From Gemmatimonadota bacterium (GTDB lineage: Bacteria; JAAXHH01): DNA of 64,000 bases. Shown here piece after piece: positions 1-64,000 of the stretch. Under the pieces are notes generated by a model. It made no database searches and was not told the origin of the DNA. It saw only the letters and a list, made by a program, of their open reading frames with translations. The stretch covers positions 62,001 to 126,000 of the forward strand of contig VXRC01000049.1 in the NCBI GenBank assembly GCA_009838645.1. The letters run 5' to 3'. Positions within the stretch are counted from its first letter, which is position 1, and the number at the start of each line of letters is the position of its first letter. A program made the translations under genes and the position numbers.

Positions 1-1451
1 TCTTCAGGATCCTGGCGGGTCTCCTGAGTTGCGCGTATTTTACAGCCGCCTTATTCGAGACGAACGACATCAGCGGACCCGGCGGACTGGTCGACCACCG
101 GCTATCGCTGGAGCTTTTCCCCTATACGAAATGGAGCCTGCTACAGGGGGAAATACCGACGGGCCTGTTGAAAGCCGTCTTCCTTGGCGCCGTCGCTGTT
201 TCCGCCGCACTCACAGCGGGTTACCGTCCGACCCTCTGTGCCGCGGTGCTGTACTTGGTAGCAGTGTCGACGTATCGGTTGAATTTCCTCGTACTCTACG
301 TCGATGATGCCATATTCCACTGGACCCTGTTGTGGTTGATCCTGCTGCCGACGGGGCGCACGTTGACATGGCGCGCGTGGCGGCGCGACGGCAAGGCGGC
401 CATGGACCGCTGGCGAAGTCGTACCGTGCCGGGACTGGTCGTTCGCTGCTTCCTGGTCAATCTGGCCCTGGTTTACGCCTTTTCAGGGCTCTGGAAACTG
501 ACCAGCCCCATGTGGCGGGATGGATCGGCGCTCTATGTCATTCTCAAGCTGCCTATCGCATGGGCGCCACAACTGTGGGACGCGGGGTCCCTGCCCTGGC
601 TGAAGATCGCCGGTTACGTAGCCCTGGTAACGGAACCTATGGTCGTGCTGTTGCTCGTGCTTTCGCCGGGAAGGCCGTTCAAGTGGATAATCGTGGCCTT
701 GGTCACCATCTTTCACGCGGGCATCATCGCCACATTGAAGATCCCTTTCGCCAATCTTGCCTGCCTGGCCGGCGTGGTGTTCTGGTGCCGCCACGAGATC
801 ATGACCGCCGCGGGCGTGCGCGCGCCGCCCGGAGACAGGGAGAGTGTCACGTGGCAGGGCAAGGGGAGCGTCACTTGGCGCAGCGGGACGGCCGTGGCGG
901 TCACTTGCATCCTTGGCTTGCAGGCCGTCCTGGACTTCGCCAAACCGCAGTGGCGTTACGACGACTGGGAGGTGGGCAGGCCCGTCCAGGCGCAAGGGGG
1001 ATGGGTGGACGGTCTTCACCGCGCCGTGTACGGGGCGTTGTGGGTCGGCGGGCTGGCACAGAGCTACCGGTTGCTCGACTGGGTCGACAGCCGCAACTAT
1101 ACGCTTGATTATCGGGTCAGGGAACGTAGGCCTGACGGAAGCTGGAACGAAATAGATCAGGAAACCCTCTTCCCCACTACCATGCGGAGCATTTTGCTTC
1201 AATCCTACCTCCATGGCGTCGTATGGCGTAAGTTTCCCCCGGCGAAGGAAGCCGAGCTTCGGACCGGATTGAGACAGAGGTTTGCGGACAGGTATTGTCG
1301 TGGGCGGCCCGATGAGGACCTCCTGGTCGAAGTGGACGTGCGGATCGGACGCGTTACCGCCGGTGACCCACCACTGCGACGACAAGGCTACGGCCGGTTG
1401 ATGTCCTTTACCTGCCGGGCAGGCGTGGCAGTCTTTCAGGAGCCCGAATAA
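1..1451 (+). CDS. HTTM-domain membrane protein, 5' end outside window
   Basis: The reading frame is open from the first bases of the window, so the gene is truncated at its 5' end; a TTG at 168 is only an internal codon. The product is a polytopic membrane protein with at least five hydrophobic stretches in its first 230 visible residues (for example around LYLVAVSTYRLNFLVLYVD and KWIIVALVTIFHAGII), then a soluble C-terminal region of about 190 residues. The pattern of helices with an internal LVYAFSGLWKLTSPMWRDG segment resembles the HTTM (horizontally transferred transmembrane, vitamin K-dependent carboxylase-like) family. No catalytic function can be assigned. Its TAA stop overlaps the ATG of the asparagine synthase gene by one base, so the two are probably co-translated. 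Confidence 0.6.
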   Translation, partial: FRILAGLLSCAYFTAALFETNDISGPGGLVDHRLSLELFPYTKWSLLQGEIPTGLLKAVFLGAVAVSAALTAGYRPTLCAAVLYLVAVSTYRLNFLVLYVDDAIFHWTLLWLILLPTGRTLTWRAWRRDGKAAMDRWRSRTVPGLVVRCFLVNLALVYAFSGLWKLTSPMWRDGSALYVILKLPIAWAPQLWDAGSLPWLKIAGYVALVTEPMVVLLLVLSPGRPFKWIIVALVTIFHAGIIATLKIPFANLACLAGVVFWCRHEIMTAAGVRAPPGDRESVTWQGKGSVTWRSGTAVAVTCILGLQAVLDFAKPQWRYDDWEVGRPVQAQGGWVDGLHRAVYGALWVGGLAQSYRLLDWVDSRNYTLDYRVRERRPDGSWNEIDQETLFPTTMRSILLQSYLHGVVWRKFPPAKEAELRTGLRQRFADRYCRGRPDEDLLVEVDVRIGRVTAGDPPLRRQGYGRLMSFTCRAGVAVFQEPE

Positions 1452-3349
1452 TGTGCGGACTCGTCGCCGTTATGGCCCGTGGAGGCGCCTGGACTCGCGA
1501 TGCCCTCGAGCGTGCCACCGATACACTCGCGCATCGCGGTCCGGACGGCAGGGGTACGTGGGTAAACCCCCACGGGAAGGTGGGACTGGGACATACCCGG
1601 TTGAGCGTGATCGGCCTGGAAAACGGCGTACAGCCTATCTGCAGCGAAGACGGCCGTCTGCACCTGTCGGCAAACGGCGAGTTCTATGGTTTCGAGCCGA
1701 TTCGGCGAGACCTCGAAAACCGGGGCCATGTATTCGCCACGGGTTCCGACAGCGAAATCGCCCTTCACCTCTACGAGGAACGGGGTCGTTCGTGCGTCGA
1801 ATCCCTCCGCGGAGAATTCGCATTCGTCCTCTGGGATGAAAACCTGCAGACGCTCTGGGCGGTCCGTGACCGATTCGGCATCAAGCCCCTGTATTACGCG
1901 GAAGCCGATGGGGTGCTGTACCTGGCCTCCGAAGTCAAGGCGCTGCTGGCCGCGGGAGTGCACGCTGCCTGGGACGAGGAGACAGTCTTCCAGCAGATCT
2001 TCGCCTGTTTCGACACGGAGCGGACTCTCTTCCGGGGCGTCCGGCAGGTACCACCCGGGCACGGCCTGGTCGCGCGGGAGGGAGAACTGCGCATCGAGCG
2101 CTACTGGGACGTGGAGTATCCCCGCGGCGCGTCGGTATCCGATTGGGATCCCGCCACTTGCGTCGACCAGGTCCGTTATCGCCTGGAGGAGTCGATTCGC
2201 CTTCGCATGCGCGCGGACGTGCCGGTGGGGTGTCTCTTGAGCGGTGGGCTGGACTCGTCGGCATTGCTGGGAATGGCCGCGCGGCATTCATCAAGGCCGA
2301 AAGCCTTTTCCATCTCCTTCGACCACGCGGCCTACGACGAAGAACCCGTGGCCCGCCGCACGGCACGGCACCTTGGTGTAGAGTTCGAGACCGTACCCGT
2401 TTCACAGGGAGACTGCGCCGATCATTTTTCCGATGCGGTGTGGCACGCGGAGGCTATTCAGGCAAACGCCCACGGCGTGGCGCGTTACCTTCTGAGTCGT
2501 GCGGTACGCCGGTCCGGTTACAAGACCGTCCTGGCAGGCGAAGGCGCCGATGAACTGTTCGCCGGCTACGAATTCTGCCGGCCCGCATTGGACCTTGGTC
2601 CGCGTCGAGGAGTGATCGACTGGTTGCGAATCGGCCTGGCGCTGATCGGGGCTCAGAGCCCCGCCGAACGGAAGGTGGCCGGGACTTCTGCGTGGCTGGT
2701 ACGTGTAAGCCGCATACTGGGATTATCCAGCGAGGTTCTGGATTCCCTGGCGGGCAAACTGGACATTCTGAATGGTCTGCTGACCAAAGATTTTAGTGAA
2801 CGCATCGCAAAACGCGACCCCTACTGGATCTTTTTCGATCAATTCGACTATCGTAAACAACTTGCCGGACGCGAACCCGTGAAGCAGGTGCTCTACCTGT
2901 GGTTGAAATCCCTGTTTGTCGGTTACAACCTTGCGGCAGAACGCGCGGACATGGCCCACGGGCTCGAAGTGCGCCTGCCGTACCTGGATCACTTGTTTTT
3001 CGAATTCGGAAGCCGTATACCTTCCAGGTTGCTGGCTCGGGACGGACAGCCCAAGTTTCCGCTACGCGAAGCGGCAAGACCGATCCTGACCGAGGAGGTG
3101 TATCGTGGGGGAAAGAACCCGTTCCTGGCGCCACCATCCACGTTGCAGCCCGAAAACAGGCTCTTCGAGATGTGCCGTGACACGCTTCGGGGGCCCGGTA
3201 TGCGGGATCTGCCCTTCTTCGATACCGGCCGAGTGACCCGCCTGCTTGACCGTCTTCCGGGGATGGATGACGGAAGAAGAGCCGCGCTGGATCCGCTGAT
3301 TATGGCGCTGACCTCACTTTGCGTTTTGCAGGAGCGATACGATATGTGA
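1451..3349 (+). CDS. Asparagine synthase (glutamine-hydrolysing) family protein
   Basis: This 632-residue protein has the two-domain layout of class B asparagine synthases. The N-terminal glutaminase domain starts with MCGL, so Cys2 can be the nucleophile, and has the HRGPDG and NGEFYG glutamine-site motifs. The C-terminal synthetase domain has the PP-loop SGGLDSS (residues 264-270) for ATP, and GEGADELFAGY further on. It would transfer glutamine-derived ammonia to an acyl-adenylated carboxylate, normally aspartate. Its length matches the family. It overlaps the upstream membrane-protein gene by one base. Paralogues of this family often amidate polysaccharides, peptides or secondary metabolites, so the pairing with an HTTM protein leaves a non-aspartate substrate possible. 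Confidence 0.9.
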   Translation: MCGLVAVMARGGAWTRDALERATDTLAHRGPDGRGTWVNPHGKVGLGHTRLSVIGLENGVQPICSEDGRLHLSANGEFYGFEPIRRDLENRGHVFATGSDSEIALHLYEERGRSCVESLRGEFAFVLWDENLQTLWAVRDRFGIKPLYYAEADGVLYLASEVKALLAAGVHAAWDEETVFQQIFACFDTERTLFRGVRQVPPGHGLVAREGELRIERYWDVEYPRGASVSDWDPATCVDQVRYRLEESIRLRMRADVPVGCLLSGGLDSSALLGMAARHSSRPKAFSISFDHAAYDEEPVARRTARHLGVEFETVPVSQGDCADHFSDAVWHAEAIQANAHGVARYLLSRAVRRSGYKTVLAGEGADELFAGYEFCRPALDLGPRRGVIDWLRIGLALIGAQSPAERKVAGTSAWLVRVSRILGLSSEVLDSLAGKLDILNGLLTKDFSERIAKRDPYWIFFDQFDYRKQLAGREPVKQVLYLWLKSLFVGYNLAAERADMAHGLEVRLPYLDHLFFEFGSRIPSRLLARDGQPKFPLREAARPILTEEVYRGGKNPFLAPPSTLQPENRLFEMCRDTLRGPGMRDLPFFDTGRVTRLLDRLPGMDDGRRAALDPLIMALTSLCVLQERYDM

Positions 3350-3374
3350 TCCTGCGGACCATCATGCGGCCGTG

Positions 3375-3408
3375 GTGGTTCAGTCGCTGATCGGCTGACT
3401 GAGGCCAC
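3375..3408 (+). terminator. Stem-loop after the asparagine synthase gene
   Basis: Arms GTGGTTCAGTC (3375-3385) and GACTGAGGCCAC (3397-3408) pair with one bulge and one G-U pair around an 11-nt loop. It lies 26 nt after the stop codon. No T-run follows, so it may be a Rho-type end or an RNA stability element rather than an intrinsic terminator. Confidence 0.4.
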
Positions 3409-3528
3409 CCGTCCGGCATTCAAGTAAACCCGTGAGCAATCGGTTGTTTTGTGCTTTAGACTTTCGCGTATTTTACTTCACGTGGTGGATTCACCTGTCT
3501 CTCGATAGCGGACCATTCCAATCGCTGA

Positions 3529-5286
3529 ATGAACAAAGACTCCAGTAACCACCAGTCCGGCGTTCGATACGAAGCGGACGAAAGACCTCCGTTTCTCCTG
3601 GCCATCGGACTCGGTCTCCAGTTCGCCCTGCTCACCGTTGGCAGCGTGTTTCTGAAAGTCGCCATCGTGAGCCGCGCCGGAGGCGCCGGCGAGGACTATC
3701 TGGTATGGGCGGTATTCGCCGCTGCCATCATCACCGGAACGACCACGATCATCCAGGTTTTGCGCGTCGGGCGCGTCGGAGCAGGCTACGTGCTCCTGAT
3801 GGGCACGTCGGGCAGTTTCATCGCGATCTGCATTTCGGCCCTGCTGGAGGGCGGGCCCGCGCTGATGGCAACCCTCATCATCGTCTCGTCGCTCTTCCAG
3901 TTCCTGCTTTCCGCCCGTCTTTCGCTGCTTCGCCGGATCCTGACGCCGGTCGTCACCGGTACGGTCATCATGTTGATCCCAGTCTCGATCACGCCCGTCG
4001 TCTTCAGGATGCTGGGCGATGTTCCCGAAGGGTTCCCGGAGTCGTCCGCACCCTTTATGGTGCTCGCTACCCTGTTGGTCACCATAGTCATCGCTTTGAA
4101 GGCGAAGTCGTCGCTGAGGCTATGGGCGCCCGTGATCGGCATGGTCACGGGTTCCATCGTCGGCGGATACTATGGCCTGTACGACACGGAGCGCGTGATC
4201 GCCGCGCCCTGGCTCGGACTGCCGGACGGCCACTGGCCGGGTATCGATCTCTCCTTCGGCACCGCGTTCTGGGCGCTGGTGCCCGCTTTCCTGTTCGTAA
4301 CGCTGGTGGATGCCGTGGATACCATCGGCGACTCGGTCGCGATCCAGCGCATATCGTGGCGCCGTCCCCGGGCCGTGGACTACCGGGCGGTGCAGGGCGC
4401 CCTGGCCGCGGACGGCACGGGCAACATCCTTTCCGGCCTGCTGGGCACGATTCCCAACACCACCTACTCCTCGAGCATCGCGGTGACGGAATTGACCGGC
4501 GTAGCCTCCCGCATGGTCGGGGTGGTCGTGGGGGCAATCTACATCCTCGTCGCGTTTGTGCCGAAGGTCCCGGCGGTGGTCCTCGCCATACCGAACCCGG
4601 TCGTCGGCAGTTTCCTGCTCGTGCTGCTGGCCATCCTCTTCCTCATCGGCATGAAGCTGGTCGTGCAGGATGGGATCGACTACCGAAAGGGACTGGTCGT
4701 CGGGGTTGGCTTCTGGATTGGCGTGGGTTTTCAGAACGACGCGATCTATCCGGCGCTGGTTGCCGATTTCGCCGGTGGATTCCTGCGGAACGGGATGACT
4801 TCGGGCGGACTGGCGGCGATCCTCATGACGCTGTTTCTGGAACTGGCCGCTCCCCGCCGGTACCGGATGGAGGCCGCCTTCGATCTCGCGGCACTGTCGA
4901 AGATCCGGGCTTTTCTGGAAGCATTCGCCATCCGGCAGGGCTGGGCCAAGGAGACGACGGACCGGCTCGTGGCGGCCAGCGAGGAAACGCTGTTGACGCT
5001 GAATCCACGGGAAAGCGAGACCGGCCAGCGCCGGCGGCTGCTCCTGGTCGTCCGCCAGGAGGACGAAAGAGCGATCCTGGAATTTGTCGCGGCCACCGGC
5101 GAAGGCAACCTCCAGGACAGGATCGAGCTGCTCGGCGACGCACGGGCTGTGGAAACGCCGGAGGAAATGGAGGTGTCGCTGCGCCTCCTGAGGCACTTCG
5201 CTTCTTCGGTCCGCCATCAGCAGTACCACGACACGGATATCATCACCCTCCAGGTCGAAGTCCGGCAGTCGGATCCCGCCGCATGA
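3529..5286 (+). CDS. NCS2-type (xanthine/uracil permease family) transporter with C-terminal HATPase-like domain, copy 1
   Basis: This 585-residue protein has about 12-14 hydrophobic helices over residues 20-435 that follow the nucleobase:cation symporter-2 fold. The segment PNTTYSSSIAVTELTGVASR aligns with the NCS2 signature region. The usual N-x-G element of the nucleobase-binding motif reads S-S-I-A here, so the substrate may differ. Residues about 445-585 are soluble and resemble an RsbW-type anti-sigma/HATPase domain: a helix KIRAFLEAFAIRQGW, then RLVAASEETLLTL, and a final LRLLRHFASSVRHQQYHDTD segment. The N-box asparagine expected in an active ATPase is not visible. A very similar copy follows at 5510. 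No clear promoter was recognised upstream. Confidence 0.75.
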   Translation: MNKDSSNHQSGVRYEADERPPFLLAIGLGLQFALLTVGSVFLKVAIVSRAGGAGEDYLVWAVFAAAIITGTTTIIQVLRVGRVGAGYVLLMGTSGSFIAICISALLEGGPALMATLIIVSSLFQFLLSARLSLLRRILTPVVTGTVIMLIPVSITPVVFRMLGDVPEGFPESSAPFMVLATLLVTIVIALKAKSSLRLWAPVIGMVTGSIVGGYYGLYDTERVIAAPWLGLPDGHWPGIDLSFGTAFWALVPAFLFVTLVDAVDTIGDSVAIQRISWRRPRAVDYRAVQGALAADGTGNILSGLLGTIPNTTYSSSIAVTELTGVASRMVGVVVGAIYILVAFVPKVPAVVLAIPNPVVGSFLLVLLAILFLIGMKLVVQDGIDYRKGLVVGVGFWIGVGFQNDAIYPALVADFAGGFLRNGMTSGGLAAILMTLFLELAAPRRYRMEAAFDLAALSKIRAFLEAFAIRQGWAKETTDRLVAASEETLLTLNPRESETGQRRRLLLVVRQEDERAILEFVAATGEGNLQDRIELLGDARAVETPEEMEVSLRLLRHFASSVRHQQYHDTDIITLQVEVRQSDPAA

Positions 5287-5313
5287 CGTCAATAACGGAC
5301 CGGTCGGTACGCC

Positions 5314-5362
5314 CGGTGTACGCCACCGGTGTACGCCTTCGGTGTACGCCTTCGGTGTACGC
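5314..5362. repeat. 13-bp tandem repeat, four copies, between the permease genes
   Basis: The unit CGGTGTACGCC plus two variable bases starts at 5314, 5327, 5340 and 5353. A truncated CGGTACGCC precedes it at 5305. It lies 28 bp after the stop of the first permease gene and looks like recent replication-slippage expansion. Confidence 0.85.
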
Positions 5363-5509
5363 GGGATGTATCTACAATGGAATGCCTTGACTCGCTGGTG
5401 CGTGCCTTTATTTTCCTAACCCTGTGAGCATTTTCAAGACCCCGTCGACAAACCGTTTCCAGTTCCTGCCGTAACCAGGCTGTAGCACTGGATCTCAACA
5501 GGACCCTGC

Positions 5510-7264
5510 ATGAACACGGACGCTTCAGCCCGCCAGTCAAGCGTACGCTATGAAGCGGACGAACGTCCACCGCTTCTTCTGACCATAGGTCTCGGACTCC
5601 AGATCGCCCTGCTTACGGTCGGTGGCGTGGTCCTGACCGTGGCCATCGTGAGCCGGGCCGGCGGCGCGAGCGAATCCTTCCTGACCTGGGGGGTGTTCGC
5701 CGCGGCGGCGATCAGCGGAACGACCACGATCATTCAGGCCATTCGAGTCGGCCGCATCGGCGCGGGCTACGTACTCATGATGGGTACGTCAGGCAGCTTT
5801 ATCGCGGTCTGCATCGGGGCGCTCGCGCAAGGCGGTCCCGCGCTGATGGCGACGCTCATCATCATCTCCTCGCTGTTCCAGTTCCTGCTGTCCGCCCGCC
5901 TATCCCTGCTGCGCAGGATACTGACGCCGGCGGTCTCCGGGACGGTCATCATGCTGATTTCGGTCACGGTGATGCCCATCGCGTTCAACATGCTGAACAG
6001 GGTACCGGAAGGCATGCCGTCCACGTCCGCGGCGGTCACGGCCCTGGCCACCGTGCTGGTCACCCTCGGCATCGCGTTGAAGGCGAAGTCGTCGCTGCGC
6101 CTCTGGGCGCCCGTGATCGGCGTCGCCGTGGGGTCCATCGTGGGCGGATACTTCGGTCTGTACGATGCCGGCAGGGTAGCCGCCGCTTCCTGGCTGGGGC
6201 TTCCGGACGGGAGTTGGCCGGGCATCGATATCTCTTTCGGTCCCGCCTTCTGGGCGCTGCTTCCCGCCTTCATGTTCGTAACGCTGGTCGGCGCCGTGGA
6301 AACGATCGGCGACTCGGTCGCGATCCAGCGCGTTTCGTGGCGCAGGCCCCGCGCGGTGGATTACCGGGCCGTGCAGGGCGCCGTGGCCGCGGACGGCCTG
6401 GGCAACCTCCTGTCCGGTCTCATGGGTACGGTGCCCAATACGACCTATTCCTCGAGCATCGCGGTGACCGAGTTGACCGGCGTGGCTTCCCGCATGGTCG
6501 GGGTGGTCGTGGGACTGGCTTTTGTCCTGGTCGCGTTTATCCCGAAGTTCCTGGCGGTCGTTCTCGCCATTCCGGATCCCGTTGCCGGCGGCTTTCTGAT
6601 CGTGCTGCTTGCCATGCTGTTCGTCATCGGCATGAAGTTGGTCTTGCAGGATGGGATAGACTACCGGAAGGGGCTGGTCGTAGGCGTGGGTTTCTGGATC
6701 GGCGTCGGTTTTCAGAATGACGCGATCTTTCCCGCGCTGGTCTCCGACTTCGCGGGCGGACTCCTGCGGAACGGCATGACGGCTGGCGGACTGACGGCCA
6801 TACTCATGACGATTTTTCTGGAAATCACTTCCCCGCGCCGTCACCGGATGGAGTCGGACTTCGATCTTGCGGCGCTGCCGAAGATCCGTGCGTTTCTCGA
6901 AGGATTCGCCCGCCGCCAGGGCTGGGACAAGGGGACGGCGGACCGGCTTATGGCTGCGAGTGAAGAAACGCTGTTGGCACTGATTCCTCAGGACGGTGAG
7001 CACAGCCAGCCCCGGCGGCTGCTCCTGGTCGCGCACCGGGAGGGCGAAAGCGCGGTCCTCGAACTGGTCGCGGCGACCGGCGAGGGAAACCTGCAGGACA
7101 GGATCGAATTGCTCGGTGACGAAAGAGCCGTGGAGACGCCGGAGGAACTGGAAATATCACTCCGTCTCTTGAGACACTACGCTTCGTCGGTGCACCACCA
7201 GCAATACCACGATACCGATATCGTCACTCTTCAGGTGGACGTGCGCCCGCCCACGCCACGATAA
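5510..7264 (+). CDS. NCS2-type transporter with C-terminal HATPase-like domain, copy 2
   Basis: This 584-residue tandem paralogue of the gene at 3529 aligns along its whole length, including the N-terminus (SSVRYEADERPP versus SGVRYEADERPP) and the C-terminal domain (LRLLRHYASSVHHQQYHDTD). It has the same membrane domain and the same altered signature SSSIAVTELTGVASR. The predicted role is proton- or sodium-coupled uptake of a purine, pyrimidine or related solute at the inner membrane. The cytoplasmic tail could sense or regulate. Its last 41 bases overlap the 3' end of the convergent dioxygenase gene. Two near-identical permeases in tandem suggest duplication followed by divergence in substrate or affinity. 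Confidence 0.75.
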   Translation: MNTDASARQSSVRYEADERPPLLLTIGLGLQIALLTVGGVVLTVAIVSRAGGASESFLTWGVFAAAAISGTTTIIQAIRVGRIGAGYVLMMGTSGSFIAVCIGALAQGGPALMATLIIISSLFQFLLSARLSLLRRILTPAVSGTVIMLISVTVMPIAFNMLNRVPEGMPSTSAAVTALATVLVTLGIALKAKSSLRLWAPVIGVAVGSIVGGYFGLYDAGRVAAASWLGLPDGSWPGIDISFGPAFWALLPAFMFVTLVGAVETIGDSVAIQRVSWRRPRAVDYRAVQGAVAADGLGNLLSGLMGTVPNTTYSSSIAVTELTGVASRMVGVVVGLAFVLVAFIPKFLAVVLAIPDPVAGGFLIVLLAMLFVIGMKLVLQDGIDYRKGLVVGVGFWIGVGFQNDAIFPALVSDFAGGLLRNGMTAGGLTAILMTIFLEITSPRRHRMESDFDLAALPKIRAFLEGFARRQGWDKGTADRLMAASEETLLALIPQDGEHSQPRRLLLVAHREGESAVLELVAATGEGNLQDRIELLGDERAVETPEELEISLRLLRHYASSVHHQQYHDTDIVTLQVDVRPPTPR

Positions 7265-8006
7265 CCTCGGGTTCAGTGGACTTGAACGGACTGTCTTTCG
7301 AAGAACGGCAGTGTGTGGAAGCGTAGTGGTACTGGAGCGCCCTTCGGCGGCGATCGGACGTATTCGGCGGCGTGTAGTGGTAGGTCTCGCTGTGGAACAC
7401 GAGGGCGTCCCCTGACTTCATGACACAGGCCACCGCGTCGTCCGCGGTGGGCGCCGAAGACAGTCCGTAATCGTCCTCCACCCCCCCGTGTTCTCCGATC
7501 CCCGCACGATGCGACCTCGGAATGACGTGCATGCATCCGTTCGCCACGTCGGCGTCGTCGAGGGCGATCCAGAATCCGAAAACATCGTTGGGTTCCAGTC
7601 GGAAGTATGCGTTGTCCTGGTGCCAGACCTTCTGGCCGCCGAACCGGGGCGGTTTCATCAGCAGCATGCTCTGAAACAGGGAAACGTCCGGTCCGATCAG
7701 TTCGAGCGCCATACCCACCATTCTGGGATGGAAGGCCAGGGCGTGGAAAAGCTCGCTGTGGCGGGTCATCCGGAACAGCTTCCTCACGCCCAGCTCCCTG
7801 GATTCGGGCGTAACCGCTCCGCGGCGTACGGCCGGCTCGATCTGCACCAGTTCCTCCGGGACGTCCGGATACCGGTCCACGATCGCCGTGATCTCGCGCC
7901 GGATGGATTCGACTTCGTCCGGGGACAGGAAGGCTTCGGCGATGAAGTAGCCGTCCCGGTCGAAGGTCGATTTCTGCGCTGCTGACAACAGCGTTTCGGC
8001 GGTCAT
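7224..8006 (-). CDS. Phytanoyl-CoA dioxygenase (PhyH) family protein
   Basis: This 260-residue Fe(II)/2-oxoglutarate-dependent oxygenase has the iron facial triad visible as H129-x-D131 in VWHQDNAYF and H210 in ETYHYTPPNTSDRRR, with the following arginines as the 2-oxoglutarate anchor. Members hydroxylate small organic substrates, but the substrate cannot be read from the sequence. It is the last gene of a three-gene minus-strand operon with a DUF362 protein and an MDR dehydrogenase (gaps of 14 and 3 bp). The context suggests sequential oxidation of one compound. Its 3' end overlaps the convergent permease gene by 41 bp. Confidence 0.88.
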   Translation of the reverse strand: MTAETLLSAAQKSTFDRDGYFIAEAFLSPDEVESIRREITAIVDRYPDVPEELVQIEPAVRRGAVTPESRELGVRKLFRMTRHSELFHALAFHPRMVGMALELIGPDVSLFQSMLLMKPPRFGGQKVWHQDNAYFRLEPNDVFGFWIALDDADVANGCMHVIPRSHRAGIGEHGGVEDDYGLSSAPTADDAVACVMKSGDALVFHSETYHYTPPNTSDRRRRALQYHYASTHCRSSKDSPFKSTEPEVIVAWAGARPPEE

Positions 8007-8009
8007 GTC

Positions 8010-9023
8010 TCAGTCCTTCCAGTTGAAGACGACGCCCATCATGTTCTTTTCACGCCTGAATATCATCTCGTAGGCTTCGTTGATCTGACCGTAGTGCATC
8101 CGGTGGGTAATCAGGCGCTTCGGTTCCAGCTTGCCCTCGCGCATCAGGTCCAGCGTGAAGCGGCACATGGCGGACCAGTCCCTTCGGTCGCCCCGTTCGG
8201 GGGGGAACAGGTAGCCTGCCCGCCCGTTGACCGCGATCAGCGAAATCCCCTTGGCATAGAACCATTCCATGTCCAGGGGATTGAAATCGAGCGGCGGTTC
8301 GCCCCGGCCGGGCAGGGCTACGATGCTGACCCGCCCGTTGTCGCGCACGATCTGGCAGGAAGTCCGCAGCGCGGGCCAGGGATTGGCCGTGAGTATGACC
8401 AGGTCGACGCCCTCGCCGTGGGTGAAGTCGTCCAGCTTGGCCGCGAGATCGGGATCGTCGTGCATAAAGGTCGCGTCCGCGCCCATGCGCTCGGCCATTT
8501 CCATGCGCACCGGGCTGTTCGCGATACCGATCGTCCGCGCGCCGAGGCAGGGTCCGAGCCCTACGGCGCCGAGTCCGAGGACGCCCAGTCCCACGACCGC
8601 CACGTTCTCGCCGGGCTGGAACTGCGACTTGTAGTAGCACAGGGCGCTGAGTGTGTACAGGTGGCCGTATACCGCGTCCTCGTCATGTACGCCGTTGGGA
8701 ACCTTGACGAGCATTTCATCGTCCTTCGCGATGAACTCGGACTGGTGTGGGTACCGGGAGATGACCCGGTCGCCCACGGCAAAATCCTCGACCGCGTCTC
8801 CCACGCCGCGTACCACGCCCAGGTTGCTGTCCCCGACCCAGCGCGGAAAATCCGGTGCTCCGGGCACCTGCTCCGCGCCTTCGTAGTTGCCCCGGTCCGT
8901 CCCGATCTTTAGCGCCGATATGACGGTCTCGACCCAGAGGTCGTGAGGGCCCAGGTTTTCCGTATCCAGGACATGATCTTCGATGCGGAGGTCTCTTGGG
9001 CCGTAGAGCATGGCGATTTTCAT
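8010..9023 (-). CDS. Zinc-less MDR-family dehydrogenase
   Basis: This 337-residue medium-chain dehydrogenase/reductase has a GroES-like N-terminal domain and a Rossmann domain (VAVVGLGVLGLGAVGLG, around residues 142-158). The catalytic-zinc cysteine of classical alcohol dehydrogenases (GxCGTD) is replaced: the segment reads ALKIGTDRGNYEG. The four-cysteine structural zinc lobe is absent. This places it with zinc-independent MDR proteins such as BchC-like or quinone-reductase-like enzymes. It is the middle gene of the DUF362-MDR-PhyH operon, 14 bp after the DUF362 gene and 3 bp before the dioxygenase gene. The substrate is unknown. Confidence 0.8.
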   Translation of the reverse strand: MKIAMLYGPRDLRIEDHVLDTENLGPHDLWVETVISALKIGTDRGNYEGAEQVPGAPDFPRWVGDSNLGVVRGVGDAVEDFAVGDRVISRYPHQSEFIAKDDEMLVKVPNGVHDEDAVYGHLYTLSALCYYKSQFQPGENVAVVGLGVLGLGAVGLGPCLGARTIGIANSPVRMEMAERMGADATFMHDDPDLAAKLDDFTHGEGVDLVILTANPWPALRTSCQIVRDNGRVSIVALPGRGEPPLDFNPLDMEWFYAKGISLIAVNGRAGYLFPPERGDRRDWSAMCRFTLDLMREGKLEPKRLITHRMHYGQINEAYEMIFRREKNMMGVVFNWKD

Positions 9024-9037
9024 GGAATGTGCTCCAA

Positions 9038-10255
9038 TCAGGCCGACAGGGCGGAAAGGCAGCGGTCGTAGACATCGAATCGCTCGCCTTCCGTCTCCTC
9101 GGGGTCCACCAGCTTGAGCCAGAGGGCGCTGCCGGGCTTTGCCGAGCTGTAGGACCGGTGGCTGCCGATCACGGAGGGATCCTCGCCGTGCCAGGCGATT
9201 TCCCCCTCCTGCATGTAGATGAACTCTCCGCGATAGCGGTCCACGATGTCCTTCCTGTGATCGCGGTAGAACAGACCCTGTTCACAGGCCGTGCGCCGCA
9301 GCGTATGGATCAGTTCGGGCGCTTCATCGGGATCCGAGTCGAAGTGCGCCACCGGGGTCTGGACGTCGCATTCGAAATCTATTTCGTCCAGGTCGACCGT
9401 TCCGAAACCCCGCTGGGCGGCCACCAGGAGGTGATTACGGTCCCTCCGGAACGGCGGCTGTGGCCAGTCGGAGGCCGGATCGTGTCCCATCAGGTAGGCG
9501 CCGCAGGCATCTGTGGCCGTGATCTGGTCGCCGGCGATCAGCACGTCGCCCACGCGCCCTTCACCGCCCCATTCTCGTCCTTTCTGTCCCACGAGTCCGT
9601 CGATGACGTTCAGGCAGGGATTCGTGATCATGGCCAGGTCGGGCAGGACGTAGGACAGGCGAATGGCGTGGTGGAAATACGTTCGGACCCGCCCGCCGGG
9701 AGGAACGATGGGCGGTAGCCCGAAGAGATTCTTCATGCACAGCGTGATGCCCATGAACGAGTGATTCTTCATCTTCGCCACGGAAATGACTTCGTCCGCG
9801 TCCTCGAAGACGCCGCTCAGGATATACCGGTCGAACATGTTCCCGCCGCCCGGCACCTCGTACACCGACCAGGGCGGCCGGTTCGAGTCGTCGTACCTGA
9901 CGTCGAACTCTCGTAGATGGTGGACGTAATTGAACTCGTCGGGCGTCAGCTTGTCCGTGGCGTAAGGATTGGTGTCCGTGGCGTAGATCTCCGCATCGGT
10001 TTGTTCCCGGAGCAATTGCAGCACGGCCCTGCAGACCGCGTCGTCCACCAGTTCCTGCCGGCGCCCCTTGAACCGGACGACGTTGTCCATGGGTTTCATC
10101 ATGTTGAACTTGATGACGATCTTCCGGGCTTTCTCGATGCGCGCCCAGGACTCCGCAAGCGGTTCGGTGATGCGCTTGAGGGTTTCGTAGACGCCTTCGT
10201 AGGGCGTCCGATGGTCGCAGGACGCCGCGCGAACGGTGTATGGCTTCTCCGGCAT
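9038..10255 (-). CDS. DUF362 domain-containing protein
   Basis: I place the start at the ATG at 10255 (MPEKPYTVRAASCDHRTPY), preceded by a GGAG box. A longer open frame upstream runs through the promoter region and into the divergent TRAP gene, so it is rejected. The 405-residue product carries the DUF362 hallmarks HSFMGITLCMKNLFGLPP and PCLNVIDGLVGQKG, and the segment VLIAGDQITATDACGAYLMG. DUF362 proteins are often linked to iron-sulfur proteins, but no ferredoxin motif is seen here. It is the first gene of the minus-strand operon with the MDR dehydrogenase and PhyH genes. No biochemical role can be stated. Confidence 0.8.
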   Translation of the reverse strand: MPEKPYTVRAASCDHRTPYEGVYETLKRITEPLAESWARIEKARKIVIKFNMMKPMDNVVRFKGRRQELVDDAVCRAVLQLLREQTDAEIYATDTNPYATDKLTPDEFNYVHHLREFDVRYDDSNRPPWSVYEVPGGGNMFDRYILSGVFEDADEVISVAKMKNHSFMGITLCMKNLFGLPPIVPPGGRVRTYFHHAIRLSYVLPDLAMITNPCLNVIDGLVGQKGREWGGEGRVGDVLIAGDQITATDACGAYLMGHDPASDWPQPPFRRDRNHLLVAAQRGFGTVDLDEIDFECDVQTPVAHFDSDPDEAPELIHTLRRTACEQGLFYRDHRKDIVDRYRGEFIYMQEGEIAWHGEDPSVIGSHRSYSSAKPGSALWLKLVDPEETEGERFDVYDRCLSALSA

Positions 10256-10618
10256 ATCACGGTCTCCAGACGTTGCGGAATGCGAGGGGATACATTTCAA
10301 GGTGCAATATACATCCACCGGAATCGGCGACAAGGGTAAAGCCCGGCGCGGCCCGGCACGCCCGATACAGCCCGGCGAGGCCGGTGGATCCTGCTTACGG
10401 CATGGACGAAGGCAGTCAAAATGAAAGGCGCGGGCATTTTGGGTTGTATATTTAAAGTCGATGCGGCATATTGAAGACCCCTTTGTCCTGTGATTCCCTC
10501 TCGGGGAAACCGAACCGCCATCGGAAACGCGGTGCGTCCGCGGAAGATGTCCCGGCCTAGCCCGGCCTTGCCCGGCCTTGCCCGGCCATGCTGACCGGGC
10601 ACCGCGGCCAACAGGAAG
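10256..10618. other. Divergent intergenic region, 363 bp, repeat-rich
   Basis: This gap separates the DUF362 operon (minus) from the TRAP operon (plus), so it must hold two promoters. An AT-rich patch at 10438-10460 (TATATTTAAAG) is the best candidate for a promoter core, but I could not match a -35/-10 pair at good spacing. The rest is CCCGG-rich: scattered GCCCGGC motifs at 10338-10380 and a perfect-period 10-bp tandem array at 10551-10590. No gene is supported. Confidence 0.6.
10551..10590. repeat. 10-bp tandem repeat, four copies
   Basis: Four consecutive units CCCGGCC(T/A)(A/T)G run from 10551 to 10590. They end 28-40 bp before the start of the TRAP small permease gene, so they form part of its 5' leader. 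Confidence 0.85.
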
Positions 10619-10630
10619 GTGAACACGGAT

Positions 10631-11209
10631 TTGAACGCGCTTCGAAAATTCGTACGGTTCGTGGACGGGTTGAACGAACGGGTCGGGTCGGTCGTTTCCT
10701 GGTTTACGACGTTGCTCGTCCTGACCGTCTGTATCGACGTGTTTACCCGGTATTTCCTGCGCAGTAGCAGCGTGGCGGTGCAGGAACTGGAGTGGCACTT
10801 CTTCGCGGTGATCTTCCTGCTCGCCTCTGCGTGGGCCCTAAAGCACAACAAGCATGTCCGCGTGGACGTGCTCTACATGAACTTCAAGCCCCGAAACCAG
10901 GCCCTGGTCAATCTCATCGGCAGCCTGCTGTTTCTGCTTCCCTTCGCGGTGATCGCGATCTGGAGCTCCCAGAATTTCGTCCTGAATTCCTTCCGGATCG
11001 GCGAGGTTTCGCCGGATCCCGGCGGGCTGCCCGCCCGTTACATCCTGAAGGCCATGATCCCCCTCGGGTTTTCGCTCATACTCCTCCAGGGACTGGCCCT
11101 GGCGGCACGCTCCCTGGACCGGTTCATCCACGGAGGAGAAGATCCCATGGGCGAAGAGGACGAGTCGCCTCCGAGAGGGCTTTCGGCCAGGGAGGAGGAC
11201 GCGGTTTGA
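10631..11209 (+). CDS. TRAP transporter small permease (DctQ family)
   Basis: The product is a four-helix integral membrane protein of about 192 residues. Hydrophobic segments include VVSWFTTLLVLTVCIDVFTRY and LIGSLLFLLPFAVIAIW, and the family-typical WALKHNKHVRVDVLY sits between helices 2 and 3. I favour the TTG at 10631 because AAGGTGA at 10616-10622 gives good spacing. The GTG at 10619 is almost fused to that Shine-Dalgarno sequence. It pairs with the large permease downstream, with its stop overlapping that start. TRAP systems use an ion gradient to import organic acids or related solutes. The periplasmic DctP partner is not encoded nearby. Confidence 0.85.
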   Translation: MNALRKFVRFVDGLNERVGSVVSWFTTLLVLTVCIDVFTRYFLRSSSVAVQELEWHFFAVIFLLASAWALKHNKHVRVDVLYMNFKPRNQALVNLIGSLLFLLPFAVIAIWSSQNFVLNSFRIGEVSPDPGGLPARYILKAMIPLGFSLILLQGLALAARSLDRFIHGGEDPMGEEDESPPRGLSAREEDAV

Positions 11210-12519
11210 CCGAAGCGATGCCCCTCATCCTTTTCCTGGTCCTCTTCCTGCTGCTCCTGATGGGGTACCCGGTCGCCTTCACCCTGGGCGGCGTGTCCGT
11301 ACTCCTCGGGCTGATGACCTTCGGCGCGGATTTCTTCAACCTGCTGCCCCTGCGCATCTGGGGCGTCATGACGAACTACGTCCTGCTCGCCGTGCCCCTG
11401 TTCGTCTACATGGGCGTCATGCTGGAGAAATCGGGTCTGGCCGAGGACATGCTGGAGACCATGGCCCTGCTCTTCGGCCGGCTACGGGGCGGGCTCGCCG
11501 TGGCGGTGGTGATCGTGGGGGCCTTGCTGGGCGCTTCCACCGGCATCGTGGGGGCAACGGTCGTGACCATGGGCCTGCTCAGCTTGCCCACCATGCTCAG
11601 GAGGGGCTACAGCCCCCAGGTGGCCACGGGCACGATCGCCGCGTCGGGGACGCTCGGGCAGATCATACCGCCCAGCGTGGTGCTCGTGCTGCTCGGGAGC
11701 ATACTCAACGTGTCGGTCGGCGACATGTTCATCGGCGCGGTCATACCGGGCGCGATTCTCGTGGGCATGTACCTCGTGTGGCTTGCCATCGTGGCCGTGA
11801 TCAAACCGGACGAGGCGCCGGCCATGCCAGCCGATGAACTGGCCGCCTTCCGGGAAAGCGGCATGTTCAGGAAGATCATCCGGGCCTTCCTGCTTCCCCT
11901 GGGCCTGATGACCGTCGTGCTGGGCTCCATCTTCGCGGGCATCACCTCGCCGACGGAAGCGGCGGCCGTGGGTGCGCTGGGCGCGACCCTGCTCACCGTA
12001 TTCCAGGGCAAGTTTTCCTATGAAACGCTGAAGGAGGTCATGAAGGAGTGCACGCACATCACGTGCATGGTCTTCTTCGTGCTGGTAGGCGCCGAGGCCT
12101 TCGGTCTGGTGTTCCGGGGCATGAAGGGCGACGCGTACATGACCAGCCTGATCATGGACGCCAACCTGAGTACCTACGCCTTCCTGGCCCTGGTCCTGGT
12201 CATGATCTTCATCGCCGGCTTCTTCATAGATTTCATCCAGATCACCTACATCATCGTACCGGTCGTAACGCCCATCTTCATCGCCTTCGGCGTCGATCTG
12301 CTGTGGCTCGGCATCCTGATCGCGGTGAACCTGCAGACCTCCTTCCTCACGCCCCCCTTCGGGTTCTCCCTGTTCTACCTCAAAGGGGTCGCTCCGCCCG
12401 AAGTGCAGACCCGGCATATCTACAAGGGTATTCTGCCCTTTATCGTGATCCAGCTCATCTGCCTGGGGTGCCTGGTCTACGCTCCGATGCTTGCGACCTG
12501 GCTGCCGGGCCTGCGCTAG
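11206..12519 (+). CDS. TRAP transporter large permease (DctM family)
   Basis: The start is the TTG at 11206, inside the TTGA overlap with the dctQ stop and 7 nt after a strong GGAGGAGG. The open frame extends further upstream only as a shadow of dctQ. The resulting protein is 437 residues, the usual DctM length, with about 12 hydrophobic helices and the family segments GYPVAFTLGGVSVLLGL, GASTGIVGATVVTMGLLSLP and TGTIAASGTLGQIIPPS. It forms the ion-coupled translocation channel with DctQ. With no DctP in the window, the solute cannot be inferred. The gene converges on the gamma-glutamyltransferase operon. Confidence 0.93.
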   Translation: MTEAMPLILFLVLFLLLLMGYPVAFTLGGVSVLLGLMTFGADFFNLLPLRIWGVMTNYVLLAVPLFVYMGVMLEKSGLAEDMLETMALLFGRLRGGLAVAVVIVGALLGASTGIVGATVVTMGLLSLPTMLRRGYSPQVATGTIAASGTLGQIIPPSVVLVLLGSILNVSVGDMFIGAVIPGAILVGMYLVWLAIVAVIKPDEAPAMPADELAAFRESGMFRKIIRAFLLPLGLMTVVLGSIFAGITSPTEAAAVGALGATLLTVFQGKFSYETLKEVMKECTHITCMVFFVLVGAEAFGLVFRGMKGDAYMTSLIMDANLSTYAFLALVLVMIFIAGFFIDFIQITYIIVPVVTPIFIAFGVDLLWLGILIAVNLQTSFLTPPFGFSLFYLKGVAPPEVQTRHIYKGILPFIVIQLICLGCLVYAPMLATWLPGLR

Positions 12520-12533
12520 ACCCCAAACCTTCG

Positions 12534-12569
12534 CCAGGACCCGGGCCTTCACCAGGACCCGGGCCTTCA
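12534..12569. repeat. Perfect 18-bp tandem duplication between convergent genes
   Basis: CCAGGACCCGGGCCTTCA occurs twice without mismatch (12534-12551 and 12552-12569). It fills most of the 57-bp gap between the TRAP large permease gene and the convergent gamma-glutamyltransferase gene. Confidence 0.95.
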
Positions 12570-12576
12570 CTAGCCG

Positions 12577-14220
12577 TTAATAACCGATCGCGCAACCGTC
12601 TTTTCGGGGCTCCGACGCGCCGTGGAGCATGCCGTATTCCGGGTCGATGCGGATCGCCTGGTAGCCGCCGTATCCGTGGGCAGACCGGGATATCCGGTGG
12701 CCCATCTCCTCCAGACGCCGGAAGGCATCTTCGCCGATGCCTTCTTCCACGTTGAGCCGGCCTCCTCCGGCCTCCATGGGCGCACCCGTGGGTTCGGCCG
12801 AACCGAAGTGCTGGAACCGCGGCGCGTCGCCCGCCTCCTGTACGTCCATGCCGAAATCGATCATGCTGCAAAGCACCTGGACGTGTCCCTGCGGCTGCAT
12901 CGCACCGCCCATCAGGCCGAATGTGAGCCAGGGATTCCCGTCCCGGGTCACCATGGCGGGGATGATGGTGTGGAAGGGCCGCTTGTGGGGCGCCAGGGCG
13001 TTGCGGTGCGAGGGATCCAGCGAGAAGAGCTGCCCCCGGTTCTGGATGGGAAATCCCGTGCCCTCCGGCACGATGCCCGATCCGAAACCCCGGAAGATGC
13101 TCTGGATGAACGAAACGACGTTGCGGTCCCGGTCGACGACGGTCATGTAGGCCGTGTCCCCGTGCTGCAGGATGGGATCGCCGGCCGGGACGTCGACTGC
13201 CGCCCTGCGGGGATCGATGCGTGCGCGCTGCCGGTCGGCGTAGTCCCTGGACAGTAGCGCTTCCACGGGTACCTCCGCGAAGGCGGGATCGGCGTAGAAC
13301 ACGGCGCGGTCGGCGTAGGCGAGTTTCTTGGCTTCGATCTGCAGGTGCAGCGTTTCCGCCGACAGGCACCCTGTTTCGGCGAGGTCGTAGCCTTCCAGGA
13401 TGTTCAGCATCTGCAGGGCGGCGATGCCCTGCCCGCTCGGGGGCAGTTCCCAGACCGTGTGGCCCCGGTAGTCGACGCTGACGGGATCGTCCCAGGTCGA
13501 CCCGTGGTCCCGGAAATCCTCAGGGCTGAACAGCCCGCCGACGTCCCGGGAACAGGCCACGACGGCCTCGGCGATTTCGCCTTCGTAGAACGCGTCGCGA
13601 CCGCCCTCGGCCAGGATGCGGTAGGATCGGGCCAGGTCCGGGTTCCGGAACACCGCGCCGGGTTCGGGCGCTTTCCCTCCGGGCAGGTAGACGCGGACGG
13701 ACTCGGGCCACGGCCTCAGCAGCGGTATGGATCCCGCCCAGTCCCTCGCGATGATGTCCGAAACGGGGAACCCATTCTCCGCGTAGTAGATAGCAGGTTC
13801 CAGCACCTGCCTCACGGACATGGTGCCGAAGCGGTCGAGGAGGCAGGTCCAGCCGTCCACGCAGCCGGGTACGGACCAGTTCAGCGGACCGATACCGGGC
13901 ACGTATTCGTGGCCCAGCCCGGTGTAATAGTCGATCGTCGCCGCGTAGGGCGCTCTTCCGCTCGCGTTGAGACCGGTCAGCCCGCCGCTTTCGGCCTCCC
14001 GGACGATGGCGAACAGGTCGCCGCCGATACCGCAGGACATGGGTTCCACCACGCCGAGTACCGCGTTGACGGCGATGGCGGCGTCAATGGCGTTACCGCC
14101 GGATTTGAGGATCTCGATGCCGGCCTGCGCGGCCAGCGGCTGGCTCGTGGCCACCATGCCCCGGGGCGCCATGACGACCGAGCGCCGCGAGCCTCGATAG
14201 GTATGGGGATCGTATCTCAT
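12577..14220 (-). CDS. Gamma-glutamyltransferase family Ntn-hydrolase (YwrD/oxamate-amidohydrolase-like)
   Basis: I place the start at the ATG at 14220 (MRYDPHTYRGSRRSVVMAP), giving 547 residues; the open frame continues upstream without family similarity. The self-processing nucleophile is Thr356 in HGDTAYMTVVDRDRNVVSF. The N-terminal SGGNAIDAAIAVNAVLGVVEP and GIGGDLFAIV are family signatures. The GDTxYxTVVD form, instead of the TTHxSVVD of classical GGT, points to the YwrD/HpxW subgroup, so amide hydrolysis of a small metabolite is as likely as glutathione breakdown. No clear signal peptide is seen, so it is probably cytoplasmic. It is the last gene of the kynU operon. Confidence 0.85.
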   Translation of the reverse strand: MRYDPHTYRGSRRSVVMAPRGMVATSQPLAAQAGIEILKSGGNAIDAAIAVNAVLGVVEPMSCGIGGDLFAIVREAESGGLTGLNASGRAPYAATIDYYTGLGHEYVPGIGPLNWSVPGCVDGWTCLLDRFGTMSVRQVLEPAIYYAENGFPVSDIIARDWAGSIPLLRPWPESVRVYLPGGKAPEPGAVFRNPDLARSYRILAEGGRDAFYEGEIAEAVVACSRDVGGLFSPEDFRDHGSTWDDPVSVDYRGHTVWELPPSGQGIAALQMLNILEGYDLAETGCLSAETLHLQIEAKKLAYADRAVFYADPAFAEVPVEALLSRDYADRQRARIDPRRAAVDVPAGDPILQHGDTAYMTVVDRDRNVVSFIQSIFRGFGSGIVPEGTGFPIQNRGQLFSLDPSHRNALAPHKRPFHTIIPAMVTRDGNPWLTFGLMGGAMQPQGHVQVLCSMIDFGMDVQEAGDAPRFQHFGSAEPTGAPMEAGGGRLNVEEGIGEDAFRRLEEMGHRISRSAHGYGGYQAIRIDPEYGMLHGASEPRKDGCAIGY

Positions 14221-14245
14221 GGTCTTCAATGGCTCCGTTCGTAAC

Positions 14246-15100
14246 TCATCCGCTCGAAATTCCTCCGCGTAAGTGGGTCTCGGCGTTGTGCCGGGGCGCG
14301 TATCCAATCTCTTCCTTCGGCGTCTGTATGTCGAAAATGTTGTACGTGTTGTCCGAAATGACGAAATAGTGCCGCGCGGGAGGCAGCGTGCCGGCGAGAT
14401 GGGCCGTATAAGCGGCATGGACCATGGCCGCCGCATCCTGCTGGTGACACCAGACGGCGAAATACCCGGGCTCCTCCGTGATGGGCGTGTTGACGGGGTT
14501 CACGCCGCCCCAGCGCGTGGCCACCGCGCCGCAGCCCCGTACTGCCGCCCGTTCCACCCAGGCCTCGACATAGGCCTTCTCGTGGCCGTAGTCGTTGATC
14601 GGGCAGGCGGGCAGGTGCGCGGAGATCGGATCAGGCCATTCCCGGATCGAATCAAACTTTCGTTCCGCGATCAACGCGTACGCGCCCGATTCGAAAAAGT
14701 GATAGGCGTCGTCCACCGCGTGCACGGAACTCGAACCCACGATCATCGGCCGGTGGTCCGGAGGGCCCGGTCCGTCCGGTCCGCCCGGTCCGCCCGGACT
14801 ACCCAGGTCCAGCACCGATTCGAACACCAGGTCCGTCATCGCGTTCATGGCGGCGAGATCGCCCTGACGGGCCAGGTAGACGACGAGATCGAACCCGGGG
14901 AGCATGGCCCGGAATCGATCCGGTTCTTCGACGATGTTCAAATCGACGAAGCGTCCCTGGGCGCGACCCTCGGCCCGGTCGGGCGCCCCGGGCAGGTCGA
15001 TGCAACAGAAGCGGTATCTCCCGTCCATCCCCGGCAGGTACGTCCGGAGTCCGGACCCGATCGTCCCCCTGCCCCCGATGAGCAGCGTGTTAAATGCCAT
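14246..15100 (-). CDS. NAD-dependent epimerase/dehydratase family protein
   Basis: The start is the ATG at 15100, preceded by GAAGGGA, giving 284 residues. It is an extended short-chain dehydrogenase fold: LLIGGRGTIGSGL is the Rossmann glycine motif and YGHEK is the YxxxK catalytic pair. Between the fourth strand and the catalytic region it has a Gly/Pro insert (GSPGGPGGPDGPGPPD) encoded by a 9-bp tandem repeat. The reaction is unknown; relatives act on sugars and uronates. It sits between the iron alcohol dehydrogenase gene (11-bp gap) and the GGT gene (25-bp gap) in the same operon. Confidence 0.75.
   Translation of the reverse strand: MAFNTLLIGGRGTIGSGLRTYLPGMDGRYRFCCIDLPGAPDRAEGRAQGRFVDLNIVEEPDRFRAMLPGFDLVVYLARQGDLAAMNAMTDLVFESVLDLGSPGGPGGPDGPGPPDHRPMIVGSSSVHAVDDAYHFFESGAYALIAERKFDSIREWPDPISAHLPACPINDYGHEKAYVEAWVERAAVRGCGAVATRWGGVNPVNTPITEEPGYFAVWCHQQDAAAMVHAAYTAHLAGTLPPARHYFVISDNTYNIFDIQTPKEEIGYAPRHNAETHLRGGISSG
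14766..14797. repeat. 9-bp tandem repeat inside the epimerase gene
   Basis: (C/T)CCGGTCCG is repeated at 14766, 14775 and 14784, with a partial fourth copy. It encodes a Gly-Pro-Gly/Asp-rich loop on the minus strand and keeps the reading frame. Confidence 0.85.
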
Positions 15101-15111
15101 GCGGCTTCCCT

Positions 15112-16275
15112 TCAGTAGGCTTCCAGATAAAGCGATTTGATTTCGTCTGCCGTGGGCACGCGCGGATTGTTCTGCGGGCTCCCCGAAGCGAGGGCGTCGT
15201 CGGCCATCTTGTCCAGCGCCCCGGTCAGGGCCGCTTTCGAGATTCCGCAGTCCCTCAATCCGGGTATTTCGACTGTATCGTTGAGTTTTCGCAAGCCATC
15301 GATGAGCAGATCGCAGGCGCGGCACGCATCGTCCCCTTCCCCCGCCCAGCCGAGCTTCCGGGCCAGTACCGCGTATCGTTCAGGCGCCGCCGGCGCGCTG
15401 AACCGGGTGACCGCCGGCAGCAACACGGAATTGCTGAGGCCGTGGGGTAGATGGAAGACCGCGCCCAGGGGCCTGCTCATGCCGTGCACGAGGCAGACGG
15501 AGCTGTTGGAGAAGGCCATGCCGCCCAGTGAAGCGGCTTCCATCATGCCGCCTCGGGCTTCGTGGTCGCCGGGATGCTTCCAGGCCCGTACCAGGTGCCT
15601 GCCGACGAGGTCCACGCAGGAAAGGGCGAGGGCGTCCGTCATCGTGACGTTCTTGCGCGATACATAGGCCTCGATACCGTGGGTCAGCGTGTCCACGCCG
15701 ACGTTGGCCGTCAGCGGACGGGGCATGGACAGGGTCAGCGTGTAGTCGACGAAGGCCGCCGCGGGCAGCAGATGGGCATCCAGGATCATCATCTTCACGT
15801 TGCGCCGCGTATCCGTGATGACCGTCACCCGGGTCATTTCGCTACCCGTTCCGGCCGTCGTGGGAACGGCGAACAGCGGCACGCCGGGCCGGGGAATCCG
15901 GTGATAGCCCGCGTATGCGGACAGGGGTCCGTCGTTGGCGGCCATGACCGCGATGGCTTTCCCCGCGTCTATGCTGCTGCCGCCGCCGACCGCAATGACG
16001 ACTTCGCAGCCGTTTTCGTTGAGCAGGGCGAGCCCTTCCTCGACGTTCACGTCCGTGGGCTCGGGGGTCACGCCGCCGTAGACGCAGGCTTCTATGCCCG
16101 CCTGGCGGCATCGGTCCACCATGCGGGCGGGCAGGCCCTGTTCGACGAGGTAGGGATCGGAGACCACCAGCACGTTTTTCAGTCCGGCGCGGACGGCCTG
16201 GGGGGCCGCTTCGTCGAATGCGCCCGCACCACTGAAGATGATCGGAGGGATATTGATCTGCACGGGACCGTTCAC
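15112..16275 (-). CDS. Iron-containing alcohol dehydrogenase
   Basis: This 387-residue group III dehydrogenase has the NAD-binding GGGSSIDAGKAIAV motif, the PTTAGTGSEMT motif, and metal-ligand regions NVGVDTLTHGIEAY and VHGMSRPLGAVFHLPHGLSN, where Asp and His residues bind Fe2+. It oxidises or reduces an alcohol/aldehyde pair using NAD(P). The substrate is not evident. It lies 2 bp after kynU and 11 bp before the epimerase gene in one operon, which suggests a role in the same catabolic route. Confidence 0.92.
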   Translation of the reverse strand: MNGPVQINIPPIIFSGAGAFDEAAPQAVRAGLKNVLVVSDPYLVEQGLPARMVDRCRQAGIEACVYGGVTPEPTDVNVEEGLALLNENGCEVVIAVGGGSSIDAGKAIAVMAANDGPLSAYAGYHRIPRPGVPLFAVPTTAGTGSEMTRVTVITDTRRNVKMMILDAHLLPAAAFVDYTLTLSMPRPLTANVGVDTLTHGIEAYVSRKNVTMTDALALSCVDLVGRHLVRAWKHPGDHEARGGMMEAASLGGMAFSNSSVCLVHGMSRPLGAVFHLPHGLSNSVLLPAVTRFSAPAAPERYAVLARKLGWAGEGDDACRACDLLIDGLRKLNDTVEIPGLRDCGISKAALTGALDKMADDALASGSPQNNPRVPTADEIKSLYLEAY

Positions 16276-16277
16276 CG

Positions 16278-17546
16278 TCAGGTAACTCCCTTGATGACGG
16301 CGCTGTACTGCCGGAATGAACCGGACTGCACGACCTCGCGCAGCGCGTGTACGGCCGTGTGCAGTTCTTCGTAGGTCGTGTAAAGCGGAGCGATGCCCAG
16401 CCTGATGTTGTCGGGCATGCGGAAATCGGAAATCACCTGTCTTTCCTCCCGGATCGCCTGGTCGATGCGATATCCTTCGGCATGGCCGAAGGAGACGTGC
16501 GACCCCCGGCGTGCGCCGTTCCGGGGTGAATTCAGCGTGAATCCGAGGGGCGCCAGTTCAGACGCCCAGAGGGCGACCAGGTATTCGGACTGGCTCAGCG
16601 ACTTGGCGCGCGCGGGCTCCACGCCGGCTTCGAGCGCGAGATCCACGCCGGGTTCGATCATGGCCAGGGAGAGGACGGACGGCGTGCCCGTCAAATAACG
16701 GTCGATGCCGGTCGCCGGTTCGAATTCGGTATCGAAATAGAACTGTTTCCGGTGGCCGAACCAGCCTGAAATCGGATTGTCCAGCCTGGCCTGCAGGTCT
16801 TCGCGGACGTAAAGGAACGCCGGAGCCCCGGGCCCGCCGTTCAGGTACTTGTACGTGGAACCCACCGCCAGTTCGATGCCCAGGTCGTGGCAAGCCATGG
16901 GTACGACGCCGGCGGAGTGACTCAGGTCCCACAGGATCATCGCGTCCCGGCCGTGGGCGATCCCGGTGATCCGCGCCATGTCGTACAAGTAACTGGACTT
17001 GTACATGACGTGGGAGAGGAGCACCAGGGCGGTGTCGCCGTCGATGGCCCGGTCGAGGGCCTCCTCGGACACGGCAAAGCCGTTGTCCACGGGGAGTACG
17101 ACCAGTTCGTACGCGGGATCGAGCAGATCCGCCACGGCCTTCAGGATATAGATGTCGGACGGGAAGTTCACGCTGTCGGTTACGATGCGGCGCCGCCCGG
17201 GCCGCTCCTTCAACGCACCGGCAATCAGCTTGAAGAGGTTGACCGACGTCGAGTCGGCGATGATCACCTCGTCGGGCCGGGCGCCGATCAGGCCGGCCAG
17301 CTTGCCGCCGATACGCCTCGAAAGCCCCATCCATTCGTCATTCCAGGCCCGTATGAGCCGGTTCCCCCACTGATGACGGATCAACCGGTCCATCAGGGGG
17401 ATGGCGTCCCTTGGAACCCGCCCGAGGGAATTGCCGTCCAGGTATATCAGTCCGGGATCGTCGATCAGAAAGCGATCCCGGAACCCGCCCAGGTCATCGC
17501 GGCGGTCCAGTTCTCGCGCGTACTCGAGCGACGGGTCGAAATCCAA
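16278..17546 (-). CDS. kynU: Kynureninase
   Basis: This 422-residue PLP enzyme of the aminotransferase class V fold cleaves kynurenine to anthranilate and alanine. The N-terminus has YLDGNSLGRVPRDA, typical of kynureninases. WDLSHSAG gives the PLP-ring aspartate (about D207). The Schiff-base lysine is K233 in GSTYKYLNGGPGAPAF, and SGWFGHRKQFYFD also matches the family. Length is normal. It is the first gene of a four-gene minus-strand operon (kynU, iron alcohol dehydrogenase, epimerase, GGT-like). No tryptophan dioxygenase or kynurenine formamidase gene is present in the window. Confidence 0.93.
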   Translation of the reverse strand: MDFDPSLEYARELDRRDDLGGFRDRFLIDDPGLIYLDGNSLGRVPRDAIPLMDRLIRHQWGNRLIRAWNDEWMGLSRRIGGKLAGLIGARPDEVIIADSTSVNLFKLIAGALKERPGRRRIVTDSVNFPSDIYILKAVADLLDPAYELVVLPVDNGFAVSEEALDRAIDGDTALVLLSHVMYKSSYLYDMARITGIAHGRDAMILWDLSHSAGVVPMACHDLGIELAVGSTYKYLNGGPGAPAFLYVREDLQARLDNPISGWFGHRKQFYFDTEFEPATGIDRYLTGTPSVLSLAMIEPGVDLALEAGVEPARAKSLSQSEYLVALWASELAPLGFTLNSPRNGARRGSHVSFGHAEGYRIDQAIREERQVISDFRMPDNIRLGIAPLYTTYEELHTAVHALREVVQSGSFRQYSAVIKGVT

Positions 17547-17675
17547 ACACCTACCTCCACGGGCCGTGGTGTCGCGGGAATGCGGCTGAATGGTTGGCGG
17601 AAAAGGAAAAACCGGAATGTATACGGAGGGGGAGGCCGGGACAAGTGGAATGTCAACGCCCTGTCGCGCGGCCCG

Positions 17676-17724
17676 TGCTCATCGGCTGGCCCGCCTGGTC
17701 ATGCTCATCGGCTGGCCCGCCTGG
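17676..17724. repeat. 26-bp tandem duplication
   Basis: A 23-bp core beginning TGCTCATCGGCTGGCCC occurs at 17676 and again at 17702. The second copy runs into the 3' end of the SanA-like gene and the first lies just outside it. Confidence 0.9.
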
Positions 17725-18376
17725 CCCGTTCGTCCTGCTCCAGGGATCGCGGCTGGGTGTCGAAGATGTTCAGATCGACGAAGGCCATCGCCCGGGCCAG
17801 CGTTTCGCGACTGCGCACCAGCAGGGATTGTGTATACGGGGTGTCTTCGGCGCAGAAACCCGTCGCGGCGAGATCGACGGCATCCGCCAGATAAAGCGCT
17901 CGTTCGCAGTGAAACTGCTGCGAAACGACGATGACGCGGTCCAGTCCGAACACCTTCTTCGCCCTGAAGACGGAGTCCAGGGTCCGCACGCCGGCATAGT
18001 CGAGCATGATGAAGTCTTCCGGCACACCCAGTTCGACCAGGTCCCGCTGCATGGTTGTGGTCTCGTCATAGTATTGTGTGGAAGCGTCCCCGCTGACGAG
18101 AATGGCCCTGACCCGTCCGGCGTGAAACAACTCGGCCGCGGCCTCGATGCGCGCGCGGTAGTACTGGTTGACGTGCCCCTCGGCGTACTTGGAAGTGCCC
18201 AGTACGAGTCCCACCTGGCATTCGGGCGTTTCCTCGGCCAGGTAGTACAGACGGGCGGATGCGTTGCGGGTAATGGCGAAGTCGTTCAACAGGGCTGCGA
18301 AGAGACCGGTCATGGCGAGCGCCGTAAGGACCTTGGTCCATACCGGCAGATGGCGAAATGCAGGTTGGTTTCGCAT
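17705..18376 (-). CDS. SanA/YdcF-like DUF218 family membrane-anchored protein
   Basis: This 223-residue protein has an N-terminal hydrophobic helix (VLTALAMTGLFAALLNDF) followed by a DUF218 domain: VGLVLGTSKYAEGHVNQYY, RVRAILVSGDAS, TTTMQRDLVELGVPEDFIMLDYAG and IVVSQQFHCERALYLA. E. coli SanA, of the same family, is linked to envelope barrier function; the biochemical activity is unknown. The C-terminal tail (LEQDERARRASR) is charged and lies next to a tandem repeat. A consensus-like sigma-70 promoter is visible 60-90 bp upstream. Confidence 0.8.
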   Translation of the reverse strand: MRNQPAFRHLPVWTKVLTALAMTGLFAALLNDFAITRNASARLYYLAEETPECQVGLVLGTSKYAEGHVNQYYRARIEAAAELFHAGRVRAILVSGDASTQYYDETTTMQRDLVELGVPEDFIMLDYAGVRTLDSVFRAKKVFGLDRVIVVSQQFHCERALYLADAVDLAATGFCAEDTPYTQSLLVRSRETLARAMAFVDLNIFDTQPRSLEQDERARRASR

Positions 18377-18438
18377 TGAAACTGGCGATTTCTGGGGAAT
18401 TGGATCTTTGAGAGAAGAATGACTGGGGTTATACTGTC

Positions 18439-18467
18439 ATACTATCTGGCACGGTCAATGTCGTCAA
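18439..18467 (-). promoter_or_regulatory. Sigma-70-type promoter for the SanA-like gene
   Basis: On the minus strand, TTGACG (-35, 18467-18462) and TAGTAT (-10, 18444-18439) are separated by 17 bp. The start codon is about 55 nt downstream of the predicted transcription start. Confidence 0.6.
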
Positions 18468-18542
18468 GCGATAAACCTGGTTTTTGTGTTATTTCGATGT
18501 AAAGCGTTGTGTTTTGTCTATTGATGCCGGAGTGATTCCAAC

Positions 18543-19238
18543 ATGCTTAAACGAATACCCGTCTTGCTACTCCCCGTGATCCGGCTGCTTCCTGTGATCT
18601 GGCTGCTTCCTATGATCTGGCTGCTCCCCGTCGCCGCGGCGGACAGCGGGCAGGACGTGGCGGGCGAAGGGGCGCCGATGACCGTGCTGTTCTATGGCAA
18701 CAGCCTTACGGCGGGGTTCGGGGTCGATCCCGACAAGGCGTTTCCGCAACTCGTGCAAATGAAGATCGACGGGCTCGGCTGGCCGTTCAAGGTGATCAAC
18801 GGCGGTGTGGGCGGGGAGACCACGGCGGGCGGCCTGAGCCGTATCGACTGGGTGCTGCAGAACCGTCCGGACGTGTTCATCCTCGAACTCGGCGGGAACG
18901 ACGGGCTTCGGGGCGTCGACCCCCGCGTCACCCGCCGGAACCTGCGGGCCATCATCCGGCGCGTCCGGGAACGGTATCCAGAGACGAAGATCATTCTCGC
19001 CGGCATGCAGGCCCCGCCCAATATGGGCCAGCGCTTTGTGTCCGAGTTCAGGGAGATCTACCTGGAGCTGGCGGAATCGGAGCGTGTCTCGCTGATCCCC
19101 TTCATTCTCGAAGGCGTCGGCGGCATACCGGAACTGAATCAGCCGGATGGCATCCATCCGACCGCGGAAGGGCACGCGATCATGGCCGAGCTGGTCTGGA
19201 AGGCGCTCGAGCCGGTTCTGAAGAAACTTCTGCCCTGA
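18543..19238 (+). CDS. TesA-like arylesterase / lysophospholipase (SGNH hydrolase)
   Basis: This 231-residue secreted SGNH hydrolase has block I FYGNSLTAG with the catalytic Ser, block III LGGND, and block V DGIHPTAEGH with Asp and His. In this family it hydrolyses acyl esters or thioesters in the periplasm. The N-terminal signal peptide is built from a six-residue repeat, LLPVI(R/W) three times, encoded by an 18-bp tandem array, so the hydrophobic core is unusually regular. The gene is convergent with ybbP. The tesA-ybbA-ybbP association is conserved in many bacteria, although there tesA is usually divergent from ybbA. Confidence 0.88.
   Translation: MLKRIPVLLLPVIRLLPVIWLLPMIWLLPVAAADSGQDVAGEGAPMTVLFYGNSLTAGFGVDPDKAFPQLVQMKIDGLGWPFKVINGGVGGETTAGGLSRIDWVLQNRPDVFILELGGNDGLRGVDPRVTRRNLRAIIRRVRERYPETKIILAGMQAPPNMGQRFVSEFREIYLELAESERVSLIPFILEGVGGIPELNQPDGIHPTAEGHAIMAELVWKALEPVLKKLLP
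18570..18635. repeat. 18-bp tandem repeat in the esterase signal peptide
   Basis: Units CTCCCCGTGATCCGGCTG (18570), CTTCCTGTGATCTGGCTG (18588) and CTTCCTATGATCTGGCTG (18606), with a partial unit at 18624, encode LPVIRL/LPVIWL/LPMIWL/LPV. The array stays in frame and lengthens the hydrophobic core. Confidence 0.95.
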
Positions 19239-19251
19239 TCCGCCGGATCGT

Positions 19252-21819
19252 CTAGATTTCCGCCCGAAGCACTTCCAGCGGGGACTGGCGGTAGATGCCG
19301 GCGCTGGCGGCCATGCCCACCAGGATGGTGATCGACGCGATCCCACCGACCACGGCCAGCACGGGGATGTAGGCCGGCACGTAGGAGATGTTGAATACGA
19401 AGACGGCCAGGATCCACGTAGCGGCAAAGGCCAGCACGACCCCAGTCAATGCGCCGATTGCGCCGAGGAACAGGTACTCGATCGTCATGATCTTCAGAAT
19501 CTGGTTCCGGGAGCCGCCGAGGGTCTTCAGGAGTACGCTTTCCTGCATCCGCTGGTAACGGCTGTTGGTCACGACGCCTACCAGGACGATGACGCCGGTG
19601 AATACGCTGAACAGCGCCATGAAACGGACGATTAGGGAGACCTTGCCGAGGATGTCATTGAGGGTGTTCAGGATGAGGCTCAGGTCGATCAAGGAAACGT
19701 TGGGAAACCGGCTCACCGTTTCCCGCTGAAAGCGCGCCGAGACCTGCGGATCGTCGATCCGGGTCACGACCACGTGGAACTGGGGCGCCTCTTCCAGGAC
19801 GCCCTCCGGGAAGACCATGAAGAAGTTGGGCTGCATCCGCTGCCAGTCGACGGCGCGCACGCTCCCAACGGTGGTCTTCACCGGCACGCCCTGCACGTCG
19901 AACACGACCTCGTCGCCGATACTCAGCCCCAGGCGGTCGGCGATGCCTTTTTCCACGGATACGAGGACGGAGTCCCCATCGGCGTCGGCGCGGGGTTGCA
20001 GCGACCCTTCCAGGAGCGTTTCCGCGTCCTCCAGGTGGGCCCGGTAGGTCGAACGGTATTCCCGGCGCAACGGCCAGCGCGATACCCTTTCCGTCGTATC
20101 CGCCATCACCTCCGCGATCGTCCGCCCTTTCAGGCCCGCCAGCCGCATGCTTACCACCGGCGTCTGCTGCATGACCGGCAGTCCGTTTTGGCGCATCGAC
20201 GCCAGGATATCCTCCCGCTGGCCGGGTTGTATGTCGAAGAGCACCAGGTTCGACTGCCTGTCTCCACCGACCTGGGTAATGTGTCCCACGAGGGAATACT
20301 GCAGGAGGTACAGTGTCGTGATCAGGAAGGCGCCCAGCCCGAGGGCGACGACCATGGTGACGGTCTGGTTGTCCGGGCGGAAGAGATTGGCCAGGCCCTG
20401 CCGCCAGACATAGGGCCACGTAGCCGGCACGATGCGCCGGGCCAGCGTGATCAGGCTCCGCGCGACCAGCGTCAGCAGCAGGAAGGCGCAGATCAGTCCC
20501 CCCGCGAATCCCACGCCCTGCAGCCAAACCCGGGTCTGGCTGATGCCGAAGAGCACGACGCCGGCCACGAGTACGGCGATCAGTACGATGCGCCGCGGAT
20601 CCGCGTTGCCGCGCCGTGGTGTTTCGACGGAGGAGCGTAGCGTGAGCAGGGGAGAAATGTCCCTGATCGCAAGGAGCGGCAAGAGGGCGAACAACAACGC
20701 CATGAGCAGCCCGAGACCCATGCCCTGTAGCAGCGGAAGCCAGGTAAACCCCACCACCAGTTCGAAGGGAACGAAGTCCTGGATCAGCACGGGCAGTACA
20801 CCGAGGACGAGATAGCCGACGGCGGCGCCGATGGCGGAACCGATCACGCCAATGGCCATGGCCTGTATGACGTACACCGCGAAGGTGTGCCGCCCTTCCG
20901 CGCCCAGGCAGCGCAGCACGGCAATAGTACCCCGTTTTCGCCGTACGTAGGTGTGAATGGCGCTGGCGACCCCCACGCTTCCGAGGATCAGGGCGATGAA
21001 CCCGCTCAGGTTGAGAAACCGGTAGAGATTGCCCAGGGACCTTTCCAGGCCCGCCTGGCGGTCCCTCACGGTGTCCCAGTCCATCCCCCACCTGGCCGCG
21101 GTGTCCGCGCTGTGGGTTGCCGCGAGTTCATCTGCATCCACACCGTCGTCGAACCTGAACAGGGCCCGGTAGGTGACGCGGCTGCCCGGCTGGATCAACC
21201 CCGTGGATTCGAGTTCCGACATGGGGATGTAGACCCGGGGACCGATCGTGCTCATGGCCGCGGTTTCGCCCGGTATGCTCACCAGGCGGCCGGAGATCTC
21301 GAGCGTGCGCATCCCGACGCGGATCGAGTCGCCCACCTCCACGCCGTGCTGGATCATAAGGTTGTCGTCCACGAGGGCCGTGCCGTCCGTCTTGAACGAT
21401 TGCGCGGCGGCAGCGGGGACCGTTTCCAGCACGCCGTAATAGGGGAACGCGCCTTCGAGCGCCCGTACGTTCGACAGGCGTGACGAGTCCGTCCGGGGGA
21501 AGGAGACCATGGAGACGAAACTGGATTGGCGCGACTGCTCGCCGCCCAGGTTCCGGAGAAAGACTTCGGCCGAATCCGAGAAGGCCGTCCGGGTGTTAAT
21601 GTCGAGGTCGGCACCGAGCAGGGCCTTGGCCTCCACGTCGATCGCGGCCGCCATGCTGTCGCCCAGGGTACGGATTGAGACCAGGGCGGCGGTGCCCAGG
21701 ATGATGGACGACATGTACAGGAGCAGGCGGCGCCGGTAGGTCCGGCTGTCCCGCCAGGCCATGCTGAGCAGCCAGCCTGCCCGTACCGGCGTCTTATCAG
21801 ATGCGGGGGGAACGCTCAT
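19252..21819 (-). CDS. ybbP: ABC transporter permease, YbbP/FtsX family
   Basis: This 855-residue permease has an N-terminal helix after a short cytoplasmic leader (LLLYMSSIILGTAALVSI), two FtsX-type helix bundles (about residues 270-400 and 720-850) with extra helices in the middle, and large periplasmic loops. The pattern fits YbbP of the YbbA-YbbP exporter. Relatives of the MacB/LolC class move lipids or hydrophobic molecules within the envelope. It overlaps ybbA by four bases and ends 13 bp from the convergent TesA-like esterase gene. A role in handling lipid products together with that esterase is plausible but unproven. Confidence 0.88.
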   Translation of the reverse strand: MSVPPASDKTPVRAGWLLSMAWRDSRTYRRRLLLYMSSIILGTAALVSIRTLGDSMAAAIDVEAKALLGADLDINTRTAFSDSAEVFLRNLGGEQSRQSSFVSMVSFPRTDSSRLSNVRALEGAFPYYGVLETVPAAAAQSFKTDGTALVDDNLMIQHGVEVGDSIRVGMRTLEISGRLVSIPGETAAMSTIGPRVYIPMSELESTGLIQPGSRVTYRALFRFDDGVDADELAATHSADTAARWGMDWDTVRDRQAGLERSLGNLYRFLNLSGFIALILGSVGVASAIHTYVRRKRGTIAVLRCLGAEGRHTFAVYVIQAMAIGVIGSAIGAAVGYLVLGVLPVLIQDFVPFELVVGFTWLPLLQGMGLGLLMALLFALLPLLAIRDISPLLTLRSSVETPRRGNADPRRIVLIAVLVAGVVLFGISQTRVWLQGVGFAGGLICAFLLLTLVARSLITLARRIVPATWPYVWRQGLANLFRPDNQTVTMVVALGLGAFLITTLYLLQYSLVGHITQVGGDRQSNLVLFDIQPGQREDILASMRQNGLPVMQQTPVVSMRLAGLKGRTIAEVMADTTERVSRWPLRREYRSTYRAHLEDAETLLEGSLQPRADADGDSVLVSVEKGIADRLGLSIGDEVVFDVQGVPVKTTVGSVRAVDWQRMQPNFFMVFPEGVLEEAPQFHVVVTRIDDPQVSARFQRETVSRFPNVSLIDLSLILNTLNDILGKVSLIVRFMALFSVFTGVIVLVGVVTNSRYQRMQESVLLKTLGGSRNQILKIMTIEYLFLGAIGALTGVVLAFAATWILAVFVFNISYVPAYIPVLAVVGGIASITILVGMAASAGIYRQSPLEVLRAEI

Positions 21820-22559
21820 GACTGAGGATCTGGGGTAAGGGAAAGGGACGGCGCTTCCGGGATATCGGAATGCACAGGATGGTAGTCTTCGACCATGCGG
21901 CCCCCGCTCAACCGGACGATGCGACGGGTCCTCCGCGCCAGGTCGAGGTTGTGGGTCACGGTGACCAGGGTCGTCCCGGATTCCTCGTTCAGTTCAAACA
22001 GCAGACTTTCCACGGTTGCGGCCGTATCGGCGTCGAGATTGCCCGTGGGTTCGTCCACGAAGAGCAATGCCGGACGGTTGATGAAGGCCCTGGCCATGGC
22101 GACCCGCTGCTGTTCGCCCCCGGACAGTTGCACAGGGTAGTGGGTGGTCCGGTCCGCCAGCCCCACGCGGTCCAGGAGTTCCTCCGCCCGGCGGTAGACT
22201 GCCTTTTCGCCGCGCAACTCGGCCGGGACCATGACATTCTCGAGACTGGTGAGCGTTGGAATGAGCTGGAAATTCTGGAAAACAAAGCCCACGTGACGGT
22301 TGCGTACGCGGGCCCGTTCATCTTCATCGAGATCGTCCAGCACGATGCCGTTCAGTGAAACGGATCCCGTAGTCGCCCGGTCCAGGCCGGCGCAGAGGCC
22401 GAGCAGCGTCGTCTTCCCACTGCCGGAGGGGCCGATGATCGCCAGGGAGTCGCCCGGCATCAGGTCGAATTCGATCTCCCGCAAAACGGTAAGCGTCCCG
22501 CCGCCGCTCGGGTAGGTCTTGCTCAGGTCCCGGACCGACAGGATAGGCTGTTCGCTCAT
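21816..22559 (-). CDS. ybbA: ABC transporter ATP-binding protein, YbbA/LolD type
   Basis: This 247-residue ATPase has Walker A GPSGSGKTTLLGLCAGL, the Q-loop in VGFVFQNFQLIPTLTSLENV, the ABC signature LSGGEQQRVAMARAF, Walker B LLFVDEPTGNLD and H-loop TVTHN. These are the LolD/MacB-class features. It would power the YbbP permease, whose gene overlaps by four bases downstream. The upstream GDPD gene also overlaps by four bases, so all three are translationally coupled. Confidence 0.93.
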   Translation of the reverse strand: MSEQPILSVRDLSKTYPSGGGTLTVLREIEFDLMPGDSLAIIGPSGSGKTTLLGLCAGLDRATTGSVSLNGIVLDDLDEDERARVRNRHVGFVFQNFQLIPTLTSLENVMVPAELRGEKAVYRRAEELLDRVGLADRTTHYPVQLSGGEQQRVAMARAFINRPALLFVDEPTGNLDADTAATVESLLFELNEESGTTLVTVTHNLDLARRTRRIVRLSGGRMVEDYHPVHSDIPEAPSLSLTPDPQS

Positions 22560-23500
22560 AGTGTCGGCGCTTCTCCTTCCCCGTAGTCCGGTTCCCGCAA
22601 TTCCGGGTACCGGTCCAGTACCTGCAGGAGACGATCCGGATAGTCCGTAATGATGCCGTCCACGCCGTGATCGACATGGCGTTTCATTTCCGCTTCCTCG
22701 TTTATCGTCCAGACATACACGTCCATGTTGTGCCGGTGGGCGCCCGATACGAACCGGTTGCTTACCAGGGTCCGATCCTGAAAACTGGGCGGTACCTGCA
22801 TCGTCTCTCCCCCGGGAACAAAGGCGAACCCGAGTCTCAGGGAATTCAGCACCCAGAAGCCGAGTACCTCACCGGCCGTGGACGATGTCGCGATGCCCGG
22901 GTTGTTGTCTCGAATGTATTTGACGCTCTCGGACTGAAAGGAAGCGATGACCTTCCGTTCCGGGTACGAACACTGCGCGATTGCCTCGGAAAAACGGACC
23001 CTGGCGGCATCGGACACGTCTTTCAGCTCGATGATCATACGGGTATCGGGGAGTGCGTTCAGTGCCTCTTCCAGCGTCGGAACCCGCAAACCCATGCCCC
23101 GGAACGGAAAGCTCGCCCCGTCGTCCGCGGTCCACCTGTAGCCCGCGTCCAGTTCCCGCAGTGCGTCCCAGGTCATCTCGTCGACCCGGCCCGCGCCGTC
23201 GGTCGTACGGTCGACCGTGGCGTCGTGAATGACTACCAGTTCACCGTCGCTGGTGGCGTGCACGTCGAATTCCAGTGCATCCGCACCGATTCTGACCGCG
23301 TTTTGAAAGGCAAACAGCGTGTTTTCCGGCCACAATCCCGCGCCGCCGCGGTGAGCGATGGCTAGGAGTTGGTCCGTATCCGTGAATGTATGCTCGGGCA
23401 TGGGGCGGGATATAATCGAAGTGTATGCCAGGACCGCGACAAGTATGACCACGGCTGCAACGGCCAGCCGAAAAAACCATTTCCAGATGAATCTAAGCAT
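22556..23500 (-). CDS. Glycerophosphodiester phosphodiesterase (GDPD) family, membrane-anchored
   Basis: This 314-residue protein has an N-terminal membrane helix (LAVAAVVILVAVLAYTSII), so the catalytic domain is probably periplasmic. Catalytic-site motifs are AHRGGAGLWPENTLFAF (His-Arg and Glu), GADALEFDVHATSDGELVVIHD and TTDG. It would cleave glycerophosphodiesters to glycerol-3-phosphate and an alcohol. It is the first gene of a three-gene operon with ybbA and ybbP, which links phospholipid turnover to the ABC exporter. Confidence 0.9.
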   Translation of the reverse strand: MLRFIWKWFFRLAVAAVVILVAVLAYTSIISRPMPEHTFTDTDQLLAIAHRGGAGLWPENTLFAFQNAVRIGADALEFDVHATSDGELVVIHDATVDRTTDGAGRVDEMTWDALRELDAGYRWTADDGASFPFRGMGLRVPTLEEALNALPDTRMIIELKDVSDAARVRFSEAIAQCSYPERKVIASFQSESVKYIRDNNPGIATSSTAGEVLGFWVLNSLRLGFAFVPGGETMQVPPSFQDRTLVSNRFVSGAHRHNMDVYVWTINEEAEMKRHVDHGVDGIITDYPDRLLQVLDRYPELREPDYGEGEAPTL

Positions 23501-23519
23501 TTAGCAGCCGCGGTTGGAT

Positions 23520-23945
23520 TTAAAGGGGCCAGTCACGAAGGATGCGTTCCACTTCTTCGGCGTGACTGCTCTCGTCCCGGATCATGTCTTCCAACTGGAC
23601 CATGAGGCCGTAATCGCCGTACTCTTCGGCCTCGGACCTCCGCTGGACGTACCGCTCGACGATCGTGCGTTCGTCCTCAAGCATGGTCTCCAGGTTCTCG
23701 CGGTTCGAATTGCTTACCTTGACCGGACGGGGAACGGTCGTGGGCTCGCCGCCCAGCACCACGATCTTGTCGGCGAGGTATTGGGCGTGCAGTTGCTCAT
23801 CGGCAACCTCGTCCTGAAAGAACTTGGCCAGTTCGGGCCGATAGGGACCGCTGGCCTTGGCCGCGTAGATGGTAAACTGGATGATCGCACCGAGTTCGGC
23901 GGCCAGGTCTCCGTTCAGGTTGTCGATCAGGGTCTGCTTGTCCAT
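23520..23945 (-). CDS. Ferritin-like domain protein (bacterioferritin-type)
   Basis: This 141-residue four-helix protein has the diiron ligand pattern of ferritin-like proteins: E17 in AAELGAI, E-x-x-H in ADEQLHAQYL, and later ExxxxDESSHAEEVE. No N-terminal or C-terminal targeting sequence is seen, so it is cytoplasmic. It could store iron or detoxify peroxide. It is a single-gene unit with its own promoter and a strong AAGGAGAGG ribosome site. The neighbouring GDPD gene follows after 19 bp. Confidence 0.8.
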   Translation of the reverse strand: MDKQTLIDNLNGDLAAELGAIIQFTIYAAKASGPYRPELAKFFQDEVADEQLHAQYLADKIVVLGGEPTTVPRPVKVSNSNRENLETMLEDERTIVERYVQRRSEAEEYGDYGLMVQLEDMIRDESSHAEEVERILRDWPL

Positions 23946-24012
23946 GTTTCCTCTCCTTTTTACTCGCTGTCCTCTTTGACAAACAAGGGCGTCTTATCCT
24001 TCGGTTGTTTTC

Positions 24013-24041
24013 ATGATACGTATCGCCGCCGAATTAGACAA
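24013..24041 (-). promoter_or_regulatory. Promoter of the ferritin-like gene
   Basis: On the minus strand, TTGTCT (-35, 24041-24036) and TATCAT (-10, 24018-24013) are separated by 17 bp. The predicted leader is about 60 nt. Confidence 0.55.
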
Positions 24042-24098
24042 CGCGTTAGTTTCTACATGCCGCACCTTGACCGGCACTCGTCCTGGTTCTATTCTTGA

Positions 24099-25118
24099 TC
24101 AAGCCATTTCGAGTACGGCCTTGACCACACCGCTCTCCGGGTCGAGCCACGTTGGGAAGTCCTCGATCATCTGCTCCGGCCCGGCCCTGTGGGAGATCCA
24201 GGGCGAGGTGTCGACCCGGCCGGCCTCGATATGGCCGATGATCCGCTGCAGATCGACCGTACGGGCGTTCCGACTTCCCAGTAGGGTCATCTCCCTCCGG
24301 TGGAAGGCCGGTCCGTCGAAGGAAATGCGCGAGCCGGTGATGCCGACGTAGACCAGGCGTCCGCCGTTGGCGACGTATTCGTGGGCTTGCATCATGGACC
24401 CGGCGTGGCCGGTGGCGTCGAATACGGCCGTCGGGAGTTCGCCGCCCAGCAATGCGTGCAGCTTCGACGGCACGTCCGCGGTATCGGAAATGATTTCGAA
24501 GAGGTCGTAGCGTCGCTTGCAGAATTCGATGCGCCGCGCGCTGATTTCCAGCAGGATCACACGCGCTCCGGCCAGGAGGGCGAAGGTCAGCACGGACAGT
24601 CCGATGGGGCCGGCGCCGATGAGCAGGACCGTTTCCCCCTCTTCAACCGCGGCGCGGTCCACGGCGTGGGCGCCGATGCCCAGGGTTTCCACCAGGGCCA
24701 GTTGCTCCAGGGACATGACATCGGATCGCAGCAGTTTCTCGGCCGGGAGCACCAGGACGTCCCGCATGCCGCCGTCCACGTGAACGCCCAGGACGTCGAG
24801 GTTCGAGCAGCAGTTCGTCTTGCCCATGCGGCAGGGCACGCAGTCACCGCAGTCCATGTAGGGGACGACGGCGCACAGGTCGCCGGGATGGATGTGTTTC
24901 ACGTCCCGACCGGTCGCGATGACCTCCACCCCCAGTTCGTGCCCGAGAATGCGGGGGTAGTCGAAGAAGGGCTGCGTACCCTCGAAGGCGTGCAGGTCCG
25001 TGCCGCAGATCCCGACCCGGCGGATGCGAATCAGCGCTTCTCCGGGACCCGGAGGCGTGGGCTCGGGGGTATCCTCCAGGACGAAACGGCCGGGTTCTTC
25101 GAGTACGATAGTGGGCAT
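24099..25118 (-). CDS. Zinc-dependent MDR alcohol/polyol dehydrogenase
   Basis: This 339-residue protein has catalytic zinc ligands in RVGICGTDLHAFEG (Cys) and RILGHELGVEV (His-Glu). The structural zinc lobe is CGDCVPCRMGKTNCC and the Rossmann motif is LIGAGPIGLSVL. It resembles sorbitol/threonine/galactonate dehydrogenases and oxidises a secondary alcohol with NAD(P). It follows the tagaturonate-reductase-like gene by 32 bp, so an uronate or aldonate substrate is a reasonable guess from context. Confidence 0.88.
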   Translation of the reverse strand: MPTIVLEEPGRFVLEDTPEPTPPGPGEALIRIRRVGICGTDLHAFEGTQPFFDYPRILGHELGVEVIATGRDVKHIHPGDLCAVVPYMDCGDCVPCRMGKTNCCSNLDVLGVHVDGGMRDVLVLPAEKLLRSDVMSLEQLALVETLGIGAHAVDRAAVEEGETVLLIGAGPIGLSVLTFALLAGARVILLEISARRIEFCKRRYDLFEIISDTADVPSKLHALLGGELPTAVFDATGHAGSMMQAHEYVANGGRLVYVGITGSRISFDGPAFHRREMTLLGSRNARTVDLQRIIGHIEAGRVDTSPWISHRAGPEQMIEDFPTWLDPESGVVKAVLEMA

Positions 25119-25150
25119 ACGGTCAGGACTCGCTTTTCAAATCTCGCATC

Positions 25151-26260
25151 TCAGGACAGCAGGGCGGACAGCAGGGGCGGCTTGCGTTTAAACTTCTCCA
25201 CGTACGATTCGAAGGTCGGCACAAGCCGCAGTTTCACCTTGGTCTCGTGCGCAGTCGCGATGGATTCCAGCTGGTGGTCCAGGAAAGGGTTCCGGAACCG
25301 TTCGATGCAGTCCTCCGCGAAGGGCCGGGCGTCATTTACGTCGTCCGGCAGCGCCGGCACGATTTCCTCCAGCATCAGGTCCCGCAGCCACGGCCCCGTT
25401 TCCGCATGGTCGACCGCCTCCCGGACGGTCCGGATGCCCAGGGGCATGGCCCGGCAGACCAGCGCCGTGTGGGCGCCGTTGAGCACCCTCACCTTGCGCA
25501 ACGCGTAGGGACGGACGTCCGGCGTTCGATTAATGGCCGGGTGCTCGATGAACGGCGCGGCGCCCGGCCGGTCCTCCAGGGCCCAGAAGGCGAAGGGTTC
25601 GGTCAGCGCCAGCAGCCCGTCGCCGTGGGGGTTGGGAAAGCCCGGCGGCGGTTCGATAGTGATCCGGTCCACGAGCGTATGCAGCCAGGTTACCCCTTCT
25701 TCCAGCCAGCCCAGGAAGCCGTCGTCCAGACGCCGCTGCCGCCCCAGTGCCCGGACCAGCCCGCGCAACGCCCCGGCGTTGCCGGCGATCAATTCGCAGG
25801 GGATGACGGTCACCGGCGCGCCGCCGTGTTCATATCGCGCAAGGAGCACGGCGAGCAGCTTTCCGGGAAAAGAAACCGGCGGTGCGCCGTCCAGCCGCTC
25901 CGACTCCGGTACGTCGTACCCGTTTTCCGAGGTGTTGGAGAGGATGTACTCCGTGGCCGGGTCACGTCCCGCGGCCAGTACGGCTTCCCAGTCGTCCACG
26001 GCGCTCAGGGCCCTTGAAACGCTTTCCACCTCGACGGACTCATCGATCCGGCTGCCGTCGCGGATCCCCAGTACGCGTATCCGGTAGCGGCCGCGCTGGT
26101 CATTGAACAACCGGACTCGCCCGGTGCCCGTGGACTGGACCACGACGATCCGGCCGATGTCCTGCCCGGCCTGCCTGGCCTCGTGGATGAAGAGGTCGGC
26201 GAAGGCACGGAGGAACCGGCCGCTGCCGAACTGGAGCACCGATTCAGCCGGCGTCGCCAT
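25151..26260 (-). CDS. Tagaturonate reductase / mannitol dehydrogenase family protein (UxaB-like)
   Basis: This 369-residue protein is a polyol-specific long-chain dehydrogenase. The N-terminal LQFGSGRFLRAFADLFIHEA is the NAD-binding start typical of altronate oxidoreductases (UxaB). EYILSNTSENGYDVPE and VLNGAHTALVCRAMPLGIRTV are also diagnostic. It would interconvert tagaturonate and altronate in galacturonate metabolism. It is shorter than E. coli UxaB. It overlaps mazG by 17 bp, which is an operon by chance rather than by function. Other hexuronate genes (uxaA, uxaC, kdgK) are not in the window. Confidence 0.82.
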   Translation of the reverse strand: MATPAESVLQFGSGRFLRAFADLFIHEARQAGQDIGRIVVVQSTGTGRVRLFNDQRGRYRIRVLGIRDGSRIDESVEVESVSRALSAVDDWEAVLAAGRDPATEYILSNTSENGYDVPESERLDGAPPVSFPGKLLAVLLARYEHGGAPVTVIPCELIAGNAGALRGLVRALGRQRRLDDGFLGWLEEGVTWLHTLVDRITIEPPPGFPNPHGDGLLALTEPFAFWALEDRPGAAPFIEHPAINRTPDVRPYALRKVRVLNGAHTALVCRAMPLGIRTVREAVDHAETGPWLRDLMLEEIVPALPDDVNDARPFAEDCIERFRNPFLDHQLESIATAHETKVKLRLVPTFESYVEKFKRKPPLLSALLS

Positions 26261-27035
26261 CCGGCTCCCTTCGCTTGGCCTCGTCCCACAGGGCGTCCAG
26301 TTCCTCGAAGGTGGCCCTTTCCAGGCTTTCTCCCTTGAGCTCGAGGGCGGCCTCGATATACCGGAAACGGCGGATGAACTTGTCGTTGCTCCTTCTCAGG
26401 GCATCCTCCGGCGGCACGTTGAGATGACGGGAAAGATTTACCAGGGAGAACAGCAGGTCGCCCACCTCCTCCTCGATCTTCGCCCGGTCCCCGTGCTCCA
26501 GGGCCCGCCGCACCTCGCCGAATTCCTCGCCGACCTTCTCGAGCACCGCTTTAATGTCGTCCCAGTCGAAGTTGACCCGCGCGACCTTCTCCTGGATGCG
26601 GTAGGCGCGGAGCAGGGCCGGCATGCCCGCCGGGAGGCCGTCGAGCACTGACCTGGGGCCTTTCTCGCCTTTCTCTTCCCGCTTGATCTTCTCCCAATTG
26701 GTCAGCACCTCGTCGGCCGTGTCCGCCCGGATGTCCCCGAAAACGTGGGGATGGCGCCGGACGAGCTTGTCGTTGATCGCACGGGCGACGTCATGGATGT
26801 CGAACCGCTGCTCCTCGGTGGCGATCTGCGCGTGGAAGACGACCTGGAGGAGCAGGTCCCCCAGTTCGTCCCGGAAGTCGCCGTCCTCGCCGTTGTCCAG
26901 CGCGTCCAGGACCTCGTAGGCCTCCTCGATCAGGTACGGCCGCAGGGTCTGGTGGGTCTGTTCCCGGTCCCAGGGACAGCCTCCCTTCGACCGGAGTTTC
27001 GCCATGATGTCCACGAGTTCTTCGAAGGGGGTCAT
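26244..27035 (-). CDS. mazG: Nucleoside triphosphate pyrophosphohydrolase MazG
   Basis: This 263-residue house-cleaning NTPase has two MazG repeats. The first has LIEEAYEVLDAL followed by FRDELGDLLLQVVFHAQIA (the ExxE...ExxD Mg2+ site). The second has KVGEEFGEVRRAL followed by IEEEVGDLLFSLVNLSRHL. KGGCPWDREQTHQTLRPYL is the usual N-terminus. It hydrolyses canonical and aberrant NTPs to NMP and pyrophosphate in the cytoplasm. It starts the mazG-uxaB-dehydrogenase transcript, 59 bp downstream of hepT. Confidence 0.93.
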   Translation of the reverse strand: MTPFEELVDIMAKLRSKGGCPWDREQTHQTLRPYLIEEAYEVLDALDNGEDGDFRDELGDLLLQVVFHAQIATEEQRFDIHDVARAINDKLVRRHPHVFGDIRADTADEVLTNWEKIKREEKGEKGPRSVLDGLPAGMPALLRAYRIQEKVARVNFDWDDIKAVLEKVGEEFGEVRRALEHGDRAKIEEEVGDLLFSLVNLSRHLNVPPEDALRRSNDKFIRRFRYIEAALELKGESLERATFEELDALWDEAKRREPDGDAG

Positions 27036-27094
27036 AGGGTTTTGGGTCAGGTCGAGCGTTGAGCTTGGAAATACGTTGATTTTATGGGAAGGTC

Positions 27095-27442
27095 TTACGG
27101 ATTCTCTTCGTCGATGATGTCTTCCAGTTCTGTGATTAAAGAAGGCAAATCGTTACGAATGATATTCCACAAGATATCGAGGTTTACGGCATCGTATCCG
27201 TGGACTAGCCGGTTGCGCACTCCAATGATCTGCGGCCAGGGAATCGTAACGTGCTTCTGCTTTGTTTTTTCGGAAACTCGGTTGGCCGCATCCCCTACGG
27301 TTTCCACCAACTTCAACAGGGCGAGTTGCCTTATCCTGTCTTCGAACAGGTCGTTCAGTGATTTGCCATCAGTCAAGTCGACCGCTTCCACGGCGTAGTT
27401 GCGCATATCCACGAGGCTTACGCGATCATCACGTCTGCTCAT
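27095..27442 (-). CDS. hepT: HepT-like toxin (DUF86 HEPN ribonuclease)
   Basis: I use the ATG at 27442 (MSRRDDRVSL), giving 115 residues, the normal HepT length; an upstream GTG/ATG extension is less likely. The HEPN RNase motif is R76-x4-H81 in GVRNRLVHGYD, with Y83 being the tyrosine that partner MntA AMPylates in studied systems. The helix KLVETVGDAANRVSE is family-typical. The start lies 14 bp inside the mntA gene, so the pair is co-translated. Confidence 0.85.
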   Translation of the reverse strand: MSRRDDRVSLVDMRNYAVEAVDLTDGKSLNDLFEDRIRQLALLKLVETVGDAANRVSEKTKQKHVTIPWPQIIGVRNRLVHGYDAVNLDILWNIIRNDLPSLITELEDIIDEENP

Positions 27443-27740
27443 AGCGCACCTCGGCGGTATGGAGTATCTCATCCCGAAGAATCCAATTTCGGCTGTTTTC
27501 GACCCCTTTGAAGGTGTACAGGTCTACACGCCGGCCAAGTACTTTCGATAGTTCGTCCTGTATGGTAAAGAATTCCAGGCCCGGTGTCCGGCCCGGCTCG
27601 AATTCCACAAGAATGTCCACATCGCTATCAGGCGTGAAATCGTCGCGCAGTACCGACCCGAAAAGGGCAAGACGCCTGATGTGGTGCCGCCGGCAGAATT
27701 CAGCGATCTTGTTGTCGGGGAGATCGATACGTACGTTCAT
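27429..27740 (-). CDS. mntA: MntA-like minimal nucleotidyltransferase antitoxin
   Basis: This 103-residue protein has the nucleotidyltransferase signature G28-S29-x10-D40-x-D42 in LFGSVLRDDFTPDSDVDILVEF. In HepT/MntA systems the antitoxin neutralises HepT by adding AMP to a tyrosine near its RNase motif. It overlaps hepT by 14 bp. This version is short compared with the Shewanella MntA. It starts the two-gene cassette; the non-coding stretch 27741-28152 lies upstream. Confidence 0.85.
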   Translation of the reverse strand: MNVRIDLPDNKIAEFCRRHHIRRLALFGSVLRDDFTPDSDVDILVEFEPGRTPGLEFFTIQDELSKVLGRRVDLYTFKGVENSRNWILRDEILHTAEVRYEQT

Positions 27741-28152
27741 GACTGGCGTTTCCTCGGCTTTTCAAACTCGAGATTAACCAGCACCATCACCCTCGATAGA
27801 GCCCTCGTAAAGCCAGATGAAATCAGGCTGACCGAATTCACCTGAGAGCCCTATCGCGCTCCGGAGCGGTCTTTGGTCCAGGCCTGCGATGCTGTTTGCG
27901 GGATTCCTTTATCCTGAAACCGTATCTTACAATAACCAGAACCAGTCAGGAATCAAGCCGTAATTTGCCGCGTCTCCACAGGATGCCACCGTGCTTGAAA
28001 CTCCGCTCCACCCGCCCGTATCCGCCAAGAAAACTATTGACGTAAGCCCTTGATAAATCTACATTGTGTAGGTTTAACGGGGATCGTTCCCGTAACCGGT
28101 TCAGGATCGTTTCGCAAGGGAGGAACTGGGGTTTCGGAAAGGCGTGCAAGGC
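27741..28152. other. Divergent non-coding region, 412 bp
   Basis: This region lies between mntA (minus) and the HNH gene (plus). It contains a good promoter for the plus strand at 28037-28065 and a small hairpin ACGGG/CCCGT in the leader (about 28076-28092). The rest shows no supported gene. A 238-codon frame across it on the minus strand is a shadow of the HNH gene. Confidence 0.6.
28037..28065 (+). promoter_or_regulatory. Promoter of the HNH-scpA-scpB-rlu operon
   Basis: TTGACG (28037-28042) and TACATT (28060-28065) are separated by 17 bp. The predicted leader is about 80 nt before the HNH start. Confidence 0.65.
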
Positions 28153-28692
28153 ATGGTAAGCGAACACGTCCTCGTTCTGAACCAGAACTACGAGCCTTTG
28201 AGTGTTTGTACGGCAAGACGGGCGGTCATTCTCGTTTTTCTGCGCAAGGCGGAGATCATTGACAAATATGCGGATCCTGTGCGGGGCGTATACTCGCTGT
28301 TCGACCGGCCCAGTATCGTCCGGCTCGTGAACTTCGTTCGCATACCCAGCAAGGGCATCATGCTGTCGCGCAAGAACATCCTCAAGCGCGACGGCCACCA
28401 GTGCCAGTACTGCAGCACGACGAGAGGCCCCCTTACCGTGGATCATGTCCTGCCCAGGTACCTGGGCGGTAGGGACAGCTGGGAGAACATGGTCTGCGCC
28501 TGCCAGCGGTGCAACAACAAGAAGGGGGACCGGCTGCCTGAAGAGGTGAACATGGCGCTGCGGCGCAAGCCCAAGGCGCCCACCAGGATACACTTTATTC
28601 GAGACTTCATTGGCATCCACCATCATTCCTGGCGGCCCTACCTGTTTCTGAAGAACGAACAACCGGAAGAACTGCTATGGCCTACCAGGTAA
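28153..28692 (+). CDS. HNH endonuclease family protein
   Basis: The start is either the ATG at 28153 (MVSEHVLVLNQNYEPLSVC) or the GTG at 28144; the first matches the usual family start and gives 179 residues. The HNH nuclease has a zinc ribbon: CQYCSTTRGPLTVDHVLPRYLGG holds the first Cys pair and the His of the active site, and WENMVCACQRCNNKKGDR holds the Asn and second Cys pair. This LNQNYEPL family is widely conserved as a housekeeping gene of unknown role. It overlaps scpA by 16 bp. Confidence 0.88.
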   Translation: MVSEHVLVLNQNYEPLSVCTARRAVILVFLRKAEIIDKYADPVRGVYSLFDRPSIVRLVNFVRIPSKGIMLSRKNILKRDGHQCQYCSTTRGPLTVDHVLPRYLGGRDSWENMVCACQRCNNKKGDRLPEEVNMALRRKPKAPTRIHFIRDFIGIHHHSWRPYLFLKNEQPEELLWPTR

Positions 28693-29423
28693 GGCTCGAA
28701 CACTTCGAAGGACCGCTGGACCTCCTGCTGTTCCTGATCAGGGAACACGAGGTGGATATCTACGACATTCCCATCTCGCTGGTCACGCAGCAGTACCTTC
28801 AGTATCTCGAGCTGCTCAAACTGCTCGATCTCGAAGTCGGCAGCGAGTACCTGCTCATGGCGGCGACGCTCCTGCGCATCAAGTCGAAGATGCTCCTGCC
28901 CCGTAGGTCCGAAGAGGAGGAAGAGGAAGGCGCGGACCCGCGGGAAGAACTCGTGCAGCGCCTGCTGGAATACCGGCAGTTCAAGGAAGCGGCCGGCGTG
29001 CTGAACGAGCACCAGGATCGCAACGCCGACGTGTTCTACCATCCGCCCGCGGAGCACCCGGACGAGGACCTGAACGGCGTGGAAACGCTCGATACCCGGC
29101 TGGCGGGCAACCTGAATCTCTGGGACCTGCTGCAGGCGTTCAGGTTCACGCTGGACCGCGCAAAAGACGATTTCGACCGGACCGTGGAACGGGAGACCCT
29201 GTCGATCGAGGACCGGATGGACGATATCCTGGATCACCTGAAGCGACGGAAGACCCTGTTCTTCAGTGCGCTCTTCCAGGAAGATCTCTCCCGGCCCTTC
29301 CTGATCATCACCTTCCTGGCCCTGCTGGAACTGATCCGGCAGAACCGGGTGGTTTTCGAGCAGACCGATACGCTGGGCGAGATCTGGCTGACTCTTTCCG
29401 GTTCGGTGAGTACCTCGTCATGA
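28677..29423 (+). CDS. scpA: Segregation and condensation protein A
   Basis: This 248-residue kleisin subunit of the SMC-ScpAB condensin has the family N-terminus YQVRLEHFEGPLDLLLFLIREHEVDI, then GSEYLLMAATLLRIKSKMLLPR. A charged glutamate run (SEEEEEEG) follows, and the C-terminal winged-helix region ends at about residue 245. ScpA bridges the SMC heads and binds ScpB, which is encoded 13 bp downstream. It overlaps the HNH gene upstream. Confidence 0.95.
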   Translation: MAYQVRLEHFEGPLDLLLFLIREHEVDIYDIPISLVTQQYLQYLELLKLLDLEVGSEYLLMAATLLRIKSKMLLPRRSEEEEEEGADPREELVQRLLEYRQFKEAAGVLNEHQDRNADVFYHPPAEHPDEDLNGVETLDTRLAGNLNLWDLLQAFRFTLDRAKDDFDRTVERETLSIEDRMDDILDHLKRRKTLFFSALFQEDLSRPFLIITFLALLELIRQNRVVFEQTDTLGEIWLTLSGSVSTSS

Positions 29424-29436
29424 GGGAGCACGGAGC

Positions 29437-30120
29437 ATGCAGAAAAAACTGATCATGGACGAGGCCCAGCTGGACGAATACCGCGCGATCACGGAAGCCG
29501 TGCTGTTCGCCAGCGACGCGCCGCTCAGCCTGACCGAACTCAGCCGCGTCATGGACGACGTGGGCGAGGATCTGATCGGTGGATGCATCGAAGCCCTGAA
29601 CGAGAAGTACGCGCAGGGCGGCCACGGCTTCGAAATCCGGCACGTGGCCAACGGATACCAGCTCAGCAGCAAGGTGGATTACGCGAAATGGATTCGCCGG
29701 CTCTACCGGGGCAGGATCCCATCTCGGCTTACCCAGGCCGCCCTGGAATGCCTTTCGATCGTCGCGTACAAACAACCGATCAGCCGGTCCGAGGTGGAGG
29801 CCATACGCGGGGTGAACGTAGACGGCGTGCTTAGGACGCTGCTGGATCGTAACCTCATACGCATCGCCGGCAGGGGAGAAGGCGTCGGCCGGCCGATTCT
29901 CTATGCGACGACGGGTGATTTCCTCAGGTATTTCGGGCTCAACAAGCTGTCGGACCTGCCCAAGCTGGACGAACTGAATGAACTGTTGAAGGACCAGGAT
30001 ATCGAACTGGACGAAGTAGAAGAGCAGCTGGACCCGTCGTTGTTCCCGCGGCCGGGACGGTCGGCCAGTCCGGCGGGCGAGACGGATGGAAAAGTAGTGT
30101 CGACCGATGAGACTGAATAG
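29437..30120 (+). CDS. scpB: Segregation and condensation protein B
   Basis: This 227-residue protein has two winged-helix domains. AITEAVLFASDAPLSLTELSRVM begins the first. The second contains LTQAALECLSIVAYKQPISRSEVEAIRGV and GRGEGVGRPILYATTGDFLRYFGL, the best-conserved parts of ScpB. It is the kite subunit of the SMC complex in chromosome segregation. It overlaps the pseudouridine synthase gene by 14 bp, the arrangement seen in many bacteria. Confidence 0.95.
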   Translation: MQKKLIMDEAQLDEYRAITEAVLFASDAPLSLTELSRVMDDVGEDLIGGCIEALNEKYAQGGHGFEIRHVANGYQLSSKVDYAKWIRRLYRGRIPSRLTQAALECLSIVAYKQPISRSEVEAIRGVNVDGVLRTLLDRNLIRIAGRGEGVGRPILYATTGDFLRYFGLNKLSDLPKLDELNELLKDQDIELDEVEEQLDPSLFPRPGRSASPAGETDGKVVSTDETE

Positions 30121-30829
30121 ATACATGGCCCAGGCGGGCGTCGCCTCCCGGAGGCACAGCGAGGCGATGATCGAGGCCGGCCGGGTCAAACTGAACGGCG
30201 AGACGGTGGTTTCCCTGGCCACGCGGGTCCATCCCGATTCGGATGTCGTGACGGTCGATGACCGGACGCTGGAGGTATCGGCGGACCGGAAATGCTACCT
30301 GCTCAACAAGCCGGCCGGATACCTGACCACGTTGAGCGATCCCTTCGGCCGGCCGACGGTGGCCTCGTTGATCCGGGACATCCCGGAACGCGTCTTTCCC
30401 GTCGGCAGGCTGGACCGGGACTCGGAGGGCCTGTTGCTCCTGTCGAACGACGGCGCGTTGGGGCACCGGCTGATGCATCCGCGTTTCCGTTTCGAAAAGG
30501 AGTATCATGTCCTCGTAAAGGGCGTGCCGCGGAAAGACACGCTGCTAAGGCTGAGAGAAGGCGTTGTGCTGGACGGCAGGACCACGGCGAAGGCCGGCGT
30601 GGAGTCGATCAGGCGTTCGGAGAGCGGCGCCTGGCTGTCGATCGTGTTGCACGAGGGTCGCAAGCGCCAGATCCGGAGAATGTGCGACGTGGTAGGGCAT
30701 CCCGTGATGCGGTTGATCAGGGTGCGGCTGGGCGGACTGGCCGACGGCGGACTTCCCGCCGGGAAATGGCGCGCGCTGACCCATGGAGAAATCGAGGAAC
30801 TTGAGCCGGTGGGCCCCATGACCGGCTGA
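30107..30829 (+). CDS. rluB: 23S rRNA pseudouridine synthase, RluB/RsuA family
   Basis: This 240-residue protein has an N-terminal S4 domain (MRLNRYMAQAGVASRRHSEAMIEAGRVKLNG) and a catalytic RsuA-family domain with the active-site aspartate in FPVGRLDRDSEGLLLLSNDG. HEGRKRQIRRMCDVVGHPV is the conserved C-terminal motif. It would convert a uridine in 23S rRNA (the RluB site, U2605 in E. coli numbering) to pseudouridine. Position after scpB supports RluB rather than RsuA or RluE. Confidence 0.9.
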   Translation: MRLNRYMAQAGVASRRHSEAMIEAGRVKLNGETVVSLATRVHPDSDVVTVDDRTLEVSADRKCYLLNKPAGYLTTLSDPFGRPTVASLIRDIPERVFPVGRLDRDSEGLLLLSNDGALGHRLMHPRFRFEKEYHVLVKGVPRKDTLLRLREGVVLDGRTTAKAGVESIRRSESGAWLSIVLHEGRKRQIRRMCDVVGHPVMRLIRVRLGGLADGGLPAGKWRALTHGEIEELEPVGPMTG

Positions 30830-30905
30830 AGTACTTTTTTCGTTCGGGCGGACCGGTCCGGATGTGTCGGCGGTCCGTGTTTTTCATCCATCAAGGAGGA
30901 GTGAC

Positions 30906-33056
30906 ATGTCAGAGGACTCACCGAAGACTACCGAGGTCGAGGAGACCGAGGCGTCTTCTTCACCCGCCGAACTCGCGGAGGCGGCTAAAGAGGTATCCGC
31001 GGAACCACCCGCGCCGGATTCGGAGCAAGACGGGCCGGCGGAGCCTTCCACCGAGCCGAAGACGGCCGTGGCGACGGAGACCGCCGTAGCAACGGAACCC
31101 TCCGAGGTCGAGGAGACCGCCAAGCCGACCGCCGAAACGGAACCCGCTTCCCCGAAGCGTCCGTACCGGCTGCCCAAGTGGGTGGACGAGCAGGACCTGA
31201 ATCAACAGGAACTCGAAGAATACGAACAGATGTTCCAGATGTATGACGAGACCCTGAAGGACATCGTGGAAGGCGAGATCGTTCCCGGCCAGGTCATCGC
31301 GATCGAGAACGGTGAAGTCATCATCGACGTCGGGTTCAAATCGGAAGGCGCGATCTCTCTGTCCGAGTTCACCGACCCCGACGAGCTCGAGATCGGCCAG
31401 GACATCGAGGTCTTCCTGGAGGATATCGAAGCCCAGGAAGGGCAGCTCGTTCTGTCCAAGCAAAAAGCCGATTTCATGAAGGTCTGGGACAAGATCAAGG
31501 ATGCCCACGAGGAAGGCGCCGTGGTGGAAGGCCAGATCCTGAGGCGCATCAAGGGCGGCCTGGTGGTGGACCTGTTCGGCGTGGATGCCTTCCTGCCCGG
31601 TTCGCAGGTGGCGTTGAAGCAGACGCCGAACCTGGACCAGTTCATCGGAGAAAAGCTCCCCTTCAAGATCATCAAGCTGAACAAGAGCCGCAGGAACATC
31701 GTGGTGTCCCGTCGCGTGGTGCTCGAGGTTGAGAAGGAGAAGCAGAAGCAGGCCATCATCGCCGAACTCGACCGCGGCCAGGTTCGCAAGGGCGTGGTCA
31801 AGAACATCACGGATTTCGGCGCTTTCGTGGATCTGGGCGGCATCGACGGACTGCTGCACATCACGGACATCTCCTGGGGACGCATCGGCCATCCTTCCGA
31901 ACTGGTGACGATCGGCAGCGAGATTACCGTGGCCATCCTGGAATTCGACCGGGAACGCGAACGGATTTCGCTGGGCCTCAAGCAACTCGAGCCCTACCCC
32001 TGGGCGAACGTCGAGGAGAAGTATCCCGTCGGCTCGAGAATCACGGGGCGGGTCGTCAGCATCACCGACTACGGGGCCTTCGTGGAACTCGAACGGGGCG
32101 TGGAGGGGCTGATTCACATTTCCGAAATGTCCTGGACGAAGCACGTTACCCACCCCTCGAAGATGGTGACGGTCAATGAGAACGTGGATGTCGTGGTCCT
32201 CAAGGTGGATCAGCAGAACGAGAAGATCTCCCTGGGCATGAAGCAGACCCAGCCGGACCCGTGGCTGTCGCTCAACGAGCGGTACAATGTGGGCGCCATG
32301 GTTCGTGGACGCGTGCGCAACATCACCGCTTTCGGCGCTTTCGTGGAAATCGAAGAAGGCATAGACGGGCTGGTCCATATCTCCGACATGTCCTGGACGC
32401 GACGGATCAAGCACCCCAGCGAAGTCGTCAGGAAGGGTGAAGAGATCGACGTGATGGTCCTCAACATCGATCCCGAAGCCCGGCGCGTATCCCTCGGCAT
32501 CAAGCAGGTCTCCGAGGATCCGTGGATCTCGCTTGCCGAAGTTTATCCTGTGAATACCGAGACGTCGGGGGTCATCATCCGGCTTCTCGAACGGGGCGTG
32601 GTCGTCGAGCTTTCACACGAGGTGGAGGGATTCGTCCCCATCTCACAGCTCAATCATCCGGAGATCAAGCGGCCGGGCGACGCCTTCAAGGAAGGCGAGG
32701 AGATCCCGCTGAAGGTCATCGAGTTTGACGGGAAGAACCGCCGGGTCGTGCTCAGCGTGAAGGCCTACTTCCGCGACCGGGAACGGGCTGAAATCGACGA
32801 CTACCTGAGCAAGCACCCCGTGGCGGGTACCGTGATCGGCGATGTCGTGGCCGTTGAAGACGAGGCCGCCAAGGCGGAGGATTCCGCCAAGGCAGAGAAA
32901 TCCGCCAAGGCAGAGGACGTTGCCGAGACGGGGGACGCCGCCAGGGTCGAGGACACCACCGAGGCAGAGGACACCACCGAGGCCGAGGTCACCGCCAAGG
33001 CCGAGGTCACCGCCAAGGCCGAGGACACCGGCAAAACCGGGGAAGCGGACGGATAA
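30906..33056 (+). CDS. rpsA: 30S ribosomal protein S1
   Basis: The start is the ATG at 30906 with AAGGAGG at 30893-30899; an upstream GTG in frame is rejected. The 716-residue protein has six S1 domains (about residues 120-640), with repeated GAFV(D/E)L...GLLHI(T/S)(D/E)(I/M)SW motifs in domains 3-5. It binds mRNA on the 30S subunit. It is longer than E. coli S1 because of an acidic, Ala/Glu/Thr-rich N-terminal extension and a C-terminal tail of AKAED/TTEAE repeats, both encoded by 18-bp tandem duplications. Confidence 0.95.
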   Translation: MSEDSPKTTEVEETEASSSPAELAEAAKEVSAEPPAPDSEQDGPAEPSTEPKTAVATETAVATEPSEVEETAKPTAETEPASPKRPYRLPKWVDEQDLNQQELEEYEQMFQMYDETLKDIVEGEIVPGQVIAIENGEVIIDVGFKSEGAISLSEFTDPDELEIGQDIEVFLEDIEAQEGQLVLSKQKADFMKVWDKIKDAHEEGAVVEGQILRRIKGGLVVDLFGVDAFLPGSQVALKQTPNLDQFIGEKLPFKIIKLNKSRRNIVVSRRVVLEVEKEKQKQAIIAELDRGQVRKGVVKNITDFGAFVDLGGIDGLLHITDISWGRIGHPSELVTIGSEITVAILEFDRERERISLGLKQLEPYPWANVEEKYPVGSRITGRVVSITDYGAFVELERGVEGLIHISEMSWTKHVTHPSKMVTVNENVDVVVLKVDQQNEKISLGMKQTQPDPWLSLNERYNVGAMVRGRVRNITAFGAFVEIEEGIDGLVHISDMSWTRRIKHPSEVVRKGEEIDVMVLNIDPEARRVSLGIKQVSEDPWISLAEVYPVNTETSGVIIRLLERGVVVELSHEVEGFVPISQLNHPEIKRPGDAFKEGEEIPLKVIEFDGKNRRVVLSVKAYFRDRERAEIDDYLSKHPVAGTVIGDVVAVEDEAAKAEDSAKAEKSAKAEDVAETGDAARVEDTTEAEDTTEAEVTAKAEVTAKAEDTGKTGEADG
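31062..31097. repeat. 18-bp tandem duplication in the S1 N-terminal extension
   Basis: ACGGCCGTGGCGACGGAG (31062-31079) and ACCGCCGTAGCAACGGAA (31080-31097) both encode TAVATE. Third-position differences show that the duplication is not recent or has been under selection for sequence. Confidence 0.85.
32865..33047. repeat. 18-bp repeat array encoding the S1 acidic tail
   Basis: Units of about 18 bp such as GCCAAGGCGGAGGATTCC recur through the last 60 codons. They give AKAEDS/AKAEKS/AKAEDV/TTEAEDT/TAKAEV-type hexapeptides. The frame is kept to the stop codon. Confidence 0.85.
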
Positions 33057-33091
33057 ACACCCGTCCGCGACCAGCGGGACAGAGGTCTTTC

Positions 33092-34603
33092 GTGACTCAA
33101 CCTGGCTTGGCCCCGGCGCATGATACGCCGACGGTAGCCTTGCATACGCTCGGCTGCCGTCTGAATCAATTCGAGACCGAGGCTATTCGCGAGCAGTTCG
33201 TTTTACGGGGCTTTCATGTCGTGCCCTTCAGCGCGCCCGCGGATGTCTACGTCGTCAATACCTGCACGGTGACCAACCAGGCCGATGCGTCAGCCCGGCA
33301 GGCACTTCGCCGGGCCGTGCGGACCATGCGGGCTACCGGGCGCCGACCGGCGTCCATCGTCGTCGCCACGGGCTGTTACGCCCAGACGAATCCCGGCCAG
33401 CTCCTGGAAATCGAGGGCGTGGACCTCGTCCTCGGCAACGTGGAGAAGGGCGATCTCGTCGACCACGTGCTAACGATGCGCGCGGGTGATCCTCCCACTT
33501 CTCGGGTGACCCGCAGGGCGGAGATGGCGCAATTCGACGAGCGGCTCGACGTCTCCGCTTTTGAAAACCGAACGCGGGCCACGCTGAAGATCCAGGACGG
33601 CTGCGATCAATTCTGTTCGTTCTGCATCATTCCCTGGGCCCGCGGCCGGCATCGAAGCCTGCCGCCGGACGCCGTGATGCGCCAGGTTCAGACCCTGGTG
33701 GACAGAGATTACGCCGAGATCGTGCTCACCGGCGTGCATCTCGGCGAATACGGCAACGACCTGCCCACGCCCGTCACGCTCAACGACGTCGTTCGACAGA
33801 TCCTGGAACGGACCGCGCTGCCCCGCCTGAGGCTGAGCTCCATCTGGCCCACGGCGGTGGACGGGGAACTGATCGACCTGTTCGGGCACCACGCGCCGAG
33901 GCTGTGCCGTTACACGCACCTGGCCGTGCAACACGGCGACGACCACCTGCTGGGGGCCATGCGCCGGACCTACACGGCCGGTCAGGCTAAGGAGGTGGTC
34001 GAACGGCTGGTCGACGCGGTACCGGATATCTGTATCGGGGCCGACGTCATGGTCGGATTCCCGGGGGAAACCGACGCCTCCTTTCAACGTATGTACGACT
34101 GGCTGGACCGCCAGCCCTACGCCTATTTCCACGTGTTTTCCTATTCCAGACGGGACCATACCCGCGCCGCCCGCATGCCGGACCAGGTGCCGCCTTCGAC
34201 GGCACGGGAACGGAACCTGCTGCTTCGAACGTTGAGCGATCGGAAATCAGCGGAGTACAATAGCCGATTCAGGGGCAGGAAACTCACTGTGCTGGTGGAG
34301 GAAGAATCGGATGGCCCGAATGGTTCGCGCGGTGAGCTAGTCCACCCGCACGGTGAGCAAGGCCCTCATACACGGCGCATGACAGGGCGGACGGACCACG
34401 GGCTGAGATGCTGGTTCGAGGGACGGTCGGAGCAGGTGAACGCCTTCGTCGAAGTGGAAGTAGACGCGACCGACGCCCGGGGCGCGACCGGCCGGCTTTC
34501 CGTACCCGACGCTCGGGACGCCGGAGCCGGCGACACCGTACCCGCAATTGGGGACGCCGCCGACCGGGTTCCCGTCGCCGACGCCACCCTTGAATTGGAT
34601 TGA
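33092..34603 (+). CDS. mtaB: tRNA t6A37 methylthiotransferase MtaB
   Basis: This 503-residue radical-SAM methylthiotransferase converts t6A37 to ms2t6A37 in tRNAs reading ANN codons. The N-terminal UPF0004 domain carries cluster cysteines in TLGCRLNQFETE, VNTCTVTNQAD and ATGCYAQTNP. The radical-SAM CxxxCxxC is in DGCDQFCSFCIIPWARGRHRS. A TRAM-like domain (LTVLVEEE) follows. The last 60 residues are a low-complexity Ala/Asp/Val tail. The start is GTG at 33092 with AGAGGT upstream. It follows rpsA by 35 bp and is followed by tRNA-Arg. Confidence 0.93.
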   Translation: MTQPGLAPAHDTPTVALHTLGCRLNQFETEAIREQFVLRGFHVVPFSAPADVYVVNTCTVTNQADASARQALRRAVRTMRATGRRPASIVVATGCYAQTNPGQLLEIEGVDLVLGNVEKGDLVDHVLTMRAGDPPTSRVTRRAEMAQFDERLDVSAFENRTRATLKIQDGCDQFCSFCIIPWARGRHRSLPPDAVMRQVQTLVDRDYAEIVLTGVHLGEYGNDLPTPVTLNDVVRQILERTALPRLRLSSIWPTAVDGELIDLFGHHAPRLCRYTHLAVQHGDDHLLGAMRRTYTAGQAKEVVERLVDAVPDICIGADVMVGFPGETDASFQRMYDWLDRQPYAYFHVFSYSRRDHTRAARMPDQVPPSTARERNLLLRTLSDRKSAEYNSRFRGRKLTVLVEEESDGPNGSRGELVHPHGEQGPHTRRMTGRTDHGLRCWFEGRSEQVNAFVEVEVDATDARGATGRLSVPDARDAGAGDTVPAIGDAADRVPVADATLELD

Positions 34604-34646
34604 CAGATGAAGCAATCGCCCGTTATATTGCGGGCTGGAAAGTCCT

Positions 34647-34720
34647 GCGCCAGTAGCTCAGCTGGATAGAGCGACGGCCTCCGGAGCCGTAGGTCAGAGG
34701 TTCGAATCCTCTCTGGCGTA
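34647..34720 (+). tRNA. tRNA-Arg (anticodon CCG)
   Basis: A 74-nt cloverleaf can be folded by hand. The acceptor stem is GCGCCAG with CTGGCGT (one G-U pair at the first position). The D arm is GCTC...GAGC and the anticodon stem ACGGC/GCCGT has loop CTCCGGA (anticodon CCG). The T arm is AGAGG-TTCGAAT-CCTCT and the discriminator is A. CCA is not encoded. It reads CGG arginine codons. Confidence 0.95.
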
Positions 34721-34747
34721 TATCCCCTCGGTACTGCCCTTCCCCCC

Positions 34748-34773
34748 GGTCCCGATCCACTCGTCCCGGGACC
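34748..34773. terminator. Inverted repeat after tRNA-Arg
   Basis: GGTCCCG (34748-34754) and CGGGACC (34767-34773) form a perfect 7-bp stem with a 12-nt loop. It lies between the tRNA and the convergent recombinase gene. No T-run follows, so terminator function is only possible. Confidence 0.35.
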
Positions 34774-34829
34774 AGTCCTGCTCTCCGGTTCAGTCCTGCT
34801 CGTCCCCGTTTCAGCCCTGGTCTCCGGCC
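34773..34829. repeat. Imperfect 18-21-bp tandem repeat at the recombinase 3' end
   Basis: Units beginning CAGTCCTGCTCTCCGG (34773), CAGTCCTGCTCGTCCC (34791) and CAGCCCTGGTCTCCGG (34812) run through the intergenic gap into the last codons of the recombinase gene. Confidence 0.75.
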
Positions 34830-35560
34830 GGGCCGTCTTCCTCTTCTTCGGAAAGGTAGAGTTCGTTTTGCAGCAGGTACCGGACCGTGGACGCGTACCA
34901 GCGGGTTTCCCGTGAAACCGCCGCGGCGCGCTTGGTGGGGATCCCCATCCCGTTGAGTTCCTCCGCGATGCTGCGCAGGCTCCTGCCTTCGGTCCGCCAG
35001 TGCTTCACCTTCCGGATGATCTCCTGCTCCCTGGCGTTGGGCACCAGTTGGTTGCCGGACAGGTCGTAACCGTAGGGGACCGCGCCATAGACGAACCGGT
35101 TGTTCTTCTTCAGCCGAATCCGGTTCCTCGTCCGCTCGGCGGGCAGGTCGTGGGCCATCCCGGCGAGCACGTTGAGCGTGCTCATGACCAGCTTGCCCTG
35201 CTCCTGGTCGGTGCGGACGGATTGGCCGTCGAGATCCAGCACATGGCACGCGATGTCTTCACCGGACCAGGCCGCGAGGCAGCCCGACATTTCCGCCGCG
35301 GATCTGAACAGCCGGTCGAGCCGCCAGATGACGACATGCTGGATGCCCTTCGATTCGACCGTATCGACCAGGTCCCGGCCGCCCAGACGTTCCTCGAGCG
35401 GAGTGAACGCTTCGACACGGATATCGCGGATCACCAGCATGACGTCGAGGTCGTTATCCGCGCAGTAGGCGCGTAGCCGTTTCTCCTGGTCTGCCTTTCG
35501 AAAGGGATGCTTCCGGGTTTCCATCGAGCCGACCCTGATATAGCAAACCGCCTTGTTCAT
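34811..35560 (-). CDS. Serine recombinase (resolvase N-terminal plus recombinase domain)
   Basis: The start is the ATG at 35560 (MNKAVCYIRVGSMETRK), with AGGAGA 8 nt upstream; 249 residues. The N-terminal resolvase domain has the catalytic Ser in YIRVGS, the VVIWRLDRLFRSAAEM motif and the long-helix sequence LNVLAGMAHDLPAERTRNRIRL. A recombinase domain follows (FVYGAVPYGYDLSGNQLVPNAREQEIIRKV...). It lacks the zinc ribbon and coiled coil of large phage integrases. It lies 90 bp from the 3' end of tRNA-Arg, a common integration target, but no other element genes or att repeats are seen. Its tail is acidic (YLSEEEEDGPAGDQG). Confidence 0.85.
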   Translation of the reverse strand: MNKAVCYIRVGSMETRKHPFRKADQEKRLRAYCADNDLDVMLVIRDIRVEAFTPLEERLGGRDLVDTVESKGIQHVVIWRLDRLFRSAAEMSGCLAAWSGEDIACHVLDLDGQSVRTDQEQGKLVMSTLNVLAGMAHDLPAERTRNRIRLKKNNRFVYGAVPYGYDLSGNQLVPNAREQEIIRKVKHWRTEGRSLRSIAEELNGMGIPTKRAAAVSRETRWYASTVRYLLQNELYLSEEEEDGPAGDQG

Positions 35561-35697
35561 CCGGTGTCTCCTGGTCGGTCTGGACCGTGCGTTTGACATG
35601 TCCCTTCAGGACTAAACATATTTTGTGTCTTTTCGTGATCCAAGGACTTTTTTTGGGCCGCCCGGAACGGGCCGGGAATCGACGTAAAACTTTTTGC

Positions 35698-35726
35698 TTG
35701 CTTGGTTTAATGTGCCCCCATATATT
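35698..35726 (+). promoter_or_regulatory. Promoter of the rimP-nusA-infB operon
   Basis: TTGCTT (35698-35703) and TATATT (35721-35726) are separated by 17 bp. The predicted transcript starts near 35733, just before the leader hairpin. Confidence 0.65.
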
Positions 35727-35743
35727 AGAGTGGTGCTGCAGAA

Positions 35744-35770
35744 GTGGGCGAAGTAGTGCCCGCTTTTTTT
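35744..35770 (+). terminator. Leader hairpin with U-tract upstream of rimP (attenuator candidate)
   Basis: GTGGGC and GCCCGC pair (one G-U) around GAAGTAGT and are followed by eight Ts. It sits between the promoter and the rimP start, so it looks like an intrinsic terminator within the leader. In such a place it can act as an attenuator of the nusA operon. Confidence 0.6.
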
Positions 35771-35805
35771 TGTGTGTTTTTCGTGCTGGAACTCGAAATT
35801 ACGCG

Positions 35806-36288
35806 ATGGAAACTGACCGCGATTCGATCGTCCGGATCGTCTCCTCGCTCGCCGGTCCGATCGTCGACGAAGCCGGGTTCGAACTGGTGGATCTGGAACT
35901 GGCGGGAAGGCAGGGAAGGTACGTCCTCAGGCTGTTGATCGACAAGCCGGGTGGCGTTACGATCAACGACTGTGCACAGGTAAACCGCGAACTGTCCAGC
36001 CTGCTCGATCTGGAAGACCCCATTCCGTCCCGCTATACGCTCGAAGTTTCCTCACCCGGTCTGGACCGGCCGTTCAAGACGGAAAGAGACTTCCGCAGGG
36101 CCCTGGGAAAGCGGGTCAAGGTCGTATACGCGGACGGGAACGGCGGATCGGTCACCCGGGTGGGCCTTCTCGAAGGCATCGAGGACAGTACGGTTGAAAT
36201 CGTCTGCGAGGGGGAGAAGCATCGCATACCCGTCGCAAGCATCCGGAAAGCCCACCGGGAACTGGAACATGGTTGGGACAATGGTTAG
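35806..36288 (+). CDS. rimP: Ribosome maturation factor RimP
   Basis: I use the ATG at 35806 (METDRDSIVRIVSSLAGPI), giving 160 residues; the frame is open further upstream through the promoter and attenuator, which is not credible coding. Family motifs are GFELVDLELAGRQGRYVLRLLIDKPGGVTINDCAQVNRELS and YTLEVSSPGLDRPFK. It assists 30S subunit assembly. It is the first gene of the nusA-infB operon, 18 bp before nusA. Confidence 0.92.
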   Translation: METDRDSIVRIVSSLAGPIVDEAGFELVDLELAGRQGRYVLRLLIDKPGGVTINDCAQVNRELSSLLDLEDPIPSRYTLEVSSPGLDRPFKTERDFRRALGKRVKVVYADGNGGSVTRVGLLEGIEDSTVEIVCEGEKHRIPVASIRKAHRELEHGWDNG

Positions 36289-36306
36289 GAGAGGGAGCAC
36301 CAGGTA

Positions 36307-37566
36307 ATGAACTACGAGGTCATTGAGGCGCTGGCGCAGATCATACGAGAGAAAAACGTGGAGCGTGATGTGGTCTGGGACACGGTGAAGACCGGCCTGA
36401 TCACGGCGGCCAAGAAGCGGTTCGGCACGGGCGACGACAACGTTCAGGTGCGGATCGACGAAAAGCTGGGGACGATCGAGATGGCGGCGGTCTGGGAAGT
36501 CGTGGACGAGGTGGAGGATCCCGAGACGCAGGTCAGTCTCGAAACCGCGCAGGGGATCGACCCGCAGGCGGAGCTGGGCGGAAGCGTCGAACAGGCCCTG
36601 GCCTTCGAGGAGTTCGGGCGCAACGCGATACAGGCGGTCAAGCAGGTCGTCGTGCAGCGCGTCCGTGAGGCGGAGCGGGAAAACGTCTACGAGTTGTACA
36701 AGGACCGGGTCAACGAGATCGTAATCGGCAGCGTGCAGCAGGTGGACCGCGGCAATATCATCGTCAAGATCGAGCGCACCGAGGCGCTGCTGCCGTGGCG
36801 CGAGCAGATACGGCGGGAAAGGTATCGCCAGGGCGAGACCATCCGCGCCTTCATCCTCGACGTGCAGAACGCCATTAAGGGCCCGCAGGTCATACTTTCT
36901 CGGAGCTGCGAGGCGTTCCTGGAACTGTTGTTCCGTATGGAGGTGCCGGAGATCCACGAGGGTATCGTGGAAATCAAGGCGTCCGCGCGGGAGCCGGGCG
37001 ACCGGTCCAAGATCGCCGTCCTTTCACACGACGACCGGGTCGACGCCGTCGGCGCGTGCGTGGGCATGAAGGGCACGCGTGTACAGGCCGTCGTCCGTGA
37101 ACTCAACAACGAGCGGATCGACATCGTGCCGTGGAGCAACGACCCGTCCGCCTTCGTGACCCAGGCGCTGCGCCCCGCCGAAGTAGCCCAGGTCCAGATC
37201 CTGGACATCGAGAAGAAGGACATGCGCGTGGTCGTCGAGGATGACCAGCTCTCGCTGGCCATCGGGAAGGCGGGCCAGAACGCCCGGCTTGCCGTCAAGC
37301 TTACCGGATGGAACATCGACCTGATCAAGCGCTCTGATCTCGAGAAGCAGCTGATTTCCGAGACCTTCGGCGCTGTCGATACCGATGAGGAAGAAGCGGG
37401 GTCGCTCGCCGAAATAGACGGCATTTCCGATAAGCTGCGCCAGAAGCTGGAAGACGCCGGCTACACGACGGTGGAGTCGCTGCAACAGGCTACCGCCGAC
37501 GACCTGCAGGAAATCTCCGGGATCGGCGGCGTGACGGCCGATAAGATCATGACGGCGGTTCAGTGA
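36307..37566 (+). CDS. nusA: Transcription termination/antitermination protein NusA
   Basis: This 419-residue protein has an N-terminal RNA-polymerase-binding domain (MNYEVIEALAQIIREKNVERDVVWDTVKTGLITAAKKRFG). An S1 domain follows (EIVIGSVQQVDRGNIIVKI), then KH domains with VGACVGMKGTRVQAVVRELNNERIDIV and LSLAIGKAGQNARLAVKLTGW. A C-terminal helix-hairpin-helix region (IDGISDKLRQKLEDAGYTTVESL, ISGIGGVTADKIM) is present. It modulates pausing, termination and antitermination. Its stop overlaps an in-frame GTG of the next gene, though the better start lies downstream. Confidence 0.96.
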   Translation: MNYEVIEALAQIIREKNVERDVVWDTVKTGLITAAKKRFGTGDDNVQVRIDEKLGTIEMAAVWEVVDEVEDPETQVSLETAQGIDPQAELGGSVEQALAFEEFGRNAIQAVKQVVVQRVREAERENVYELYKDRVNEIVIGSVQQVDRGNIIVKIERTEALLPWREQIRRERYRQGETIRAFILDVQNAIKGPQVILSRSCEAFLELLFRMEVPEIHEGIVEIKASAREPGDRSKIAVLSHDDRVDAVGACVGMKGTRVQAVVRELNNERIDIVPWSNDPSAFVTQALRPAEVAQVQILDIEKKDMRVVVEDDQLSLAIGKAGQNARLAVKLTGWNIDLIKRSDLEKQLISETFGAVDTDEEEAGSLAEIDGISDKLRQKLEDAGYTTVESLQQATADDLQEISGIGGVTADKIMTAVQ

Positions 37567-37583
37567 AAAGCAGGGGAACTCCA

Positions 37584-37913
37584 GTGACGCAGCGAATTGA
37601 TCAACCATCCGTGACCGGACTCCTTGGCCTCGGCGTGCGCGCCGGCCAGGTAAGGGGCGGCGCGGAAGCCGTCAAGAAGTCCATACACGGCGGGAAATCC
37701 CGGCTGGTCATCCTGGCCGGGGATGCCTCCGAAGGGACGAAGCGTTCTTTCAGAAGACTGGCCGGTTCCCGGGGCGTACCCGTACTCGAATGTCATACCC
37801 GTTTGGAACTGGGCGCGTGCCTGGATCGGGCGCCCATGGCGGTGCTGTCCATTTCGGACCGGCACCTGGCGAGCGGAATGCTGAAGAAAGTGTCTCCGGA
37901 AGGAAACGATTAG
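37584..37913 (+). CDS. ylxQ: YlxQ-like L7Ae/L30e family RNA-binding protein
   Basis: This 109-residue protein starts at the GTG at 37584 with AGGGGA at a good distance; a GTG at 37563 overlapping the nusA stop lacks a ribosome site. The fold is L7Ae-like: GLLGLGVRAGQVRGGAEAVKKSI, SRLVILAGDASEGTKRSF, and AVLSISDRHLASGML. YlxQ proteins sit between nusA and infB in many bacteria and probably bind structured RNA. The precise role is unknown. Confidence 0.82.
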   Translation: MTQRIDQPSVTGLLGLGVRAGQVRGGAEAVKKSIHGGKSRLVILAGDASEGTKRSFRRLAGSRGVPVLECHTRLELGACLDRAPMAVLSISDRHLASGMLKKVSPEGND

Positions 37914-37917
37914 ACCT

Positions 37918-40182
37918 ATGGCGTCAAAGAGAATCTACGAAGTAGCCAAGCAGTACAACATATCGAGCAACGCGCTCGTCCAGATGCTTCGGGACCTGGA
38001 CCATACGGTCAAGAGCCATATGAGCATCATGGACGAGAAGATGGTCCTCGACGTCAACATGCGGTTCGAGCAGGAGAAACTGGCGGCCCGGCAGGAACAG
38101 GATCGCAAGAAGAAGATGGCCGCGTCGGAGACTAAGGCCAAGCCGAAGACCGTGAAGGAGGGTCCGAGCCGGGCCCGGCCGAAGGCGGAAGCGGGAAAGC
38201 CGGCCAGGAAGGACGGAGCCCCCGCCACCCAGGCGGTAAAGGGTGATGGGGACGTACGCGGGCGCCGCCGTCGATCCAAGAAGAAAAAGAAGGCGAAGGT
38301 CGACCAGAAGGAAGTGGAAGCCAGCGTGCGCCGGACTATCGCCCAGATGGACAGCACCCGCACACGACGCCGCCGGCGCCGGGGCGACCGGGAAGAGGGG
38401 GAAGCCGACGACGAGGCTTTGAGCGTCATACGGGTACCCGAGTTCATTTCGGCCGGTGAGCTGGCCGAGCACCTTTCCGTCTCCCCGACGGAAATCGTCT
38501 CGAAATGCCTGCAGCTCGGACTCATGATCACGATCAACCAGCGGCTGGACATGGACACCCTGATGACCGTCGCGTCCGAGTTCGGTTTCGACATCGAGGA
38601 GCAGTCCGAGTACGGCCTCGAGTATATCGAAGAAGACGAAGAAGAAGAGGACGAGGGCGTCCTCGTGTCCCGTCCCCCGGTGGTCACCATCATGGGACAC
38701 GTGGACCACGGAAAGACCTCCCTCCTCGACTACATCCGCAAGAGCAACGTGATCGCCGGCGAGGCCGGGGGCATCACGCAGCATATCGGCGCTTACGAAG
38801 TCGACCTGGAAAGCGGACAGATCACATTCCTGGATACACCGGGTCACGAGGCCTTTTCCGCCATGCGCGCCCGGGGCACGCAGGTGACCGACATCGTCAT
38901 CCTCGTGGTGGCGGCGGACGAGGAAGTCATGCCGCAGACTATCGAGGCCATCGACCACGCCAAAGCCGCCGAAGTCCCTATCATCATCGCGCTGAACAAG
39001 ATGGATCTCGAAACGGCCCGTCCCGACCGCATCAAGGAACAACTGAGCCAGCGCGGTCTTCTCGTCGAAGACTGGGGCGGCGATGTCATCGCCTGCGAAG
39101 TGTCGGCCCTGACCGGAGCGGGCGTGGACCACATCCTGGAAATGGTGCTGCTGCAGTCGGAGATGCTGGATTTGAAAGCGAACCCCGACAGGCGGGCGCA
39201 GGGCGTGGTCGTGGAGGCGGAGCTGGACCGCGGCCGCGGAACGCTCGCCACCGTTCTCATCCAGCAGGGCACGCTGCGCGTCGGCGACGCTTTCGTGGCG
39301 GGCCAGTTCAGCGGCCGGGTCAGGGCGCTGCTCAACGAAAGAGGCGCGCGGATCGTGGACGCGGGACCGTCGGTACCCGTTCAGATCATGGGATTCTCGG
39401 GCATGCCCCAGGTCGGCGACTCCTTCGCGGTCGTGGAATCGGAATCGCTGGCGAGGGAGATCGGCAACCGGCGCCGGCAGATGCGCAGGGAGCACGAGTT
39501 CCGCCAGGCCAGGCCCATCACCCTGGAAGATATATACGATCAGATCAAGGAAGGCGAGATCCAGGAACTTCCTGTCATCGTCAAGGGCGACGTGGGCGGT
39601 TCCGTGGAAGCGTTGAGCGATTCGCTGCTGCGCCTCGAGAACGACGAGGTCAAGATACGGATCATCCACACGGGAATCGGGGCCATCAACGAATCCGACG
39701 TCCTGCTCGCCACGGCGTCCAACGCCATCATCATCGGATTTCACGTACGGCCCAACGCCCAGGCGAGGGCGCTGGCCGAGCGGGAGCAAGTCGACATACG
39801 CCTGTACGACATCATCTACCGCGTCATCCAGGACGTCACGGACGCCCTGGAAGGCATGCTGAAACCGGATATTGAAGAACAGGTCGTGGGCGTTGTGGAA
39901 GTGAGAGAGATTTTCAGGGCGCCGCGCGTGGGAACGATCGCGGGCTGCTACGTCCAGTCCGGCAACGTGACCCGTAACGCCAACATCCGGCTCATTCGCG
40001 ACGGAATCGTCGTCTACGAGAGCACGGTCGGATCGTTGCGCCGGTTCAAGGAGGACGTCCGCGAGGTTCAGACCGGGTTCGAATGCGGGCTGACCGTCGA
40101 CGGGTTCCAGGACATCAAGCAGGACGATACCATCGAGGTTTACGAGACCCGGGAAGTCGCCCGGCAACTGCAGACGCGTTGA
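37918..40182 (+). CDS. infB: Translation initiation factor IF-2
   Basis: This 754-residue GTPase has an N-terminal IF2_N module (KRIYEVAKQYNISSNALVQMLRDL). A lysine/arginine-rich linker (KKKKKAKVDQ, RTRRRRRRGD) follows, then a second IF2_N-like helix region (ISAGELAEHLSVSPTEIVSKCL). The G domain has GHVDHGKTSLLD, DTPGHEAF and NKMD, and domains II-IV follow. It delivers initiator tRNA to the 30S subunit. It starts 4 bp after ylxQ and is followed by the DUF503 gene after 7 bp. Confidence 0.97.
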   Translation: MASKRIYEVAKQYNISSNALVQMLRDLDHTVKSHMSIMDEKMVLDVNMRFEQEKLAARQEQDRKKKMAASETKAKPKTVKEGPSRARPKAEAGKPARKDGAPATQAVKGDGDVRGRRRRSKKKKKAKVDQKEVEASVRRTIAQMDSTRTRRRRRRGDREEGEADDEALSVIRVPEFISAGELAEHLSVSPTEIVSKCLQLGLMITINQRLDMDTLMTVASEFGFDIEEQSEYGLEYIEEDEEEEDEGVLVSRPPVVTIMGHVDHGKTSLLDYIRKSNVIAGEAGGITQHIGAYEVDLESGQITFLDTPGHEAFSAMRARGTQVTDIVILVVAADEEVMPQTIEAIDHAKAAEVPIIIALNKMDLETARPDRIKEQLSQRGLLVEDWGGDVIACEVSALTGAGVDHILEMVLLQSEMLDLKANPDRRAQGVVVEAELDRGRGTLATVLIQQGTLRVGDAFVAGQFSGRVRALLNERGARIVDAGPSVPVQIMGFSGMPQVGDSFAVVESESLAREIGNRRRQMRREHEFRQARPITLEDIYDQIKEGEIQELPVIVKGDVGGSVEALSDSLLRLENDEVKIRIIHTGIGAINESDVLLATASNAIIIGFHVRPNAQARALAEREQVDIRLYDIIYRVIQDVTDALEGMLKPDIEEQVVGVVEVREIFRAPRVGTIAGCYVQSGNVTRNANIRLIRDGIVVYESTVGSLRRFKEDVREVQTGFECGLTVDGFQDIKQDDTIEVYETREVARQLQTR

Positions 40183-40189
40183 TTGAATC

Positions 40190-40471
40190 ATGATCGTAGG
40201 GCTGTGCCGAATCGACCTGTTTCTGCCCGAAAGCCGCTCGCTGAAGGCCAAGAGGCAGGTGATCAAGGGGCTGAAGGACCGGATCCGGAATCGATTCAAC
40301 GTGTCGGTCGCCGAGGTGGAGCACCAGTCGCTCTGGCAGCGGGCCACCCTCGGACTCGCGATGGTTTCCGAAGAAAAAGGTTACGTCGACCGGACGCTGC
40401 GGCAGGTACTGAATCTGGTCCAGGCGGAACCCAGGCTGCTGGTACTGGATCACGCGTTCGAGTGGTACTAG
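40190..40471 (+). CDS. DUF503 family protein (YlxP-like)
   Basis: This 93-residue protein has the DUF503 pattern: an N-terminal GLCRIDLFLPESRSLKAKRQVIKGLKDRIRNRFNVSVAEV and a central HQSLWQRATLGLAMVSEEKGYVDRTLRQV. It is found between infB and rbfA in many Gram-positive and deltaproteobacterial genomes. It is thought to act in translation or ribosome assembly but has no proven role. Confidence 0.88.
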   Translation: MIVGLCRIDLFLPESRSLKAKRQVIKGLKDRIRNRFNVSVAEVEHQSLWQRATLGLAMVSEEKGYVDRTLRQVLNLVQAEPRLLVLDHAFEWY

Positions 40472-40488
40472 GGGCCCAGGAGCGGTAA

Positions 40489-40941
40489 ATGGCACACCGT
40501 CGAACGGCACGGGTGGCTGACCTGGTCAAACAGGAAGTCAGCCAGATCATTCAGCACGAGATGAAGGACCCCCGTATCGGATTCGTGACGGTGACTTCCG
40601 TGGACGTATCGGTCGACCTGAGGCACGCGCGGGTCTATTTCAGCGTGCTCGGTACGCAGGAGGATCAGAAAGCGAGTCTGGAGGGACTCGAACGGGCGAA
40701 GGGGTATATCCGGACGCAGCTCGGGCGGAGGATCAAGCTGAGGCACATTCCTGAACTGCTCTTTCGGTACGACGAGTCGTTCGACTACGCACAGCGTATT
40801 TCGAATGTAATGAGGAGCATAGAAACCACAGACAACGAATCCGGTAGCCAGACGGGCCAAGTAAAGGCGGACCATGTGCCGGCGGACCAGGTGCCGGCGG
40901 ACCGGGTACAGGCGGACCAGGGAGACGACGAAGGCCGATGA
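40489..40941 (+). CDS. rbfA: Ribosome-binding factor A
   Basis: This 150-residue protein has a KH-like RbfA core: RVADLVKQEVSQIIQHEMKDPRIGFVTVTSVDVSVDLRHARVYFSV, then LRHIPELLFRYDESFDYAQRISNVM. It supports 16S rRNA 5'-end maturation and cold adaptation. The last 25 residues (VKADHVPADQVPADRVQADQ) are an ADQVP-type tail encoded by a 15-bp tandem repeat and are not part of the fold. It overlaps ribF by four bases. Confidence 0.93.
   Translation: MAHRRTARVADLVKQEVSQIIQHEMKDPRIGFVTVTSVDVSVDLRHARVYFSVLGTQEDQKASLEGLERAKGYIRTQLGRRIKLRHIPELLFRYDESFDYAQRISNVMRSIETTDNESGSQTGQVKADHVPADQVPADRVQADQGDDEGR
40867..40926. repeat. 15-bp tandem repeat in the rbfA tail
   Basis: GCGGACCATGTGCCG (40867), GCGGACCAGGTGCCG (40882), GCGGACCGGGTACAG (40897) and a partial copy at 40912 encode ADHVP/ADQVP/ADRVQ/ADQ. 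The array ends just before the ribF start codon. Confidence 0.92.
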
Positions 40942-41867
40942 AGGTCCTTCGCTCCGTTGAGGAAGCCGCAACCCGCTATCCCCGGGCCGTGATCGCCGTC
41001 GGCAACTTCGACGGGGTCCACCTGGGGCACGGCGCGATCATCGGGCAGGCGATCGACCGGTCGAAAGCCCTGGGCGCCCCCTGCGTGGTCGTGACTTTCG
41101 ATCCGCATCCGCAACTGGTCGTCGGCAGAAAACCGTCACTGCCGATCCTGACGCCGACGGACCGGAAACTTGAGCTGCTGTCGCCATTCGAAATCGATGC
41201 CGTGCTCGTCATCCCCTTCACGGACGCGTTTGCCCGGATCGAGGCGGAATCCTTCGTTAAAGCGACGTATGTAGACACACTGGATATACAGGAGATTGTC
41301 GTAGGCTACAGCCACAATTTCGGAAGACACGGACGGGGAGACCGGTTGCTGCTGGACCGGCTGAGCGCGCGATACGGTTTTGCGGTCCACGTGGTGCAGC
41401 CGATTCAGGTGGAGGGGAGCCCGGTAAACAGCAGCCAGATCCGAGCTGTCCTGTCAGAAGGAGAAATCCACGAAGCCGAGCGTATGCTCGGCCATCCCTA
41501 CGCGATCACCGGCACGGTGGTCCGCGGGGACGGAAGAGGGAGCGCGTTGCGGTTTCCCACTGCAAACCTGGAACCGCACGATCCCGACGCCCTGATCCCC
41601 AGGCGGGGGGTATACGCGGTTCGCGTCGGCCTGGGCGAGGGGGTGCTCAACGGCGTGATGAACATCGGCGTCCGGCCCACGTTCGGCCAGGAGGTCGAAC
41701 ACTGCGAGGTGCACATCCTGGATTTCGAAGGGGACCTTTACAACCAGTCCATCCGGGTGGAATTCGTCGAGCGTATCCGGGACGAGAAGAGGTTCGAGAC
41801 CGTCGAAGCGCTCAAAGACCAGATTTCAAAGGACGTATATACGACGTACAACATGTTGAAAGCGTGA
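40938..41867 (+). CDS. ribF: Bifunctional riboflavin kinase / FAD synthetase
   Basis: This 309-residue protein has an N-terminal FAD synthetase domain with [21 protein letters not shown] and [14 protein letters not shown]. The C-terminal riboflavin kinase domain has [17 protein letters not shown] and [28 protein letters not shown]. It makes FMN and then FAD from riboflavin. In the usual gene order truB lies between rbfA and ribF; here ribF overlaps rbfA directly. The rpsO gene follows after 77 bp. Confidence 0.95.
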
Positions 41868-41944
41868 TCGAAACGGGCGGCGCCCGTGGCGCCCCCGGGC
41901 CTCCAGGGAACCGGTCACAGTCAATCCATTCAAGGAGATCGTTA

Positions 41945-42214
41945 GTGAGCATTGAGAAAGAACAGAAAGAGCAGATCCTTGCCGATCACGGACGTCACGA
42001 GAAGGATACGGGATCGCCCGAGGCGCAGATCGCCCTCATGACCGCCCGGATCACCGAACTGACGGAGCATTTCAAAGTCCACAAGAAAGACCACCATTCG
42101 CTGCGTGGCCTGCTCAAGATCGTTGGCCGCCGGCGCCGGTTGCTTTCCTACCTGCGCAGGAATGACCTGGATCGGTATCGGAAACTGATCAAGGATCTGG
42201 GTATCCGCGGATAG
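41945..42214 (+). CDS. rpsO: 30S ribosomal protein S15
   Basis: The start is the GTG at 41945 with AAGGAG 8 nt upstream, giving 89 residues, the standard S15 length; the longer open frame into the leader is rejected. The sequence [53 protein letters not shown] is fully typical. It binds 16S rRNA early in 30S assembly. The 77-nt leader could carry S15 feedback control, but I see no defined pseudoknot. Confidence 0.97.
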
Positions 42215-42225
42215 ACGGACAGGAT

Positions 42226-42297
42226 CCGATGAAGTAAGATTCACAGATGAAGTAATATCCACAGATGAAGAATGATCCATTGATGATGTACGACCCA
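42226..42297. repeat. 18-bp tandem repeat, four copies, between rpsO and pnp
   Basis: Four 18-bp units start at 42226, 42244, 42262 and 42280. The clearest are CAGATGAAGTAATATCCA and CAGATGAAGAATGATCCA. They are diverged but in exact register. Confidence 0.9.
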
Positions 42298-42301
42298 CTG
42301 G

Positions 42302-42319
42302 TGGCGGCAAAGACCGCCA
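42302..42319 (+). promoter_or_regulatory. rpsO-pnp intergenic hairpin
   Basis: TGGCGG and CCGCCA form a perfect 6-bp stem around CAAAGA. The rpsO-pnp gap in E. coli carries an RNase III processing hairpin at this place; that this short stem does the same is inference. Confidence 0.4.
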
Positions 42320-42352
42320 TCTGTCGACGATTTAAGGAGAAGACCAAGTATT

Positions 42353-44437
42353 ATGGCTCATCGTGTAGAACTTGAACTGGCTGGCAGGACGCTGTCCCTC
42401 GAAACCGGTAAGGTCGCCAAGCAGGCGGATTCATCCGTATGGGTGCAGTATGGCGAGAGTGTGATTCTGGCCAACGTCGTTTCAGAAAACAAGTACGTGG
42501 AAGGCCGCGACTACCTTCCGTTGATGGTGGATTACCGCGAGCGGATGTACGCGGCGGGACGTATTCCCGGCGCCAGGCTTCGCAGAGAAGGACCTCCTTC
42601 AGAGAAAGAGATCCTGAGCGGTCGGCAGGTCGATCACGCCATCCGTCCCCTTTTCCCCAAGGACTATTTCTACGAGACGCAGGTTTCCATCGTCGTGCTG
42701 TCGACGGACATGGAGAACGACCACGACATCCTGGGCGTTATCGGCGCCGCCGCGGCCCTGCAGATCTCGGATATTCCATTCAAGGCCCCCCTGGCCGCGA
42801 TCCGGATGGGTCGGGTGGACGGCGAATTCGTCGTCAATCCGACCTACAGCGACCTGGAGGACAGCGACCTGGATTTCGTGGTGACCGGCACGCCGGACCA
42901 CATCATGTCGCTGGAAGGCAGCGCCCACGAGATCTCGGAAGACGACCTGACCGATGCGATCCTGCTTTGCCACGAAAACATCAAGGCGGTCATCGAGAAG
43001 ATCGAGGAGCTCCGCCAGATGGTCGGCGCGCCGGAGCGGCGGTCGTACGATTCGCCCAAGACGGATGCCGAACTCGCCGACAAGGTGCGCGAGATCGCCC
43101 TTCCCCTCGTCCAGGAAGGCAACCGGACCCGGGAGAAGAAGGCGCGCGGAGACTGTTTCGGCCGCGCGGCCGACCTGGCCGTCGAGCAGCTGGCGGAAAC
43201 CTATCCGGACAGCGAGAACATCATTCGCGACCTGGTGCGGGACGTGCAGAGCGCCGATATGCATGACATGATAAAGAACGAAGGCGTGCGCGTCGACGGC
43301 CGGGGCATGGATGACATTCGTCCGATCTGGTCGGAAGTCGGCGTGCTGCCGAGGACCCACGGATCGGCGCTCTTCACCCGGGGCGAAACGCAGAGCCTGA
43401 CCGTGACGACCCTGGGATCCAAGCAGGACGAGATGAAGCAGGACGATCTCGAAGGCGATTCGCTGAAGTCCTTCATGCTGCACTACAATTTCCCGCCGTA
43501 CAGCGTAGGAGAAGTGCGCATGGCCCGGGGACCCAGGCCGCGCGATATCGGCCACGGCTCGCTGGCGGAACACGCCATCGCGCCCGTGATCCCGTCGGAG
43601 GACGTGTTCCCCTATACCATCCGCATCGTCTCCGAAATCCTGGAGTCCAACAGTTCGTCGTCCATGGCCACCGTCTGCGGTGCGACACTGTCCCTGATGG
43701 ACGCGGGCGTGCCCATCAAGAGCCCCGTCGCCGGCGTGAACATCGGTCTGATACCGGACGATCCCAAGCCCCAGTACCTGGTCGACATCCAGGGCGTGGA
43801 GGATCACCTGGGCGGCATGGATTTCAAGGTCGCCGGCACGCGGGAAGGGATCACTTCCGTGCAGCTCGACGTCAAAGTCATGGAAGTGAACGAGGAGATT
43901 CTCCGCGAGTCCTTCGCCAGGGCGAAGAAGGCACGGCTGTTCATCCTGGACAAGATGGCCGAGACCATCGCCGAGACGCGGCCGCAGCTTTCCGAGCACG
44001 CTCCCCGCATCCTGACCGTACAGGTCAAGCAGGACCAGATCGGTTCCGTGATCGGTCCGGGCGGCAAGGTGGTGCGCGGCATCCAGGAGGAGACGGGCGC
44101 CCAGATCAATATCGAGAACGACGGGACGATCACGATCGCCGCCGTCGACGCGGCCGCCGGGGAGAAGGCCAAGCAGATCATCGAAAGCATGACGGAGGAG
44201 CCCGAGATCGGCAAGGTCTACCAGGGCACCGTGAAGCGGATCGTCGATTTCGGCGCCTTTGTCGAAATCCTTCCGGGCAAGGACGGCCTGGTGCACATTT
44301 CCGAATGGGAAAACCACCGGACGAACTCCATGCAGGATGTGACCAACGAAGGCGACGAGGTGACCGTGAAGATCATCAATATCGACAATCAGGGCAAAGT
44401 CAAGCTGAGCCGGAAGCAGGTGCTCGCCGCGAACTGA
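42353..44437 (+). CDS. pnp: Polyribonucleotide nucleotidyltransferase (PNPase)
   Basis: This 694-residue phosphorolytic 3'-5' exoribonuclease has two RNase PH domains. LMVDYRERMYAAGRIPGARLRREGPPSEKEIL is in the first; PYSVGEVRMARGPRPRDIGHGSLAEHA and SNSSSSMATVCGATLSLMDAGVPI are in the second. A KH domain (IGPGGKVVRGIQEETGAQINI) and an S1 domain (VYQGTVKRIVDFGAFVEILPGKDGLVHISEW) follow. It degrades RNA and takes part in the degradosome. AAGGAG lies 13 nt before the ATG, slightly far. Confidence 0.97.
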   Translation: MAHRVELELAGRTLSLETGKVAKQADSSVWVQYGESVILANVVSENKYVEGRDYLPLMVDYRERMYAAGRIPGARLRREGPPSEKEILSGRQVDHAIRPLFPKDYFYETQVSIVVLSTDMENDHDILGVIGAAAALQISDIPFKAPLAAIRMGRVDGEFVVNPTYSDLEDSDLDFVVTGTPDHIMSLEGSAHEISEDDLTDAILLCHENIKAVIEKIEELRQMVGAPERRSYDSPKTDAELADKVREIALPLVQEGNRTREKKARGDCFGRAADLAVEQLAETYPDSENIIRDLVRDVQSADMHDMIKNEGVRVDGRGMDDIRPIWSEVGVLPRTHGSALFTRGETQSLTVTTLGSKQDEMKQDDLEGDSLKSFMLHYNFPPYSVGEVRMARGPRPRDIGHGSLAEHAIAPVIPSEDVFPYTIRIVSEILESNSSSSMATVCGATLSLMDAGVPIKSPVAGVNIGLIPDDPKPQYLVDIQGVEDHLGGMDFKVAGTREGITSVQLDVKVMEVNEEILRESFARAKKARLFILDKMAETIAETRPQLSEHAPRILTVQVKQDQIGSVIGPGGKVVRGIQEETGAQINIENDGTITIAAVDAAAGEKAKQIIESMTEEPEIGKVYQGTVKRIVDFGAFVEILPGKDGLVHISEWENHRTNSMQDVTNEGDEVTVKIINIDNQGKVKLSRKQVLAAN

Positions 44438-44468
44438 CCGTAGCGAACGGCCAGTATGATCCGAACAT

Positions 44469-44509
44469 CGCCGCCATGGCAGACGTCCGATCGGGACGCC
44501 ATGGCGGCG
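44469..44509 (+). terminator. Long perfect hairpin after pnp
   Basis: CGCCGCCATGGC (44469-44480) and GCCATGGCGGCG (44498-44509) are perfect 12-bp complements around a 17-nt loop that contains GTCC/GGAC. Only GTCTTACC follows, so it is weak as an intrinsic terminator and could instead protect or process the pnp mRNA. Confidence 0.55.
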
Positions 44510-44531
44510 GTCTTACCTGTACGATCCTCCC

Positions 44532-45902
44532 TTGCCAGAATCCACCGACCGTACCAGAAAAACCGTACTTCCCAACGGCATCCGGGTGGTTACGGAGCAC
44601 ATGCCGCACGTCCGATCCGTGACGATGGGCGTCTGGGTGTGGTCCGGCACGCGGTTCGAACCCGCCGAGAAGCCCGGAATCGCCCACTTTCTAGAACACG
44701 CCGTGTTCAAGGGCACCGAGAAGCGCAACGCGTTCCAGATCGCCCAGAGCATCGAAAGCCTCGGCGGGTACCTCAACGCCTTCACCGGCCGGGAACTCAA
44801 CTGCTATTTCGCCCGGGTGATGGACAGCCACCTGCCCGTCGCCGTGGACGTGATCGGCGACCTGCTGCAGTCCTCGAAGTTCGACCCCCATGAGATCGAG
44901 AAGGAAAAGATGGTGGTCATCGAGGAGATACACAGCCTCGAAGACAACCCGGAAGACCTGGTCAGCGAACTTTACGCCAACCTGATCTGGCAGCCCCACC
45001 CCCTGAGCCGTCCGATCCTGGGCAACGTGCCTTCCGTCTCGTCCTTCACGCGGAACCACCTCGTCGCGTACCTTGCGGCCCGTTATCGGAACGACTGTAT
45101 ATACGTCATCGCGGCGGGGAGCGTGGACCACGAGGCCCTGGTCGATCTCGTGCGGGAACAGTACGATTTCCCCGGGAAAAGCGACCATGCGGATACGGAT
45201 GTCAACGTGGATGCCGACGCGGTCGTAGCCGGGGATGCTGACGCGGATGTCGACACGCATGTCGACGCGGACGTCGACATGGACGTTGACACAGCCGTCC
45301 GGCTCGATTCGAAGCGGCCTAAGCAGCGGCACAGGAAGCGTGTGCTGAGCAAGGACATCGCCCAGTTACATCTCTGCCTGGGGGGCGTCGCCCTGCCCTA
45401 CGGCCATACGTCGAAATACGCCCTGTTCCTGCTGAACGCCCTGCTGGGCGGCGGGATGACCTCGCGGCTGTTTCAGAAGATCCGCGAGGAGGCCGGACTG
45501 GCCTACTCGATCTATTCGGACCTGGATTTCTACCGGGATACCGGCCAGGTCTGCATCAGTGCCGGTGTGGACCCGAAGGACGCGCAGCGTGCGATCGACC
45601 TGATCCGTCAGGAATGCCGGGTGTTGTGCGAGCAATCCGTGCCGGAGGAAGAGCTCCGGGATACGCGGTCCCAGCTGACTGGAAGCCTGTACCTGTCGCT
45701 GGAGGAGTCCGGCAGCGTGATGAACCGGCTTGCGAGGGCGGAGATCTACGAGAACACCTGTACCAGCGTTGACGAGATCGTAAGGAAGCTGGATGAAGTG
45801 ACCACGTCCGATATCGCCGAACTGGCCGAGTCCATTTTCACGGCGGAAAACACGTACCTCACGGCCGTCGGTCCCGTGTCGGAAGACGATATCGCCCTGT
45901 GA
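44532..45902 (+). CDS. M16 family zinc peptidase (processing-peptidase-like)
   Basis: This 456-residue protein has the inverted zinc motif H52-F-L-E55-H56 in GIAHFLEHAVFKGTEKR, with the third ligand in EEIHSLEDNPEDL. The sequence resembles mitochondrial-processing-peptidase-like proteins found after pnp in many bacteria. The start is a TTG at 44532 with no obvious ribosome site. Residues 218-258, between the two structural halves, are an Asp/Val-rich insert (DADVDTHVDADVDMDVDT) made of short repeats and absent from the fold. It lies 18 bp before the dut gene. Confidence 0.9.
   Translation: MPESTDRTRKTVLPNGIRVVTEHMPHVRSVTMGVWVWSGTRFEPAEKPGIAHFLEHAVFKGTEKRNAFQIAQSIESLGGYLNAFTGRELNCYFARVMDSHLPVAVDVIGDLLQSSKFDPHEIEKEKMVVIEEIHSLEDNPEDLVSELYANLIWQPHPLSRPILGNVPSVSSFTRNHLVAYLAARYRNDCIYVIAAGSVDHEALVDLVREQYDFPGKSDHADTDVNVDADAVVAGDADADVDTHVDADVDMDVDTAVRLDSKRPKQRHRKRVLSKDIAQLHLCLGGVALPYGHTSKYALFLLNALLGGGMTSRLFQKIREEAGLAYSIYSDLDFYRDTGQVCISAGVDPKDAQRAIDLIRQECRVLCEQSVPEEELRDTRSQLTGSLYLSLEESGSVMNRLARAEIYENTCTSVDEIVRKLDEVTTSDIAELAESIFTAENTYLTAVGPVSEDDIAL
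45183..45305. repeat. Asp-Val repeat tract in the M16 peptidase gene
   Basis: Reiterated GA(T/C)GT(C/G)GAC and GCGGA(T/C)G hexamer-type units encode an acidic HADTDVNVDADAVVAGDADADVDT-like linker. The tract stays in frame and has no equivalent in the conserved parts of the protein. Confidence 0.8.
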
Positions 45903-45920
45903 GCGGCCCTGGAGCAAGTC

Positions 45921-46373
45921 ATGAGCAACCCCATCGTCATACCCATCGCCTCGACCCGGCCGGACAGGGTGCATCCGGCGCCGCGAAGGATGACCCCAGG
46001 ATCCGCGGGGCTCGATCTGTACGCCTGTGTCGACGAGCCGGTGGAAATCGCGCCGAAACAGCTCGAACTGATCGGGACGGGATACGCCATAGCGCTGCCC
46101 CCGGGATTCGAAGGACAGGTACGTCCCCGAAGCGGCCTGGCGCTCAATCACAAGATTGGCGTGCTGAACAGCCCGGGCACGATCGACTCGGACTACCGCG
46201 GAGAGATCAAGGTGATCCTCTTCAATTTCGGCGATCAGCCGTACAGCGTAAGCGACCGGGAGAGAATCGCCCAACTCGTCATCGCCACCGTACCTTTCGT
46301 CGTCTTTGAGGAGGTCGACCGTCTCGATGAAACCGGGCGCGGCACCGGCGGATACGGCCACACGGGGATATAA
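45921..46373 (+). CDS. dut: Deoxyuridine 5'-triphosphate nucleotidohydrolase (dUTPase)
   Basis: This 150-residue trimeric dUTPase has the five motifs in order: PGSAGLDLYA, RPRSGLA, GVLNSPGTIDSDYRGEIKV, RIAQLVI and RGTGGYGHTG. The last has His where many have Ser. It converts dUTP to dUMP and pyrophosphate, keeping uracil out of DNA. The gene is 18 bp downstream of the M16 peptidase gene and 2 bp before the small membrane-protein gene. Confidence 0.95.
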   Translation: MSNPIVIPIASTRPDRVHPAPRRMTPGSAGLDLYACVDEPVEIAPKQLELIGTGYAIALPPGFEGQVRPRSGLALNHKIGVLNSPGTIDSDYRGEIKVILFNFGDQPYSVSDRERIAQLVIATVPFVVFEEVDRLDETGRGTGGYGHTGI

Positions 46374-46375
46374 CC

Positions 46376-46714
46376 ATGCTGCTGAAAATGATCCTGACGA
46401 CCCTGGCCATCCTGCTGGTGACCAACGTGTACCCCGGTATCCAGGTCGATTCGGTGACCACCGCAATCATCGCGGCCGTCGTACTGGCCCTCATCAATAC
46501 GATCGTGCGGCCCGTCGTCGTCGTCCTGACCCTGCCCATCAGCATGCTCACGCTGGGTCTCTTCCTCCTCGTCATCAACGCGGCCATGCTGTACCTGGCC
46601 GCCTGGCTTGTCAACGGGTTTGACGTGGGCGGATACTGGGACGCCCTGATCGCATCCTTCATCATCTCGGTCGTCGTGGCCCTGTTGAACGGGCTGATCA
46701 AGAGCAAGAGCTGA
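46376..46714 (+). CDS. Phage holin family (PF04020-like) membrane protein
   Basis: This 112-residue protein is almost entirely hydrophobic, with four predicted helices: LLKMILTTLAILLVTNVYPG, TTAIIAAVVLALINTIVRPV, LPISMLTLGLFLLVINAAML and ALIASFIISVVVALLNGL. The NTIVRPV...LPI...TLGLFLLVINA pattern is that of the YvlD/PF04020 family. Despite the name, no phage context exists and its role is unknown. It ends 3 bp from the convergent hydrolase gene. Confidence 0.85.
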   Translation: MLLKMILTTLAILLVTNVYPGIQVDSVTTAIIAAVVLALINTIVRPVVVVLTLPISMLTLGLFLLVINAAMLYLAAWLVNGFDVGGYWDALIASFIISVVVALLNGLIKSKS

Positions 46715-46717
46715 CAA

Positions 46718-47662
46718 TCACGGGCTCTCGACAAAGCCCTGCCGGCTCAGGAAGTCCAGCATTACCGCCGCGCACTCCTCCGGTTTCTCGAGCTGCAGAA
46801 AGTGTGTCGTTTCGGGCACGAACTTATAGTCGACGCCTGCGGCGGCTCTGTAGTCGAAATACGGACGGTTCGGATCCAGGGCGGGATCTGACCCGACGAT
46901 CCGGGTGGGACACCGCAGGGAGGCGAAGTCCACAGACACCGCAGGTTGCGAGGCTTCATACCAGATCTGCGCTTCGTACTCGCGCGGGCATCGGAGCTCG
47001 TAACCCTGTCCCGTCCCGGACTCCCTGAGGGTCGTCCGGGCAACGAGATCGAAGACGCCCGGCACAGCATGCTGGAAGTAATGCAGGTTGGTATGTAGTT
47101 CGGCGAGCTCTTCCCGAGTCCGGAACCACGGCTCCCTCACTCTGAGCATGTTACCCGTTCGCACCGCCCGCTGCTCGAACTCGCTGTATATCGGGCCCGT
47201 GTTGCACAAAGGCGGTGTGAACAGCACCATCGCGGAGTAGTGGTTGCCCCTCGATGGCAGGTGCAGGGCGGCCAGGGCAGAAATGGAGTGGAAGACGCCC
47301 ACCGTGGGTTTCACGCCGTAGAGCTTCTCGATCGCTACGAAGATGCTGTCGTGGTCGCGGGAAAAAGCATCGAAACGATGGTTCTCCTGGGCACCGACTT
47401 CGTTCCATCCGTGGTTCCTGAGATCATGGACCACCAGGTCGAAACCGGCGGTCAGCAGCGACCAGAACGGGTAGTAGAGGTCGATGGCGAGGCCATTTCC
47501 GTGACTCAGGACAAGCCGGGGGCCCGCCGGATTCCCGTGACGTCTCAGGACGATGACGGCGTCGTCGTCCACCTTGACGCTGTCAGTGGACAGCGGCTCG
47601 GGTATCTCCCAAATTGCTGGAGGTACTGTCAAACCGGCTTCCTTTCTTGCTGGCGCGACCAT
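46718..47662 (-). CDS. Alpha/beta-fold hydrolase
   Basis: I place the start at the ATG at 47662 (MVAPARKEAGLTVPPAIWEI), giving 314 residues; the upstream open frame covers the promoter region. The fold is recognised from LVLSHGNGLAIDLYYPFWSLL (oxyanion-hole HGNG), FDLVVHDLRNHGWN, the nucleophile elbow GVFHSISALAAL with Ser, and a final FVPETTHFLQLEKPEECAAVM with the catalytic His. The substrate is unknown. It stands alone on the minus strand between dut operon genes and the enolase-superfamily gene. Confidence 0.82.
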   Translation of the reverse strand: MVAPARKEAGLTVPPAIWEIPEPLSTDSVKVDDDAVIVLRRHGNPAGPRLVLSHGNGLAIDLYYPFWSLLTAGFDLVVHDLRNHGWNEVGAQENHRFDAFSRDHDSIFVAIEKLYGVKPTVGVFHSISALAALHLPSRGNHYSAMVLFTPPLCNTGPIYSEFEQRAVRTGNMLRVREPWFRTREELAELHTNLHYFQHAVPGVFDLVARTTLRESGTGQGYELRCPREYEAQIWYEASQPAVSVDFASLRCPTRIVGSDPALDPNRPYFDYRAAAGVDYKFVPETTHFLQLEKPEECAAVMLDFLSRQGFVESP

Positions 47663-47999
47663 GCTTCTCGATCTAGCGAAATCGAACCAATAACAGTGGA
47701 TCTCGGTACGGACCTCCTGGTCCCATTCCCCTGCGCGACAATATATCCCCATTCCGGTAGGGTTACAATATGACACTGATAAACAGGATCTGTCCATTGG
47801 TACTCGCGCAGCAGGTCCGAACGATTCGGCGCGACGGCAAGCATTCCATCAGGTACGCTGCCTAAACCTTGACAGCAGATTCATTGGCTTTTATCAATAG
47901 GCTTCCAAACTGGCCTGGTCCGATGAGCAGGTCGCCGCACGCGCGGCTCGAGTCAGCGGTGCGAGTTCGACAGAATCAAAGGACGTAGAGAGGAACAGA
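47663..47999. other. Divergent non-coding region, 337 bp
   Basis: This region lies between the hydrolase gene (minus) and the enolase-superfamily gene (plus). It contains a sigma-70-type promoter for the plus gene at 47869-47897 and a GAGAGGA ribosome site just before 48000. No further gene is supported. Confidence 0.6.
47869..47897 (+). promoter_or_regulatory. Promoter of the enolase-superfamily gene
   Basis: The consensus -35 TTGACA (47869-47874) is followed after 17 bp by TATCAA (47892-47897). The leader would be about 95 nt. Confidence 0.6.
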
Positions 48000-49457
48000 A
48001 TGATCCAGATCAAAGAAATTGACCTTCGCGTCCAGAACATGCGCACGCGCATGCCCTTCAAATTCGGCATATCGACCATGACGGCCGTGCCTCACCTGGT
48101 ACTCGGCATGTTGCTCGAGGCAGATGGTCGCACGGGCTGGGGATATTCGGCTGACCATCTTCCCCCGAAATGGTTCACGAAGAATCCGGAAACCTCCCTG
48201 GAGGACGAAGTGGGGGACATGATCTCCGTCATCCGGAACGCCAGCGACGCCGCGCTGACCATCGGACCTGCGCCCAATCCGTACGCCCTCTGGCAGGAGC
48301 TGTACGAGGCACAGAAGGCCTGGGGTACCGAGCGCGGCTTTGCGCCCCTCCTGTGGGGCCTCGGCACCAGCATGGTGGAAAGGGCTATGATAGAGGCTTT
48401 CTGCCGCCTGCAGGGCACGGATTTCGGCCAGGCAATGCGCGCAAACGCCTTTGGCCTCCGACTGGAAGATTTCAACCCGAATCTGAAGGGCCTGGAACCT
48501 GCCGATGTGTTGCCCGACGCCCCGATCGCCTTCACGAACGTGCGCCATACCGTGGGGCTGGGAGACCCGCTGACCCGGCCGGATATCCCGCAGGAGGAGC
48601 TGTGCAATGACGGATTGCCCCAGTCGCTTGACGAGGTCATCGATACCTACGGCATTTCGTACTTCAAGATCAAGTTGTTCGGTGACGAAGAGCGGGATTT
48701 TGACCGTCTGAAGAAGACGGCAGGGATCATCGACGGGCGCCTGGACCGCTACGCCTTTACCCTGGACGGAAATGAGAATTACGGCGACATGGATTCGTTC
48801 CGGACGTTCTGGGAAGCATTGCGGGCAGACCGCGACCTGACTGGGTTTCTGGGGCGACTGATCTGCATTGAACAGCCTCTGCACCGCAACATCGCGCTGG
48901 ACGAAGCAGTCAGGGGGCACTTCCAGGTCTGGCGGGACCGTCCCCCCTTCATCATCGATGAATCCGACGGCGATATTGGAGACGTGGAACGGGCCGTGGA
49001 TATAGGGTACGCGGGAACGAGCTACAAGAACTGCAAAGGGGTATTCAAGGGACTTTCCAACAAAGCCCATCTGAAGTACTTGTCAAATAAGCACCCGGAC
49101 CGTGCGTACGTGTTGACGAGCGAAGACCTTTCCAACATCGCACCGATCGCACTGATGCAGGATCTCGCAGTGTTGGCCACATTAGGGGTTGACCACAGTG
49201 AGCGAAACAGCCACCATTATTTCAAAGGGATTTCGGTCTGGCCCGATGACATACAGGAACAGGTAGTGAAATGCCATCCGGATCTGTTCAGTATGCATTC
49301 GGATGGATTTCCATGCATGAGTATACACCAGGGCCGGATCAACATAGAGAGCGTCACAACCAGTCCCTTCGGGGTCGGATTCGAATTCGAAGAACAGCTC
49401 AGTGCGCAACTCACACCGCTGGACGATTGGAGTTATACTTCACTGAAATTTGAATGA
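48000..49457 (+). CDS. Enolase-superfamily enzyme (mandelate racemase/muconate lactonising type)
   Basis: This 485-residue protein has the superfamily catalytic frame: a KxK acid-base pair in YFKIKLFGDEERD, metal ligands in TLDGNENY (Asp), CIEQPLH (Glu) and IIDESDGD (Glu/Asp), and a second-side lysine in AGTSYKNCKGVFKGL. Such enzymes abstract the alpha-proton of a carboxylate to racemise or dehydrate acid sugars and related compounds. It is longer than most members by about 80 residues. The ribosome site is GAGAGGA. An MDR dehydrogenase gene follows beyond the AT-rich array block and may act in the same pathway. Confidence 0.85.
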   Translation: MIQIKEIDLRVQNMRTRMPFKFGISTMTAVPHLVLGMLLEADGRTGWGYSADHLPPKWFTKNPETSLEDEVGDMISVIRNASDAALTIGPAPNPYALWQELYEAQKAWGTERGFAPLLWGLGTSMVERAMIEAFCRLQGTDFGQAMRANAFGLRLEDFNPNLKGLEPADVLPDAPIAFTNVRHTVGLGDPLTRPDIPQEELCNDGLPQSLDEVIDTYGISYFKIKLFGDEERDFDRLKKTAGIIDGRLDRYAFTLDGNENYGDMDSFRTFWEALRADRDLTGFLGRLICIEQPLHRNIALDEAVRGHFQVWRDRPPFIIDESDGDIGDVERAVDIGYAGTSYKNCKGVFKGLSNKAHLKYLSNKHPDRAYVLTSEDLSNIAPIALMQDLAVLATLGVDHSERNSHHYFKGISVWPDDIQEQVVKCHPDLFSMHSDGFPCMSIHQGRINIESVTTSPFGVGFEFEEQLSAQLTPLDDWSYTSLKFE

Positions 49458-49545
49458 TCACATCGGTTACGTTCTGTTACGATCCGCTTCATACAGCGGT
49501 CAGCAAGTATGTCGGTTGCAAGTCTCAGTGTCTGTGTAAGTTTCC

Positions 49546-49679
49546 GTACAGTTGTACAATGCGGAATGGGTTTGTACAAAATCGAGTGAACAATGTACAA
49601 CCAATATTATGTTTGTACGAACTCAACCTGCGATCTGTACAGAACACATTACTATTGTACAATCGGAATAAACACGTAT
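49546..49679. repeat. TTGTACAA palindrome array 1
   Basis: GTAC cores lie at 49546, 49554, 49574, 49595, 49615, 49637 and 49657, with a degenerate GTAT at 49676. After the first pair the steps are 20, 21, 20, 22 and 20 bp. Most sites read TGTACAA. Sequences between cores are unrelated. Confidence 0.95.
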
Positions 49680-49948
49680 GAAACGTCAAAATAAGCACGC
49701 GAACAGCGCCCAGGACCGAATTAAGACCATTTTCGCCAGGAGTGAAGTGCTGAATTTCGCGCTTTTCAGGTCGAAAATCGGATTTTTGAGGGTAGTTTCG
49801 AGCCACCCCCTGACCCTCCGGGAACCGGATTAGAGACGAAATAGATTTACATAATATCTATTATGCGAAGTAGGGTTTTGGAATGGTAAACAATGGAATT
49901 TGAGGCCAGGAGCTATAAATCGGGCTAGAATAGAGCAAGATAGCCGAT

Positions 49949-50130
49949 GTACAAAGAAAAAGAGAGTTGTACAAAGTGCGCGAACGTATTGTACAAATAA
50001 TACGGTATTAGTACAATTGTGAATACACTACATACAAAAGTATATAGAATTGTACAACAACAAGATATACAAACCTATATGTAATTGTACATTATATGGT
50101 TTTTCTGTACAAAAAGAAGATAAATTGTAC
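49949..50130. repeat. TTGTACAA palindrome array 2
   Basis: Cores lie at 49949, 49969, 49991, 50011, 50032 (ATAC), 50052, 50067 (ATAC), 50087, 50107 and 50127. The steps are 20, 22, 20, 21, 20, 15, 20, 20 and 20 bp. AA follows almost every core and T or TT precedes most, which gives the consensus TTGTACAA. Confidence 0.95.
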
Positions 50131-50219
50131 ACATCTCTCCAAACGGATCCTCTTGGATTTCAGTTTAATCCTACCGACTTAAGTCTGTAAATCGCTACTC
50201 ACCTCACCAAGTTAGTACA

Positions 50220-51212
50220 TTGCGCCCAAGTCGACTTACCAACACCGATTTCCGTCAGATAGAATTGACGGAGTATGATCTCCCTCCTGTTCCGAATGAC
50301 GGAGTACTCGTTCAAAACGAGTATACGGCCGTTAGCGTGGGTACGGAGATATACAACTACATAAATGGCTGCGAGCCTGGAGGACAGCCGAGTTTCCCAC
50401 GAAGTACAGGTTATTGCAATGCAGGCGTGGTTTTGGATGTTGGCAAGGGTGTAAGTGGTATCGTTCCAGGCGACCGTGTTGCCGGCCAGGGAAATCACGC
50501 AAGTCATTCGATAATGTCTGGCTTAATCAACAAGGTGCCGGCGAATGTATCATCAAAGGCCGCGGCGTTCATGGTCATGGGGGCGACTTCGCTACATGGC
50601 CACCGCGTTGCCCGTCCGGAACTGGGCGAAGCCGTGGTGGTGACCGGCATGGGCATCGTGGGCCAGTTGGCCGCCACCTTTGCGAAACTGAGCGGCGCCG
50701 TACCCGTAATCGGCGTGGATCTGGATGACTTCCGCCTACAGAGGGCCCGTGAGCGCGGGGTCGACGTATGTATCAACCCGGAGAAAGAACCCGAAGTGGC
50801 CGAAGCGGTGCGCCGGCACTGCGTAGCAGACGGTGCGGACCTGGTCATCGAAGCAACCGGTGTGCCCGCTGTCTATCCGATGGCACTGAACCTGCCAAGA
50901 CTCGGCGGCCGTCTGCTCGCCCTCGGTTCCCCGCGCGGTTCGGTGGAAGTGAGCTTTTTCGGCGAGGTCCATCTGCGTGAGGTTACGATTTTGGGTGCTC
51001 ACCAGCCCAAGACGCCCGAAGAGGCCGACCTGTACTATCCCTGGAGCAAGCGCAGGGACCGCGATCTCGTACTGCGGCTCATGAGTGAAGGAAAACTGCC
51101 GATCGAGGATCTGATTACCCACGAAGCCGACCCCTCCGATTGTCAGGCAATCTTTGATATGCTTGCGGATGATCCCAGGGAGGCACTGGGGGTGGTTTTC
51201 AGGTGGGACTGA
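50220..51212 (+). CDS. MDR-family dehydrogenase, zinc-less type
   Basis: This 330-residue medium-chain dehydrogenase has a GroES-like N-terminal half with YTAVSVGTEIYNYINGCEPG and a Rossmann motif VVVTGMGIVGQLAATFAKL. DLVIEATGVPAVYPMAL and GGRLLALGSPRG also match. The catalytic Cys of the GxCGTD motif and the structural zinc lobe are absent. The only start available before an upstream stop is the TTG at 50220, and no ribosome site is visible. The gene begins 90 bp after the second palindrome array, so it is the most likely gene to be controlled by it. The substrate is unknown. Confidence 0.8.
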   Translation: MRPSRLTNTDFRQIELTEYDLPPVPNDGVLVQNEYTAVSVGTEIYNYINGCEPGGQPSFPRSTGYCNAGVVLDVGKGVSGIVPGDRVAGQGNHASHSIMSGLINKVPANVSSKAAAFMVMGATSLHGHRVARPELGEAVVVTGMGIVGQLAATFAKLSGAVPVIGVDLDDFRLQRARERGVDVCINPEKEPEVAEAVRRHCVADGADLVIEATGVPAVYPMALNLPRLGGRLLALGSPRGSVEVSFFGEVHLREVTILGAHQPKTPEEADLYYPWSKRRDRDLVLRLMSEGKLPIEDLITHEADPSDCQAIFDMLADDPREALGVVFRWD

Positions 51213-51412
51213 TGTCGCGGGTAGGATTGGCGGCCGTCCAGATCGTTATAACTTCGGCCTAATGCGCGTTCGGTATTCGCGTAGGATGGGTCTGCGCGGC
51301 TCGGATGATGCGCAGAGTCTCTCTGTCGTGGGGTTGTCACGCTGCGGAGCGGTGCGCACAACACGCTAAGGTAGCGACCAAGTTGGCAAGTCATGCCGAA
51401 AGGGCTACTGAA

Positions 51413-51901
51413 ATGAGATCATTCTTCGTAGCATTGCTAAGCGCGATTACCATGATGTTGTTCATTACCGTGGGAATATCCGCCTGTGGTGACTCGCCCA
51501 CGGAACCGGCCGAACAGGAACCTGAGGACGACCACGAACACGAGCACGAGGAAACAGAGCGGCCACCCGGCGAGTTGATGCCCACGCTATCGAGCATCCA
51601 GAGCCTGGTGTTCAATCCATCGTGCGTCTCGCACCACGGATTAGACGCCGCCAGCGCTGGTCTCAATCTCGCTGAAGGCCACTCCTTCAAGAGCTTGGTG
51701 AACGTACGCAGCACCCAGGTGATGCTCGACCTGGTTCGACCCGGTGACGCTGAAAGCAGCTACTTGATACATAAGCTGGAAGGTCGCGAAGGCATTGTGG
51801 GCAAGCAGATGCCGTTGGGCGCTTCTCCCCTCACAGCCGCGGATATCGCCGTCATCAAGGCGTGGATAAACAGTGGCGCAGAAGAAGGCGACGATCACTG
51901 A
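51413..51901 (+). CDS. Lipoprotein with degenerate cytochrome-c-like motif
   Basis: The start is the ATG at 51413 with AAGGG upstream; 162 residues. The N-terminus is a lipoprotein signal (MLFITVGISAC) with lipobox ISAC and Ser-free +2 Gly. A Pro/Glu/His/Asp-rich spacer (EPEDDHEHEHEETERPPG) follows. The C-terminal 100 residues resemble planctomycete-type cytochrome c domains, including a final KQMPLGASPLTAADIAVIKAWINSGA. The heme attachment site is broken: FNPSCVSHHG has His where CxxCH needs the second Cys (51623-51637). Covalent heme binding by two thioethers is therefore impossible. The function is unknown. Confidence 0.75.
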   Translation: MRSFFVALLSAITMMLFITVGISACGDSPTEPAEQEPEDDHEHEHEETERPPGELMPTLSSIQSLVFNPSCVSHHGLDAASAGLNLAEGHSFKSLVNVRSTQVMLDLVRPGDAESSYLIHKLEGREGIVGKQMPLGASPLTAADIAVIKAWINSGAEEGDDH

Positions 51902-51984
51902 TAAGTGGAGCTGGACATAACGGTCTGACTGGCACACTTCCTGATCTTCAAATCTTCTACCTCAAGTAAACCTTTCGACTCCCG

Positions 51985-52206
51985 CTATCCATCAGCGATC
52001 GCCAAGTCCAGGACGGTTGCCGAGCACTGAGGCGGGGGAACGGGTTCCCCGTGTTCAAGTAGACTCTCGACATGCTGGGCTATCGCTTGACGAATCTCGC
52101 CGATCACATCCTGCTTGGTAGGTCCCGTTGCAACGCATCCGGGCAGGTCCGGAACGTAAGCGGCATGGTTGTTCGGCGACTTTTCGACAACAATGGTATT
52201 GCGCAT
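51985..52206 (-). CDS. HicB-family antitoxin-like protein, second copy
   Basis: I use the ATG at 52206 (MRNTIVVEKSPNNHAAYVP), giving 73 residues. The pattern IVVEKSPNNHAAYVPDLPGCVATGPTKQDVIGEIRQAIAQHVESLLEHGEPVPPP is the HicB RNase-H-like fold. No helix-turn-helix or ribbon-helix-helix domain follows. It lies 54 bp downstream of hicA on the same strand, outside the main HicBA overlap. It may be an extra antitoxin for the same toxin or a leftover of another pair. Confidence 0.7.
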   Translation of the reverse strand: MRNTIVVEKSPNNHAAYVPDLPGCVATGPTKQDVIGEIRQAIAQHVESLLEHGEPVPPPQCSATVLDLAIADG

Positions 52207-52260
52207 CCTGAAGGTCACTCCGATCGGGTTGTCGGGTGAAGTGGATGTCCATTGGTCAGC

Positions 52261-52518
52261 TCACGGTCCAAACAGCTTCCCAACGACCTCGTCCTTCGAC
52301 ACACCCACACCAACGAAAATTGCCACGTAAGATATAGTCCGGCTCAAAGTTCCAATCCGTACCGGGCGATGTAGCGTTATCGTTACGCTGTGCTCTTTCG
52401 TTTTCGTCGTCAGAGTTACTGTAGCATGGCTTCCACGCGTTCTACGTACACGGTAGCCGAAGTTATGGCTTAGCAGTTGGACGACCTGTTCACCGGACAG
52501 ATCTCTTGGGATCTTCAT
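52261..52518 (-). CDS. hicA: HicA-family mRNA interferase toxin
   Basis: This 85-residue dsRBD-fold protein has the HicA catalytic histidine (H31) in RRTRGSHATVTLTT, and SGEQVVQLLSHNFGYRV at the N-terminus. In this family it cuts mRNAs and is held inactive by HicB. Its start overlaps the upstream HicB-like gene by four bases, the antitoxin-first arrangement that many HicBA pairs use. No mutation of key residues is seen. Confidence 0.85.
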   Translation of the reverse strand: MKIPRDLSGEQVVQLLSHNFGYRVRRTRGSHATVTLTTKTKEHSVTITLHRPVRIGTLSRTISYVAIFVGVGVSKDEVVGKLFGP

Positions 52519-52721
52519 ACGGCGATAACTTCATCACGGACCTGATGCAGTCTGATTACCCGGGGCGTTTCGGCCTCGTCAAAATGACACAGCACGGCCT
52601 CTCTCGCCATGTCCTTTAGCTCGTTCCAATCCTCTCCCTGCGTAAAGATGCTGTGCCCGAGTGCGCGTGCCTCATAACCGCCTTCGTTGGACTCGATCAC
52701 TTCGAATATGATTTCAGTCAT
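52515..52721 (-). CDS. HicB-like antitoxin partner of HicA
   Basis: This 68-residue protein (MTEIIFEVIESNEGGYEARALGHSIFTQGEDWNELKDM) has the short HicB-like fold that is commonly followed by hicA. The GGYEARALGHSIFTQ segment and final VIRLHQVRDEVIAV are typical of that family, often annotated wrongly as 2-oxoisovalerate dehydrogenase. It has a GGGAGA ribosome site 8 nt before the ATG and overlaps hicA by four bases. It probably neutralises HicA by direct binding. Confidence 0.75.
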   Translation of the reverse strand: MTEIIFEVIESNEGGYEARALGHSIFTQGEDWNELKDMAREAVLCHFDEAETPRVIRLHQVRDEVIAV

Positions 52722-52817
52722 CGTGGCGTCTCCCGAAGTTCGCTGGTACCTAATGTCTCAATCAAGAACCAGCACATATCCTTGTCCTGGCACTTTGTGC
52801 TATCCATTCGTCTTGTT

Positions 52818-53762
52818 TCAGTTTTTGAGCGGTCCATCACCAATCACGGCCGCAATACGATTTTCGAGGCGATCCCTTAGTTCTTCAGGACTGCGCCACA
52901 AAATATGATTATAATGGCTCGTGTCGAAGTGTACATCATCAATAGAGTCTTTGTTACAGGTGAAAACTACAGGGATATCGAGTCCATGTGCGAATCCCGC
53001 TTCGTAGTATACACCCCCTCGGGCACCGTCTTCTCCCTGTGTAAAATCTGCGACGATAAAACGTGATCTTCTTATTTCAGCGATGATCTCATCGTCGATC
53101 CTCCCGATGTATTCTTGGTTGTCTATCCGGATTGGGCTGTATCCCGCGTTTTCAATTGCAGGTTTGATGCCATTGGTCCAGGCATCTTGCAATGACTCAT
53201 CGAACCACATGGCCACGAATGCCTGAGATGAGACGGTGGCTGCTCGCTCCAATTCAGCGAGACGAGAGTAGCCTGCAACTGTTACAATGAGACCGATCGT
53301 AGATTCGGTAGACTCTTCTAACCAACCCTTCCCAATCAAGTAGTCTGTCAGGAATTGCAACTCTTCAGAGTCAACACTTTCTGTGTAGGCAAACATGTCC
53401 GGTAAGAAGTCACTCGCGAGGAATGCCCTTCCTACATGCGGTGTCTTTTTCTGAATGTACTTCAATAGTTCATCCGCACGTGAGTGAACTGTTAAATCTG
53501 GTCGTCGTATACTCGATTCGATTTCGTTCTCGTAGGACCATATTTCCGGTCGCTCGATGCCCGATCTGCGTTGCTTGATCATCCATGTCGTTAAGCGTGC
53601 TTTTTCACGATCATCAAGTTGACCAACCATGATTTCGGCCCTTCCATCCACGAAGTACCTACCACCTGCACGGGGCGAATCTACGTTCCTGCCATCACCA
53701 CTAAATAGTTCTGTGGGCTTAGTCGGTGTACCCCAGATTGGACAGTGTGCGTTTGCGTCCAT
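52818..53762 (-). CDS. Nucleoside 2-deoxyribosyltransferase/TIR-like effector candidate
   Basis: This 314-residue protein has two parts. Residues 1-120 start with an incomplete CPIWG zinc-knuckle-like motif and a DSPRAGGRYFVDG segment. Residues about 180-305 form a nucleoside deoxyribosyltransferase/TIR-like Rossmann domain: AFVAMWFDESLQDAWTNGIKPAIENAGY, DDEIIAEIRRSRFIVADFTQG, GGVYYEAGFAHGLDIPVVF (the Glu aligns with the catalytic Glu of Ndt) and DTSHYNHILW. Such domains occur in bacterial defence proteins that degrade nucleotides or NAD. Base composition is lower in GC than the neighbours, consistent with transfer. No partner gene of a known defence system is present. Confidence 0.6.
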   Translation of the reverse strand: MDANAHCPIWGTPTKPTELFSGDGRNVDSPRAGGRYFVDGRAEIMVGQLDDREKARLTTWMIKQRRSGIERPEIWSYENEIESSIRRPDLTVHSRADELLKYIQKKTPHVGRAFLASDFLPDMFAYTESVDSEELQFLTDYLIGKGWLEESTESTIGLIVTVAGYSRLAELERAATVSSQAFVAMWFDESLQDAWTNGIKPAIENAGYSPIRIDNQEYIGRIDDEIIAEIRRSRFIVADFTQGEDGARGGVYYEAGFAHGLDIPVVFTCNKDSIDDVHFDTSHYNHILWRSPEELRDRLENRIAAVIGDGPLKN

Positions 53763-54063
53763 GTTTACTCTTTTGTCCTTTTTCGATATACTACGATCTC
53801 ACGCGGACGCGTGGACGCATAACCTCCACTCACAATCGAATTGAGGCCAAATTCTCCCTTCAATATATCTCGCATGTATCCTTGCTACAACCTGTAATCA
53901 CCAGAAGACCGCTCCGATCTTTCGCCATTTTCCCCTTGACTTGAACCCTGATTTCCCCGTTATGTTAACGGTTGGGATTCACCTTCGCACCGGCGTGTCA
54001 GAACACGCATAACCAATTGCAATTCAAGCATTTACTGGTTACTTGACATCGAGAGGATGCCTC
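53763..54063. other. AT-rich intergenic region, 301 bp
   Basis: This region lies between the divergent effector candidate and the MoaD-like gene. A possible plus-strand promoter is TTGACT (53936-53941) with TATGTT (53961-53966), 19 bp apart, a little wide. No gene is supported. Confidence 0.5.
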
Positions 54064-54306
54064 ATGACCGTTTCCGTCAAGCTCTTTGCCACACTGAGAA
54101 AATACCTGCCCGAGAACGCGGTCAACAAAACGGCGACGATAGAACTCGGCGATGGGGCCAAGGCGAGCGACATCATCGCGCAGTTGGACATCCCCGATGG
54201 CCATATTCATCTGATCCTGATCGACGGCAAACACTCGGCTGAAGACTCCCCGTTGACGGACGGTGCGGTGGTCAGCTTCTTCCCGCCTATTGCCGGCGGG
54301 GCCTAG
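54064..54306 (+). CDS. MoaD/ThiS-family beta-grasp protein
   Basis: The start is the ATG at 54064 with GAGAGGA upstream; 80 residues. TVSVKLFATLRKYLPEN and the C-terminal VVSFFPPIAGGA follow MoaD/ThiS. A normal carrier ends in Gly-Gly, which is adenylated and thiolated. This one ends in GGA, so one residue must be removed or the protein is not an active carrier. No MoaE, MoeB or ThiF gene is nearby. A small unknown gene follows after 5 bp. Confidence 0.75.
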   Translation: MTVSVKLFATLRKYLPENAVNKTATIELGDGAKASDIIAQLDIPDGHIHLILIDGKHSAEDSPLTDGAVVSFFPPIAGGA

Positions 54307-54311
54307 GGCCG

Positions 54312-54605
54312 GTGTCCTGCCACACTTATTTCGGATTCAAGCTGGAAGACGCTGTCCGGGGGCTGAAACGGGCGCTGCACGACGAGAACATCCCCGTGGT
54401 GTCCGTCCGCGAGGCCGATGATCAGGTCGTATTCGCGATCGATGTCGCATCCGAAACCGGGGAGATCAGCCTGGCCTACCGTACCACGAAGTCCCATCCC
54501 CTGGCCAGGCTGGGTGATATCCCCGCGATTGAGGTCACGGTCGACGATCACCTGCCCGATGTAAAACCCGTGCTGACCATGGCTTTCCTGAGAGGCGGAG
54601 GTTGA
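54312..54605 (+). CDS. Small conserved-looking protein of unknown function ending in Gly-Gly-Gly
   Basis: This 97-residue protein starts with GTG at 54312, 5 bp after the MoaD-like stop, and ends 4 bp before the OmpA-family gene. I do not recognise the family. The sequence is a mix of strands and helices (VVFAIDVASETGEISLAYR, DIPAIEVTVDDHL) with one Cys near the N-terminus and a C-terminus of AFLRGGG. That ending resembles ubiquitin-like modifiers, but the rest has no clear beta-grasp pattern. Its tight spacing suggests it works with the MoaD-like protein. Confidence 0.6.
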   Translation: MSCHTYFGFKLEDAVRGLKRALHDENIPVVSVREADDQVVFAIDVASETGEISLAYRTTKSHPLARLGDIPAIEVTVDDHLPDVKPVLTMAFLRGGG

Positions 54606-54609
54606 CCTC

Positions 54610-56148
54610 ATGCGTGCTGGTATCCTGGTATCCCTTTGCCTTTGTATTTCCTCGTTCCTGTCGGTTCCCCTTCCCATATCGGCGCAAGGCTCCGGCGACA
54701 ACAGTGCGGCCAGTGCGGCCGGTCGGATCACTGCGGCTACTTCCTCCCTGAATCATCTTTCCGATCTCGACGCCGGGTTCCTGATCCCTGATACTTTCGA
54801 CAGGGTACAGGAGGCCTACGATCGATATACACGGGATATCCGGGAAGGTAAATCGACCCGGGATATCGATCGGTCCCATACGGAGTTCGACGCCGCTCTG
54901 GTCCTGGCGCGGGAACGTCTGGATCGCGTGAACGAATTGCTGATGGTGCCGCTGGAGAAACGGGCGGCGGCCCAACGGGCGAACGCTCCCGCGATGGTTC
55001 CGGATGCCTTCGAGGAGGCCGAAAGCCGCCTCGAACGGGCCATTTCCAGGCTGGAGGACGACCGGGTCTCCGATGCTTTCTCCCAGGGACAGGAAGCGGC
55101 CGCGCTCTATGATGTGGCAAGGTCGTCGGTGATCGAGATGTCGCTTATCGGTTCGGCGCAGATCGGACTGGCCGAAGCCGAGGATCAGGATTGGGACCGG
55201 TTGGCCCCGGCGTCCTTCGCGCAGGCCCGCCGGTTGGTGGACGAAGTAACCGGCGCGCTGGACCGCGGAGAACCCCTGTCCGCCGCGCTCCGAAACAAGG
55301 CCCAGACCGCCGATTACGCGGTACGGCGCGCCATTGAGATTGCGGCACAAGTCGATGGGCTTCGCAAGGATCCAGGTAACTGGGAGCGCATGTTGCTGTC
55401 ACAGGAGGATCTCGCCCGGCAGGCCGCCGACATGGCGGGGGTCGGCGCCGACTTCCTGGCCAATGATCCGCAGGCTATCATGACGGAAAGTCTGCGCACC
55501 CTCGCCGCACGACAGGATTCACTTGGCCGCCTTCTCCAGCTGGCAGAGATCGACGCCGCGGCGCTCAGGGCCGAGGTCGATTCCCTGCACCAGGCGATCG
55601 AGGAACAGCAGATTCGCCTGTCCTCCATGGTGGAAAGCTACCAGCAGGACCTGCAGCGCAGGAAGGAGGAGCTGGACCGGGAACGCCGGGAACTCAGGGA
55701 CTACCTGTACGAGAAGACCCAGCTGGATGCAACCGCCCAGGCCCAGGAGCGATTCTCGGATGACGAGGCGATCGTGGTGCGGGATGCCGACCGTCTTACC
55801 CTTCGGCTCATCGGGCTGTCCTTCCAGGCGGGAAGAACGGAAATACCCCGGGGCGCGCGGGGGTTGCTCGAGAGACTCGGGGAGTTTCTCGTGTTGTATC
55901 CTCAGACCCGCGTCGCTGTGAAGGGGCATACGGACGCCACCGGAGCGGAGGAAAAGAACGTCACCCTCTCGAAGTCCCGCGCCAATGCGGTCATGCAGTT
56001 TCTGGCGGACCAGTCCGGTGTCGAAACCGAACGCATGACGTCCTCCGGCCTCGGCAGCGCCCAGCCCATCGACAGCAACAATACGCGCAGGGGCCGGGAC
56101 CGGAACCGGCGAATCGACGTGGTCCTGACCTTCACTAGAGATCTGTAA
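54610..56148 (+). CDS. OmpA-family outer-membrane/peptidoglycan-binding protein
   Basis: This 512-residue exported protein has a Sec signal peptide (MRAGILVSLCLCISSFLSVPLPISAQ). A long alpha-helical region (about 30-370) with AQRANAPAMVPDAFEEAESRLERAI-type helices follows, then a coiled coil (EEQQIRLSSMVESYQQDLQRRKEELDRERRELRDY). The C-terminal OmpA domain (about 390-512) has LSFQAGRTEIPRGARGLL, KGHTDATGAEEKNVTLSKSRANAV and the Arg-rich RRGRDRNRRIDVVLTF that binds diaminopimelate in this fold. No beta-barrel is seen. It probably ties the envelope to peptidoglycan. Confidence 0.88.
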   Translation: MRAGILVSLCLCISSFLSVPLPISAQGSGDNSAASAAGRITAATSSLNHLSDLDAGFLIPDTFDRVQEAYDRYTRDIREGKSTRDIDRSHTEFDAALVLARERLDRVNELLMVPLEKRAAAQRANAPAMVPDAFEEAESRLERAISRLEDDRVSDAFSQGQEAAALYDVARSSVIEMSLIGSAQIGLAEAEDQDWDRLAPASFAQARRLVDEVTGALDRGEPLSAALRNKAQTADYAVRRAIEIAAQVDGLRKDPGNWERMLLSQEDLARQAADMAGVGADFLANDPQAIMTESLRTLAARQDSLGRLLQLAEIDAAALRAEVDSLHQAIEEQQIRLSSMVESYQQDLQRRKEELDRERRELRDYLYEKTQLDATAQAQERFSDDEAIVVRDADRLTLRLIGLSFQAGRTEIPRGARGLLERLGEFLVLYPQTRVAVKGHTDATGAEEKNVTLSKSRANAVMQFLADQSGVETERMTSSGLGSAQPIDSNNTRRGRDRNRRIDVVLTFTRDL

Positions 56149-56168
56149 TAGCACACGCACCGGCGCAT

Positions 56169-56204
56169 ATACGCGCGATGCGCCCGATACGCGCGATGCG
56201 TCCG
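56169..56204. repeat. 18-bp tandem duplication before the RraA gene
   Basis: ATACGCGCGATGCGCCCG (56169-56186) and ATACGCGCGATGCGTCCG (56187-56204) differ by one base. They lie between the OmpA-family stop and the RraA start. Confidence 0.95.
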
Positions 56205-56223
56205 TTGTAGGGAGAACGCTAAA

Positions 56224-56889
56224 TTGAGTGATAAAATCAGCAGCGAAGTGTACGAGGAGATGAAGGAGAAGCTGTTCTCGGCGGTCATTGCGGACGCCCT
56301 GGACGCCTGTGGACACCGCGACCAGATCCTCCGGCACGACATCAGGCCCCTGTTTCCGGACGCGGTCGTCGTGGGCCGGGCACTGACTGTGCTTTCCGTC
56401 GACGTGTACGACATTCCGGATGAGCCCTACAAACTGGAACTTGAAGCCGTGGACGCGCTGAAGCCCGGGGACGTCCTCGTGGCACAGACCAACGGCACGA
56501 CGCGCAGCAGCCTCTGGGGCGAGCTGCTCTCGACCGCCGCGGAGGCCCGGGGCGCGCGCGGCGCCGTGATCGACGGGTTTACCCGGGATTCGCAGGCCAT
56601 CGCCGACATGGGCTTTCCGCTCTTTGTCCGCGGTATCGCGCCCTATGACTCGAAGGGCAGGAGCGACGTCATCGCCTACAATACGCCCATCGACTGCGGC
56701 GGCGTGAAGGTCTGTCCGGGCGATCTCGTTTTCGGAGACTTCGACGGGGTCGTGGTCGTTCCGCGGGCCGTGGAAGAACAGGTGCTGAAAGCGGCATTTG
56801 AAAAGGCGGTCGAAGAGAAAGAGGTCAAGCAGGCTCTGAAGAACGGCATGTCCGCCACCGCCGCCTTCGAGAAATACGGCATTCTCTGA
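56224..56889 (+). CDS. RraA-family protein (possible 4-hydroxy-4-methyl-2-oxoglutarate aldolase)
   Basis: This 221-residue protein starts with TTG at 56224, preceded by GGGAGAA. The active-site region of the RraA/HMG aldolase fold is visible: LWGELLSTAAEARGARGAVIDGFTRDSQAIADMGFPLF, with the metal-binding Asp and Arg-Asp pair. GGVKVCPGDLVFGDFDGVVVVPRAV is the conserved second motif. Many members are aldolases or decarboxylases of 2-oxo acids, while E. coli RraA inhibits RNase E; only the fold can be stated. It overlaps ftcD by one base. Confidence 0.85.
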   Translation: MSDKISSEVYEEMKEKLFSAVIADALDACGHRDQILRHDIRPLFPDAVVVGRALTVLSVDVYDIPDEPYKLELEAVDALKPGDVLVAQTNGTTRSSLWGELLSTAAEARGARGAVIDGFTRDSQAIADMGFPLFVRGIAPYDSKGRSDVIAYNTPIDCGGVKVCPGDLVFGDFDGVVVVPRAVEEQVLKAAFEKAVEEKEVKQALKNGMSATAAFEKYGIL

Positions 56890-57794
56890 TGAAGCCCCTT
56901 GTCGAGTGCGTGCCCAATTTCAGCGAAGGGCGCGATTCGGGCATCGTGGAGGCCATTTCCGCCAGCATCGCCGCCGTCGACGGTGTCCACCTGGCCGGCA
57001 TGGAAATGGACGGAGACCACAACCGCTCCGTGATTACCTTCATGGGTGCCCCCGAAGACGTCGCCAGGGGCGCTTTCGAAGCCTGCCGAACGGCCCGTGA
57101 TCTCATCGACCTGAGGCACCACCGGGGCGTACATCCCCGGATCGGCGCCACGGACGTCATCCCCTTCATTCCCCTTTCCGACTGCACCATGGACGACTGC
57201 GTCTCCCTTGCCCGGGGCTGTGGCGGGGAGATCGGCCGATCTCTCGGGATTCCGGTGTATTTCTACGGGCATGCCGCCCTGGATGCGCGGCGCGGCGCGC
57301 TTCCGGATCTACGCCGGGGAGGATTCGAACGCCTGGTCGGGGAGATGGAATCAGACGATGACCTCGCGCCCGACGCGGGCCCGGGCACGGTCCACGCTTC
57401 CGCCGGCGCCACGGCGGTCGGCGTCCGCGATATCCTTGTCGCGTACAACGTGAACCTGGACACCGACGACGTACGCGTCGCCCGGGCGGTCGCGAACAAC
57501 GTCAGGGAGAAGAACGGCGGCCTGCCCGGGGTCCGGGCGCTCGGACTGCTGCTGCCGGAACGGCACCTCGCGCAGGTGTCCATGAACCTGACCGACTACC
57601 GGCAGACGAATATGGCCCAGGCTTACGACGCCGTCGTGCGCCTCTCGGAAGCCGAAGGGGTCAAGGTCCTGGAGAGCGAACTGGTCGGCCTCGCCCCCCG
57701 TGACGCCCTGGGCGGAGCGGCGCCCGGAGACCTGCGCATGGAACCCCTGGATCCCTCCCGGTTCCTGGAATACCACACCAGCCTGTTTGCCTGA
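56889..57794 (+). CDS. ftcD: Glutamate formimidoyltransferase
   Basis: This 301-residue protein is the transferase domain of FTCD. It starts KPLVECVPNFSEGRDSGIVEAIS and continues GVHLAGMEMDGDHNRSVITFMGAP, RGVHPRIGATDVIPFIPL and GLPGVRALGLLLPERHLAQVSMNLTDY. It moves the formimino group from formiminoglutamate to tetrahydrofolate in histidine degradation. There is no cyclodeaminase domain. No hut genes are in the window. Coupled to the RraA gene by a one-base overlap. Confidence 0.9.
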   Translation: MKPLVECVPNFSEGRDSGIVEAISASIAAVDGVHLAGMEMDGDHNRSVITFMGAPEDVARGAFEACRTARDLIDLRHHRGVHPRIGATDVIPFIPLSDCTMDDCVSLARGCGGEIGRSLGIPVYFYGHAALDARRGALPDLRRGGFERLVGEMESDDDLAPDAGPGTVHASAGATAVGVRDILVAYNVNLDTDDVRVARAVANNVREKNGGLPGVRALGLLLPERHLAQVSMNLTDYRQTNMAQAYDAVVRLSEAEGVKVLESELVGLAPRDALGGAAPGDLRMEPLDPSRFLEYHTSLFA

Positions 57795-57842
57795 TCCCCT
57801 TTCCCCGATCCGGTAGCAGCCCCTCGTCAGATTCGTATTTTC

Positions 57843-57889
57843 TTGACTCCGTACCGCGCTCTTCTTATAATGTTGACTAAATTAGTAAA
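57843..57889 (+). promoter_or_regulatory. Promoter and overlapping palindromic operator of the Rrf2-cysK operon
   Basis: TTGACT (57843-57848) and a perfect TATAAT (57866-57871) are separated by 17 bp. Over the predicted start lies ACTAA-A-TTAGT (57876-57886) with further matching TT/AA ends, a dyad like Rrf2-family operators. The downstream gene is an Rrf2 regulator, so autoregulation is likely. Confidence 0.75.
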
Positions 57890-57916
57890 CTAGAACCTGG
57901 CGGCCAGGGAGGACGG

Positions 57917-58357
57917 ATGAGGGTTTCAGCCAAGGCGGAGTATGCGTGCAGGGCCGTGCTGGAATTGACAAGGTACCACGACAAGGCGGAAGTCATTCAT
58001 ATCAGCGACATCGCCGTCCGCCAATCCATCCCCGAGAAATACCTCGTTCAGATCCTCCTGCAGCTGCAGCGCGCCGGTCTGGTGCGGAGCAAGCGCGGAG
58101 CGACCGGGGGCTACTCGCTGGCACGGGCTCCGGGCGAAATCTCGCTGGGCGACGTGATCCGGGCGATGGACGGCGCCCTGATCTCCGTCGAAAGCCTTTC
58201 CGGCGACGCCGAGATAACGGACCAGCTGAGCGGCCAGCACGTATTGAAGGACGTTTGGATGGGGGTGCAGGAAAAACTCGGCGAGATCATGGACGGCATC
58301 ACGTTTGAAGACATTTCCAGGCAGGCGCAGAAAAGCCTGTCCATGTACTACATCTGA
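57917..58357 (+). CDS. Rrf2-family transcriptional regulator
   Basis: This 146-residue winged-helix regulator has MRVSAKAEYACRAVLELTRYH at the N-terminus and the DNA-binding IHISDIAVRQSIPEKYLVQILLQLQRAGLVRSKRGATGGYSLARAP, the family signature. The three cluster cysteines of IscR (C92/C98/C104 region) are absent; the only Cys is C11. It therefore resembles CymR-type regulators that sense cysteine metabolism with CysK. cysK follows 10 bp downstream, supporting such control. A palindrome overlaps its promoter. Confidence 0.9.
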   Translation: MRVSAKAEYACRAVLELTRYHDKAEVIHISDIAVRQSIPEKYLVQILLQLQRAGLVRSKRGATGGYSLARAPGEISLGDVIRAMDGALISVESLSGDAEITDQLSGQHVLKDVWMGVQEKLGEIMDGITFEDISRQAQKSLSMYYI

Positions 58358-58367
58358 AGGATAGCCC

Positions 58368-59315
58368 TTGGCTTCCGGGAACGGAATATACGACAGCGCG
58401 CTCGACCTGATCGGCAACACCCCCCTGGTTCGTCTGAACCGGATCAACCATGTCGCGGGGGTCGACCTGCTCGGCAAGCTCGAATCGGACAACCCCGGCG
58501 GCAGCGTCAAGGATCGCGTCGGCCTGAGCATGATCCTGGATGCCGAGCAGCAGGGCCTGCTCAAGCCGGGCGGCACCATCGTGGAGCCGACGAGCGGCAA
58601 CACGGGACTCGGCCTGAGCATGGTGGCCGCGGTACGAGGTTACAAGGTCATCCTCGTGATGCCGGACAACATGAGTTCGGAGCGGCGCGTGCTGCTGACC
58701 TCCTACGGCGCGGAACTGGTGCTGACACCGGGCATGCTGGGCATGGCCGGCGCCGTGCAGAAGGCGGAGGAGATCCTCGCCGAGCATCCCGACTACTTCA
58801 TGCCCCAGCAGTTCAAGAACCCCGCCAACGTGGAAATACACCGGAAAACCACGGCCGAGGAGATCTGGGCGGCGACCGGCGGTAAAATCGACGCCTTCGT
58901 GGCCGCCGTGGGCACCGGGGGAACGCTGACCGGTGTGGGACAGTACCTGAAAGAGAAGGACGAACGCATCCGCGTGATCGCGGTGGAACCCTCGTTGTCC
59001 CCCGTGATATCGGGCAAACCCGTGGAAAGCCTGGTGCACGCCATCCAGGGCATCGGCGCAGGGTTCATTCCCGATATCCTGGACCGATCGATCATCGACG
59101 ACGTGATGTTGATCGACGACGAGGAGGCCTACCAGACGGCCCGTCGCATGGGGCTGGAAGAAGGACTCCTGGTGGGCATCTCGGCAGGCGCCAACGTATG
59201 CGCCGGCCTCAGGTTGGCGGAGGACATGGGAGAAGGCCGAATCGTGACCATTCTGTGCGATACCGGTGAAAGATACCTGAGCATCCGGGAGTATTTCGAA
59301 GGACAGAGCGATTAA
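58368..59315 (+). CDS. cysK: Cysteine synthase (O-acetylserine or O-phosphoserine sulfhydrylase)
   Basis: This 315-residue fold-type-II PLP enzyme starts at a TTG (58368). The PLP lysine is K48 in NPGGSVKDRVG, and EPTSGNTGLGLSM and AAVGTGGTLTGVGQYL bind the substrate and cofactor phosphate. VGISAGAN completes the family pattern. It makes cysteine from an activated serine and sulfide, or from a thiocarboxylated carrier. A CysO-like carrier gene follows after 46 bp and an Rrf2 regulator precedes, so this is a cysteine-synthesis operon. Confidence 0.93.
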   Translation: MASGNGIYDSALDLIGNTPLVRLNRINHVAGVDLLGKLESDNPGGSVKDRVGLSMILDAEQQGLLKPGGTIVEPTSGNTGLGLSMVAAVRGYKVILVMPDNMSSERRVLLTSYGAELVLTPGMLGMAGAVQKAEEILAEHPDYFMPQQFKNPANVEIHRKTTAEEIWAATGGKIDAFVAAVGTGGTLTGVGQYLKEKDERIRVIAVEPSLSPVISGKPVESLVHAIQGIGAGFIPDILDRSIIDDVMLIDDEEAYQTARRMGLEEGLLVGISAGANVCAGLRLAEDMGEGRIVTILCDTGERYLSIREYFEGQSD

Positions 59316-59340
59316 GCGCGATTAAGCGCGATTAAGCACG
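59308..59340. repeat. 10-bp tandem repeat at the cysK stop codon
   Basis: GCGATTAAGC starts at 59308, 59318 and 59328 (last copy followed by ACG). The cysK stop TAA is inside the first copy; the other copies repeat the stop motif downstream. Confidence 0.95.
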
Positions 59341-59361
59341 ACCGAGAGGAGGATCCGTTAG

Positions 59362-59724
59362 ATGGCCGTTACCGTTCGCATTCCAACCCCGCTGCGCAAG
59401 TTGACCGACAACCGTTCCGAGATCGAAATCGACGGCGAAACCGTCGAATCGCTGATCGGTAACATGGAGGCATCCTTCCCCGGCATCAAGGATCGCATCT
59501 GCGACGAGTCCGGAAAAGTGCGGCGGTTCATCAACATCTACATCAACGAAGAAGACATCCGGTTTCTGGACGGTACGGACACCGCGATCAAGGCCGGAGA
59601 CCGGATTTCCATCGTGCCCGCCATCGCGGGCGGCCTGGGTGGTCCGGGCGGTGTGGGTGGTCCGGGCGGCCTGATCGGTGTGCCCCGCCAGAGCGGTCCA
59701 GGCGACTCGCGGGACCGCGGCTGA
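59362..59724 (+). CDS. CysO/MoaD-like sulfur carrier with C-terminal Gly-Pro extension
   Basis: This 120-residue protein has a beta-grasp core (residues 1-91) like CysO or Thi[51 protein letters not shown] and [12 protein letters not shown]. The Gly-Gly that should be the C-terminus (residues 90-91) is followed by about 29 more residues, [20 protein letters not shown] and a charged end. This tail begins with an 18-bp tandem repeat. A carrier needs a free Gly-Gly, so processing or a changed role is implied. It lies after cysK and overlaps thrB by one base. Confidence 0.85.
59632..59667. repeat. 18-bp tandem repeat in the CysO-like tail
   Basis: GGC-CTG-GGT-GGT-CCG-GGC (59632-59649) and GGT-GTG-GGT-GGT-CCG-GGC (59650-59667), followed by GGC-CTG. 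The array directly abuts the carrier's own Gly-Gly codons and pushes the frame past them. Confidence 0.95.
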
Positions 59725-60629
59725 TGTCCTCCGTGCGGGTGCGCGTTCCCGCGACCACGGGCAACCTGGGTTCCGGCTACGACTGCGCCGGCATGGCCCT
59801 CGGCCTCTACAACACCATCGAGTTATCCGAAACGGAATCCGGCCTGGACGTGGTCGTGGAGGGTGAAGGGGCCGAAGCGGTACCCCTCGATGAAGGCAAC
59901 CTGGCCATCGTCTCGGCCCGGGCCGTTTTTGGCGCCGCGGACTGGCAGCCCGCCGGTCTCAAGGCGCGCATGCACCACGCCATTCCCGTCTCACGGGGAC
60001 TGGGCAGCAGCGGAGTCGCCATCGTGGCGGGCGCCGTGGCGGCCAATGCGCTCGCTGGGCGGCCGCTGGGCACACCGGAACTCCTCCGCATCTGTTCCGA
60101 CCTGGAAGGGCATCCCGATAATGTCGTTCCGTCCCTGCTCGGCGGGCTTTCCGTAAGCGGCGAGCGGGCGGGAACGATCGTATACCAGACCTTCTCCGTG
60201 CCCGCCGACCTCCAGGCCGTCGTGACCATTCCCGAATTCACCCTCGATACGAAGGTAGCGCGCGGCGTACTGCCGGAATCGGTATCCATGGAGGACGCGG
60301 TCTTTAACCTCTGCAGCGTAGGCCTGCTGGTGGGCGGGATGGCGTCGGGGAATTACGCTTTGCTCCGGGAGGGCATGGCCGACCGCTTGCACCAGCCCTA
60401 CCGGCAGCACCTGGTTCCCGGATTGGCGGAAGTCACCATGGACGCCCTGGACGCCGGCGCCCACGGCGCGGCCCTCAGCGGCGCTGGACCCACGGCCATC
60501 GCACTGGCCACAGAAAACCACGAGGGTATTGGCGAAGCCATGGTCGATGCCTTCGCCCGGCACGGCGTTACCGGACAATACCGGATCCTCCCCATAGACA
60601 ACGAAGGTTGCCAGGTCCTGCCGGACTGA
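59724..60629 (+). CDS. thrB: Homoserine kinase
   Basis: This 301-residue GHMP kinase has N-terminal VRVRVPATTGNLGSGYDCAGMAL and the phosphate loop PVSRGLGSSGVAIVAGAVAAN. HPDNVVPSLLGGLSVSG and GAALSGAGPTAIAL complete the family. It phosphorylates homoserine for threonine synthesis. It overlaps the CysO-like gene by one base, so amino-acid synthesis genes are translationally coupled. No thrC or hom gene is in the window. Confidence 0.92.
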   Translation: MSSVRVRVPATTGNLGSGYDCAGMALGLYNTIELSETESGLDVVVEGEGAEAVPLDEGNLAIVSARAVFGAADWQPAGLKARMHHAIPVSRGLGSSGVAIVAGAVAANALAGRPLGTPELLRICSDLEGHPDNVVPSLLGGLSVSGERAGTIVYQTFSVPADLQAVVTIPEFTLDTKVARGVLPESVSMEDAVFNLCSVGLLVGGMASGNYALLREGMADRLHQPYRQHLVPGLAEVTMDALDAGAHGAALSGAGPTAIALATENHEGIGEAMVDAFARHGVTGQYRILPIDNEGCQVLPD

Positions 60630-60632
60630 GCC

Positions 60633-61817
60633 ATGGGCGCTCTCAAAGACATTCGCGTCATCGACCTGACCCGGGTACTCGCCGGTCCCTTCACGACCAT
60701 GACCCTGGGCGACCTGGGCGCCGAGATCATCAAGGTCGAGCCCTTCGGCGGGGACGAGGCACGGGGATTCGGTCCCTTCAAAGAGGGCGTGAGCGGCTAC
60801 TTCGAGAATGTCAACCGGGGCAAGCGGAGCATCGCGATCGATCTGAAGCATCCTGACGGCCGCGAATTGCTCCTCGAACTGATCGGCAAGTCGGACGTCC
60901 TGGTGGAGAACTTCAGGCCGGGCGTGATGAAGAAACTCGGTCTGGATTACGAAACGTTGCAGGAACGATTCTCCGGCCTTATCTACGCGGCCTGTTCCGG
61001 GTTCGGACAGACCGGGCCCTACGCCCGGCGCGGTGCTTACGACATGATCATCCAGGGCATGGGCGGCATCGTCAGCATTACCGGCGAACCGGACCGTCCG
61101 CCCGTCCGGGTGGGCGTGTCCATCGGGGATATTGCGGCCGCGCTCTACTCGTGCATCGGCATTCTCACGGCGCTCCTTACCCGGACGCAGACGGGGCGGG
61201 GGCAGATGGTGGACATTGGCATGATGGACTGCCAGGTCGCCCTGCTCGAAAACGCCATCGCCCGATACGACATGACGGACACCGTGCCGGAGCCCCTCGG
61301 GGCCAGGCATCCTTCCATCACGCCCTTCCAGGCCGTCGAGACCCGGGACGGATGGATCATGATCGCGGCGGGCAACAACGTCCTCTGGGGCCGGCTGTGC
61401 GCAGTCATGGGGCGGGAGGACCTGGCAGGCGACGATCGGTTCAGGGACAACAACCTGCGCACCGAGAACCACGGCGAGTTGCACGAGATATTGACAGGTT
61501 CGTTCAGGCAAAGCACTTCGGAAGACTGGTTGCAGCGTCTCGATTCGGCCGAGATCCCCTGCGGTCCCATACAGAACGTGAAGCAGGTCGTGGAAGATCC
61601 CCAGGTGCTGGCCCGGGAAATGATCGTGAAGATCCTACATCCCGTCGCCGGCCCCTTGCGCGTGGCCGGATCGCCCCTCAAGCTGTCGGAAACCCCGCCC
61701 GAAGTCACCCGCCACGCCCCCACCCTGGGGGAGCACACCGAACCGATTCTTCAGACGCTGCTCGAGGCGTCGGCGGACGATTTGGCGCGGTGGCGCGATG
61801 CCGGCGTGATCAAATAA
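60633..61817 (+). CDS. Class III CoA-transferase (CaiB/BaiF family)
   Basis: This 394-residue protein has the family start IRVIDLTRVLAGPFTTMTLGDLGAEIIKVEPFGGDEAR and AIDLKHPDGRELLLELIGKSDVLVENFRPG. The catalytic Asp lies in VSIGDIAAALYSCIGILTALLTRTQTGRGQMVDIGMMD. It transfers CoA between an acyl-CoA and a carboxylic acid. The substrate is not evident. It starts 3 bp after thrB but is probably independent in function. A bidirectional terminator follows. Confidence 0.92.
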   Translation: MGALKDIRVIDLTRVLAGPFTTMTLGDLGAEIIKVEPFGGDEARGFGPFKEGVSGYFENVNRGKRSIAIDLKHPDGRELLLELIGKSDVLVENFRPGVMKKLGLDYETLQERFSGLIYAACSGFGQTGPYARRGAYDMIIQGMGGIVSITGEPDRPPVRVGVSIGDIAAALYSCIGILTALLTRTQTGRGQMVDIGMMDCQVALLENAIARYDMTDTVPEPLGARHPSITPFQAVETRDGWIMIAAGNNVLWGRLCAVMGREDLAGDDRFRDNNLRTENHGELHEILTGSFRQSTSEDWLQRLDSAEIPCGPIQNVKQVVEDPQVLAREMIVKILHPVAGPLRVAGSPLKLSETPPEVTRHAPTLGEHTEPILQTLLEASADDLARWRDAGVIK

Positions 61818-61818
61818 A

Positions 61819-61843
61819 AAGCCCTCCGGAGACCGAAGGGCTT
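61819..61843. terminator. Bidirectional intrinsic terminator between CoA-transferase and leuB
   Basis: AAGCCCT (61819-61825) and AGGGCTT (61837-61843) form a perfect stem. On the minus strand it is followed by a strong T-run (reads TTTTTATTTG), terminating leuB. On the plus strand the tail is T-rich but weaker (GTTCTTGTTG). Confidence 0.85.
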
Positions 61844-61887
61844 GTTCTTGTTGCTTAAACCAATATAACCGGAACCGGGCTTCCCGC

Positions 61888-62940
61888 TCAGCCCAACGCC
61901 CCGGCCACGAGGTCGCCGACTTCGCTGGTGCTGTACCCCATCCGGCCGGCGTCCATGCTCTTCATCTTGGTGCTTACCACTTCGATAATGGCCCGTTCCA
62001 CGGCGTCGGCGGCATGCGCTTCGCCGAGCTGCGCCAGCATCATCTGGCAGGAGGCGATGGCCGCGATGGGATTGATGACGTTCTGGTCCGTGTATTTCGG
62101 CGCCGAACCGCCAATGGGCTCGAACATGGCGGTGCCTTCGGGATTGATGTTGCCCCCCGCGGCGATACCCATGCCGCCCTGGATGATGGCGCCGAGGTCC
62201 GTGATGATGTCGCCGAACATGTTGGTCGTGACGATGACGTCGAACCACTCGGGGTTCTTGACCATCCACATGCAGGTCGCGTCCACGTGGGCGTAGTCGG
62301 CCGTGATGCCGGGATACTCCTCGGCGACTTCGTAGAACACCCGCTCCCAGAGGTCGTGGGCGAAGGTCAGCACGTTGGTCTTGGCGCAGAGGGTCACCTT
62401 GTTCTGCTTGTTGCGGGCTTTGGCCGTCTCAAAGGCGAATCGGACGCACCGCTCCACGCCCTTGCGGGTATTGATGGACTCCTGCACCGCGACCTCGTCG
62501 GGCGTGCCCTTCTTGTACACGCCGCCGGCGCCGACGTACAGGTCCTCCGTGTTCTCCCGGACCACGACGAAGTCCACGTCCTCGGGGCCCTTGTCCTTCA
62601 GCGGGCAGTCGACGCCCGGGTACAGCTTGACGGGACGCAGGTTGATATAGAGGTCCAGCTCGAACCGGATCGTCAGGAGGATGCCCTTTTCCAGCAGGCC
62701 CGGCGGGCAGTCCGGATGCCCGATGGCTCCGAGGTAGATGGCGTCGTAGTGACCCAGTTCCCGCAGGCCCTCCTGGGGCAGGATCTCGCCCGTCCTCAGG
62801 TATCTTTCACCGCCGAAATCGTATTCCGTCAGTTCATAGTCGAATGAGAACTTCTCCGAGGCCGCCTTGAGCACCTTCAGCCCCTCGCGCACGACCTCCG
62901 GGCCGGTCCCGTCGCCCGGAATGACCGCGATATTATACAA
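61888..62940 (-). CDS. leuB: 3-isopropylmalate dehydrogenase
   Basis: This 350-residue beta-decarboxylating dehydrogenase has the N-terminus MYNIAVIPGDGTGPEVVREGLKVL. VVRENTEDLYVG contains the substrate-binding loop and TTNMFGDIITDLGAIIQGGMGIAAGGNINP is the metal and cofactor signature. It oxidises 3-isopropylmalate in leucine synthesis with NAD. The ENTEDLY form is shared with some homologues of isocitrate/tartrate dehydrogenase, but the neighbouring leuA supports LeuB. It lies 36 bp after leuA on the same strand. Confidence 0.88.
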   Translation of the reverse strand: MYNIAVIPGDGTGPEVVREGLKVLKAASEKFSFDYELTEYDFGGERYLRTGEILPQEGLRELGHYDAIYLGAIGHPDCPPGLLEKGILLTIRFELDLYINLRPVKLYPGVDCPLKDKGPEDVDFVVVRENTEDLYVGAGGVYKKGTPDEVAVQESINTRKGVERCVRFAFETAKARNKQNKVTLCAKTNVLTFAHDLWERVFYEVAEEYPGITADYAHVDATCMWMVKNPEWFDVIVTTNMFGDIITDLGAIIQGGMGIAAGGNINPEGTAMFEPIGGSAPKYTDQNVINPIAAIASCQMMLAQLGEAHAADAVERAIIEVVSTKMKSMDAGRMGYSTSEVGDLVAGALG

Positions 62941-62976
62941 TTGTTCCTCCCGCGTATATGGAAATGTAGGGTTGGA

Positions 62977-64000
62977 CTATTCGACGATCAGCCCGCCGTG
63001 CCGCGCAACGAGTTGATTGAGGGAATGCAGGTAGGCCTGGATGCTGGCTTTCACGACATCGGTGTCCGAAGCGTGGCTGTTGAAGGACTGGTCGTGGAAA
63101 CCCACGGAGACCTGGACGTGGTGGGCGCCGTCCCGGCCGTTCGACGAGGTCTGGATGTCCTTCACGTAGGTGGGCAGCTTGGTGATCCGGTCGACGGCGT
63201 TCAGCGCGGCGAGTATCTGGTTGTCGCCCACGCCTCCTTCTTCGATCGTCTCGCCGCTGACGTGGAGACGCACGCTCGCGTCGGCCTGGCCGGAGTGCGA
63301 GGAGGTCACCCTGAAATCTTCCAGCAGGTACTGTTCGGGTACTTCGACCGGGGAGTCGGATACGATCCGGTGGAGGTCTTCGTCCGCCACCTCCTTCTGC
63401 CGGTCCGCCACGTTCAGGAAGCGCACGTGCACCTTTTCGAACTCTTCTTTCCGGGTCTCGTCGTACGTGTAACCCAGCAGCTCGAGCCGGTGCCGCAGGG
63501 CGTGCCGTCCGGACCGTGCCGTCAGCACGATGTCGCTCTTTTCGATGCCCACGTCCGACGGGCTCATGATCTCGTAGTTCTCCCGGTGCTTGAGGAAGCC
63601 GTCCTGGTGTATGCCCGAAGAATGGGCGAAGGCGTTGCTGCCCACGATGGCCTTGTTGCGCTGCACGGGCATGTGCATGAGATCTCTCACCAGCAGGCTC
63701 GTGGTATAGATCTGTGTGGTCTCGATGTCGGTGCGCGCTTCGTAGAAATCGCCGCGCATCTTGACCGCCATGACGATCTCTTCCAGCGAGGCGTTGCCCG
63801 CCCGCTCGCCCACGCCGTTCACCGTGCATTCGACCTGGGTCGCGCCCGCTTTGATGGCCGCCAGGGAATTGGCCGTCGCCATGCCCAGGTCGTTGTGGCA
63901 GTGCACGCTGACCTTGGCCTTTTCGATGTTCGGCACGGTGGCGATGAGCCGGGAGATCAGGTTGCCCCACTGTTCCGGGACGGCGTAGCCCACCGTATCG
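62977..64000 (-). CDS. leuA: 2-isopropylmalate synthase, 5' end outside window
   Basis: The coding frame runs off the right edge of the window, so this is the C-terminal 341 residues. The HMGL-like barrel end is visible as [15 protein letters not shown] and [53 protein letters not shown], with the zinc-site [29 protein letters not shown] follows. The C-terminal leucine-sensing domain (about the last 130 residues) is present. It makes 2-isopropylmalate from acetyl-CoA and 2-oxoisovalerate. It precedes leuB in a leu operon. Confidence 0.93.

Follow-up and report, generated by a model that had tools for sequence, protein, structure and literature searches.

The AT-rich intergenic block at positions 49546-50130 of the window (the whole 64,000-nucleotide stretch of DNA analysed here) is, judged by its sequence, a chromosome dimer resolution locus in which a canonical XerC/XerD dif site lies amid eight 24-bp dyads, three on its XerD side and five on its XerC side. 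Both the assignment of the candidate 28-bp element as a Xer/dif site and its association with the arrays are strong. The combination of two Xer proteins and a textbook dif with no detectable FtsK leaves it to be explained what licenses recombination, and the arrays suggest a concrete and testable answer.

A dif site between two arrays of dyads

The window lies on contig C49 of G000, a 3.8-Mb genome in 50 contigs. The AT-rich gap is bounded by a 485-aa gene (48000-49457), which we take by its look to be an enolase-superfamily protein and for which no Pfam family was matched, and by the gene of a zinc-type dehydrogenase (50220-51212). The initial annotation had described this gap as non-coding and as carrying two palindrome arrays with steps of about 20 bp, and both descriptions are borne out. 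The GC content of the array block is 0.38-0.45 against about 0.60 outside, and its single open reading frame (49525-49806, minus strand) is interrupted by stops in most relatives, so that no conserved reading frame is left. An RNA element was considered and dropped, as the block has no match in Rfam. The coordinates and steps of the sites were confirmed, and a check against shuffled background found the block far richer in TTGTACAA-like 8-mers than the shuffles. Thirteen 8-mers match TTGTACAA at seven or more of the eight positions within 49520-50200, where 2000 dinucleotide shuffles of the block average 0.6 and never exceed 5, and the window as a whole holds 20 matches with one mismatch against 6.35 expected. 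The cores listed earlier are real sites, except that the one at 49546 (CCGTACAG) lacks a counterpart in relatives and is probably a chance occurrence.

Site-to-site steps are mostly 20 bp, with some of 21 or 22 and one of 15. The sites fall into pairs, with a constant centre-to-centre distance of 20 bp inside each pair, while the steps of 21 and 22 bp, like the single step of 15 bp, separate one pair from another. Left members of the pairs keep the right half of the palindrome (GTACAA) and right members the left half (TTGTAC); because the facing halves are the ones conserved, the unit is a 24-bp dyad, GTACAA-N12-TTGTAC, present in eight copies. A scan of gaps from 6 to 20 peaks at 12 only, and no other gap gives comparable counts. 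The dyads, given here without strand, lie at 49554-49577 (GTACAATGCGGAATGGGTTTGTAC), 49595-49618 (GTACAACCAATATTATGTTTGTAC) and 49637-49660 (GTACAGAACACATTACTATTGTAC) on the XerD side, and at 49949-49972 (GTACAAAGAAAAAGAGAGTTGTAC), 49991-50014 (GTACAAATAATACGGTATTAGTAC), 50032-50055 (ATACAAAAGTATATAGAATTGTAC), 50067-50090 (ATACAAACCTATATGTAATTGTAC) and 50107-50130 (GTACAAAAAGAAGATAAATTGTAC) on the XerC side. The order of steps is mirrored in the two arrays (20-21-20-22-20 and 20-22-20-21-20). The mirroring is real, yet it is only a one-in-two coincidence and carries little weight, because with the pairs fixed at 20 the arrays can differ only in whether the 21 or the 22 comes first.

The stretch between the arrays holds the sequence AGATTTACATAATATCTATTATGCGAAGTAGGGTTT, invariant in an alignment of the gap across the genus, which on the minus strand reads ACTTCGCATAA-TAGATA-TTATGTAAATC and has the 11-6-11 layout of dif. 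This 28-bp site spans 49844-49871 (minus strand), with the XerC arm at 49861-49871, the centre at 49855-49860 and the XerD arm at 49844-49854. No base of it differs among the nine genus genomes in which it is readable (100% identity), and a dif pattern search returned one match per genome in nine genus genomes, each time adjoining the arrays. G005 gave no match to the dif pattern, and in G007 the contig stops inside the array. In G010 the sole match, on an array-free and possibly contaminating contig (C71, L087), is a dif of E. coli type. Among the functions suggested initially, a partition or centromere-like site comes nearest in spirit, as the block is a single chromosomal landmark; it is, however, built around dif, which had gone unrecognised.

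A second conserved element, approximately GAGGGTAGTTTCGAGCCACCCCCTGACCCTCCG, adjoins the XerD arm in the genus alignment (49788-49820, no strand assigned) and may bind another factor. Among the loci compared, elements like it occur only at dif loci, and none was seen beside the dif of G012 or G015, the two more distant genomes described below. GC skew, weak and sampled, changes sign across dif in a way that fits a terminus: in G006 the mean is +0.016 on the left and -0.010 on the right (p = 0.007), and G001 shows the same sense (p = 0.07). Samples of G006 gave only weak matches, among thousands of octamers, to a KOPS-like polarity of octamers skewed toward dif. An origin of replication was also considered and set aside, with dnaA on another contig and dif explaining the spacer better.

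Geometry and conservation across genomes

The position of the dyads relative to dif is near base-exact. Counting the XerC side as negative, dyad centres lie at -104, -146, -187, -222 and -262 on that side and at +208, +250 and +291 on the XerD side. In the orientation of the window, the individual sites stand at -301, -281, -260, -240, -218 and -198 on the XerD side and at +94, +114, +136, +156, +177, +197, +212, +232, +252 and +272 on the XerC side. In a comparison of nine genomes, these offsets hold within a base or so wherever the side in question is assembled, and the most diverged XerC-side array is that of G008. The earlier observation that only the palindrome is conserved and the spacers differ is supported by the column identities of the XerD-side array, which reach 99% for GTAC, 74% for the other columns of the 8-mer and 46% for the spacers, with dif at 100%. 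A search of relatives for the arrays located the TGTACA-N13..16-TGTACA pattern across the genus at the same intergenic place, with cores and spacing kept while the spacers drift. The three-site version of this pattern was found in this genus only, among 384 genomes.

Genome-wide, dyads with at most one mismatch number nine in G000, eight in G006 and nine in G009, and eight, six and eight of these are at dif (22 of 26 in total); the reversed-pattern controls gave three, four and one. When five genomes were searched, no dyad away from dif was conserved and none preceded a conserved gene, and the idea that the binder might be revealed as an autoregulated gene was rejected on that result. Dyads also occur beyond the genus. 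G012, from another genus of the same family, has three, and G015, from another family, has six, some of them weaker; in both they lie on either side of dif, against 0.04-0.07 dyads per shuffled segment, and inverted repeats at these two dif sites were also detected independently. No dyads were found at dif in G014 (a third family), in five genomes outside the order or on the G010 contig. About 160 bp from its dif, G014, which lacks TTGTACAA dyads, has a perfect 28-bp palindrome, GTCATGATGGAGCATGCTCCATCATGAC (L085, 4730-4757).

It had been proposed that the sites are phased so that a protein would bind them cooperatively on one face of the helix. For each array taken by itself, the fixed spacing supports such cooperative, helically phased binding, but falls short of proof. 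The helical phase of the dyads relative to dif, taken across both sides, is not significant (P about 0.09).

Xer recombinases and the search for FtsK

Genes for both XerC and XerD are present; XerD scores above its NCBIfam cut-off, and XerC is slightly under that of TIGR02224 (326.7 against 335.15 bits). No candidate binder was found among their neighbours: apart from an HU-like protein, the products are mostly metabolic or of unknown function. In the model bacteria, FtsK is required for XerCD to recombine dif. According to a review, almost every sequenced bacterium has both XerCD and FtsK (PMC5357621). In the genomes studied here, the FtsK gamma model reached its cut-off in none of the 16 genomes of the phylum, with eight of 14 controls positive. 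One weak gamma match, in G013, lies inside what reads as an AsnC/Lrp-like regulator. The FtsK/SpoIIIE motor model found nothing in six of the seven genomes examined (G000, G001, G006, G012, G013 and G014), and the sole match, in G015, has FtsK and type VII secretion ATPases as its best models, far under their cut-offs, in a genome where no gamma domain was found. These profile searches of draft metagenome-assembled genomes are consistent throughout in detecting no divisome FtsK, though they are short of proof. The XerD of the window's bacterium, the one XerD aligned, matches E. coli XerD (1a0p) over its full length. E183 and E184 of the E. coli protein matter for activation by FtsK gamma (PMC5052618), and the residues aligned with them here are R and Q, which is consistent with loss of FtsK. 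G014 has no detectable FtsK either, yet its dif is without dyads, so the arrays are not the sole way to manage without FtsK.

The G002 assembly has the locus broken between two contigs (C1/C76; L092, L094), one with an intact dif and the other with the XerC arm and the centre joined to a degenerate XerD arm. Since the latter contig runs into genes for a terminase, a head protein and an annealing protein, a prophage of more than 20 kb is evidently integrated at dif in this genome, separating the two arrays.

A putative terminus complex and its alternatives

Since the geometry is fixed, phased and specific to dif, we infer that a protein binds the dyads, and further that one protein does so and that Xer recombination is controlled or positioned. 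In the mechanism we favour, each TTGTACAA palindrome would take one dimer, probably, and two dimers placed two helical turns apart would make one unit. This would be the simplest stereochemistry, and it is the way in which ribbon-helix-helix proteins, for example, work. The putative protein would occupy the dyads cooperatively, and the occupied dyads would form a terminus-specific nucleoprotein structure covering about 600 bp around dif. This structure could pair the dif sites of a dimeric chromosome or keep them paired, anchor them at the site of division, or do both, and XerCD recombination would thereby be licensed at the right place and time. Its presumed job would be that of FtsK elsewhere, because no divisome FtsK was found.

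That a putative array-binding protein builds a terminus complex at dif and positions or controls XerCD recombination without FtsK has, in our judgement, an even chance of being correct. Such an accessory or licensing complex is favoured because no FtsK was found and because the plasmid sites cer and psi provide a precedent in which accessory complexes can control XerCD (PMC5357621). The main rival, possible though on balance unlikely, is a terminus anchor or organiser: the array protein, like MatP on matS or ZapT of Caulobacter, would link the terminus to the division machinery or compact it and leave the recombination reaction untouched. The locus is indeed single and centred on dif, and linkage of terminus and division has been put forward for two lineages that are unrelated, as are the proteins concerned (PMC7188993). 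However, the sites of MatP are scattered through a domain of 800 kb (PMC7188993), whereas every dyad here has a fixed offset of no more than 300 bp from dif, a placement that points to a link with the recombination complex. One protein may serve both as licensing complex and as terminus anchor.

The remaining explanations fare less well. Arrays of bound protein can stall replication forks, and the terminus location suggested by the weak, sampled GC skew would suit a tightly bound array that stops forks near dif; known fork traps use polar sites, whereas those here are palindromic and stand on both sides of dif within 300 bp, which makes a fork barrier improbable. Transcriptional control of an adjacent gene is another reading; an operator for the dehydrogenase at 50220 had been among the first proposals, and the array does end about 90 bp before that gene. 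This reading is rejected as very improbable, given that dehydrogenase orthologues away from dif (L062, 72% identity; L063, 64%) have no dyads and that in G012 and G015, where the genes beside dif differ from those in the window, the dyads occur at dif all the same. Iterons of an integrated replicon had also been suggested; read more broadly, the block would be the iterons or the centromere of a plasmid or phage that had integrated. TGTACA repeats at about 20-21 bp do occur in phages and next to an initiator of plasmid type (L193, L197). This possibility is the most improbable of all and is likewise discarded: the neighbouring genes scanned include no rep or par gene, in agreement with what was first noted, the place on the chromosome is fixed throughout the genus, and iterons conserve the whole repeat, whereas essentially the palindromes alone are kept here, with spacers 46% identical.

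The locus shares with bacterial XerCD/dif systems a single-copy 28-bp dif of 11-6-11 layout, two Xer recombinases and phage integration at dif; it differs in that no FtsK was found and dif is embedded in putative operator arrays. FtsK with a gamma domain, which is widely conserved among those systems though no part of the site itself, was not detected here. The plasmid sites cer (ColE1, with PepA/ArgR) and psi (pSC101, with PepA/ArcA) carry a Xer core beside about 180 bp of accessory sequence, to which proteins different from FtsK bind (PMC5357621), and putative accessory sites adjoin dif here too, but on a chromosome, on both sides and with a different repeated motif. With MatP/matS and ZapT the predicted binding would share sequence-specific or terminus-biased binding in the terminus region, whereas the dyads have a different motif and cluster within 300 bp of dif with no spread over a broad terminus domain. 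Archaeal XerA/dif apparently acts without FtsK (PMC5357621); here there are two recombinases and flanking arrays. In the literature searched, whose coverage excluded most subscription papers, no earlier description was found of a chromosomal dif flanked by operator arrays. The locus is a Xer/dif variant, and whether it represents a new control of dimer resolution depends on the array-binding protein. A wider and more tentative proposal, which we hold to be somewhat doubtful, is that the FtsK pump was lost from the lineage while XerC, XerD and dif remained, and that dimer resolution came to be controlled by a dedicated protein on operator arrays around dif, a chromosomal counterpart of cer and psi and a new coupling of terminus and division. 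The 600-bp block could serve as bait for the binding protein and as a terminus marker in uncultured genomes.

Related motifs were seen elsewhere. A perfect 16-bp palindrome, TTGTACAATTGTACAA, or close variants of it occur in intergenic regions or at gene starts in G000 and G009 (L102-L109, L117, L120, L125 and L135), beside catabolic genes (sulfatase, short-chain dehydrogenase, mandelate racemase-like and PQQ proteins), a PIN toxin gene and an HTH antitoxin-like gene; they may mark a distinct regulon that uses the same 8-mer. TGTACA triples in IMG/VR contigs were considered and set aside, being coding low complexity, phage operator arrays or iterons, with no dif by the patterns used. Two phage contigs (L197 and L201) have 17-18 TGTACA sites each; several are TTGTACAA and stand in short 20-bp arrays. 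They may be sites for a repressor, or stoperators. Within the window, a lower-GC stretch encodes a HicA-like toxin (52261-52518, minus strand), for which no HicB was seen in the vicinity, together with a 314-aa protein (52818-53762, minus strand) with a weak nucleoside deoxyribosyltransferase-like region.
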